In this document: piece by piece, positions 1-38,844 of the stretch
How the letters are laid out: the number at the start of each line of letters is the position of its first letter
How positions within the stretch are numbered: position 1 is the first letter of the stretch
NCBI GenBank assembly: GCA_036002485.1
Contig: DASYTI010000109.1
Span: 1 to 38,844 of the forward strand
DNA length: 38,844 nt
Direction of reading: 5' to 3'
DNA from: Candidatus Methylomirabilota bacterium
GTDB lineage: Bacteria > Methylomirabilota > Methylomirabilia > Rokubacteriales > CSP1-6
The notes under the pieces: generated by a model
The model's database searches: none
Told to the model about the DNA's origin: nothing
What the model saw: only the letters and a program-made list of their open reading frames with translations
Translations under genes and position numbers: made by a program

Positions 1-1
1 C

Positions 2-526
2 ACGTTTCAGAACATCGCCCTGTTCAACGGGATGAGCGTGGTGGACAACCTCATGCTCGGCCGGCACATCCACATGAAGAGCGGGATTTTCCGGTCCGTG
101 CTCTACTGGGGCCCGGCCCGGCGCGAGGAGGTCGAGCACCGCCGGGCGGTGGAGGACATCATCGACTTCCTGGAAATCCAGGCCATTCGCAAGCAGCCCG
201 TGGCTTCGCTCCCCTACGGGCTCCGGAAGCGGGTGGAGCTGGGGCGCGCGCTCGCCCTGCGCCCGAAGGTGCTGCTGCTCGACGAGCCGATGGGGGGAAC
301 GAACCACGAAGAGAAGGAAGACATGGCGCGGTTCATCCTCGACGTCAACGACGAGTGGGGCACCACTATCATGCTGATCGAGCACGACATGGGTGTGGTG
401 ATGGATCTCTCCCAGCGCGTGGTGGTGCTCGACCTGGGCCAGAAGATCGCCGAGGGCACGCCCGCCGAGGTCAAGGCGCACCCGGCGGTGATCAAAGCCT
501 ATCTCGGCAGCAAGTCCGTGGCCTGA
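2..526 (+). CDS. livG: Branched-chain-type ABC importer ATPase LivG, 5'-truncated
   Basis: The reading frame is open from the first bases of the window, so the gene starts upstream; 174 residues are visible. The visible part begins at the Q-loop region (TFQNIALF), followed by the LivG-type insertion with DNLMLGRH. The ABC signature region is LPYGLRKRVELGRAL and the Walker B is VLLLDEP, with the family's H-switch in LIEHDMGVVM. In this family the protein is one of two cytoplasmic ATPases driving uptake of branched-chain amino acids or other small organic acids. The first ATP-binding (Walker A) half lies outside the window. The stop codon overlaps a GAGAGGAGG ribosome-binding site for the acyl-CoA synthetase 12 bases downstream, so the two are probably one operon with livH, livM, the binding protein and livF. 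Confidence 0.93.
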   Translation, partial: TFQNIALFNGMSVVDNLMLGRHIHMKSGIFRSVLYWGPARREEVEHRRAVEDIIDFLEIQAIRKQPVASLPYGLRKRVELGRALALRPKVLLLDEPMGGTNHEEKEDMARFILDVNDEWGTTIMLIEHDMGVVMDLSQRVVVLDLGQKIAEGTPAEVKAHPAVIKAYLGSKSVA

Positions 527-538
527 GAGGAGGCCGAC

Positions 539-2458
539 ATGGTCGAGCAGACGCTGCCGCAGTTCCTGGCGCGCAATGCCCGAGAGTTTCCGCAGGACCC
601 CGCCCTGCGGGAGAAGGACCGCGGCATCTGGCAGCAGTGGACCTGGGCCGAGTACCTGGTCCACGTGCGGTCGATCGCCCTCGGCCTCGTGAGCCTCGGC
701 TTCGAGCGCGGCGACAAGCTCGCGCTCCTGTCCGACAACCGCCCTCAGCTCTATGCCGCCATGCTGGCCGCGCAGGCAGCGGGGGGAGTGCCAGTGCCCC
801 TCTATCAGGACTCCATCGCACGGGAGCTGGAGTTCGTCATCGACCACGCGGATGCGACCATCGTGTATGCCGAAGACCAGGAGCAAGTGGACAAGCTCCT
901 CGCTCTCCGGGACAGGCTGCCGAAGGTCAGGAAGGTGATCTACGACGACCCCAAGGGGATGCGCCACTATAGTGATCCCCTCCTCGTGAGCCTCGTCGAG
1001 CTGGAGGCGGCCGGGGCCAAGCTCGCGGCGGAGCGGCCCGGCCTCTTCGACGAGCTGGTGGCAAAGGGCAAGGGCGCGGACGTGGCGCTCTTCTGCTACA
1101 CCTCCGGGACCACGGGGCTGCCCAAGGGCGCCATGGTGTCCCACGACAATCTCGTCCACTCCATCCGGGGCATCCTCGATCTGGAGCGCTACAAGCGCGG
1201 GGACGAGGTGCTCGCCTACCTTCCGGCCGCCTGGATCGGCGACACATTCTGGTCGCTGGCGGGAGCGCTGATGGTGGGCTTCACGGTGAATTGCCCGGAG
1301 CGCCCGGAAACTGTCCTCGACAACCTCAAGGAGATAGGCCCCCAGGTCCTGGTGGCGCCTCCGCGCATCTGGGAAAACCTGGTCTCGCTCGTCCAGGTCA
1401 AGATGGGGGACGCCACGTGGTTGAAGCGCATGGTCTACCGGTGGCTCATGCCCGCCGGCGAGGAGGCCGCCCGCCTGGAAATGGACAAGCAGCCGCTAGG
1501 GCTGCGCCTCCGGGTGCTCCGCGCCCTCGGCGAATTTTTCGTCTTTGCGCCGCTGCGCGACCATCTGGGCTTCCGGCGTACCCGCTATGCCTACACGGGG
1601 GGCGCTCCCCTCGGCCCGGAGATCTTCCTCTTCTTCCGGACCATCGGCATCAACCTCAAGCAGGTCTACGGCCAGACCGAGATCACGGGGGTCTCGTGCG
1701 TCCAGCGCGACGGCGACATCAAGCTCGGCACGGTGGGCAAGCCGTTCCCCAACACCGAGGTGAAGCTTACCGAGGCGGGCGAGGTGATCAGCCGGAGCGC
1801 GGGCGTCTTCCTCGGCTACTACAAGAACCCGGAGGCGACGGCAGCCACCATCAGAGATGGCTGGCTGTACTCCGGCGACGCCGCCATCTTCGACCAGGAC
1901 GGCCACCTCATCGTCATCGACCGGGCCAAGGACGTGACGGCCCTCGCCGACGGGACCAAGTTCGCTCCCCAGTACCTCGAGAACAAGCTCAAGTTCAGCC
2001 CGTACATCAAGGAGGCGGTCGCGGTGGGCCAGGACCGGCCCTACGTGGCCGCCATGGTCAATATCGACATGGAGAACGTGGGGAAGTGGGCGGAGCGGCG
2101 TCAGATCGCCTACACGACCTATACCGACCTTGCCCAGAAGGCGGAGGTCTACGACCTGATCGCGCAGGAGGTGGAGCGCGTCAACCGCGACCTCCCGGAG
2201 ACGACCCGCATCCGCAAGTACGTGCTGCTCCACAAGGAGCTGGACGCGGACGACGAAGAGATCACGCGGACGCGCAAGGTGCGCCGGGGCTTCGTGGCCA
2301 AGAAGTACGCGGACATCATCGAGGCGCTGTTCTCCGAGCGGTCGTCGGTGGCCATCAGCACGGTCATCACCTATCAGGACGGGCGGCAGGCGCAGCTCCA
2401 GACCGACCTCGCCATCCGCACGGTCGGAACCACTGCCCGCGAGCTGGCCGCGGTCTAG
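539..2458 (+). CDS. Long-chain-type acyl-CoA synthetase (AMP-binding)
   Basis: A 639-residue adenylate-forming ligase that would activate a carboxylic acid with ATP and join it to CoA. The phosphate-binding motif YTSGTTGLPKG is near residues 187-197. YTGGAPLG and VYGQTEITG follow, then the YSGDAAIFDQDGH hinge region. The C-terminal ITRTRKVRR segment carries the expected catalytic lysine. The segment after the hinge (VTALADGTKFAPQYLENKL) is the long-chain/FadD15-like form. The start is fixed by a strong GAGAGGAGG site 6 bases upstream of the ATG. It lies inside a liv-type transport operon, between the ATPase and the permeases. This suggests that the transporter brings in an acid (aromatic, fatty or branched) that is trapped as its CoA ester; the substrate cannot be read from the sequence. 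Confidence 0.93.
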   Translation: MVEQTLPQFLARNAREFPQDPALREKDRGIWQQWTWAEYLVHVRSIALGLVSLGFERGDKLALLSDNRPQLYAAMLAAQAAGGVPVPLYQDSIARELEFVIDHADATIVYAEDQEQVDKLLALRDRLPKVRKVIYDDPKGMRHYSDPLLVSLVELEAAGAKLAAERPGLFDELVAKGKGADVALFCYTSGTTGLPKGAMVSHDNLVHSIRGILDLERYKRGDEVLAYLPAAWIGDTFWSLAGALMVGFTVNCPERPETVLDNLKEIGPQVLVAPPRIWENLVSLVQVKMGDATWLKRMVYRWLMPAGEEAARLEMDKQPLGLRLRVLRALGEFFVFAPLRDHLGFRRTRYAYTGGAPLGPEIFLFFRTIGINLKQVYGQTEITGVSCVQRDGDIKLGTVGKPFPNTEVKLTEAGEVISRSAGVFLGYYKNPEATAATIRDGWLYSGDAAIFDQDGHLIVIDRAKDVTALADGTKFAPQYLENKLKFSPYIKEAVAVGQDRPYVAAMVNIDMENVGKWAERRQIAYTTYTDLAQKAEVYDLIAQEVERVNRDLPETTRIRKYVLLHKELDADDEEITRTRKVRRGFVAKKYADIIEALFSERSSVAISTVITYQDGRQAQLQTDLAIRTVGTTARELAAV

Positions 2459-2490
2459 GGGTCTACGAAATGCGGTCGCGATCTGTTTGT

Positions 2491-2562
2491 CTCGAGCGCC
2501 GGCTCCGCCGGCGCAACCCGATTCTGGGGGAGGCTCGGAGGGGGCCGTCGAGGCCCCCTTCG
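2491..2562 (-). repeat. Dispersed hairpin repeat, family A copy 1
   Basis: This 72-bp stretch between the acyl-CoA synthetase and livH is, read on the minus strand, closely similar to 8731-8806. It contains two hairpins. One has stem GGGGGCC / GGCCCCC with loop TCGAC. The other is the perfect GCGCCGGC-TCC-GCCGGCGC (2497-2515). The element ends about 12 bases before the livH start. Its position inside an operon suggests either an insertion (MITE-like) or a processing or attenuation structure in the mRNA. Confidence 0.75.
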
Positions 2563-2574
2563 ATGAACTAGACC

Positions 2575-3459
2575 ATGGGATTTTTTCTCGATCTCACCAT
2601 CAACGGTCTCATGATCGGCTCGATGTACGCTCTGGTCGCGTTGGGCTTCGTGCTGATCTACAAGGCCACCAGCGTGGTGAACTTCGCTCAGGGCGAGCTG
2701 GTGATGTTCGGGGGCTACATCGCGGCGGCCCTGGTGACCCTCTACCACCTGCCGCTGGTGGTGGGCGTCCCGCTCCTGCTCGGAGCCATGGTGCTCCTGG
2801 GCTTCGCCGTCGAGCGGGGCGTGCTCCGGCCCCTGGTCGGCCGGAACGTGATCTCGGTGGTGATGGTCACCATTGGCCTCGCCCAGGTCTTCCAGGGCTT
2901 GGCCGCCATGGTCTGGGGCGCCCAGACCATCAACATCGCGCTGCCGATCCGCCTGGACCCCTACCAGGTGGGGGAGGTCTTCATCTCGCCCATCAACGTC
3001 GTGGCGGCGGTGATCTCGGGGATGTTCCTGGTGGGCTTCGTCTACTTCTTCCGGAAGAGCCGCATGGGGATCGCCATGCGCGCGGTGGCCAACGACCAGC
3101 AGGCGGCCATGGCGGTCGGCATCAACGTGCGGCTGGTTTTCGCGGTGTCGTGGGCCATCGCCGGGCTGGCCGCGGGTATCGGCGGGGTCGTGTGGGGCAA
3201 TATGCTTGGGGTGGACACGCACTTGGCCCTCGTGGGCCTCAAGGTCTTCCCGGCGGTGATTTTTGGCGGGCTTGACAGCGTGCCGGGCGCGGTGGTGGGC
3301 GGGCTCCTGATCGGCGCCATCGAGAGTGTGGCCGCCGGCTACGTCGACCCCTACGTCGGGGGCGGGACGAAGGACTTCTTTCCCTACGTGCTGATGATCG
3401 TGGCCCTGATGATCCGGCCCTACGGCTTCTTCGGGCGCGAGATCATCGAGCGGGTGTGA
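2575..3459 (+). CDS. livH: Branched-chain-type ABC importer permease LivH
   Basis: A 294-residue, very hydrophobic inner-membrane protein of the LivH family. It starts with DLTINGLMIGSMYALVALGF, followed by VVNFAQGELVMFGGY, the conserved stretch of these permeases. The EAA-like cytoplasmic loop is near SRMGIAMRAVANDQQAA (residues about 162-178), and FGGLDSVPGAVVGG is near the C-terminus. With LivM it forms the membrane channel of the importer. The ATG lacks a clear Shine-Dalgarno sequence because the family A repeat occupies the upstream region. The next gene starts 7 bases after the stop. Confidence 0.96.
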   Translation: MGFFLDLTINGLMIGSMYALVALGFVLIYKATSVVNFAQGELVMFGGYIAAALVTLYHLPLVVGVPLLLGAMVLLGFAVERGVLRPLVGRNVISVVMVTIGLAQVFQGLAAMVWGAQTINIALPIRLDPYQVGEVFISPINVVAAVISGMFLVGFVYFFRKSRMGIAMRAVANDQQAAMAVGINVRLVFAVSWAIAGLAAGIGGVVWGNMLGVDTHLALVGLKVFPAVIFGGLDSVPGAVVGGLLIGAIESVAAGYVDPYVGGGTKDFFPYVLMIVALMIRPYGFFGREIIERV

Positions 3460-3466
3460 GGAACCC

Positions 3467-4534
3467 ATGATCAACCGGGAGTGCGGCGTGTACCAGACGA
3501 CCTACCAGAGCGACATGGCCCTCTACCCGGTGCCCCTGGCTCGGTACGCGTCCATCGGGTCGCTCGTGGTCCTGGCCCTGATCCCCGCGCTGCTCGACAG
3601 CCACAGCATGGCCCTGGTGAATCTCATCACCCTGGCGGCCATCGGGGCCATCGGGCTCAACATCCTGGTGGGATACACGGGGCAGGTCTCTCTGGGGCAG
3701 GGCGCCTTCATGATGGTGGGCTCCTACGCGGCGGCCATCGCCACCGCCCGCTACGGCGTACCGTTCTGGCTGGGCCTCCCCCTCGGCGGCGCGGTGGCGG
3801 CGGTGGTGGGAGCCTTCTTCGGCATCCCGTCGCTGCGGATCAAGGGCCTCTACCTCGCCATCGCCACCCTGGCCGCCCAGTTCATCATCGAGTGGGGGAT
3901 CAACCACTCGACCTGGATCAGCGGGGGTGCCCAGTCGACCATCTACATCCCGACGCCCACCTTCCTCGGCTGGGAGATCAACACGGAGTTCCGACGGTAC
4001 TACATGATCCTCCCGGTGGCCGTCATCGCCTACGTGGCCGCGCTGAATCTGGTGCGGACCCGCGTCGGGCGCGCCTTCATCGCCGTCCGGGATCGCGATG
4101 TGGCCGCGGAGATCATCGGCGTCAGCGTCTTCAAGTACAAGCTCCTGGCTTTCGCCGTCAGCTCCTTCTACGCCGGGGTGGCCGGGGCGCTGTGGACCTA
4201 CTACCTCAAGATCGCCAACTACGAGCACTTCACCCTGGTGACGTCGGTCCAGTACTTGGCCATGATCATCATCGGCGGGCTTGGCAGCGTCCTCGGCTCG
4301 GTGTTCGGCGCCGTCTTCATCACCCTGCTCCCCATCGTGCTCGTCTACGTGGTGGAGGGGCTGGCCAGCCTCTTCGGCTTCCAGTATGCTGCCATCGCCG
4401 ACTTCCTGGCGAACCTCCGGCTCATCATCTTCGGGGCGCTCATCATCCTGTTCCTGGCTATCGAGCCCGAGGGGCTCTATCGCCTCTGGGGCAACGTCAG
4501 GCGGTACTTCCGCCTGTGGCCGTATTCGTACTGA
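3467..4534 (+). CDS. livM: Branched-chain-type ABC importer permease LivM
   Basis: A 355-residue polytopic membrane protein of the LivM family. Diagnostic segments are NILVGYTGQVSLGQGAFM (about residues 65-82), RIKGLYLAIATLAAQFII, TRVGRAFIAVRDRDVAAE (the EAA-type loop contacting the ATPases) and IIIGGLGSVLGSVFGAVF. About 17-20 N-terminal residues precede the first membrane segment. The ATG at 3467 has a GAGGA site 4 bases upstream that overlaps the livH stop. It pairs with LivH to form the translocation pore. Confidence 0.96.
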   Translation: MINRECGVYQTTYQSDMALYPVPLARYASIGSLVVLALIPALLDSHSMALVNLITLAAIGAIGLNILVGYTGQVSLGQGAFMMVGSYAAAIATARYGVPFWLGLPLGGAVAAVVGAFFGIPSLRIKGLYLAIATLAAQFIIEWGINHSTWISGGAQSTIYIPTPTFLGWEINTEFRRYYMILPVAVIAYVAALNLVRTRVGRAFIAVRDRDVAAEIIGVSVFKYKLLAFAVSSFYAGVAGALWTYYLKIANYEHFTLVTSVQYLAMIIIGGLGSVLGSVFGAVFITLLPIVLVYVVEGLASLFGFQYAAIADFLANLRLIIFGALIILFLAIEPEGLYRLWGNVRRYFRLWPYSY

Positions 4535-4568
4535 GAACGACGTGACTACCACTCAAGAGGAGGGGAAT

Positions 4569-5816
4569 ATGAGACTGAGAATCGGGCTTATCGTCATCCT
4601 GACCGTCGCGCTCGCGACAGGTCTGGCCGGGCCGGCGACGGCGGACCACACCATCAAGATCGGAGGGCAGTGCGACCGCACGGGCGCGACAAAGCTCGTG
4701 GGCGTGGAGATCTGTCCGGGCATCGCCGACTACGTCAAGCTCGTCAACAAGAAGGGCGGAGTCCTCGGTCACAAGCTCGAGTACACGGAGATCGAGCACG
4801 GCTACCTGGTGGACCGCGGCGTGGAGGCCTACGAGCGCCTCAAGCGGGACGGCGCGGTGGCGGTGTTCGATTACGGCACGCCCATCGTCTACGCGCTGAC
4901 GCCGCGTCACATGGAGGACAAGATTCCGGCCATCACGCCCGGCTTCGGGCGCGCCGACTCCACCGACGGAACGGTGTGGCCGTACATCTTCCCGATGGCG
5001 GCCTCGTACTGGTCGCAGGCCGGCGCCGCCATGGAGTACATCAAGCAGAAGGGCGGCAAGCGCGGCACCAAGGTCGCCTACCTGTACTTCGACAACCCCG
5101 CGGGCCGTGAGGGGATTCCGATCATGGAGGCAGTCGCGGCGAAGGAAGGCTACCAGCTCCGCCTGTTCGCGGTGCCTTCGCCCGGGCTCGAGATGGGACC
5201 TCAGGTGATCGACATCACCAGGCGCTTCAAGGCCGACTGGGTGGTGGGGCATCTCTTCGGGCGGTCGCCGTCGGTTTCCATCAAGGAGCTGAGGAAGGCG
5301 GGCTTCCCGATGGACCACGTGGTCAGCTTCGTCTGGGGCGCGGGCGAGGCGGACATCGAGGCGGCGGGCTGGGACCTGGCCCAAGGCTACCTCGGCATGC
5401 AGTTCACCTCGCCCGGCCGCAGTCTTCCGGTGATCCAGGAGATCATCAAGATGTTCCGGGACGAGGGCAAGGAAGTCCCCGCCTACGTGGGGGGCGTCTA
5501 TTACAGCCGCGGCGTGCTCAACGCGGCGGTAGTCGTGGAGGGCATCCGGCTCGCCATCCAGAATTTTGGTCTGCCCGTGACGGGCGAAAAGGTCAAGAAG
5601 GGCTACGAGCTGATGAAAAACTTCGACCTCGGGGGGTTCCTGCCTCCGATGACGGTCACCCCCACCGACCACGAGGGCGGCGGCTGGGTGCGGCTCTACC
5701 AGGTCAAGGGCAAGGAGTGGGTGCCGGCGACCGACTGGTACCGGGGCTACCGCGAGGAGGTCATGGCCCAGGTCAAGAAGGTGAACGACGTCCACAAGGC
5801 GGCGGCGAAGAAGTAG
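4569..5816 (+). CDS. Periplasmic substrate-binding protein of the liv-type importer
   Basis: A 415-residue Leu/Ile/Val-binding-type receptor (Peripla_BP_6 fold). The open frame continues upstream into livM, but the start at 4569 is chosen for its AGAGGAGGGG ribosome-binding site and because it gives a clean signal peptide. That peptide is a charged start (MRLRIG), a hydrophobic core and an Ala-rich end near residue 25 before DHTIKIGG. The mature protein starts with the family's IKIGG...TG strand and carries a two-lobe layout with GVEAYERLKRDGAVAVFDYGT. It delivers the ligand to LivHM. Ligand specificity is unknown; the neighbouring acyl-CoA synthetases favour a carboxylic acid over an amino acid. 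Confidence 0.95.
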   Translation: MRLRIGLIVILTVALATGLAGPATADHTIKIGGQCDRTGATKLVGVEICPGIADYVKLVNKKGGVLGHKLEYTEIEHGYLVDRGVEAYERLKRDGAVAVFDYGTPIVYALTPRHMEDKIPAITPGFGRADSTDGTVWPYIFPMAASYWSQAGAAMEYIKQKGGKRGTKVAYLYFDNPAGREGIPIMEAVAAKEGYQLRLFAVPSPGLEMGPQVIDITRRFKADWVVGHLFGRSPSVSIKELRKAGFPMDHVVSFVWGAGEADIEAAGWDLAQGYLGMQFTSPGRSLPVIQEIIKMFRDEGKEVPAYVGGVYYSRGVLNAAVVVEGIRLAIQNFGLPVTGEKVKKGYELMKNFDLGGFLPPMTVTPTDHEGGGWVRLYQVKGKEWVPATDWYRGYREEVMAQVKKVNDVHKAAAKK

Positions 5817-5820
5817 CGGG

Positions 5821-6618
5821 ATGCTCCGGCTCAACAGCGTCGAGGTGGTCTACGATCGCGTCATCCTCGTCCTCAAGGGGATCTCCCTCGAGGTGCCGGA
5901 GCAGCGCATCGTGACCCTGCTCGGGTCCAACGGGGCCGGCAAGAGCACCACGCTCAAGGCCATCTCCGGCCTCCTCAAGCCCGAGCGGGGGGAGATCATC
6001 ACCGGCTCGGTGGAGCTCGGCGGGCAGCGGATCGATCATCACCAGCCCGAGGACATTGTCCGTCTCGGCGTCACGCAGGTCATGGAGGGCCGCCGCGTGT
6101 TCGACGACCTGACCACCGAGGAGAACCTCGTGGCCGGGGCCCACACGCGGCGCGCCGCGATGTCCGACATCCGACGGGACATCGAGGCGGTGTACGGGTA
6201 CTTCCCTCGGCTCGCCCAGCGGCGCTCGCTCAAGGCGGGCTATCTCTCCGGAGGAGAGCAGCAGATGCTGGCCATAGGCCGGGCCCTCATGGCCCGGCCG
6301 AAGGTCATGCTCCTCGACGAGCCCTCGCTGGGGCTCGCCCCCCTCCTCGTCGACGAGATCTTCGAGATCATCCAGCGCCTGAACCGCGAGGAGAAGCTCA
6401 CGGTGCTCCTGGTGGAGCAGAACGCGGCGATGGCGCTCACTATCGCCGAGCACGGCTATGTCATGGAGAATGGGCGCATCGTGCTCGACGGGCCGGCGGC
6501 GTCGCTGCGCGAGAACGCGGATGTCAGGGAGTTCTACCTGGGGCTCACGGAGGTCGGCGCCCGGAAGTCTTATCGGGACTTCAGGCACTACCGGCGGCGA
6601 AAGCGTTGGCTGAGTTAG
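5821..6618 (+). CDS. livF: Branched-chain-type ABC importer ATPase LivF
   Basis: A 265-residue ATPase. Walker A is GSNGAGKSTT (about residues 38-47), the signature is LSGGEQQMLAIGRAL, Walker B is VMLLDEP and the switch histidine region is VLLVEQNAAMAL. It starts 4 bases after the binding-protein stop. Usual LivF proteins end soon after the FYLG-like motif; this one has a basic tail of about 24 residues rich in Tyr, Arg and Lys (ending RRRKRWLS). The stop codon lies inside a 16-bp tandem duplication (6603-6633). It is the second ATPase of the importer. Confidence 0.96.
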   Translation: MLRLNSVEVVYDRVILVLKGISLEVPEQRIVTLLGSNGAGKSTTLKAISGLLKPERGEIITGSVELGGQRIDHHQPEDIVRLGVTQVMEGRRVFDDLTTEENLVAGAHTRRAAMSDIRRDIEAVYGYFPRLAQRRSLKAGYLSGGEQQMLAIGRALMARPKVMLLDEPSLGLAPLLVDEIFEIIQRLNREEKLTVLLVEQNAAMALTIAEHGYVMENGRIVLDGPAASLRENADVREFYLGLTEVGARKSYRDFRHYRRRKRWLS

Positions 6619-6633
6619 GCGTTGGCTGAGTTA
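6603..6633 (+). repeat. 16-bp tandem duplication over the livF stop codon
   Basis: GCGTTGGCTGAGTTA occurs twice with one G between the copies (6603-6617, 6619-6633). The first copy encodes the last residues of LivF and supplies its TAG stop. The second is non-coding. It looks like a recent slippage event that left the protein end unchanged. Confidence 0.9.
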
Positions 6634-6662
6634 ACTGTTCGAGGAAAGGAGGCCGGACGGCC

Positions 6663-7142
6663 ATGACGCGAGGCTCTCGGATCTACAGGTCGCTGTCGCT
6701 CCTGCTTCTCTCCGGGATCGTGTCGGCGTGCGCCACCACGGAGCCGGCGCCGTCCCTCTACCAGCGGCTCACGGTGATCGATGCCACGGGCACGCCACAG
6801 GGGGGTCGCGCGGCCATCGCCCTCATGGTGGACGACTTCGTCGCGAACCTCGTCGCCGACCCCCGGGTGAACAAGCGGTTCACGTCGCTGCAGCCCGCGG
6901 CGGTGACGAAGCTCAAGTCCGACCTGGCCGATCAGATCTGCGAGGCGACCGGAGGCCCCTGCTCCTACCTCGGCCGTGACATGAAGACGACGCACACGGG
7001 CATGGGGATCACCGAGGCCGAGTGGAACGCCACGGTCGAGGATTTGGTCAAAGCCCTGGACAAGCACAAGATCGGCGCCAAGGAGAAGAGCGAGCTGCTC
7101 GGCATCCTGGGTCCGATGAAGGGCGAGATCGTCGGGCGGTGA
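6663..7142 (+). CDS. Lipoprotein group 1 truncated haemoglobin
   Basis: A 159-residue protein. Residues 1-23 form a lipoprotein signal with lipobox VSAC (Cys23). From about residue 31 the sequence follows the group 1 truncated haemoglobin pattern: LYQRL, a GG turn, VDDFVANLVADPRVN and QICEATGGPC. The proximal haem histidine is His111 in MKTTHTGMGI. In the B helix the tyrosine commonly found after Phe in family members is a valine here (DDFVANL), so distal ligand chemistry may differ. A membrane-anchored extracytoplasmic globin is unusual; a role in oxygen, nitric oxide or redox handling is only inferred. The AAGGAGG ribosome-binding site is about 11 bases upstream, and the gene sits between livF and another acyl-CoA synthetase-like gene. 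Confidence 0.9.
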   Translation: MTRGSRIYRSLSLLLLSGIVSACATTEPAPSLYQRLTVIDATGTPQGGRAAIALMVDDFVANLVADPRVNKRFTSLQPAAVTKLKSDLADQICEATGGPCSYLGRDMKTTHTGMGITEAEWNATVEDLVKALDKHKIGAKEKSELLGILGPMKGEIVGR

Positions 7143-7162
7143 GAAGCGGCTGAACCCCCCAC

Positions 7163-8683
7163 ATGAGCGTGCACGGATTCACCGTCTATGACGTGATCGA
7201 GCGGGGCGCGTCGCTGTTCGGCGACGCTCCCGCCGTCATCCAGAACGAGCGCTCGCTGTCGTTCCGGGAGTTCAAGGACCGCGTCGACGCCCTGGCGGCG
7301 GGGCTGGCGGGCCTGGGCATGACCAAGGGTGACCGTATCTGCGTGCTCGCCCAGAACGATGTCGCCTACCTCACGCTGTATGGCGCCTGCGCGCGCCAGG
7401 GCGTCATCGCCTATCCCATCAACTGGCGGCTGACCGGGGAGGAAGTGGAGCGCGTGGTGGAGCGCGCGGCGCCGAAGATGATGGTGGTTGATGGCTCCAC
7501 CCTCGGCGTGGTCGCGGGCTGGCCGGAGAGCAAGAAGGCCATTGAGCACTGGTACCAGTTTGGCGGTTCCGGCGGCGCGGGCTTGAAGCCGTTTGACTCG
7601 ATCGCCGGTGGGGCGAGGGTTACGGCACCGGCCGACGTCTCTCCCGCCGATCCGTTCGCCGTGATCTCCACGGCGGCCGTGGACGTGATCCCGCGCGGGG
7701 CCGTGCTCACCCACGCCAACGTGGTCACGGCCAATCTGACGGCCATGGCCTGCCTCGGCCTGTCGGCCACGGATCACTATCTTCTCGCCCTCCCTCTCTT
7801 CCACATCACGGGGCTCGGCATGGCCCTGGCCCACATGCACGCAGGCGCCACCAATGTGGTGGTGCCGCGCTTCGACGCCGAGGAAGCGGTACGACTCATC
7901 GACCGCCACCGCATCACCCACATCTCGGACTTTCCCCCCGTCCTCGCCAACCTGCTCGACGCGGCCAAGAAGCTGGGCAGGGGATTGCCGAGCTTGAAGC
8001 ATGTCTCCGGCCTGGACGCGCCGCCGACCATCCAGCGCCTGCACGAGGAAACCCGAGCGCAGTTCTGGACCGGCTTCGGGCAATCGGAGACGAGCGGATT
8101 CGTCAGCCTCCAGCGGGTGGCAGACCGGCCCGGGGCCGCCGGGAAGCCGGTGCCCCTGTGCCAGATCAAGGTGGTGGACGACTACGACCGAGAGGTTCCC
8201 GTGGGCACGCCGGGCGAGATTGTCGTGCGGGGCCCGCTCGTCTTCCAGGGCTACTTCGACCAGCCGGACGTCACGGCCTATACGTTTCGTAATGGTTGGC
8301 ATCACACGGGGGATGTGGGACGGTTCGACGCCGACGGATACCTCCACTACGTCAGGCGCAAGCCCGAGAAGGAGCTGATCAAGCCCGGCGGGGAGAACGT
8401 GTACCCGGCGGAAGTCGAGACGGTCATCATGCAGATGGACGGGGTGAGCGGGGTATGCGTGTACGGCATCCCGGATGCCCGGTGGGGCGAGGCGATCAAG
8501 GCCGTGGTCGAGGTGAAGAGGGCGGGCCAGTACAGCGCCCAGCAGGTCAGCGACTTCGTGGCCTCGAAGATCGCCCGCTTCAAGCGCCCGCACGTGGTGG
8601 TTTTCGCCGATGCCCTCGCGCGTACGGCCGACGGCAGCGTCGATCGGGAGGCCGTCAAATCCAAATGGGGCAGCGGGGCGTGA
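7163..8683 (+). CDS. AMP-binding enzyme family protein lacking two catalytic motifs
   Basis: A 506-residue member of the acyl-CoA synthetase fold. It keeps PLFHITGLGMALAHMHAG, GFGQSETSGF, HTGDVGRFDADGY and IKPGGENVYPAEVE. Two key sites are altered. The phosphate-binding loop normally reading (Y)TSGTTGxPKG is VISTAAVDVIPRG at residues 167-179. The C-terminal catalytic lysine normally in a P/T..G-K motif is Ser492 in ARTADGSVDR. The flanking sequence (AVLTHANVV) is intact and the frame is uninterrupted, so this is a preserved protein rather than decay. It may be a divergent ligase subfamily, a regulatory pseudoenzyme or an enzyme using only one half-reaction. I recall relatives with a TAAV...RG loop, but this is unverified. 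The downstream acyl-CoA dehydrogenase suggests a shared pathway. Confidence 0.88.
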   Translation: MSVHGFTVYDVIERGASLFGDAPAVIQNERSLSFREFKDRVDALAAGLAGLGMTKGDRICVLAQNDVAYLTLYGACARQGVIAYPINWRLTGEEVERVVERAAPKMMVVDGSTLGVVAGWPESKKAIEHWYQFGGSGGAGLKPFDSIAGGARVTAPADVSPADPFAVISTAAVDVIPRGAVLTHANVVTANLTAMACLGLSATDHYLLALPLFHITGLGMALAHMHAGATNVVVPRFDAEEAVRLIDRHRITHISDFPPVLANLLDAAKKLGRGLPSLKHVSGLDAPPTIQRLHEETRAQFWTGFGQSETSGFVSLQRVADRPGAAGKPVPLCQIKVVDDYDREVPVGTPGEIVVRGPLVFQGYFDQPDVTAYTFRNGWHHTGDVGRFDADGYLHYVRRKPEKELIKPGGENVYPAEVETVIMQMDGVSGVCVYGIPDARWGEAIKAVVEVKRAGQYSAQQVSDFVASKIARFKRPHVVVFADALARTADGSVDREAVKSKWGSGA

Positions 8684-8693
8684 AGGTCTTTCC

Positions 8694-8725
8694 ATGAAAG
8701 TGTTCAACGAACAACACGAAATGTT
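8694..8725 (+). pseudogene. Duplicated 5' end of the acyl-CoA dehydrogenase gene
   Basis: These 32 bases start with ATG and match the true dehydrogenase start (8849-8880) at 29 positions. The reading is MKVFNEQHEM against MRVFNEQHEM, and two of the three differences are silent. After it the frame runs into the family A repeat and ends at 8837, which would make a 47-residue peptide without a recognisable domain. It is most likely a remnant left when the repeat landed at the gene start, or the stub of a deleted paralogue. Translation of this stub would compete with the real start. Confidence 0.8.
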
Positions 8726-8730
8726 GAGTG

Positions 8731-8806
8731 GAAGGGGGTCTCGGCGACCCCCTCCCAGGCCCTCCCCCAGAACGACAGGATTGCTCCGGCAAAGCCGGCG
8801 CTCGAA
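8731..8806 (+). repeat. Dispersed hairpin repeat, family A copy 2
   Basis: Same element as the minus-strand copy at 2491-2562. The first hairpin is GGGGGTC-TCGGC-GACCCCC, against GGGGGCC-TCGAC-GGCCCCC in the other copy: a T-A pair replaces a C-G pair, so pairing is kept. A block CTCCCCCAGAA is shared, and the second hairpin is built on CCGGC...GCCGG. It lies between the duplicated and the true start of the acyl-CoA dehydrogenase. Confidence 0.78.
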
Positions 8807-8848
8807 CATCGACCGAGTCGGGAGCAGGAACGTTTGAATGGCGACGAG

Positions 8849-10015
8849 ATGAGAGTCTTCAACGAACAGCACGAAATGTTCCGCCGGGCCGTCCGAGCCT
8901 TCGTCGAGAAGGAAGTCGCGCCTCATGTGGACGAATGGGAGGAAGCCGGGCAGATCCCGAAGTCGATCTGGCCGCGCATGGGCGAGCTGGGCTTCCTGGG
9001 CGTGGAGTACGACGAGAAGTACGGTGGGGCGGGCGCCGATATCCAGACCACCATGGTCCTCTGCGAGGAGATGGTCCGCTCGCGCTCCGCCTCGCTCGCC
9101 ATGGCCGTGGGCGTGCACACCGACATGGCCTCGCCCCATCTGTACTGGACGGGCAGCGAGGCGCTCAAGGAGAGGTACCTGCCCGACATCTGCAGGGGCC
9201 GGGCCCTCTGCTGTATCGCCGTCACGGAGCCGGGCGGGGGATCGGACGTGGCGGCCATCAAGACGCGGGCCGTCCGGGACGGCGACCACTACGTCCTGAA
9301 CGGTTCCAAGATGTTCATCACCAACGGCGTCATGGCCGACCTCTACTTCGTGGCCGCCCGCCTCGAGCAGGGAAGCCGCGAGCAGCGCGACGATCGACGG
9401 AAGCGGCATTCGGGCATCTCGATGTTCCTGGTGGAGCGCGGTACCCACGGCTTCACGGTCAGCCGCAAGCTCGACAAGATGGGCATGCGCGCCTCAGATA
9501 CGGCGGAGCTGGCCTTTCAGGACATGCGCGTCCCCGCGGAGAACTTGCTGGGACGCGAGGGCGTGGGCTTCTACGAGGTGATGCGCGTCTTCCAGCGGGA
9601 GCGGCTGGTGGCGGGGCTTCACGCCACCGCGGGCTGCGGGCGAGCCCTCGAGGACACCATTGCTTATGTGCAGGAGCGCCACGCCTTCGACGGCCCCCTG
9701 TCGGAGAAACAGGTGATCCGCCACAAGCTGGCGGACCTGGCCACCCTGATCGAGGCGGGCCGCTGGCTGACCTATGCGGCCTGCTTGAAGTTCGCCGCGG
9801 GCGAGGATGTGGTGAAGGAGATCTCCATGGTCAAGCTCTTCACCGCGGACATGGCCCAGAAGGTCGCCTATGATTGCGTCCAGCTCCACGGCGGCTATGG
9901 CTACATGCGCGAGTATGCGGTCGAGCGCTTTTTCCGAGACATGCGCCTCATGACCATCGGGGGCGGCACCTCCGAGATCATGAAGGAGATCATCGCCAAG
10001 CAGATGGAGATCTAG
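8849..10015 (+). CDS. Acyl-CoA dehydrogenase
   Basis: A 388-residue flavoprotein that would introduce a 2,3-double bond into an acyl-CoA, passing electrons to ETF. Both family signatures are present: CIAVTEPGGGSD (about residues 117-128) and QLHGGYGYMREYAVERFFRD near residue 350. The MCAD-type base before the GT near the C-terminus is a glycine (TIGGGTSEIM). The glutamate in FQRERLVAGL (Glu251) occupies the position used by isovaleryl-CoA dehydrogenase-like members, which points to that class. An in-frame TTG at 8834 would add five residues, but the ATG at 8849 matches the duplicated copy upstream. Ribosome binding here is weak. Confidence 0.93.
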   Translation: MRVFNEQHEMFRRAVRAFVEKEVAPHVDEWEEAGQIPKSIWPRMGELGFLGVEYDEKYGGAGADIQTTMVLCEEMVRSRSASLAMAVGVHTDMASPHLYWTGSEALKERYLPDICRGRALCCIAVTEPGGGSDVAAIKTRAVRDGDHYVLNGSKMFITNGVMADLYFVAARLEQGSREQRDDRRKRHSGISMFLVERGTHGFTVSRKLDKMGMRASDTAELAFQDMRVPAENLLGREGVGFYEVMRVFQRERLVAGLHATAGCGRALEDTIAYVQERHAFDGPLSEKQVIRHKLADLATLIEAGRWLTYAACLKFAAGEDVVKEISMVKLFTADMAQKVAYDCVQLHGGYGYMREYAVERFFRDMRLMTIGGGTSEIMKEIIAKQMEI

Positions 10016-10068
10016 CTCGCCCGGCCTCTCCGGCCAAGCCCTTTCCGGTCGAGGAGAGGGGACCCACC

Positions 10069-10908
10069 ATGGATCTCGTGGCCATCGGCCATGTCACGTT
10101 TGACGAGACGCCCTCCGGGGTGAGGCCCGGCGGCTCCGCCTACTACGTCGCCCTCACCGCCCAGCGGCTCGGCCTCGAGGTCGGGGTGCTCACCTCCATC
10201 GCGCCCGATTTCCCCCGCGACGTCTTCCCCGCCGGAATCCATATCGCCAATGTGAGCACCGAGCGAACGACCCGCTATCGGGTAGGGGGGTCGAGCGGCT
10301 CGCGCACGCTGACCCTGCTCTCGCGCGCCGAGGACATCGAGGTGCAGCATATTCCGCACGACTGGACGAGCGCATCGCTCGGGGTCCTCTGCCCCGTCGC
10401 CGGCGAGGTCGACCCCGCCCTGGTCGGCGTCTTCGACGATGCCTCGCTGGCCGTGCTGCCCCAGGGCTGGATGCGCGCGCGCGGCAAGGGCGGTGTCGTG
10501 ATCCCGCAGCCATGGGAGGATGCCGACGATGTCCTGCCCATGATCCAGCTCCTCGTGCTGAGCGAGGAGGACGTGCCGGGCTCGGAAGAGACGGCCGTGA
10601 AGTGGTTCCAGCAGGTGCCCCTCGGCGCGATCACGCGCGCCCGCCGCGGGGCCACCCTCTACGTCAATGGCGAGCCCTACCACGTGGAGGCGGATCGGGC
10701 GAACGAGATCGATCCCACGGGGGCGGGAGACGTGTTCGCCACCACGCTCTTCATCGAATACCAGCGGGTCGGAGATGCCTGGGACGCCGCCGCCGCCGCG
10801 GCCTGCGCGGGCGCGGCGGTCGTCGAGGGGACAGGAGCGTCCACGCTGCTCGATCGCGCGGGGCTCGCCGCGCGCGTCGCCGCCTATCAGCGCCGCTTCG
10901 CCGGGTGA
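10069..10908 (+). CDS. PfkB/ribokinase-family carbohydrate kinase
   Basis: A 279-residue protein with the two PfkB hallmarks: an N-terminal GGSAYYVALTAQRLG sugar-binding segment (residues 21-35) and the C-terminal IDPTGAGDVFATTL signature with the catalytic base Asp221. It would phosphorylate a sugar or nucleoside with ATP. It is slightly shorter than typical ribokinases (about 300 residues), with little lid sequence visible. The start is at 10069 because the GAGGAGAGGGG site lies just upstream, although the frame is open earlier. It stands 53 bases after the acyl-CoA dehydrogenase. The substrate is not predictable. Confidence 0.9.
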   Translation: MDLVAIGHVTFDETPSGVRPGGSAYYVALTAQRLGLEVGVLTSIAPDFPRDVFPAGIHIANVSTERTTRYRVGGSSGSRTLTLLSRAEDIEVQHIPHDWTSASLGVLCPVAGEVDPALVGVFDDASLAVLPQGWMRARGKGGVVIPQPWEDADDVLPMIQLLVLSEEDVPGSEETAVKWFQQVPLGAITRARRGATLYVNGEPYHVEADRANEIDPTGAGDVFATTLFIEYQRVGDAWDAAAAAACAGAAVVEGTGASTLLDRAGLAARVAAYQRRFAG

Positions 10909-10921
10909 GCGGGGGTCGAGC

Positions 10922-10950
10922 TTGCCCGCTCATGGCGGGGCGACTACACT
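10922..10950 (+). promoter_or_regulatory. Candidate promoter giving a near-leaderless transcript
   Basis: TTGCCC and TACACT are separated by 17 bases. The -10-like hexamer ends 7 bases before the ATG at 10958, and no Shine-Dalgarno sequence lies between. If used, transcription would begin at or next to the start codon. Confidence 0.4.
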
Positions 10951-10957
10951 GTGCCTG

Positions 10958-11347
10958 ATGGCTGATCGGCGGATCCGGATCACGGCAGGGGCGACCGTAG
11001 CCGACGCGCTACTCGATGACTCCGACACGGCCGACCTGATCTGGAGGGCGCTGCCGCTCTCCGTGGCCGGCGAGACCTGGGGAGACGAGATTTACTTCTC
11101 GATTCCCGTCAAGGCCAAGCCCGAGAAGCCCCGCGAGACGGTGGACGTGGGCGATCTCGGCTACTGGCCTCCCGGCTCGGCCTTCTGCATCTTCTTCGGG
11201 CCCACGCCGTCGAGTCGGGGCGCCGAGATCCGGCCGGCCAGCCCCGTGAATGTCTTTGGCAAGGTCGTGGGCGATGCCACCATCTTCAAGAAGGTCCGTG
11301 CCGGGACCAGGGTTCAGGTCGAGCGGGCCGGCGAGGCTCCCAAATAG
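10958..11347 (+). CDS. Cyclophilin-like fold protein (TM1367/DUF369-type)
   Basis: A 129-residue protein resembling the small cyclophilin-like family. It has the pattern I-x-I-TAGATVADALLDDSDTA, an LPLSVAGETWGDEIYFSIP strand block, and the conserved DVGDLGYWPPGSAFCIFFGPTPSS segment (about residues 65-89). Members share the cyclophilin beta-barrel, but prolyl isomerase activity is not established for them, so no reaction is assigned. There is no signal peptide, so it is cytoplasmic. The probable promoter directly in front and the lack of a ribosome-binding site suggest a leaderless start. Confidence 0.82.
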   Translation: MADRRIRITAGATVADALLDDSDTADLIWRALPLSVAGETWGDEIYFSIPVKAKPEKPRETVDVGDLGYWPPGSAFCIFFGPTPSSRGAEIRPASPVNVFGKVVGDATIFKKVRAGTRVQVERAGEAPK

Positions 11348-11374
11348 GACGAGGTCTCCCCAGAGGAGGTTTTC

Positions 11375-12028
11375 ATGAAGATCTTTCTCGATACCGCCAA
11401 TGTGACCGAGCTGCGCGAGGGCGTGGCCATGGGCCTCGTGGACGGCTGCACCACCAACCCCTCGCTCATCGCCAAGGAGAAGCGTCCCTTCCGGCCGCTG
11501 ATCGAGGAGATCTGCTCCATCGTCGCGCCCGGAGACGTGAGCCTCGAGGTGGTGGCCACGGACTTCGACGGCATGATCAAGGAAGGCAAGGAGCTGGCGC
11601 AGGTGGCGCCGAATGCCGTGGTCAAGTGCCCGCTGACCAAGGATGGGTTGAAAGCGGTCAAGCATCTGACCGGCGAGGGGATCCGAGTCAATCAGACCCT
11701 TTGTTTCTCGGCGCCCCAGGCCCTACTCTCGGCCAAGGCAGGGGCGGTTTATATCAGCCCCTTCCTCGGTCGTCTCGATGACATCGGCGCGGTCGGCATG
11801 GATCTCATCCGCGACATCTGCGAGATCTACCGGAACTACGGGTTCAAGACCCAGGTGCTGGCGGCCTCGATCCGCAACCCGCTCCACGTGATCGACGCCG
11901 CCAAGGCGGGAGCGCACGTGGCCACCATGCCCTTCGCGGTCCTCGAGATGCTCATGAAGCACCCGCTCACGGATATCGGGCTCAAGAAGTTCCTGGACGA
12001 CTGGAACAAGTCCGGCGCCAAGATCTAG
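11375..12028 (+). CDS. fsa: Transaldolase-family aldolase (fructose-6-phosphate aldolase-like)
   Basis: A 217-residue TIM-barrel protein of the small transaldolase/FSA subfamily (TalC-like). It opens with [15 protein letters not shown] and the CTTNPSLI motif. [13 protein letters not shown] contains the Schiff-base lysine (Lys84). [30 protein letters not shown] and VLAASIRNP follow the family order. It would catalyse aldol cleavage or formation between dihydroxyacetone-type donors and aldehydes, or transaldolase transfer; the two activities are hard to separate by sequence. A strong AGAGGAGG site precedes the ATG. The PfkB kinase nearby suggests sugar-phosphate metabolism. Confidence 0.93.
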
Positions 12029-12065
12029 CTCTCTCTCGCGAGGTCGCAAGCTCTTCCGCGGTGCC

Positions 12066-12156
12066 GGCCGACGGCGGGGGGCGGGCGTGCCGTCCTTAAC
12101 CCAATAAACATGGTCCCTAGGGTGAAGGGGGGGACGCCCGCCCCCCGCCGTCGGCC
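12066..12156. repeat. Long hairpin with perfect 23-bp arms
   Basis: The arms at 12066-12088 and 12134-12156 are perfect inverted complements. The 45-base loop can pair further (CCTTAACCC with GGGTGAAGG, one mismatch). No T-run follows, so it is not a classic terminator. It fills most of the 194-bp gap between the aldolase and the sigma-factor gene. No other promoter was recognised with confidence in this gap. Confidence 0.85.
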
Positions 12157-12222
12157 TGACTTGTCGATGAGCCATCTCTCCCGTTCCACCCGTTTCCGGA
12201 TGGGCCACGTATACGTTCCTGA

Positions 12223-12741
12223 GTGACTGTGATGGAGCACGACAAGAGACTGATGGGGCGGGTGGCGCGGGGCGACGAGACGGCCTTTACCGAGCTCGTC
12301 GGCCGCTACGGCGGGCGATTGCTCGGGGTGGCGCGGCGCCTCCTGGGGTCTCGGGCCGACGCCGAGGATGCCGTGCAGCGCGCTCTGCTCCAGTGCTATC
12401 TGGGCGCGGGGACTTACCGGGCCGAGTGGGCCGTGTCCACCTGGCTCTACCGGATCTTGACCAATGTCTGCGTGGACGAGCTGCGGCGGCGTACGCGCAG
12501 ATCGGGGCAGCTCGAGCCGCCCGCCCGGCCGGATCCACCCGGGCACTACCTGGATCTGCACCGAGCCCTCGGCCGCGTGCCCACGGAGGCCCGAGTCCTC
12601 CTGGCTCTGCGCTACGCCGACGGGCTCTCGTATGGCGAGCTCGCGAGGATACGCGGCATCTCGATCAATACCGTGAAGAGCCAGCTCGCGCGAGGCAAGA
12701 GCCTGCTGCGCACGGCTCTCACCAAGGGAGGAGCGTCATGA
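12223..12741 (+). CDS. ECF-type RNA polymerase sigma factor
   Basis: A 172-residue sigma-70 family protein with only regions 2 and 4. Region 2 contains FTELVGRYGGRLLGVARRLL, DAEDAVQRALLQCY and STWLYRILTNVCVDELRRR. Region 4 contains EARVLLALRYADGLSYGEL and a helix-turn-helix ending INTVKSQLARGKSLLRTAL. Possible starts are GTG 12223, GTG 12229 and ATG 12232. No convincing ribosome-binding site separates them. The stop overlaps the start of the next gene in ATGA. That position usually encodes an anti-sigma factor; here it encodes a DNA alkyl-methyltransferase with an Ada-like zinc motif. The sigma factor is therefore a candidate regulator of DNA alkylation repair, by inference from the coupling. 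Confidence 0.93.
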   Translation: MTVMEHDKRLMGRVARGDETAFTELVGRYGGRLLGVARRLLGSRADAEDAVQRALLQCYLGAGTYRAEWAVSTWLYRILTNVCVDELRRRTRRSGQLEPPARPDPPGHYLDLHRALGRVPTEARVLLALRYADGLSYGELARIRGISINTVKSQLARGKSLLRTALTKGGAS

Positions 12742-13454
12742 AGCCTTCGCCCATCGACGAGATTCTCAAGCGGTACTTCCAGCCCGACGCGGAGCCCGGA
12801 GACCTGGCCAAGCAGGTTCTGCTCGCCGCGCGCGAATCGGCTCGGGAGAGCACCAAGCTGCTCGATCGCCTGGCCATCCAGGCGACCACGGACGGCGTCT
12901 CCCTGATCCGCGCCGAGCGGCTGGAGAAGCCGGCCACCGCGGGGGCGCGGCGCCTCGTCGAGCGCGCGCGGGAAGAGCTCCACGAGTATTTCCAGGGCAA
13001 GCGCGCGTTCTTCTCGGTGCCCGTGGACCTGTCGGAGACCCCGGATTTCCAGCGGCGCGTGCTCGAGGCGGCTCGCCGCATCCCCTTCGGCGAGGTCCGG
13101 CCTTATGCCTGGGTGGCGCAGCGGATCGGTCATCCCCGGGCCGTACGTGCCGTGGGCACCGCCCTCGGGCGCAACCCCGTGCCCTTCATCGTGCCCTGCC
13201 ATCGCGTGCTGCAGTCGGGGGGCGGGATCGGCGGTTACCTCTTCGGCTCGGAGACGAAGAGCGGGCTCCTGGCCCTCGAGCGGACCACCCCCATCTACGA
13301 GGGCTGCACGAGCACGCACATCGTCTGTCGCGTCGGCTGCAGCTCCGGCCGGCGCATGCGTCCGGACAATCGGGTGGTCTTTGCCTCGGTCGAGGACGCC
13401 CGATCGATCGGCTACCGGCCCTGCAAAGTCTGCAAGCCGCCGCGTGCTGCGTGA
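12738..13454 (+). CDS. O6-alkylguanine-DNA methyltransferase with C-terminal Ada-like zinc motif
   Basis: A 238-residue protein. Residues 1 to about 45 are a helical extension with no recognised match. About 50-100 resemble the MGMT N-terminal domain. FQRRVLEAARRIPFGEVRPY to GIGGYLFG is the catalytic domain, with VPCHRV holding acceptor Cys154. Residues 190-238 resemble the zinc-binding part of Ada: Cys197 and Cys201 in CRVGC, Cys229 and Cys232 in CKVC. The spacing is almost that of Ada Cys38/42/69/72. Ada has this domain at the N-terminus followed by an AraC helix-turn-helix. Here the order is reversed and the helix-turn-helix is missing. The gene overlaps the sigma-factor gene (ATGA) and the oxygenase gene (GTGA). 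It repairs alkylated guanine by transfer to Cys154; a sensing role for the zinc motif is inferred. Confidence 0.92.
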   Translation: MKPSPIDEILKRYFQPDAEPGDLAKQVLLAARESARESTKLLDRLAIQATTDGVSLIRAERLEKPATAGARRLVERAREELHEYFQGKRAFFSVPVDLSETPDFQRRVLEAARRIPFGEVRPYAWVAQRIGHPRAVRAVGTALGRNPVPFIVPCHRVLQSGGGIGGYLFGSETKSGLLALERTTPIYEGCTSTHIVCRVGCSSGRRMRPDNRVVFASVEDARSIGYRPCKVCKPPRAA

Positions 13455-14164
13455 GCCTCTCGATCGCCGAGCGGTTGGCCGGGTTCGACTGGGACGTGAT
13501 CGGGTCCTCACTCGACGAGTGGGGATTCGCTCGCACGCCGACCTTGTTGACGGCCGAGGAGTGCGCGGCTCTGCGGGCCCTGTATGGCGACGACGCGCGA
13601 TTCCGCAGCCGGGTCGACATGGCGCGCTACCGCTTCGGGATGGGAGAGTATAAGTACTTTGCGTCGCCGCTCCCCGCCGCCGTCGAGGAGCTCCGGCGTC
13701 ACGCGTATCCACCCTTGGCCGCCGTGGGAAATCGCTGGGAGGCCGCGCTCGGGAGCCGAGCGCGCCACCCCGACACGCTGGCCGGCCTCGTCGCGCTCTG
13801 CGCGCGGCGGGGCCAGAAGAAGCCTACGCCCCTCCTCCTGCGTTATGACGCGGGCGGCTACAACTGTCTCCACCAGGACATCTACGGCGAGGTGGTCTTC
13901 CCCATCCAGCTCACGGTGCTGCTGAGCGAGCCCGGCAAGGATTTCCAGGGCGGCGAGTTCTTGCTTGTCGAGCAGCGGCCCCGCGCCCAGTCACGCGGCA
14001 GCGTGGCCCTGCTCGAGCAGGGCGAAGCGGTGATCTTCTCCACGCGATATCGGCCGGTCGCGGGCGCGCGCGGCGCCTATCGCGTGAACATGCGCCACGG
14101 CGTCAGCCGCCTGCTGAGTGGTGAGCGTTACACGCTAGGCGTCATCTTCCACAACGCGGCATAA
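13451..14164 (+). CDS. 2-oxoglutarate/Fe(II)-dependent oxygenase
   Basis: A 237-residue protein with the double-stranded beta-helix metal site His141-x-Asp143 in NCLHQDIYGEVVFPIQ, distal His216 in NMRHGVSR and a probable 2-oxoglutarate-binding arginine at about 226. FQGGEFLLVEQRPRAQSRG is characteristic of the bacterial Oxygenase-NA/COG3826-like group. As I recall, that group often lies beside ada or alkB genes. It starts at a GTG overlapping the methyltransferase stop (GTGA), so the two are translationally coupled. By context it may remove alkyl lesions oxidatively like AlkB, or modify a protein such as the sigma factor; neither is shown. It ends 265 bases before a convergent gene. Confidence 0.9.
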   Translation: MSLSIAERLAGFDWDVIGSSLDEWGFARTPTLLTAEECAALRALYGDDARFRSRVDMARYRFGMGEYKYFASPLPAAVEELRRHAYPPLAAVGNRWEAALGSRARHPDTLAGLVALCARRGQKKPTPLLLRYDAGGYNCLHQDIYGEVVFPIQLTVLLSEPGKDFQGGEFLLVEQRPRAQSRGSVALLEQGEAVIFSTRYRPVAGARGAYRVNMRHGVSRLLSGERYTLGVIFHNAA

Positions 14165-14182
14165 GGTCTGCGTCGAGAAGCG

Positions 14183-14401
14183 CCGGGCGGGGCAGGGGCG
14201 CGTTCCCTCGTACGCTCAACCTCCTCGCCTCGCGCGCCACCTCGCTCGGGCGCCTCCGCCCCGCCCCCCATCCCCCGAGACGGGGGTCGCTCGCCGCCCT
14301 GCTGCGCAGGACGGCTCGGGGGGCGGAGGCGCCCTGCGCTTCGGGGCGCGCTACGGCTCGTCGGATTCGCTTCCGAGGGAACGCGCCCCTCCCCCACCCG
14401 G
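14183..14401. repeat. 219-bp imperfect inverted repeat between convergent genes
   Basis: The 28-bp outer arms (14183-14210 and 14374-14401) pair with two mismatches. Inner arms at 14248-14262 and 14320-14334 pair perfectly over 15 bases. A third small hairpin CCCCC-GAGAC-GGGGG lies at 14272-14286. The element fills the gap between the oxygenase and the convergent LLM oxidoreductase, so it may stop transcription from both sides. Alternatively it may be a non-autonomous mobile element. No gene is seen in the gap. Confidence 0.85.
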
Positions 14402-14428
14402 CTGCCCGCGCGGCCGCGCGCGACCGAA

Positions 14429-15355
14429 CTACGTTTCGGTGAGGGGGCGGATGTCTTCGGCGAAGCGGTGGAGAAGGGTGAGGTGCTCGCCGAGGTCGCG
14501 CATGCGGGCCTCGAGGACGATGTGGCTCACGCCGACATCGGCGTAGCGGGCGATCTGCTCGGCGATGAAGGCGGGAGGACCCAGGAGGTTGACCCGGCCG
14601 TCCTGCCGCGGCTCGTCGCGGATGCCGTAGCCCGCGCGGACGGAGAAGACGAGGTCGGTGCCGAGACGGCCAAGCTTCTCGCACTCCTTGAAGACCTCGC
14701 GGATCTGCTCGCCCATCACCTCCGGGGCGGACCAGGCGGCGTGAAAGCCGTCGCCGAAGCGGGCGACGCGCCGGAAGGCGGCCGCCCCGCCGCCTCCGAT
14801 CCAGAGCGGTGGGTAGGGTTTCTGGCGCGGCTTCGGGAAGCATCCGACGTCGTCGAAGCGGAAGAACTCACCGATGTGCTTGGAGCGCTCATCCGCCCAG
14901 CAGCGCTTCATGGCGTTGAGCGCCTCGTCGCTCCAGGCCCCCCGCCGCTCGAAGGGCACGCCGAAGACTTCGATCTCCTCCCGCATCCAGCCGACGCCCG
15001 CCCCCACGATGACGCGGCCGTCCGAGAGGTGGTCGAGGGTGGCGATGGTCTTGGCGAGGAGCACGGGGTGACGGTGCGGGAGCACGAGGACGGTGGTGCC
15101 GAGCCGCACGCGCTCGGTGACGGAGGCGACGAGGGCCAGCGCGGTGAGGGGCTCCAGGAAGGCGCCGGTGGGCGGAATGGGGAAGACGCCGGAGCGGTCG
15201 GAACCGTAGGGCGTCTTCTGCTCGAAGGGCAAGACCACGTGATCGGATACGAAGACCGACTCGAAGCCGAACCTCTCGGCCTCCCTGGCCACGCGGAGGA
15301 GATTGTCGCGAGTGGCGAGCGGACCGTAGCAGGGCAGGTGCCAGCCAAAGTCCAC
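14429..15355 (-). CDS. LLM-class (F420-dependent-type) oxidoreductase, copy 1
   Basis: A 308-residue luciferase-like monooxygenase-fold protein. The GTG start gives the family N-terminus VDFGWHLPCYGPLATRDNLL; the frame is open further upstream but overlaps the neighbouring gene. Family segments are SDHVVLPF, ERVRLGTTVLVLPHRHP, LDHLSDGRVIVGAGVGWM and WIGGGGAAAFRRVARFGDGF. Such TIM-barrel enzymes use F420 or flavin. The TIGR03619-like subfamily is frequent in F420-producing bacteria. It is a clear tandem paralogue of the next gene, whose stop is 5 bases from this start. The substrate is unknown. Confidence 0.93.
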   Translation of the reverse strand: MDFGWHLPCYGPLATRDNLLRVAREAERFGFESVFVSDHVVLPFEQKTPYGSDRSGVFPIPPTGAFLEPLTALALVASVTERVRLGTTVLVLPHRHPVLLAKTIATLDHLSDGRVIVGAGVGWMREEIEVFGVPFERRGAWSDEALNAMKRCWADERSKHIGEFFRFDDVGCFPKPRQKPYPPLWIGGGGAAAFRRVARFGDGFHAAWSAPEVMGEQIREVFKECEKLGRLGTDLVFSVRAGYGIRDEPRQDGRVNLLGPPAFIAEQIARYADVGVSHIVLEARMRDLGEHLTLLHRFAEDIRPLTET

Positions 15356-15360
15356 GGCGG

Positions 15361-16284
15361 CTAGTCCGCGGCCCGCGGGCGGATGTCCCGCGCGAAAGTC
15401 CTGAAGATACGCACCATGTCGTCGAGATCCCGGTAGCGCGCCTCCATCAGCACGTGGCTGACCCCGAGGGCCTTGAACTGGTGGAGATCCCCCACGATCT
15501 GCTCGGGCGTGCCCTGGAGCGCCCGGCGGTCCGGACCGCCGGGGCTGTCCCTGATGCTGAGGCCCGCCCGGAGCGTGATGGTCAAATCCTCGAAGCGCCG
15601 GGCCTGGGCCGCGCACTCCTGCTTGAGGAGGGTGATGCCCTCCTCCATGCCCTTCGCGGTCGGAAAGGCGGCATGCCAGCCATCGGCGAGCGCGACGATT
15701 CTCCGCAGGGCGGGCTTCGTGTGCCCGCCCATCCAGATGGGGATATCCCCGCGCGCGGGCTTGGGAAAGCAGCCGATGGCATCGAAGCCGAAGAAGCGGC
15801 CGTGGAAGCTGGTGCGCTCCTCCCGCCAGCTGGCGCGCATGATCCGGATCGCCTCGTCAGACCAGGCCCCGCGCGCGTCGAAGGGCGCGCCCAGGATCTC
15901 GATTTCCTCGCGCATCCAGCCCACGCCCGCGCCGAGGATGACGCGCCCTCCCGAGAGGTGATCGAGGGTGGCGAGCATCTTGGCCGCGAGCACGGGGTGA
16001 CGGTGAGGGAGGACGAGGACGGTGGTGCCAAGCCGCGCCCTCTCGGTGACGCCCGCGACCAGGCTGAGGGCGGTCAGGGGCTCGAGAAAGGTCGAGTCGG
16101 GCGGGAGGGGAAACTGGCCGGTGGGGCTATAGGGATAGCGCGAGGTGATGGTATAGGGCACCACGACGTGATCGCTGGCCCACAGGCTGTCGTAGCCGAG
16201 CCGTTCCATCTCCCGTGCGAAGGCCAGCAGGTTCGCCCGGGTGGCCAGGGGGCCGAAGACGGGCAAATGACATCCGAATTCCAC
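15361..16284 (-). CDS. LLM-class (F420-dependent-type) oxidoreductase, copy 2
   Basis: A 307-residue paralogue of the adjacent downstream gene. It starts at GTG (MEFGCHLPVFGPLATRANLL). It shows SDHVVVPY, ERARLGTTVLVLPHRHP, LDHLSGGRVILGAGVGWM and PIWMGGHTKPALRRIVALAD. The two copies agree over almost their whole length with scattered differences, so the duplication is old enough for specialisation. It follows the acyl-AMP-ligase-like gene by 16 bases and should be in the same operon. A role in F420- or flavin-dependent oxidation of a lipid or other organic molecule is inferred from context only. Confidence 0.93.
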   Translation of the reverse strand: MEFGCHLPVFGPLATRANLLAFAREMERLGYDSLWASDHVVVPYTITSRYPYSPTGQFPLPPDSTFLEPLTALSLVAGVTERARLGTTVLVLPHRHPVLAAKMLATLDHLSGGRVILGAGVGWMREEIEILGAPFDARGAWSDEAIRIMRASWREERTSFHGRFFGFDAIGCFPKPARGDIPIWMGGHTKPALRRIVALADGWHAAFPTAKGMEEGITLLKQECAAQARRFEDLTITLRAGLSIRDSPGGPDRRALQGTPEQIVGDLHQFKALGVSHVLMEARYRDLDDMVRIFRTFARDIRPRAAD

Positions 16285-16300
16285 GTGAGCGGCTCCGCTT

Positions 16301-17890
<1,590 letters not shown>

Positions 17891-17896
17891 CTCCTA

Positions 17897-17986
17897 CTCG
17901 GGCCTCGCCTCGCGGCTTCGCCGCTCAGCTCGAACTGCCACCTCGGGCCTCGCCTCGCGGCTTCGCCGCTCAGCTCGAACTGCCAC
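17897..17986 (-). repeat. Two perfect 45-bp tandem copies of repeat family B
   Basis: Units at 17897-17941 and 17942-17986 are identical. Each contains the small hairpin GCGGC-TTC-GCCGC. Read on the minus strand they match the units at 23456-23564 and the arms of the palindrome at 25014-25231 (shared words TTCGAGCTGA, GAGGCGAG). They lie just before the start of the acyl-AMP-ligase-like gene, leaving only its ribosome-binding site in between. Confidence 0.92.
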
Positions 17987-18045
17987 GGTTCGGCCATCCG
18001 GGATGTCCTCCGCGGTGAGGGCACCTCTATTGAAGTACGAGACGG

Positions 18046-18747
18046 CTAGCGATCGATCACGACGCGATCGAAGGTCTCGGCGAACACATAGCCCTTGCTC
18101 TTGCCGAGCTCGGCATTGCGCTCGCGGACGCGCTTCTCCATGCCCGCCACGTCCTTGATCTGGCTGACATGGCACAGGAGGGCCTTGATCTTGAGGTCGA
18201 TGGTCTCCGAGATGTCGACCACGATCTCGGGATCGTCCCACCACATCATGTGCACTTCCTTGACCTTGTGCGGCTCCAGGCCCTGGGCCAGGAGCTCGGG
18301 AAAGGCCATGTAGTCACGCGCGAGCGGATAGACGCAGTCCAGGAGAATGTCAGCAGCCACCCGGTGATCACGGTGCGACACACCGAAATTCTTCGTACGG
18401 TTCGGGTTCTGGCAGATGATCAGGTCCGGCCGATGACGCCGGATGGCGCCCGTGACGGCCAGGCGCGTTTCCCTCGTGTTCTCGAGCTCGCAGTCGGGAA
18501 ATCCGAGAAAGTCGATCGTCTCCACGCCCAGCACCCTGGCCGCGTTCCGCTGCTCCTCCTCACGGATCTTGACCAGCCGCTCCGGCGTCATGGTGCGGTC
18601 GCTCGAGCCCTTGTTGCCGTTGGTGAGAATGCAATAGGTGACGGTCTTGCCTTCGCGCGTGAGGGCGGCCACGGTGCCGCCCGCTCCGAACTCGGAGTCG
18701 TCGGGATGCGCCGTAACAACCAGGACATGTTGGATTCGCTCGGTCAT
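18046..18747 (-). CDS. PIG-L (LmbE-like) family deacetylase
   Basis: A 233-residue zinc-dependent hydrolase. The N-terminal VTAHPDDSEFGAGG contains the metal ligands His14 and Asp17 with the catalytic Asp next to them. The third-ligand region is GVSHRDHRVAAD. The LTNGNKGSSDR and PDLIICQNPNR segments are also typical. The family removes acetyl groups from N-acetylglucosamine-linked substrates (lipid or thiol precursors such as in mycothiol or bacillithiol synthesis) and related molecules. The start is at 18747 because CAGGAGAAC precedes it, although the frame stays open upstream through the repeat element. It is the first gene of the likely minus-strand operon leading to the LLM pair. Confidence 0.93.
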   Translation of the reverse strand: MTERIQHVLVVTAHPDDSEFGAGGTVAALTREGKTVTYCILTNGNKGSSDRTMTPERLVKIREEEQRNAARVLGVETIDFLGFPDCELENTRETRLAVTGAIRRHRPDLIICQNPNRTKNFGVSHRDHRVAADILLDCVYPLARDYMAFPELLAQGLEPHKVKEVHMMWWDDPEIVVDISETIDLKIKALLCHVSQIKDVAGMEKRVRERNAELGKSKGYVFAETFDRVVIDR

Positions 18748-18757
18748 GTTCTCTCCT

Positions 18758-18930
18758 GCAGGCGGCTGAAAAAGGCCCATCTGCTTCGTTGGCGCCCTCG
18801 GCCGCAGGTTCAACGTACAGAGAGTACGCCTCACCTGCGGATCCACTCAGCCCTCGTCTCGCGTCGACCGATGGCCGGAGCGTAACTCGAACTGCGGGGC
18901 GCCGCATCTGGACCTTTTTGAGCCGCCTGC
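18758..18930. repeat. 173-bp palindromic element with 21-bp terminal inverted repeats
   Basis: The ends at 18758-18778 and 18910-18930 pair at 19 of 21 positions (GCAGGCGGCT...AAAAAGG). Inside is a hairpin with outer stem CCGCAGGT/ACCTGCGG (18802-18809, 18833-18840) and inner stem CGTAC-AGAGA-GTACG (18814-18828). A degenerate family B unit (18843-18895) lies in the right half, apparently inserted. It fills the gap between the PIG-L gene and the divergent membrane-protein genes. It resembles from memory dispersed palindromes of other high-GC bacteria; this is unverified. Confidence 0.85.
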
Positions 18931-18990
18931 GAGTTCTTGAGCACTCCTCGAGATCGGGTTCAGGGCCTCGGTCATTCTAACCCGATTCGC

Positions 18991-18996
18991 TATAAT
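18991..18996 (+). promoter_or_regulatory. Perfect TATAAT -10 hexamer
   Basis: TATAAT in an otherwise GC-rich region, 24 bases after the end of the palindromic element. No good -35 is seen 17 bases upstream. The hexamer overlaps the ATG at 18995, so transcripts from it would more likely start translation at the in-frame GTG at 19007, ten bases after the hexamer. Confidence 0.5.
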
Positions 18997-19006
18997 GCGG
19001 CCTGCC

Positions 19007-19183
19007 GTGAGACCCGCGCGCTCGGCCTTGCTCCTGCTCTTGCTGGCCGGCTTCCCGATCATCGCGGCACTCCCGTCGGACGCGGGGATGATCCGGGTGG
19101 CGGGAGTCTCTATTCTCTGGTGGTATGGCGCCTTCGTCGCCCCCGCGCTGGCGTGGCTGGTGGCGGTGGTGCTGCACCGTTGA
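19007..19183 (+). CDS. Small two-helix membrane protein, unknown function
   Basis: A 58-residue hydrophobic protein (62 residues if the ATG at 18995 were used). It has two membrane segments: SALLLLLLAGFPIIAAL near the start and WWYGAFVAPALAWLVAVVL near the end. The GTG start is preferred because the ATG falls inside the TATAAT hexamer. It ends in an overlap with the next frame: its TGA (19181-19183) overlaps the TTG at 19180. I do not recognise a family. Coupling to a large membrane protein suggests a subunit or assembly partner. Confidence 0.6.
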   Translation: MRPARSALLLLLLAGFPIIAALPSDAGMIRVAGVSILWWYGAFVAPALAWLVAVVLHR

Positions 19184-20679
19184 CCACGGCCCGCATCCTG
19201 GCCCTGTGGCTGACGCCGGTGGTGTGGCTTGCCGTGCCCACGCTTGTCGTGGAGGGTGGGCCCGACGGCGTCTGGGCCGGTCTTCTCTTCGTGGTGGCCC
19301 CGCTCCTCGTCCTGCGCACGAGAGGCGCGCGGGCGGTTCCCGGCGGCCGCGATACGCTCTTCCCTGTCGTGGCCCTGCTCCTCGTCGTCGGCCTCATGCT
19401 CTGGGCCAATCTCGCCCTCGCCGCCGATGCGGCGTCCTGGCTGGGCGTGCCTCGATGGCAGGGCATTGCCGCGGCGGCGGGCGGAGCGTGGCTCCTCGTG
19501 CTCTGGCGCGGGGCCGGCCGCCTTCTGCCCTGGCTGCTGGGGACGGCGCTCGTAGCCGCGCTGCTGCCGCTGTCCGTGCTGGCCCGCGACGCCCACATCG
19601 GTCCGCTCGGCGCCTGGGTGCGTCTTGCCTCGCAGCCGGCCTTCCGCTTCCCCGCCGAGAGTCCGTGGGCGACGGACGGTCGCGAGGTCCGCCCTACCCG
19701 CGGGCCGAGCGTGCTCCTCTTCGAGGAAGAGCACCGCGTGGTCGCGGTCACGCCCGCCACGCTTCACGTGCGCGCCCGCGACGGCTCTCGCGTGTTCGAC
19801 ACCGACTGGGAGCTTCAGGCGGGACAGTCCGTCATGGTGCGTCCAGGCGATGAGCTGACCTGGACACCGGGAGCGCGGCTCCGCTTCGAGGCAGGCAAGG
19901 CGGTGCCGGGGGCGCCCCGCTCCGGGATAGCCTGGGCCGACGGCCGGCGCGGCGATGGGTGGCGCCGGTGGGGGCTTCTCGTCACCGTCATCGCCGGGGC
20001 CTCGGGGCTCCTGGGCTTCGGCATCCCGGACCGCCTGTCGCGACGGCAGATGGCGCTGTGCGGAGCCTGTCTCGTGGTGACCTTTGCCTGGGGTCTGGGC
20101 TGGGCGATCTACTGTGCTCTGGGAGCGCCGGATATCTTCCTGGGAGGGGTGAGCATCGAGCGCCTCATGCGTCCACCGCCGCTGGCCTCGAGCGCGGCCG
20201 CGGGGCATCGGGTGCTCCCGGCGCTCCTGCCCATGGCGGGGCTCTTGAGCTTCCTCGCCTCGACGGTGGCATTGCGTGAGCGCCTCGGCGCGCTCGACGT
20301 CACGGGGGGCGGTGAGATCGGCCACGACCTCGGTCTCTGGTCAGCCATCCTTGGCGCGGCCGCCCTGGCGAGCCTCTGGCCTGCCGACCCCTGGCTGCTC
20401 ACGCTGTGGGCCCTGGGCCTTGCGGGATCGGCGCTCGGCCCGGCTCTCCTCTGGTCGCCGCGCGAGAACCAGCCCGCCGTGGGGATCGTGGCCGGTCTCG
20501 TCGGGCTCGGCGTGTTCGGAGCGCTTACCACGGCGGGACATTGGACAGGGTTGGGGACAGGGTTGGGGGCAGGGTCGGGGGATGGCTGGCCCAGCCTCGT
20601 CCTGGCCTTTCCGGTGGTGGCGGCCGCGCCGGCCGCCGCTCTCGTGCTCTGGCTCGCCCGCCGCGCCGGCCCGGGCTAG
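19180..20679 (+). CDS. Polytopic membrane protein, unknown function
   Basis: A 499-residue protein with roughly ten predicted membrane helices. An N-terminal block of four or more helices runs from about residue 1 to 130. A soluble stretch of about 125 residues (about 135-260) follows, rich in beta-type sequence (VLLFEEEHRVVAVTPATLHV, QAGQSVMVRPGDELTWTPG). A C-terminal helix block then runs to the end. The middle part may lie outside the membrane. I do not recognise a family. The start is the TTG overlapping the small membrane protein's stop; the open frame further upstream looks like a shadow. Residues around 455-468 are a Gly-Thr-rich repeat coded by G-tracts. The TAG stop lies within TAGAAT, the likely -10 for uvrA. 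Confidence 0.75.
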   Translation: MTTARILALWLTPVVWLAVPTLVVEGGPDGVWAGLLFVVAPLLVLRTRGARAVPGGRDTLFPVVALLLVVGLMLWANLALAADAASWLGVPRWQGIAAAAGGAWLLVLWRGAGRLLPWLLGTALVAALLPLSVLARDAHIGPLGAWVRLASQPAFRFPAESPWATDGREVRPTRGPSVLLFEEEHRVVAVTPATLHVRARDGSRVFDTDWELQAGQSVMVRPGDELTWTPGARLRFEAGKAVPGAPRSGIAWADGRRGDGWRRWGLLVTVIAGASGLLGFGIPDRLSRRQMALCGACLVVTFAWGLGWAIYCALGAPDIFLGGVSIERLMRPPPLASSAAAGHRVLPALLPMAGLLSFLASTVALRERLGALDVTGGGEIGHDLGLWSAILGAAALASLWPADPWLLTLWALGLAGSALGPALLWSPRENQPAVGIVAGLVGLGVFGALTTAGHWTGLGTGLGAGSGDGWPSLVLAFPVVAAAPAAALVLWLARRAGPG

Positions 20680-20682
20680 AAT
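20677..20682 (+). promoter_or_regulatory. Candidate uvrA -10 (TAGAAT), overlapping the upstream stop
   Basis: TAGAAT ends 9 bases before the uvrA ATG. Its first three bases are the stop codon of the preceding gene. There is no Shine-Dalgarno sequence in the 12 bases before the ATG. The -35 region is GC-rich and weak. A leaderless or near-leaderless uvrA transcript would follow. Confidence 0.4.
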
Positions 20683-20691
20683 GGGTCGTCC

Positions 20692-23455
<2,764 letters not shown>

Positions 23456-23472
<17 letters not shown>

Positions 23473-23564
23473 AGGGCGTAGCCCTGAGGCGAGGCCCGAG
23501 TCGATCAGCGGCGTGGCTGTTCGAGCTGAAGAGCGAAGCTCTGAGGCGAGAGCTGAGTTGATCA
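23456..23564 (+). repeat. Two tandem copies of repeat family B overlapping the uvrA end
   Basis: Units at 23456-23507 and 23513-23564 share GTGGC, TTCGAGCTGA, a small hairpin and GATCA ends. The hairpins differ by paired changes: AGGGC...GCCCT in the first, AGAGC...GCTCT in the second. The first unit supplies the stop codon of uvrA. A fragment resembling the unit end (GAGAGCTGA) continues up to the pyruvate kinase start at 23595. Confidence 0.9.
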
Positions 23565-23594
23565 GGGCTGGATTGATCGCGAGAGCTGAATGAA

Positions 23595-25013
23595 ATGAGA
23601 CGCACACGCATCATCTGCACCATCGGACCGGCCAGCCGGAACCCGGCCATGCTGCGCAAGCTCGTGGAGGCGGGCATGGACGTGGCGCGGCTGAATTTCT
23701 CGCACGGCACCCATGAGGAACACGAGGCCGTCATCCGCGCCCTCCGCGAGGGGGAGACCGAGTGGGCGCGCCCCGTGACCATCATCCAGGACCTGCAAGG
23801 GCCCAAGGTGAGGCTCGGGAATTTCATCGGCGGGCGCGCCATGCTCCTGACGGGGGAGCTGTTCACCCTCACCGCCGAGCCGGTGCCCGGCACGTCCGAG
23901 CGTGCCTCGCTCGATCATCCGGAGCTGATCGCCGCCCTCAAGCCCGGCGATCAGCTGTGGATGGACGACGGCATGATCCAGCTGACCGTGGAGCGGACGG
24001 ACGGCCGCACGGCCGTATGCCGCGTCACCGCGGGCGGGGTCGTGTCCGACCACAAGGGCGTGGCGGTGCCCGGGATGCCCCTGCCCGTGTCGTGTCTCAC
24101 CGACAAGGACCGCGAGGACCTGCGCTTCGGTGTCGCGCATGGCGTGGACTACGTCGCCGTGTCCTTCGTGCGCTCGGCTGCCGACATTCAAGAGGTCCGC
24201 AAGTTCCTCCTGGATCGCGGGGCGAGCGTGCCGATCATCGCCAAGCTCGAGCGAGCCGAGGTGGTGGCCAACCTTCCCGGCATCCTGGCTCTCGTGGACG
24301 CCGTCATGGTCGCCCGCGGCGACCTCGGCGTCGAGGTGCCGCTCGAGGAGGTGCCGATCATCCAGCGCGACGTGATCCGCCAGGCGCGGCTGGCCAAGGT
24401 GCCCGTCATCGTGGCGACGCAGATGCTCGAGTCCATGGTCACCTACCTGCGGCCCACCCGGGCCGAGGTGTCGGACGTCGCCACGGCCATCTTCGAGGGC
24501 GCGGACGCCATCATGCTCTCCGCGGAGACCGCCTCGGGCCAGCACCCCGTGGAGGCGGTCGAGGTCATGTCCCGTGTGGCCGCTCGGATCGAGCGCGAGC
24601 TGCCACGGTCCGCCCTGCCCGCCCCGCGCCCCGAGGCCTATGGCTTTCCGGAGGCGGTGGCCGAGGCCGCCTGCCGCGCCGCCGAGGTGCTTCGGGCCAA
24701 GGCCATCGTCGCCTTCACCCAGTCGGGGTTCAGCGCGCGCCTCATCTCCTCCCAGCGGCCCCACGTTCCCGTGGTGGCGCTCACGCCCTTCACAGAGATT
24801 CAGCGGCGTCTGGGACTCTACTGGGGCGTGGGCGCCCGACTCGTCCGCAAGGTGGATACCACGGACGAGATGCTACAGGAGGTCGAGAGCACCCTGCTCG
24901 AGGATGGCACCGTGCGCAACGGTGACGTGCTCGTGATCATCTCGGGCGGGCCCATGTGGGTGACGGGGACAACGAACTTGCTCAAGCTGCATCGAGTGGG
25001 CGAGCGCCGGTAG
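23595..25013 (+). CDS. pyk: Pyruvate kinase
   Basis: A 472-residue glycolytic enzyme converting phosphoenolpyruvate and ADP to pyruvate and ATP. The N-terminus RRTRIICTIGPAS and VARLNFSHG are typical. The active-site region IIAKLERAEVVANLPGIL carries the catalytic lysine. VMVARGDLGVEVPLEEVP and IVATQMLESM follow, then the substrate-loop region SAETASGQHPVEAVE. The C-terminal allosteric domain is complete to ISGGPMWVTGTTNLLKLHRVG. The ATG at 23595 is preferred; the Shine-Dalgarno sequence is weak (GAGAG) and lies in the tail of the family B repeats. It ends at the left border of the 218-bp palindrome. Confidence 0.97.
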   Translation: MRRTRIICTIGPASRNPAMLRKLVEAGMDVARLNFSHGTHEEHEAVIRALREGETEWARPVTIIQDLQGPKVRLGNFIGGRAMLLTGELFTLTAEPVPGTSERASLDHPELIAALKPGDQLWMDDGMIQLTVERTDGRTAVCRVTAGGVVSDHKGVAVPGMPLPVSCLTDKDREDLRFGVAHGVDYVAVSFVRSAADIQEVRKFLLDRGASVPIIAKLERAEVVANLPGILALVDAVMVARGDLGVEVPLEEVPIIQRDVIRQARLAKVPVIVATQMLESMVTYLRPTRAEVSDVATAIFEGADAIMLSAETASGQHPVEAVEVMSRVAARIERELPRSALPAPRPEAYGFPEAVAEAACRAAEVLRAKAIVAFTQSGFSARLISSQRPHVPVVALTPFTEIQRRLGLYWGVGARLVRKVDTTDEMLQEVESTLLEDGTVRNGDVLVIISGGPMWVTGTTNLLKLHRVGERR

Positions 25014-25231
25014 GAGTGCCGGGCCATATGACGAGCCAGATCCACTCAGCCCTCGCCTCGCGGCAGAGCCGCTCGGTTCGAAGGGCCACGTTCTCGGTCG
25101 GCAGCAGCCCTCAACGTACATACAGGTACGCCTCGGGCTGCTGCCTCCCTCGGGCGTGGCTATTCGAGCTGAAGGGCGCAGCCCTGAGGCGAGAGCTGAG
25201 TGGAGGTGGCTCGCCATCTGGCCCGGCACTC
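25014..25231. repeat. 218-bp imperfect palindrome built from two family B arms
   Basis: The first 37 bases pair with the last 37 at 33 positions. The family B units (25042-25089 minus, 25156-25204 plus) are the middle arms. A perfect 11-bp stem GGCAGCAGCCC/GGGCTGCTGCC (25100-25110, 25135-25145) encloses an inner CGTAC-ATACAG-GTACG hairpin (25115-25130). It begins directly after the pyk stop and ends 42 bases before the hydratase gene. Its core matches that at 18810-18832, although the stem sequence is different. Confidence 0.92.
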
Positions 25232-25272
25232 TGAGGGCGATCCAGGGCCGTCGGGGTCGAGAGGAGAGCGTC

Positions 25273-26061
25273 ATGGGCTACGAGACGATACGCTATGAGG
25301 TCGCGGACGCGATCGCGACCATCACCCTCAATCGGCCGGATGTCTACAACGCGCTGAACCTCGCCCTCGGCCGCGAGCTGTTTCACGCGATCCTCGAGGC
25401 CGACGAGGACGGGGCCGTCCGTTGCATCGTCATCACCGGCGCAGGCCGGGCCTTCTGCGCGGGCGGAGACGTCAAGAACTTCAATGACAACCCGGACCGC
25501 ATCGGCATCGTGATCAAGGAGCTGACGACGTATTTGCATGGCTCCGTCTCGCGCCTTGCCCGCACCGCCAAGCCCGTCATCATGGCCGTCAACGGGGTCG
25601 CCGCGGGGGGTGGCATGAGCCTGGCCCTGGCCGGCGATCTCGTGGTGGCCGCGGAGTCGGCGCGGTTCACCATGGCATATTCCAAGATCGCCGCCTCCCC
25701 CGATGGCTCGTCTTCCTATTTTCTTCCGAGGCTGATCGGGCTCCGGCGCGCCCTCGAGCTCCACTACACCAACCGGGTGCTCTCGGCGCGGGAGGCTATG
25801 GAGTGGGGGCTTGTGAACCGCGTGCACCCGGACGCGGAGTTCTCCGGAGCGGTCGGTGCCCTCGCGCGCGAGCTCGCCCAGGGACCGACGCTCGCCTTTG
25901 GCCGGGCCAAGCTTCTCTTCCACCAGTCCACCCAGGAGAGCCTGGAGACGCAGATGGAGCTCGAGACCCAGGCCATCGTCCAGTGTGGACACACGGAGGA
26001 TTTCCGGAACGGCGTGGCGGCTTTCGCCAAGAAGCAATCCGTCGCCTTCCACGGCCGCTAG
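25273..26061 (+). CDS. Enoyl-CoA hydratase/isomerase family protein
   Basis: A 262-residue crotonase-fold enzyme acting on acyl-CoA thioesters. Oxyanion-hole segments are GAGRAFCAGGDVKNF (about residues 56-70) and NGVAAGGGMSLALAGD (about 107-122). The later catalytic region reads SKIAASPDGSSSYFLPRLIG, with Asp144 where hydratases often carry a glutamate pair. This pattern is common in PaaG-like isomerases, so isomerase or hydratase activity both fit. The start has a GAGGAGAG site 7 bases upstream, although the frame is open earlier through the palindrome. The next gene begins 4 bases after the stop. Confidence 0.93.
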   Translation: MGYETIRYEVADAIATITLNRPDVYNALNLALGRELFHAILEADEDGAVRCIVITGAGRAFCAGGDVKNFNDNPDRIGIVIKELTTYLHGSVSRLARTAKPVIMAVNGVAAGGGMSLALAGDLVVAAESARFTMAYSKIAASPDGSSSYFLPRLIGLRRALELHYTNRVLSAREAMEWGLVNRVHPDAEFSGAVGALARELAQGPTLAFGRAKLLFHQSTQESLETQMELETQAIVQCGHTEDFRNGVAAFAKKQSVAFHGR

Positions 26062-26065
26062 GAGC

Positions 26066-27427
26066 GTGCTCGCCCGTTCGCTGCTCGCCTCACTTCTCGT
26101 GGTGGCTCTCGCCGCGCCTGCCCTGGCCTGGCGGTTCTCCTATGGGGCGGCCACGGCCAATCGTGTCGCGGCCGGGCAGGGAACCTTCCCCCGAGTGGTC
26201 GTGATCTCCACTCCCGCCGAGTCCCCGTTCCGCTGGGTGGTGTTCATGCCGCCGCGAAGGCTCGCGGCCATCGATGCCAACGGCACCCTCTGGATCTTCG
26301 AGATCGCGCAGGCGAGCCTCAGCATCATCGGTCGCTATGGGGAGGCGGCAAGCCCCGACGGCCCGCCCGTGGCCGTCTCGCTGGGAGACGGGCGCGCCGG
26401 GGTCGTGTGCGTCTCGCGCGAGGGTCTGCTTCTCGTCTGGCAGGACGGCGCTTTGCGGGCCTTCGACGTGGGCGCCCCGCTGTCCCGGCTGACTTTCCCG
26501 GTGCCGGTGGTGCTGGACGGCAAGGGCTGGGACGATCTGGTCGCCGTGGCGGCCGACGGGGCGGTCGTGCTCATCGGCGGCTTGCTTTCGGCGCCCCGGG
26601 TGGTCGCGCGCGTAGAGGTCCGGGCGCTGCCGGACGCGCGCATTACTCTCGGCAGCCTGGACGGCTCGGGGGAGCTTCATGCCCTCGTGCTGACCGATCC
26701 CACGGACCGCTATCCACACGGCGTGCTTGGCCACAAGCTCGAAGCGACGTCGGTGACCGTCATTGCCGTGGCCTCGAACGCGCTCTCGATCCGCGGGCGC
26801 TACGTCGTGCCGGAGCCTGCCGTGCTGGAAGATCTGATCCCCATGGTCCTCCCGATCGGCGAGGGGCGCCGGCCCGGCGTGGTGGTGGTCAAGAGCGCAC
26901 CGCGCCAGGGCTCCGCGATCCTCGTGCTGGGCTGGCGCGACGCCGGCCTCGAATTCCTGGCGGAAGGGCCGGTGTTCGGCCAGAAGAATCGCTGGGTCCA
27001 CGTCATCGGCGCCGCGGACCTCTCGGGTGACGGCATCCCCGAGCTCGTCGCCGTGAACACCCCGCACCTCACCGGGGTGCTCGTGGCCTATCACCGCCGC
27101 GCCGCGTTTCTCATCCCGTCGGCCAAGGCCCTGGGTTATTCGTCCCACGCCGTCGGCTCTCGCAATCAGGACCAGGCGGCCATCGCCAACATGAGCGGCG
27201 GCGGCCGCCTCCAGATCATCGTGCCGCGTCAGAGCCGGGAAGTTCTCGTGGCGCTCGAGCTCTCGGGGACTCGGTGGGAGGAACGATGGGGCCTTCAGCT
27301 CGGGGGCCCGATCCAGTCCAATCTCCTCGTGGCGGATCTGGACGGTGACGGCCTCCTCGACCTCGTGGTGGCCGACCGGCGCGCGCTCCACGTCTTCCTG
27401 TCCATCAAGCCGGAGGGCGGCCGATGA
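26066..27427 (+). CDS. Exported FG-GAP/VCBS-like beta-propeller protein
   Basis: A 453-residue protein if started at GTG 26066, which gives a signal peptide (LARSLLASLLVVALAAPALA). The rest contains repeated strand patterns with Asp-rich calcium-type turns. Examples are AADLSGDGIPELVAVNT (about residues 315-331) and VADLDGDGLLDLVVADRR near the C-terminus, both FG-GAP/VCBS motifs. A propeller on the periplasmic or outer face is likely. The function is unknown; such folds bind sugars, proteins or serve as scaffolds. The hydratase stop lies within its probable ribosome-binding region. It overlaps the next gene in ATGA, so the two are coupled. Confidence 0.82.
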   Translation: MLARSLLASLLVVALAAPALAWRFSYGAATANRVAAGQGTFPRVVVISTPAESPFRWVVFMPPRRLAAIDANGTLWIFEIAQASLSIIGRYGEAASPDGPPVAVSLGDGRAGVVCVSREGLLLVWQDGALRAFDVGAPLSRLTFPVPVVLDGKGWDDLVAVAADGAVVLIGGLLSAPRVVARVEVRALPDARITLGSLDGSGELHALVLTDPTDRYPHGVLGHKLEATSVTVIAVASNALSIRGRYVVPEPAVLEDLIPMVLPIGEGRRPGVVVVKSAPRQGSAILVLGWRDAGLEFLAEGPVFGQKNRWVHVIGAADLSGDGIPELVAVNTPHLTGVLVAYHRRAAFLIPSAKALGYSSHAVGSRNQDQAAIANMSGGGRLQIIVPRQSREVLVALELSGTRWEERWGLQLGGPIQSNLLVADLDGDGLLDLVVADRRALHVFLSIKPEGGR

Positions 27428-27936
27428 CGCCCCCGCTGCCGCCCCTGGAGCTGGGCGCGCGGCTCGACCGCATCCTGGCCAACACCGAGCGTCTGATCGC
27501 GTCGTTACCCATCCGTGCCCTCGACTACAAGCCGCCGGAGCGGGACCGCACCGTGCGCGACCTGGCTTTTCACGTCTTCAGGCTTGGCCTGGCCTACGTC
27601 GACGGGATGGACATGGGCGCCCTGCCGGAGGCGTGGCTGCGAGAGCAGGCACCACCGGATCTCGTCGACGGGCCGTCGATCGCTCGCTACGGGGCGCTCG
27701 TGCGCGGGCGCATCTCGGGCTGGTTCGAGGGCGCCGCGCCTCGCGAATACGCGCGGGCGATCGATGTCTACGACGGCCCGCAGTCGGGTCACCGACTCCT
27801 CGAGCGAACCACCGGGCACGCCGCGCAGCATCTGCAACAACTCCATGCCATGATCGCCGCTCTCGGCCTGACGCCCCCTGAGCCCCTGCCCACCGCTGCC
27901 TTCGTGGGGCTCCCCCTGCCCGTCAACCTCTGCTAG
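27424..27936 (+). CDS. DinB-fold metal-binding protein
   Basis: A 170-residue four-helix-bundle protein of the DinB/YfiT superfamily. A metal-binding histidine triad can be placed at His50 (FHVFRLG), His132 and His136 (GHAAQHLQQL). The WT-like DKPPxRDRTVRDL opening of the family is present as YKPPERDRTVRDLAFHV. Members include thiol transferases and maleylpyruvate isomerase-like enzymes, so a glutathione, mycothiol or bacillithiol transferase is possible. The DinB name does not imply the DNA polymerase. It overlaps the propeller gene by four bases and is followed by RidA after 14 bases. Confidence 0.85.
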   Translation: MTPPLPPLELGARLDRILANTERLIASLPIRALDYKPPERDRTVRDLAFHVFRLGLAYVDGMDMGALPEAWLREQAPPDLVDGPSIARYGALVRGRISGWFEGAAPREYARAIDVYDGPQSGHRLLERTTGHAAQHLQQLHAMIAALGLTPPEPLPTAAFVGLPLPVNLC

Positions 27937-27950
27937 TCGCGGAGAATCCC

Positions 27951-28340
27951 ATGGCCAAGAAATACCTGATCCGTACCGACAAGGCGCCCGCGCCGCTTCA
28001 GGGCGCGCCGTATTCCCAGGCTATTCGCGTGGACAATCTCGTCTTCATCTCGGGTCAGATCGCGCTCAAGCCCGGGGAGACGGCGCCCACCGGGAGCACC
28101 GCCGCCGAGCAGACCGAGCAAATCTTCGCCAATCTCAAGGCGATCCTCGAGGCCGCGGGCAGCCGGCTCGACTATCTCGTCAAGACCACGGTCTTCCTTG
28201 CGCGCATCGAGGACTTCGCCGAGATGAACGAGGTCTACAAGCGCTACGCGGGGGACATGCCGCCCGCGCGCTCGACCGTGCAGGCCGCGAAGCTGCCCGC
28301 GAATGCCCTCGTCGAGATCGAGGCCATTGCCCATCTGTGA
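27951..28340 (+). CDS. ridA: RidA-family reactive enamine/imine deaminase
   Basis: A 129-residue YjgF/YER057c/UK114-family protein. It would hydrolyse reactive enamine or imine intermediates, such as 2-aminoacrylate from PLP enzymes. APYSQAIRVDNLVFISGQ is the N-terminal family block. The active-site arginine is Arg107 in PPARSTVQ, and Glu122 in ALVEIEAIA completes the pocket. The length is normal for a trimeric RidA. GGAGAATCCC lies before the ATG. A small GTGTCC-TTTC-GGACAC hairpin follows the gene. Confidence 0.93.
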   Translation: MAKKYLIRTDKAPAPLQGAPYSQAIRVDNLVFISGQIALKPGETAPTGSTAAEQTEQIFANLKAILEAAGSRLDYLVKTTVFLARIEDFAEMNEVYKRYAGDMPPARSTVQAAKLPANALVEIEAIAHL

Positions 28341-28348
28341 GCTGGCGT

Positions 28349-28364
28349 GTGTCCTTTCGGACAC
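28349..28364 (+). terminator. Small hairpin after ridA, weak terminator candidate
   Basis: GTGTCC-TTTC-GGACAC, six pairs, 8 bases after the ridA stop. There is no T-run after it, so intrinsic termination is doubtful. Confidence 0.3.
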
Positions 28365-28366
28365 GC

Positions 28367-28396
28367 TTGAAGCCCCCACGGCCTGTCAGCTAGAGT
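28367..28396 (+). promoter_or_regulatory. Candidate promoter for the small coiled-coil gene
   Basis: TTGAAG and TAGAGT are 18 bases apart. The -10-like hexamer ends 6 bases before the ATG at 28403, and no ribosome-binding site is present. This is again a leaderless arrangement. Confidence 0.4.
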
Positions 28397-28402
28397 GCGG
28401 TC

Positions 28403-28714
28403 ATGGATGGAGAGACCCGCGCCTACCTCGATCAGGCTCTCGGGAGTCTCCGGCACGAGATTGTCGATCTCCGGCAGGAGGTGCGGGACACCGCCGCGGA
28501 GACGCGGCGGCACTTCGATGTCGTGGCTGAGTCTCTTCGCCAGGACATCCGGTCGGTGGCCGAGGGCGTGGCCGCGACGACTGAACGCATGGACCGAGTC
28601 GAGGCCAGCGTCAAGACTGAGATGGAGGAGAGGTTCGCCGGGACTCACTCCATCTTCCGCACGGCCTTCCACGAGCTTCGCCGCGATATCGACGACGTTC
28701 GCTCCCGCCTGTAG
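28403..28714 (+). CDS. Small coiled-coil protein, unknown function
   Basis: A 103-residue charged, helical protein with heptad-like spacing almost throughout (LGSLRHEIVDLRQEVRDT, ESLRQDIRSVAEGV). There is no signal peptide or membrane segment. The C-terminus RRDIDDVRSRL suggests oligomerisation. I do not recognise a family beyond general coiled-coil proteins. It is convergent with the SUMF1-fold gene; the two stops abut. Confidence 0.75.
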   Translation: MDGETRAYLDQALGSLRHEIVDLRQEVRDTAAETRRHFDVVAESLRQDIRSVAEGVAATTERMDRVEASVKTEMEERFAGTHSIFRTAFHELRRDIDDVRSRL

Positions 28715-29380
28715 TCAGCCCTCGACCCGGACTACCCTGAAGCCGTAGTCTGAGTAGCGAAGCGCCGGAGGCAGGGACGACCGATGGGCCACGGGGCTCC
28801 ACGGATCCTGATGTCGCCAGGCGCCGCCGCGGGAGACGCGGCGCGAGCCGTGGGGCGGTCCCTCCGGGTTCCGCTCGGATGACCGCGCATAGTAGTCTTC
28901 CTGTTCCCAGTCGAGGCACCACTCGTGGCAGACGCCCGAGAGGGCCACGAGCCCCCGCGGGTTGGGAGGCGTCTCCGTGGCCCGCGGCGGTCTGTCGAAG
29001 CCGCTCACCGCGGGACGCTCGCTGCCCCACGGAAACCGCGCGCCGTCGAGCCCGCCGCGCGCGGCCTTTTCCCATTCAGCTTCGCGTGGGAGCCGGAACC
29101 GGCCCGGCCCTTCGCTCGTGAGCCACTCGCAATAGAGGGAGGCCTCGAACCAGTTGATGCCGACCACCGGCTGCTCGGGATCGGCAAAGCGCGAATCTTC
29201 CCACCAGGGTGGGGGAGGGACGTCGGCCGCCTCCAGGAAACGAGCCCACTGAGCATTGGTGACGGGAGCGCGTGCAATGGCGAAGGTGTCGACCCAGAGC
29301 CGGTGCCGCGGCCGCTCGGCCGGATGGCCCTCCTCCCAGCCCATCCAGAACCAGCCTTCGGGAATCGTCACGAGGTCCAT
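28715..29380 (-). CDS. SUMF1/formylglycine-generating-enzyme-fold protein without FGE cysteines
   Basis: A 221-residue protein starting MDLVTIPEGWFWMG, the usual entry of this fold. An upstream in-frame start would add nine residues, but the TATACT hexamer 7 bases before this ATG supports 29380. PVTNAQWARFLEA, PVVGINWFEASLYCEWL, RLPREAEWEKAARGG and CHEWCLDWEQEDYY follow in family order. The last conserved block is SRGGAWRHQDPWSPVAHRSSL. True formylglycine-generating enzymes have copper-binding cysteines in this region and this protein has none, so sulfatase activation is unlikely. Members without them serve in other roles, for example EgtB-like domains or effectors. It is cytoplasmic by sequence. 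Confidence 0.88.
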   Translation of the reverse strand: MDLVTIPEGWFWMGWEEGHPAERPRHRLWVDTFAIARAPVTNAQWARFLEAADVPPPPWWEDSRFADPEQPVVGINWFEASLYCEWLTSEGPGRFRLPREAEWEKAARGGLDGARFPWGSERPAVSGFDRPPRATETPPNPRGLVALSGVCHEWCLDWEQEDYYARSSERNPEGPPHGSRRVSRGGAWRHQDPWSPVAHRSSLPPALRYSDYGFRVVRVEG

Positions 29381-29387
29381 GCAGGCC

Positions 29388-29393
29388 AGTATA
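29388..29393 (-). promoter_or_regulatory. Candidate -10 (TATACT) for the SUMF1-fold gene
   Basis: On the minus strand TATACT ends 7 bases before the ATG at 29380. There is no ribosome-binding site between. The -35 position shows no good match. Confidence 0.4.
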
Positions 29394-29481
29394 GTGATCT
29401 CGTCCAAGGGCCGACAGCCGCCTCGACCAGCCGCTGCCGCCCAGAGGATACTGGCCCGCCCGGAGGAGCACGAGGATCCGT

Positions 29482-31266
29482 TTACGAGATGGCAAGGGGG
29501 TCCTCGTGCCGGGCGCCAGCCTGCAGGCGATAGAGCGACGCGAAGGCACCGGGGATGTCCATGAGGGTCTCGAAGTTGCCCTGTTCGACGATGCGGCCGT
29601 CGCGCAGGACCACGATCAGATCGGCCTTCCGGACGGTGGCCAGCCGGTGCGCGATGATGAACGTGGTGCGGCCGGTCGTCAGGCGCTCCAAGCCCTGCAT
29701 GATGAGGGCCTCGGTTTCGGAGTCCAGCGCAGAGGTAGGCTCGTCGAGGATCAGGATGGGCGAGTCCCGGAGAATGGCGCGCGCGATGGTGAGGCGCTGC
29801 TTTTCGCCCTCTGAGAGTGTGATACCTTGCTCGCCCACGATGGTGTCGTAACCCTCGGGGAGTCTCATGATCGTCTCATCGATGCCGGCCAGCTGGGCGG
29901 AGGCCACGATCTCCTCGCGCCGGGCGTCCGAGCGACCGAAGGCGATATTGTCGTGCACGCTCGCGTTGAACACCAAGGGCGGCTGCAGCACCATGGCGAC
30001 TTGCCGACGGAGCGAGGCGAGTCGGTATTCCCGCGCGTCGACTCCGTCCACGAGGACGCGTCCCGCCCACGGATCGTAAAAGCGTGGCAGCAGGCTCAGG
30101 AGCGTGGACTTGCCGGCGCCGGTCGGGCCGACCACGGCTACTTTCTGTCCCGGCCGCACGCGGAGGGTTACGCCGCTCAGCACAAGATGACCCGGCACGT
30201 AGCCGAAGGAGACGTCTTCCCATGCCACCTCGCCCCGCGCACTCTTCGGCGGGATCTCGCGCCGGCTATCCTTGAGATACCCCTCGAGGTCGAGCACGTC
30301 GAAGACACGCTGCACGGCGGCCCGGGATCCCTGGGCAAGCCCGTAGCTCTGGAACATGCTGTTGATCGGGCCGTAGAGCGAGGCCAGGTACGAGATGAAG
30401 ATCACCAGCGTGCCTATGCTGAGCGAACCGTCGTGGACGTGCCGGGCCCCCATCCACACCACGGCCGCGGTGCCGAGGGCGATGATCACGTTTACCACGC
30501 CCGAGTACACCGTCTGGAGCGTGTAGAGCCGCAGGCCCGCGGCGAGGCTCTGCCCGCTCGCGTCCATGAACCGCCGGTGCTCGTCGTCCTCGCGCGTGAA
30601 GGCCTGGATCACCCGCATCATGGACATGCTCTGCTGGACGACGGCATAGACCTCGCTTTCGCGCCGCCGCACGTCGCTCGCGAGCCGGGAGATGCTGGAA
30701 TTGAGCCGCGCGATGACGATGAGCAGGGCCGGGCAGACCCCGAGAGCGACCAGCGTCAGCTTCCAGTCGAGCCGGAACATGATGAGGCCCATGCCGGCCA
30801 GGAGCATCAGGGCGGACACGGCGGGGAACAGACAGTTCATGGTCAGGCTCTGGAGCCCGAAGGTATCGGCGGTGACGCGGTAGATGAGGTCACCGACTTG
30901 CGCGCGGCTGTGGAAGGCCAGGGAGAGCCGGTGCAGATGGCCATAGAGGTCGCTGCGGAGCTTGCTGACCATGCGCTGGCCAACGCTGATCGTGGTGTAG
31001 TTGTTCAGAACCGCGAGGGCAGCCAGCGCGGCGTAGGTGAGCACCAGCGCCACGCACGCCGCGAGCAGCAAGGTCTCAGTTGACCAGCCTGCGGGCCACC
31101 CCCAGGGCAATGACTGCCCTCCCAGCACCGAGTCGATGATGATCTTGAGCGGCCACGGCTTGAGCATCTCCAAGGCGCTGATCAGGAGCACCTGGACGAG
31201 CGCCCAGAGGAGACTCTGACGGTATGGCGGGAGATAGGAGAGGACCCGGATCGCGAATTCTCTCAC
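29482..31266 (-). CDS. MsbA-like ABC exporter (fused membrane and ATPase domains)
   Basis: A 594-residue half-transporter. Six membrane helices lie in about residues 20-310, and the ATPase is in the C-terminal 240. Walker A is VGPTGAGKSTLLS. The signature is LSEGEKQRLTIARAI, with Glu where Gly is usual. Walker B is ILILDEPTSALD and the switch is IIAHRLATVRKADLI. It should dimerise and export a lipid, glycan or drug. It starts at a GTG overlapping the stop of the glycosidase-glycosyltransferase gene (GTGA), so the two are co-translated and the cargo may be that enzyme's product. There is no dedicated neighbour that would suggest drug export. Confidence 0.93.
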   Translation of the reverse strand: MREFAIRVLSYLPPYRQSLLWALVQVLLISALEMLKPWPLKIIIDSVLGGQSLPWGWPAGWSTETLLLAACVALVLTYAALAALAVLNNYTTISVGQRMVSKLRSDLYGHLHRLSLAFHSRAQVGDLIYRVTADTFGLQSLTMNCLFPAVSALMLLAGMGLIMFRLDWKLTLVALGVCPALLIVIARLNSSISRLASDVRRRESEVYAVVQQSMSMMRVIQAFTREDDEHRRFMDASGQSLAAGLRLYTLQTVYSGVVNVIIALGTAAVVWMGARHVHDGSLSIGTLVIFISYLASLYGPINSMFQSYGLAQGSRAAVQRVFDVLDLEGYLKDSRREIPPKSARGEVAWEDVSFGYVPGHLVLSGVTLRVRPGQKVAVVGPTGAGKSTLLSLLPRFYDPWAGRVLVDGVDAREYRLASLRRQVAMVLQPPLVFNASVHDNIAFGRSDARREEIVASAQLAGIDETIMRLPEGYDTIVGEQGITLSEGEKQRLTIARAILRDSPILILDEPTSALDSETEALIMQGLERLTTGRTTFIIAHRLATVRKADLIVVLRDGRIVEQGNFETLMDIPGAFASLYRLQAGARHEDPLAIS

Positions 31267-33845
31267 CTTCCGTCAACCTCGCTTGCCCGCAGTGGCGGCG
31301 CATAGTGCAGCCTGGCGCGCCGGGCCACGGCGGTCAGGTCACGCTCGATCGTCCAGGCGAGACTCAGCGCCTCCCGCGCGAAGGCCCCCGCGCTGATGGC
31401 AGCGGCCCCCAGGGCAGCCAGGAGCAGGGGCGTCCATCCGAGCGCCACGCCGAGGATGCCGGCCAGCGCGAGTCCGGCCGCTCCCAGCTGGGTGAAGAGC
31501 GAACTGCGCAAAGCGCACTTCGCGCGCAGAACGTGCCGTCCTGCGCCGTGATACTCCGTGGCCACCTTGACGCGTCCTCTCGACCAGAGGCCGCCGTATA
31601 CCTCGAGGTCCCACTCGCTCCATCCGCGATCGACCACGACGATGTACTTGCGCGCCGCGACGACGCCCTGGAGACCTTGCAAGAGCACTTCCTTTTCCAG
31701 CCCGTCTTCCGTCCAGAAGGCCGTCGACCGCGTGCCCTTCCACCACGAGACCGCCAGCTCGCTGGCCCGGCCCTCATATCGGACCGGCTCGACGGCCGAC
31801 AGCCCGCGGGCCAGCCAGCGGTAGCGTTCCAGGCAGCGCAGAAGAGGGCCCAGGTAGGTGAGCAACGCGATGAGCAGGCGGCCGCGAAGGCTGTCCGCGC
31901 GCGCATCCACGCGAGCGCGCATCGCCGCGGTCAGGCAGCACGTCCAGGTCAGTAGCAACGGGATCGTGCCCAGCCAGGCCCCCCCACCCCGGAGGAGCGC
32001 GTAGGCGAAGAGCACGGCGGCCACCACGTTCCACTCCAGGGTGAACGGCAGGTAGGAGAAGAAGCTGGACGGCGGCTGATAGAGGGTCTGAAACAGACCG
32101 CGCCCGAAGACGCCACCGTAGACCACCGGACGCCGCAGCGAGAACAGCGAGGTGAACAGGGAGTAGATGCCCCCGTAGATCCGACCGCGCCACCGCGAGT
32201 AGCCGAGGGCATTGAAGCGCTGTGGGTGTTTGAAGTAGAGGAGGCCCTCGGCCTTGCCATAGCCCCGCTGCTGCCCGACGTAGGCATTCACGGTGTTACG
32301 CCGGAAATGCCACACCATGGCCGCCGGGCTGAACGCGATGCGGTAGCCACGCTCCTGGAGGCGCCAGCACACATCCACGTCGTCGCCCGCGGCGCGGTAG
32401 AGGGGATCGAAACCGCCGATCTCCTCGAGCACCTCCCGACGGAAGGCCATGTTGCAGCCCGGGATGTGCTCGGCCTCCTCGTCGTTCAGCAGCACGTGCA
32501 GGGGCCCCCCCGGCGAGGCGGCCACGCAGCTCGCCACCAGGGAATCTTCGGGCGGCGCCAAGTTGGGTCCGCCGACCGCCGCTTCCCCCGAGGCGAGAAA
32601 AGTGGCGGCCAGATAGTGCAGCCAATCCGGATCCACGACGCAGTCTGAATCGGTGAAGGCGATGATGTCGCCGGTAGAGGCCGCGATGCCGACGTTCCGC
32701 GCGGCGCTCAGGCCCTTGTTCTCCTGATGGACCACGCGGAAGTCCTCGTACTCGTCGGCGATGCGTCCCGTGCGGTCCGTGGAGCCGTCATCGACCACGA
32801 CGACTTCATAGGCGGGATAGCGAAGGTCGCGCAGCGAATCGAGACAGGCGGCCATCGTGCTCTCGGCGTTGTACGCGCAGACCACCACGGACACCTTCGG
32901 ATAGTCGGAGAGGGCGGGAAGCTCGGTGGTGTCGTACGAGCGCTGCACCGCCATGAAGGCAGGCTTTTTGCGACGCTCACGGTCAACCACCCCGAACCCC
33001 CAGTCCCGAACCTCCTCCCCGCCGGTGAACCACTCGTCCGTGAACGAGAAGATGCACGTCCCCGCCACCCCCATCTCGAGGGCTGTCCGCACCTGCCAGG
33101 ACAGCGTGGCCGCTTGCCTCTGCTCCCCCTCGCGGAGGGAGTCCATACCGAACTCGGTGAGGACGAGCGGTCGGTCTCCCGCCAGCGTATGCAGCCGGTA
33201 GAGATACCGCCGGAGGTCCTCCTCGCGGTGAAGATAGATGTTGAAGGCAAGGAAGTCAGTGAAGTCGGTCTGCAGGTATTCGGTGGAGGGAAAGTTGGCA
33301 TACCCGACGAGCGTGACCGGATCGATGCTCTTGGTGATGTCCACCAGCTCCCGCAGGAAGGCGCTGACCCGCCGCGCGCCGTACCAGCGTACGATGTCCG
33401 GGGGGATCTCGTTTCCCACGAGATAGGCCGCCATGGCCGGATGCCCGCCGCACGCTCTCGCCGCCCCGGCGACCGCGTGCCGGATGCCCTGGGTCAGCTC
33501 TCTCGAGTCGAGAAAGCAGACGTGCTCCGCCCAGGGAATCCCCGCGAGCACGCGCAGGTTGCGCTCTCCCGCCAGATCGAGCAGCCAGGGCGGCGGAACC
33601 GTGAAGGTCCGCAGAGTGTTCGCGCCGAGCTCGACCATGAGGTCCAGATCCGCGGCAACGGCCTGTGGGCTGTGGAACTGGGTGCCGAAGGCATCGGGCG
33701 CGAACGGCCCGTACGTCACGCCCTTGAGTAGAATCTTCTCGGCGCCGGAGAAGAAAAATTTTCCGCGTGCCTCGAGCTTGCCGCGCCGTTCCGGCATGCC
33801 GTGGCCTCCCGCGGACTGCGGGATAGCGATGGAGCGAGGCTGCAC
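31263..33845 (-). CDS. Glycoside-hydrolase-like domain fused to a GT2 glycosyltransferase
   Basis: An 860-residue fusion. Residues about 20-310 form a TIM-barrel domain like clan A hydrolases (GH2/GH5-type). The expected acid/base glutamate is Glu146 in YLVGNEIPPD and the nucleophile is Glu231 in LVLTEFGMDS. From about 316 a family 2 glycosyltransferase follows: VSVVVCAYNAE, VVVVDDGSTD (Asp352-353) and a DxD motif at Asp399-Ser-Asp401, then EHIPGCNMAFRREVL. Membrane helices lie at about 600-660 and in the last 100 residues. The start is GTG 33845, supported by AGGAGG 8 bases upstream. It probably builds and trims a cell-surface glycan, exported by the coupled ABC protein; the sugar is unknown. 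Confidence 0.9.
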   Translation of the reverse strand: MQPRSIAIPQSAGGHGMPERRGKLEARGKFFFSGAEKILLKGVTYGPFAPDAFGTQFHSPQAVAADLDLMVELGANTLRTFTVPPPWLLDLAGERNLRVLAGIPWAEHVCFLDSRELTQGIRHAVAGAARACGGHPAMAAYLVGNEIPPDIVRWYGARRVSAFLRELVDITKSIDPVTLVGYANFPSTEYLQTDFTDFLAFNIYLHREEDLRRYLYRLHTLAGDRPLVLTEFGMDSLREGEQRQAATLSWQVRTALEMGVAGTCIFSFTDEWFTGGEEVRDWGFGVVDRERRKKPAFMAVQRSYDTTELPALSDYPKVSVVVCAYNAESTMAACLDSLRDLRYPAYEVVVVDDGSTDRTGRIADEYEDFRVVHQENKGLSAARNVGIAASTGDIIAFTDSDCVVDPDWLHYLAATFLASGEAAVGGPNLAPPEDSLVASCVAASPGGPLHVLLNDEEAEHIPGCNMAFRREVLEEIGGFDPLYRAAGDDVDVCWRLQERGYRIAFSPAAMVWHFRRNTVNAYVGQQRGYGKAEGLLYFKHPQRFNALGYSRWRGRIYGGIYSLFTSLFSLRRPVVYGGVFGRGLFQTLYQPPSSFFSYLPFTLEWNVVAAVLFAYALLRGGGAWLGTIPLLLTWTCCLTAAMRARVDARADSLRGRLLIALLTYLGPLLRCLERYRWLARGLSAVEPVRYEGRASELAVSWWKGTRSTAFWTEDGLEKEVLLQGLQGVVAARKYIVVVDRGWSEWDLEVYGGLWSRGRVKVATEYHGAGRHVLRAKCALRSSLFTQLGAAGLALAGILGVALGWTPLLLAALGAAAISAGAFAREALSLAWTIERDLTAVARRARLHYAPPLRASEVDGR

Positions 33846-34192
33846 GACGAGATCCTCCTAGGAAGAATCAGGGTGAGTACTTCTAATTGGGTGGAAATGG
33901 GTCAGCAACTGGTGTGCCATGGTTCGCCGTAGTCAGACGGGCGTCAATTCCATCTCATTCAGGCTTTAATCGATGAATGGCGCTGGGGAGCTCGCTTCGA
34001 CAGCGAGTGGCGGCATCCGGACTACGCACGGCCGTGGAAGTTTTTACACGAAAGCACTCGCCACGGCGCCCCGTTTCCTCGCGGCAGCAGCAGCGATGGT
34101 GACCTCTAGATCGGCTCGGGAGGAACCCCATGGGGACCGTCCGGGATCGCAGGAGACGGCGGCGGCTATCTCCGGTAGGCGGTCGGCCGACC
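33846..34192. other. Intergenic region between two minus-strand glycosylation genes
   Basis: These 347 bases hold the ribosome-binding site and a possible promoter of the fusion gene, a small hairpin CTCGCT-TCGAC-AGCGAG (33991-34007), and A/T-rich spots unlike the surrounding DNA (for example GTTTTTA near 34036). No credible gene is seen; the open frame on the plus strand has no recognisable features. Confidence 0.6.
33880..33908 (-). promoter_or_regulatory. Candidate promoter of the glycosidase-glycosyltransferase gene
   Basis: On the minus strand, TTGCTG and TAGAAG are 17 bases apart. The likely transcript start would leave a leader of about 27 bases containing the AGGAGG site. Confidence 0.3.
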
Positions 34193-35362
34193 TCACGGCC
34201 TCGCCACAGCCAGGTCCTCCAGCATCCGCCCCAGCACGGTTCGGGCATCCAGGTACTCGCGCGCCAGTTCGCGCGCCCAGCGCGCATGGCGCTGCCAATC
34301 GGCGTCGATCTCATCGAGGGCCGCCGCTGCCTCCTCCACCGTGCGCACGGCAAAGAGCCCGCGTCCACACGGAAGGTGGCGACTGAAGCCGGTCTCTTGC
34401 ACCACGACGGGGCGACCGCTGGCTAGATACGCCGCGCTCCGCTCGCTGAACCACCCGACATTCGTCGCGACGCACGCATGCTTGCTGATGCCGAATTCAC
34501 CCTGCGACGCGGCAATGTAGGCGAGGTATGCCTCGACGGAGACGGTGGCCTGAAGCGCGTCCCGGATCCGCCACCCCGCCGCTCGGAGCTGATCGGTGGG
34601 CGCGTGTCTTCCTGCCATCGCGAGCTCCAACGGCACGCGAGTGTGCCTCGGCAGGTCGATGAACTTCGGAAACTCGCGATCCTTCTGGCCGTACTCGACG
34701 CCCTCGAACGTCACCGGGGACATCGACTGCCAATTCATCACCGTGGTGAACGGGGCCTGGGCCGGCCGCGGGTGGCAGGCGAACAGCTCGACGACCACCG
34801 GGTCGAGGATCGGGCGCCATCGCCGCCCGGCCGTGGGCGCGCTGCTCGCCGCGGTACCGACATTCAGGCCGGTCGTGTAGTAGATGTCATACTGAGGCAA
34901 GGCCTGACCGGTCGCCAGCTTGAGGGCCATCCGCATCTGGGTCAGGCCCGGCTCGGTCGCCACCAGCACGCGCAGCCCGGCATTGGCCGCCTCGTCCAAC
35001 CAACTCCCGTCGGCGTCCACGCCGTGCGTACCCATGTCGAGGAACAGGTCCGCCGAGGCGATCACCGCCTCGACCCGTTGGCACGACAGGCCATGGTACT
35101 CGCCGTGCGCATCCACATAGCACCAGCGTTCCTGCAAGCCCACACGGGCCAGCACGGTGCGCACGATGCCGACGCCGTACGTGCAGTCATCGCTCATCAG
35201 CCCCCGTGCCAGGTCGAAGCACGCATTCGGATAGCCGCTCTTTTCCACGACGTACACGTCGTGGCCGAGTCGTCGGAGGCCGACGATCCACTGAAGTGCC
35301 CAGGACAGGTTGCCGCCCAACGGGTATCGCACCATATACGTGTTCATGACGATGCGGGCCAT
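34193..35362 (-). CDS. GT-B-type glycosyltransferase (CgeB-like)
   Basis: A 389-residue protein with a Rossmann-like N-terminus (IVMNTYMVRYPLGGNLSW, LGHDVYVVEKSGYPN). The C-terminal donor-binding half contains SQGEFGISKHACVATNVGWFSERSAAYLASGRPVVVQETGFS and RGLFAVRTVEEAAAALDEI. That arrangement (FSERSAAYLASGRPVV, then G.F....EEA) is typical of glycosyltransferases of the CgeB and GT4-like kind. It probably adds a sugar to a glycan or small molecule in the cytoplasm. It lies 347 bases upstream of the fusion gene on the same strand; a functional link through surface glycan is inferred. Confidence 0.85.
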   Translation of the reverse strand: MARIVMNTYMVRYPLGGNLSWALQWIVGLRRLGHDVYVVEKSGYPNACFDLARGLMSDDCTYGVGIVRTVLARVGLQERWCYVDAHGEYHGLSCQRVEAVIASADLFLDMGTHGVDADGSWLDEAANAGLRVLVATEPGLTQMRMALKLATGQALPQYDIYYTTGLNVGTAASSAPTAGRRWRPILDPVVVELFACHPRPAQAPFTTVMNWQSMSPVTFEGVEYGQKDREFPKFIDLPRHTRVPLELAMAGRHAPTDQLRAAGWRIRDALQATVSVEAYLAYIAASQGEFGISKHACVATNVGWFSERSAAYLASGRPVVVQETGFSRHLPCGRGLFAVRTVEEAAAALDEIDADWQRHARWARELAREYLDARTVLGRMLEDLAVARP

Positions 35363-35389
35363 CGCGGTCAGGGCCTCTCCCCGTGAGCC

Positions 35390-35638
35390 TCAGCAACCTG
35401 CGGCCAGAAGGTCGAGCAGGTCGTGCTCTGTCCGGCCGATGAACACGTGAGCGCCGCCATCGCGCAGGAGAGGCGAGTGCGCCAGCCGCTCGGCGTGGTA
35501 AGAGCCTCCGAAGCGATTCCGCCGATATGTTTCGTGGCACATGAATCCCCCCACTTCGTCCAGACAACGGGGATCCGAGAGGTCGGGGATCTCTGGCGTT
35601 GCCCTCCTTTCAGCGTCGCTGCTCCCGCGCGCGCTCAC
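35390..35638 (-). CDS. Possible small ORF or gene remnant, 82 residues
   Basis: A GTG-started frame between the periplasmic protein and the glycosyltransferase. A later ATG at 35542 would give 50 residues (MCHETYRRNRFGGSYHAERL...). The sequence GAHVFIGRTEHDLLDLLAAGC near the end could be the tail of a larger protein. There is no clear ribosome-binding site and no known family. It may be noise, a small protein or a decayed gene end. Confidence 0.3.
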   Translation of the reverse strand: MSARGSSDAERRATPEIPDLSDPRCLDEVGGFMCHETYRRNRFGGSYHAERLAHSPLLRDGGAHVFIGRTEHDLLDLLAAGC

Positions 35639-36113
35639 CTGCTTCTCGCTCTCGCTGCTCGCGTTCTCGCTCCCGCGCGGCCCGCTCGCGCTCCCAGCGG
35701 CCGGCGAGCCGCGCTGCCGCTTCTTTCGCGCCGGTCTCCAGCTGCGCCACCTTCTCGAGCACCCCGGACTGCCGTATCCGGATTGACATCGCCTCGGCGG
35801 TCTCGGTCGCCGTCGTCAAGGAGGAGTTGATTCGCTCGGTGTTCCTCTGCAGCAGGCTGCTGGCTTCTTGCAGCTTCTTGCGTTCCGCCCCATGGCGCCA
35901 CTCGCCAGCGATGCGGGCGACGTACCCCTCCTGCATCCGGTACAGCTCGGCCAATGCCCGGCGGTCAGTGCTCGCCTTCTCGGTTATCTCCGCCAGCCTC
36001 TTGCCCGTGCCACCACTCTCCCACTCGCTGGGTCCGGCCCAGGCCAGGCTCGGGCCCAGCGACAGCAAGAGGAAGGACATCGTGGCGTGGAGACGTCGCG
36101 GGCGGGTGTTCAC
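35610..36113 (-). CDS. Periplasmic coiled-coil protein, unknown function
   Basis: A 167-residue protein starting at a GTG that overlaps the lipoprotein gene stop (GTGA). An N-terminal signal peptide ends near SLAWA (about residue 26). The rest is strongly helical, with long charged Glu/Arg stretches at the C-terminus (ERERAAREREREQREREAGE). No family is recognised. The coupling to the lipoprotein gene and shared coiled-coil character suggest that the two interact in the periplasm. The C-terminal repeat may bind RNA, DNA or simply form a rod; no function is assigned. Confidence 0.82.
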   Translation of the reverse strand: MNTRPRRLHATMSFLLLSLGPSLAWAGPSEWESGGTGKRLAEITEKASTDRRALAELYRMQEGYVARIAGEWRHGAERKKLQEASSLLQRNTERINSSLTTATETAEAMSIRIRQSGVLEKVAQLETGAKEAAARLAGRWERERAAREREREQREREAGERAREQRR

Positions 36114-36868
36114 TTGACGTTACTGATCGTGTTCTGTATCGCATCGAGCCGGGCCGCAAGCTCTTTGAGCTGACTGGCGAGACTGTCCGACAGCTGGCGC
36201 ATGGTGTCGGCCAGCTTGGCTGAATTCGCGCTCACTTCCTGGCTGGCCGCCGCGGCCTTCCGTATCCCATTCGCGTTCTCGACGTTCATCTCGTGATTCA
36301 GCCGCGCCAGCTGCGCGGTCTGAAGCATGAATTTTCGCGCCGCCGCCAGATCCTCTGCCAAGGAGTCCAAGGCCTTCTGCATGTTCTCTCGGGCGGTCGC
36401 GATCGAGGTCTGCGTCTCCTGTCTGGTCGACACGACCGAATCGGAGAGCTTGCGGAGTTCGGTGTCGAGCGCGGCGAGCGTAGTCCGGAGGGTCTCTTGC
36501 TGTTGAAGGAAGCTGTAGGTGACGCTCTCGGGCGCCCTGGGCACGTCCGCTCTATGCACGAAGCTGACCACCGGCGGCACGGACACGCGGCCGCTCGGGC
36601 CGCCGGCAGGGGACGCGATGTACCGTGCCCAGGCCTCCGCCGGGCTGTCGCCGGGCAGGACAACCAGGTGGCCATCCCTGCCATCGAGAAAGGCCAGCGC
36701 ACCCACGTTGCCCGATTGCCGCATGGTGTCCTGGATAGCCGCGGAGTGCGGTGCCAGAGCTCGATCTCGATTCTTGATCGCTACTGCCTGCTCCTTTGGC
36801 ACGAGCGAGTGGCTCGCACAACCGACCACCACCACCGCCAGACTCAGAACGAGCAGCAGGTGAGGCAT
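36110..36868 (-). CDS. Coiled-coil lipoprotein, unknown function
   Basis: A 252-residue protein. The start at 36868 is chosen because GGAGGA lies 7 bases upstream and a lipoprotein signal follows (PHLLLVLSLAVVVVGC, lipobox VVGC). About residues 30-100 form a mixed region. From about 115 onward there is a long helical stretch with heptads (TLRTTLAALDTELRKLSDSV, ANSAKLADTMRQLSDSLASQ) like signalling-protein coiled coils. It is probably anchored to the inner or outer membrane and reaches into the periplasm. It is coupled to the periplasmic coiled-coil gene and diverges from the ABCD-type transporter 79 bases away. Confidence 0.88.
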   Translation of the reverse strand: MPHLLLVLSLAVVVVGCASHSLVPKEQAVAIKNRDRALAPHSAAIQDTMRQSGNVGALAFLDGRDGHLVVLPGDSPAEAWARYIASPAGGPSGRVSVPPVVSFVHRADVPRAPESVTYSFLQQQETLRTTLAALDTELRKLSDSVVSTRQETQTSIATARENMQKALDSLAEDLAAARKFMLQTAQLARLNHEMNVENANGIRKAAAASQEVSANSAKLADTMRQLSDSLASQLKELAARLDAIQNTISNVK

Positions 36869-36947
36869 CGTCAAGTCCTCCGATCGGACTCTATCACTTC
36901 GGAGTGCTGTGGTCTCTGTCGCGAAACAGTTGTAGCATCCCAGAATC

Positions 36948-38762
36948 ATGCCTGCAGTGCCGACACTCGAAGCGCCGTTCTCTACCCCCGATGGTCCTAC
37001 AGATCCGGCCGTAGGTCGCCTCCGCCGAACCCTTCCTGACGCATGGAGAATGATCCGCCCGTACTGGTTCTCGGAGGATCGCTGGCCGGCCCGGGGGCTC
37101 CTGCTCGTGGTCGTGGCGCTGACGCTCGGGATGGTCTATCTCAGTGTCCTCCTGAATCAGTGGAACAACGACTTCTTCAGCGCCCTCCAGGAAAAGAACG
37201 CCACCGCGTTCCGCCGGCAGCTGGTTCAGGTCGTCTGGCTCGTGGGTGTGTTCATCGTGTTGGCGGTCTACCAACTCTATCTGAATCAGATGCTCGAGAT
37301 CCGCTGGCGTCGCTGGCTCACCGAGCGCTACCTCCGCGCCTGGCTGGCCGACGGCGCCTATTATCGTATGCAGCTTGTGACACGCGAGATCGACAATCCC
37401 GACCAGCGCATTGCCGAAGACGTTCAGCTTCTCATCTCACACGCCCTCGCGCTCTTCATCGGAGGCCTGCGCGCGGTCGTCAGCCTGGCCACGTTCGTGG
37501 CAATCCTCTGGGGCCTCTCCGGAACGCTGACCGTCTCGGTCGGCGGACTCACTTTCGTCCTGCCCGGCTACATGGTATGGGTGTCTCTCCTGTACGCCCT
37601 TGGCGGCACCTGGCTGACCGACTGGATCGGCCGTCCCCTCATACGTCTGAACTTCGATCGACAGCGGTATGAAGCCGACTTCCGGTTCAGCTTGGTCCGC
37701 TTCCGGGAGAACAGCGAGGGGGTGGCCCTCTACCGCGGCGAGGCCGACGAGTTCCGGGGGTTCCGCGAGCTGTTCGAAGCGGTGGTGCGCAACTGGTGGG
37801 GAATCATGCGCCGGCAGAGGCGGTTGACCTCCTTCACCGCCGGCTACTCGCAAGGGGCGTGGATCGTCCCGTCCGTCGTCGCGGCGCCGCGCTACTTCCG
37901 CGGCGAGCTCGGCCTCGGAGGACTCATGCAGACGGTCGGGGCCTTCAACCAGGTCCAGGATGCCCTCAGCTTTTTCGTCGTGTCCTACAAGGAGATCGCG
38001 GCCTGGTGCTCGGTGGTGGAGCGGCTGGCCGGCTTCGAGCGCACGCTCGAGCGCGTACACAGCGAGACCGCCATCGCCGGGGTCCGCCACGCCGATGGAG
38101 ATGACACAAAGCTGACCGTGAAAGACGTGGATCTCAATCTGCCCGACGGCAAGCCGCTCATGGCGAATGTGAATCTCTCGCTCCTGCGCGGAGACAGCGT
38201 GCTTCTGGATGGCCCCTCGGGTTCAGGGAAGAGCACGCTCTTCCGTGCCATTGCCGGAATCTGGCCGTTCGGGCGCGGCGAGATCCGCGCGTCGCGGAAG
38301 GCCCGGGTCCTCTTTCTTCCGCAGCGACCGTATCTGCCGATCGGCACGCTCCGCAGCGTGGTGAGCTATCCGCTGCCGGCTGATGGTGTGGACGACGCGA
38401 CGCTGCGCGAGGCGCTCGAGGCAGTGGGGCTGGCGGACCTGGCCGGGCGGCTGGACGAGGCCAGCCACTGGACGCTCAAGCTCTCCCCCGGGGAGCAGCA
38501 GCGTATCGCCATCGCACGGGCCTTGGTCCAGAAGCCGGACTGGCTCTTTCTCGACGAGGCGACCTCGGCGGTGGACGAGGCCACGGAGGGGCGCCTCTAT
38601 CGACTGGTGCGCGAGCGGCTCGCGGGGACGACTCTGTTCAGCGTGGGCCATCGGGCGACACTGCGCCCGTTCCACGCCCGCCGGCTCGAGGTGCAGCCTG
38701 CCACGAGCGGTCCCGCCTCCATCGTGGACGTGACGGCCGCGCCCGAATCGGATCCTCGATGA
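36948..38762 (+). CDS. SbmA/ABCD-like ABC transporter (YddA-type)
   Basis: A 604-residue ATPase-permease. The membrane half (about residues 35-330) carries SVLLNQWNNDFFSALQEKNA and EIDNPDQRIAEDVQLL, typical of the SbmA_BacA/ABC_membrane_2 family. The ATPase half has Walker [21 protein letters not shown], signature LSPGEQQRIAIARAL and Walker B WLFLDEATSAVDE. Relatives move long-chain acyl-CoA, B12-type compounds or peptides across membranes. The direction of transport here is unclear. It is divergent from the coiled-coil lipoprotein pair, sharing a 79-bp promoter region. TAGCAT lies 9 bases before the ATG, with no Shine-Dalgarno sequence. Confidence 0.92.
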   Translation: MPAVPTLEAPFSTPDGPTDPAVGRLRRTLPDAWRMIRPYWFSEDRWPARGLLLVVVALTLGMVYLSVLLNQWNNDFFSALQEKNATAFRRQLVQVVWLVGVFIVLAVYQLYLNQMLEIRWRRWLTERYLRAWLADGAYYRMQLVTREIDNPDQRIAEDVQLLISHALALFIGGLRAVVSLATFVAILWGLSGTLTVSVGGLTFVLPGYMVWVSLLYALGGTWLTDWIGRPLIRLNFDRQRYEADFRFSLVRFRENSEGVALYRGEADEFRGFRELFEAVVRNWWGIMRRQRRLTSFTAGYSQGAWIVPSVVAAPRYFRGELGLGGLMQTVGAFNQVQDALSFFVVSYKEIAAWCSVVERLAGFERTLERVHSETAIAGVRHADGDDTKLTVKDVDLNLPDGKPLMANVNLSLLRGDSVLLDGPSGSGKSTLFRAIAGIWPFGRGEIRASRKARVLFLPQRPYLPIGTLRSVVSYPLPADGVDDATLREALEAVGLADLAGRLDEASHWTLKLSPGEQQRIAIARALVQKPDWLFLDEATSAVDEATEGRLYRLVRERLAGTTLFSVGHRATLRPFHARRLEVQPATSGPASIVDVTAAPESDPR

Positions 38763-38771
38763 GCGAGGTCG

Positions 38772-38844
38772 ATGGCACGTAAGATCCACGGGTTTCTGCA
38801 CATCAGCCAAGTTGACGCTTTCGTGAATGTGAGGAGGCTGGAGG
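38772..38844 (+). CDS. Possible start of a gene running out of the window
   Basis: An ATG-started frame open to the window end (MARKIHGFLHISQVDAFVN..., 24 codons visible). It starts 9 bases after the ABC transporter stop with a weak GAGG upstream. Nothing can be said of its function. Confidence 0.3.
   Translation, partial: MARKIHGFLHISQVDAFVNVRRLE

Follow-up and report, generated by a model that had tools for sequence, protein, structure and literature searches.

Adaptation to DNA alkylation, in the cases that have been well studied, is governed by regulators of the Ada or Cada2 type, which bind DNA. In classical Ada, methylation of an N-terminal zinc cysteine switches on the AraC helix-turn-helix of the same protein. 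In Caulobacter, Cada2 takes the methylation of its PCHR cysteine as a transcription switch, the C267G variant being constitutive, while the dioxygenase–methyltransferase operon ccna_00745/00746 is strongly induced by methylation, with the dioxygenase gene that shares an operon with the A-box methyltransferase as the most induced gene (PMC10957082). Both a methyltransferase-cysteine switch and the pairing of oxygenase with methyltransferase thus have experimental precedent (PMC10957082). Among sigma factors, group ECF122 is listed with 6-O-methylguanine DNA methyltransferase neighbours, no anti-sigma factor and an unknown mechanism (PMC8999054). ChrR, RsrA and class I anti-sigma domain (ASD) proteins carry an N-terminal anti-sigma domain with a sensor domain behind it, and are translated together with their sigma factor. 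We found no description of an anti-sigma–methyltransferase fusion in the literature.

The window analysed here, i.e. the whole 38,844-nucleotide stretch of contig DASYTI010000109.1, belongs to the genome of a Rokubacteria soil bacterium (Methylomirabilota) whose closest named relatives, L006 and L007, show 90% and 81% identity. It harbors three forward-strand genes for which the preliminary description had proposed successive four-base overlaps and the identities of an ECF sigma factor, a methyltransferase with Ada-type cysteines and a 2-oxoglutarate oxygenase, and both proposals agree with the ORFs and with the Pfam domains of all three products. The sigma factor ORF (12223-12741) overlaps by ATGA with an O6-alkylguanine-DNA methyltransferase gene (12738-13454), coding for an N-terminal extension and a C-terminal Ada zinc domain, which in turn overlaps by GTGA with an Oxygenase-NA family Fe(II)/2-oxoglutarate dioxygenase gene (13451-14164, PF09859). 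Also borne out was the view that the repair protein takes the anti-sigma slot, since no anti-sigma gene is located there. We consider it fairly likely that this operon is a self-contained alkylation response in which the methyltransferase acts as a suicide anti-sigma factor, alkyl transfer onto it freeing the sigma factor.

The 172-residue sigma ORF contains Sigma70_r2 (PF04542, 1e-16) and Sigma70_r4_2 (PF08281, 7e-13), i.e. sigma2 and sigma4 only, with no sigma1, sigma3 or C-terminal extension, and is by this domain content an ECF sigma factor. Its start is more likely the ATG at 12235 (168 residues) than the GTG at 12223 that opens the ORF, because 12213 is the last base of the conserved -10 box and the ATG, which opens MExDxxLM, is shared by close relatives. 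The third protein belongs to Oxygenase-NA by its PF09859 match (E 6.1e-78) and is predicted to be active as an oxygenase, with the HxD motif present as HQD and both the distal His and the Arg in place. Upstream lies a transaldolase gene, followed by a 37-nt inverted repeat (12066-12156, no strand assigned) which stands before the promoter and is probably the terminator of that gene; therefore, the operon is probably a transcription unit of its own.

Concerning the methyltransferase, Pfam identifies a DNA_binding_1 catalytic domain (PF01035, E 3.3e-29; 13044-13283, forward strand) with the predicted acceptor Cys154 of the PCHR motif at 13197-13199, a combination that assigns the protein by sequence to the O6-alkylguanine-DNA methyltransferases. 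It is followed by a C-terminal Ada_Zn_binding domain (E 2.2e-9; 37.6 bits against a cut-off of 23) at residues 189-234 (13302-13439, forward strand), with the cysteines C197-x3-C201 and C229-x2-C232 of the Ada metal-binding domain and hence predicted zinc binding. The match covers only profile positions 20-64 of 65, so that the domain lacks the N-terminal portion seen in E. coli. C197 is the equivalent of E. coli Ada Cys38, and C154, C197, C201, C229 and C232 are invariant in a 20-row alignment. Residues 1-38 (12738-12851, forward strand) form an extension of two predicted helices, modelled with a confidence of only 60-73 in a structure of mean pLDDT 85.9, in which D7, L10, F14, P20 and L23 are conserved. 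Pfam detects in this protein no AraC helix-turn-helix, whose absence had been proposed before, and no zf-HC2 motif (PF13490), and no complete anti-sigma domain is recognisable.

The resemblance to E. coli Ada (PRK15435) lies in the methyltransferase, the zinc domain with C-x3-C and C-x2-C, and a putative alkylation regulon, whereas the zinc domain here is C-terminal and truncated, the helix-turn-helix is absent and a sigma factor is the partner. Identity with classical Ada was rejected on these grounds and on a PRK15435 score of 104 bits, below the cut-off of 345. With Cada2 and ccna_00745/00746 the locus has in common the PCHR cysteine and the joining of a dioxygenase and an A-box methyltransferase in one operon, but Cada2 binds DNA itself via its B-box and RLHD domains and involves no sigma factor (PMC10957082).

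A phylum-wide search yielded 46 Methylomirabilota loci with full-length relatives of the methyltransferase. A sigma gene lies directly 5' of it on the same strand in 43 of them, the gap being at most 20 nt in 40 loci and an exact 4-base overlap in 14; PCHR is kept in 45/46 loci and the four zinc cysteines in 44/46. Conserved to this degree, the adjacency is, judged from gene order, beyond chance. The oxygenase adjoins the pair as third gene in only 9 loci, hence of the three-gene order that the preliminary description suggested looking for in other genomes the sigma–methyltransferase pair stands and the constant presence of the oxygenase does not. The two-gene unit is thus the core, and the oxygenase an added output.

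The pairing extends to other phyla. Matches occur in 33 of 149 Actinobacteriota genomes, the methyltransferase being of a form without the zinc domain, and a sigma match lies directly upstream in 29/30 loci (L156-L185). Chloroflexota show it in several forms, with 8 clear cases among the best 12 loci and a ninth among these that the profile missed. In a sigma tree with 12 further sigma factors from the same genome as the window, the paired sigmas fall into separate lineages, and the window clade stands apart from one in which the actinobacterial type and the fusion type 3 (see below) come together. This repetition favours a functional link over chance neighbours, and at the level of sequence comparison argues for such a link between ECF sigma and methyltransferase. 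The locus resembles ECF122 of the Casas-Pastor classification in having an ECF sigma beside a methyltransferase and no cognate anti-sigma gene. However, the actinobacterial clade T2, called ECF122-like by its gene pairing and not by the reference sequence WP_057211282.1, has methyltransferases without the Ada zinc domain and sigmas in a clade separate from the window sigma. Membership of the window sigma in ECF122 is hence unlikely, given its place outside T2 on a tree built without the ECF122 reference sequence. A scan of genome contigs returned mostly classical Ada proteins from Bacteroidota, not the window architecture, and a Streptomyces locus (L069) considered as a further pair was rejected as not being an ECF pair. 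One locus, L145 (G037:C144:1-4300), is an alkylation-repair island of actinobacterial type, with Oxygenase-NA, AlkB-like, DinB-like and ECF sigma genes, a methyltransferase extended at the N-terminus and a small ORF resembling Ada_Zn. In L285 (Chloroflexota) an ECF sigma gene is followed by a methyltransferase, possibly an intermediate form, whose N-terminal region has a CxxC and not the full zinc anti-sigma motif.

An ECF-type promoter precedes the operon on the forward strand (12184-12213), with -35 TTCCACC at 12184-12190, a spacer of 17 and -10 CGTATA at 12208-12213. The pattern TTCCRCCN{14,20}CGTATA occurs once in the window and in none of 100 shuffles, and TTCCRCC-N17/18-CGTATA stands upstream of 28 of the 46 sigma genes and nowhere in the shuffled sets. 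In 57 genomes of the family, TTCCACCC-N16/17-CGTATA gives 39 matches against 0 for the reversed pattern, the majority of them 5' of a sigma gene. A promoter shared with other repair genes, as had been envisaged, is present in relatives: it precedes an Oxygenase-NA gene that is followed by AlkB (L222) and a methyltransferase without a sigma (L231). A near-identical promoter lies before Oxygenase-NA in four more genomes (L240-L242, L261), these upstream regions reaching 17.4-18.5 bits with a weight matrix whose maximum over 1,860 shuffled controls is 15.6. Stand-alone oxygenases of other genomes are often without it. The window's genome has three pattern matches, of which the operon's own is the only convincing copy, the other two having been discarded as lying inside unrelated coding DNA. 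Since the promoter is located before the sigma gene and before repair genes alike, autoregulation of the window sigma is very probable, as is the sharing of its promoter with alkylation-repair genes.

These data also bear on the possibility that the operon is a simple output unit, its sigma being governed by transcription, an unlinked anti-sigma factor or degradation, and methyltransferase and oxygenase being targets only. Neighbouring genes are frequent targets of ECF sigmas, the oxygenase is evidently an output and nothing more, the same promoter stands before other genes, and such groups are filed under mechanism unknown in a review (PMC8999054). Nevertheless, this explanation, which we regard as unlikely, leaves without a reason the pairing of the methyltransferase with separate ECF lineages, the conserved N-terminal extension and the existence of anti-sigma fusions.

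It is these fusions, joining a zinc anti-sigma domain to the same kind of methyltransferase in relatives, that speak most clearly for the suicide anti-sigma model. A second ECF sigma–methyltransferase pair (L139; G000:C24:11000-17600, minus strand), overlapping by 4 bases, is encoded in the same genome as the window. Its partner is a 319-residue protein composed of zf-HC2, methyltransferase and an Ada_Zn-like end, in this order. The zf-HC2 domain is found at residues 8-42 over its full 35/35 positions and above the cut-off (E 9.7e-7), while the Ada_Zn-like end misses the cut-off in L139 and passes it in two of the four proteins scanned. This type-3 combination of sigma and fused zinc domain was seen in 21 of 22 inspected loci, the remaining one being ended by a contig edge, and C8, H34, C38 and C41 of the zinc domain are invariant (alignment A2). 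A model of the type-3 protein has a four-helix N-terminal domain (pLDDT 85-89 over residues 11-50), for which the top PDB sequence matches are ChrR anti-sigma factors, albeit at E 0.08; a Foldseek search with the model matched methyltransferases and N-Ada, and no anti-sigma structure. A separate conserved sequence resembling a promoter, TTTCAC...CGGTGTCTCA, belongs to the type-3 sigma of L139. In Pseudomonadota no full-length type-3 match was obtained at E 1e-40 in 299 genomes, a search that had no positive control and says little.

Closer to the window protein are three loci of another family in the same class (L129-L131), whose sigmas form one clade with the window sigma (support 100/98). 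A zinc anti-sigma motif, MTCAQVRERL...AHLEECPRCRQWW, forms the start of their methyltransferase and is sub-threshold in Pfam (L130, E 0.085, below the cut-off). By hhalign, the zinc domain of L130 aligns with that of type 3 (prob 82, E 1e-5), and the window N-terminus together with the methyltransferase start aligns with the L130 fusion behind its zinc motif (prob 93, E 2.9e-7). The window extension alone gives a weak match to L130 (prob 17, E 0.0014), and the direct comparison of the window N-terminus with the type-3 anti-sigma domain gives no alignment (prob 5). From these comparisons we propose that the extension of ~38 residues is a reduced anti-sigma domain, or sigma contact. The loss of zinc would not be unusual, since ~44% of class I anti-sigma domains are without the zinc motif and both kinds sometimes occur in one group (PMC7406223). 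Compared with ChrR, RsrA and class I ASD proteins, the type-3 pair fully matches the layout of a zinc anti-sigma factor with a fused sensor, but a DNA-repair enzyme of the suicide type would serve as the sensor, and the window protein has only the reduced extension.

The retention of the Ada zinc domain in a protein with no clear anti-sigma fold would also suit a positive control similar to that of Ada, in which the methylated methyltransferase assists the sigma or directs it to promoters and no inhibition takes place. Ada and Cada2 do activate after methylation, Cada2 contacting RpoA of RNA polymerase in damage (PMC10957082). Against this stand the fusion of a genuine anti-sigma domain to this protein in relatives, the co-translation with an ECF sigma, which is the usual anti-sigma arrangement, and the lack of a DNA-binding helix-turn-helix in the window methyltransferase; we likewise hold this explanation improbable. 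That the cysteine-rich ends detect thiol or metal stress and repair is incidental is very improbable, for although disulfide stress is sensed by zinc anti-sigma factors, RsrA among them (PMC3961337), the window protein has no zinc anti-sigma motif, its promoter is common to alkylation-repair genes and PCHR is kept in 45/46 loci.

Returning to the suicide anti-sigma model, comparison between genomes brings out the gene order, the promoter and its sharing with repair genes, the cysteines and the anti-sigma fusion in relatives; what we infer beyond these is that the window methyltransferase binds the sigma, that alkylation releases it and that alkylating agents induce the operon. In the undamaged cell the methyltransferase, co-translated with the sigma, would keep it inactive via the N-terminal extension. 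During repair the alkyl group would be moved irreversibly onto the enzyme's own cysteine, either C154 for O6-alkylguanine or C197 of the zinc domain for methylphosphotriesters, one of which would be the trigger. The alkylated methyltransferase would then let go of the sigma, which would use TTCCACCC-N16/17-CGTATA promoters to make more sigma, methyltransferase and oxygenase, and the response would be shut off when new unmethylated methyltransferase builds up. Counting against the model are the absence of a zf-HC2 motif from the window protein, the weak match and modest model confidence of its extension, and the stand-alone oxygenases that often have no such promoter in other genomes; the zinc pairs of the relatives might, moreover, sense thiol stress instead.

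On a wider reading, for and against which we see about equal reason, there would be a family of suicide anti-sigma factors recruited independently by several ECF lineages (Methylomirabilota, Chloroflexota and Actinobacteriota), with sigma activity counting damage stoichiometrically as one inhibitor is lost per repaired lesion, the zinc anti-sigma–methyltransferase–Ada fusion representing the complete version and the protein of the window a reduced one. An alkylation-sensing sigma system is probably real, partly foreseen by the ECF122 entry and new in its architecture. If true, a sigma/anti-sigma response to alkylation would be a third way beside the Ada and Cada2 types, would tell what signal is sensed by a class of ECF sigmas at present filed under 'unknown mechanism' and, to our knowledge, would include the first sigma inhibitor consumed by its own repair reaction. 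The ECF122 question becomes directly testable through a two-protein binding assay.

Other genes are associated with the same promoter or with a second one. EamA-type and MFS transporter genes lie behind TTCCACCC-N-CGTATA promoters in five loci (L220, L226, L230, L223 and L232) and are possibly an efflux arm of the regulon. Another sequence, GGGGAGCCGGGACGTTTACC, is common to the regions before the Oxygenase-NA genes of L234, L236, L237 and L239 and may be the promoter that goes with the actinobacterial-type sigma. Two LLM-class flavin oxidoreductases, homologous to each other, are found behind the promoter in two genera (L221, L224), and in the window two LLM-class-looking genes without the motif come shortly after the operon (14429-16284, minus strand).
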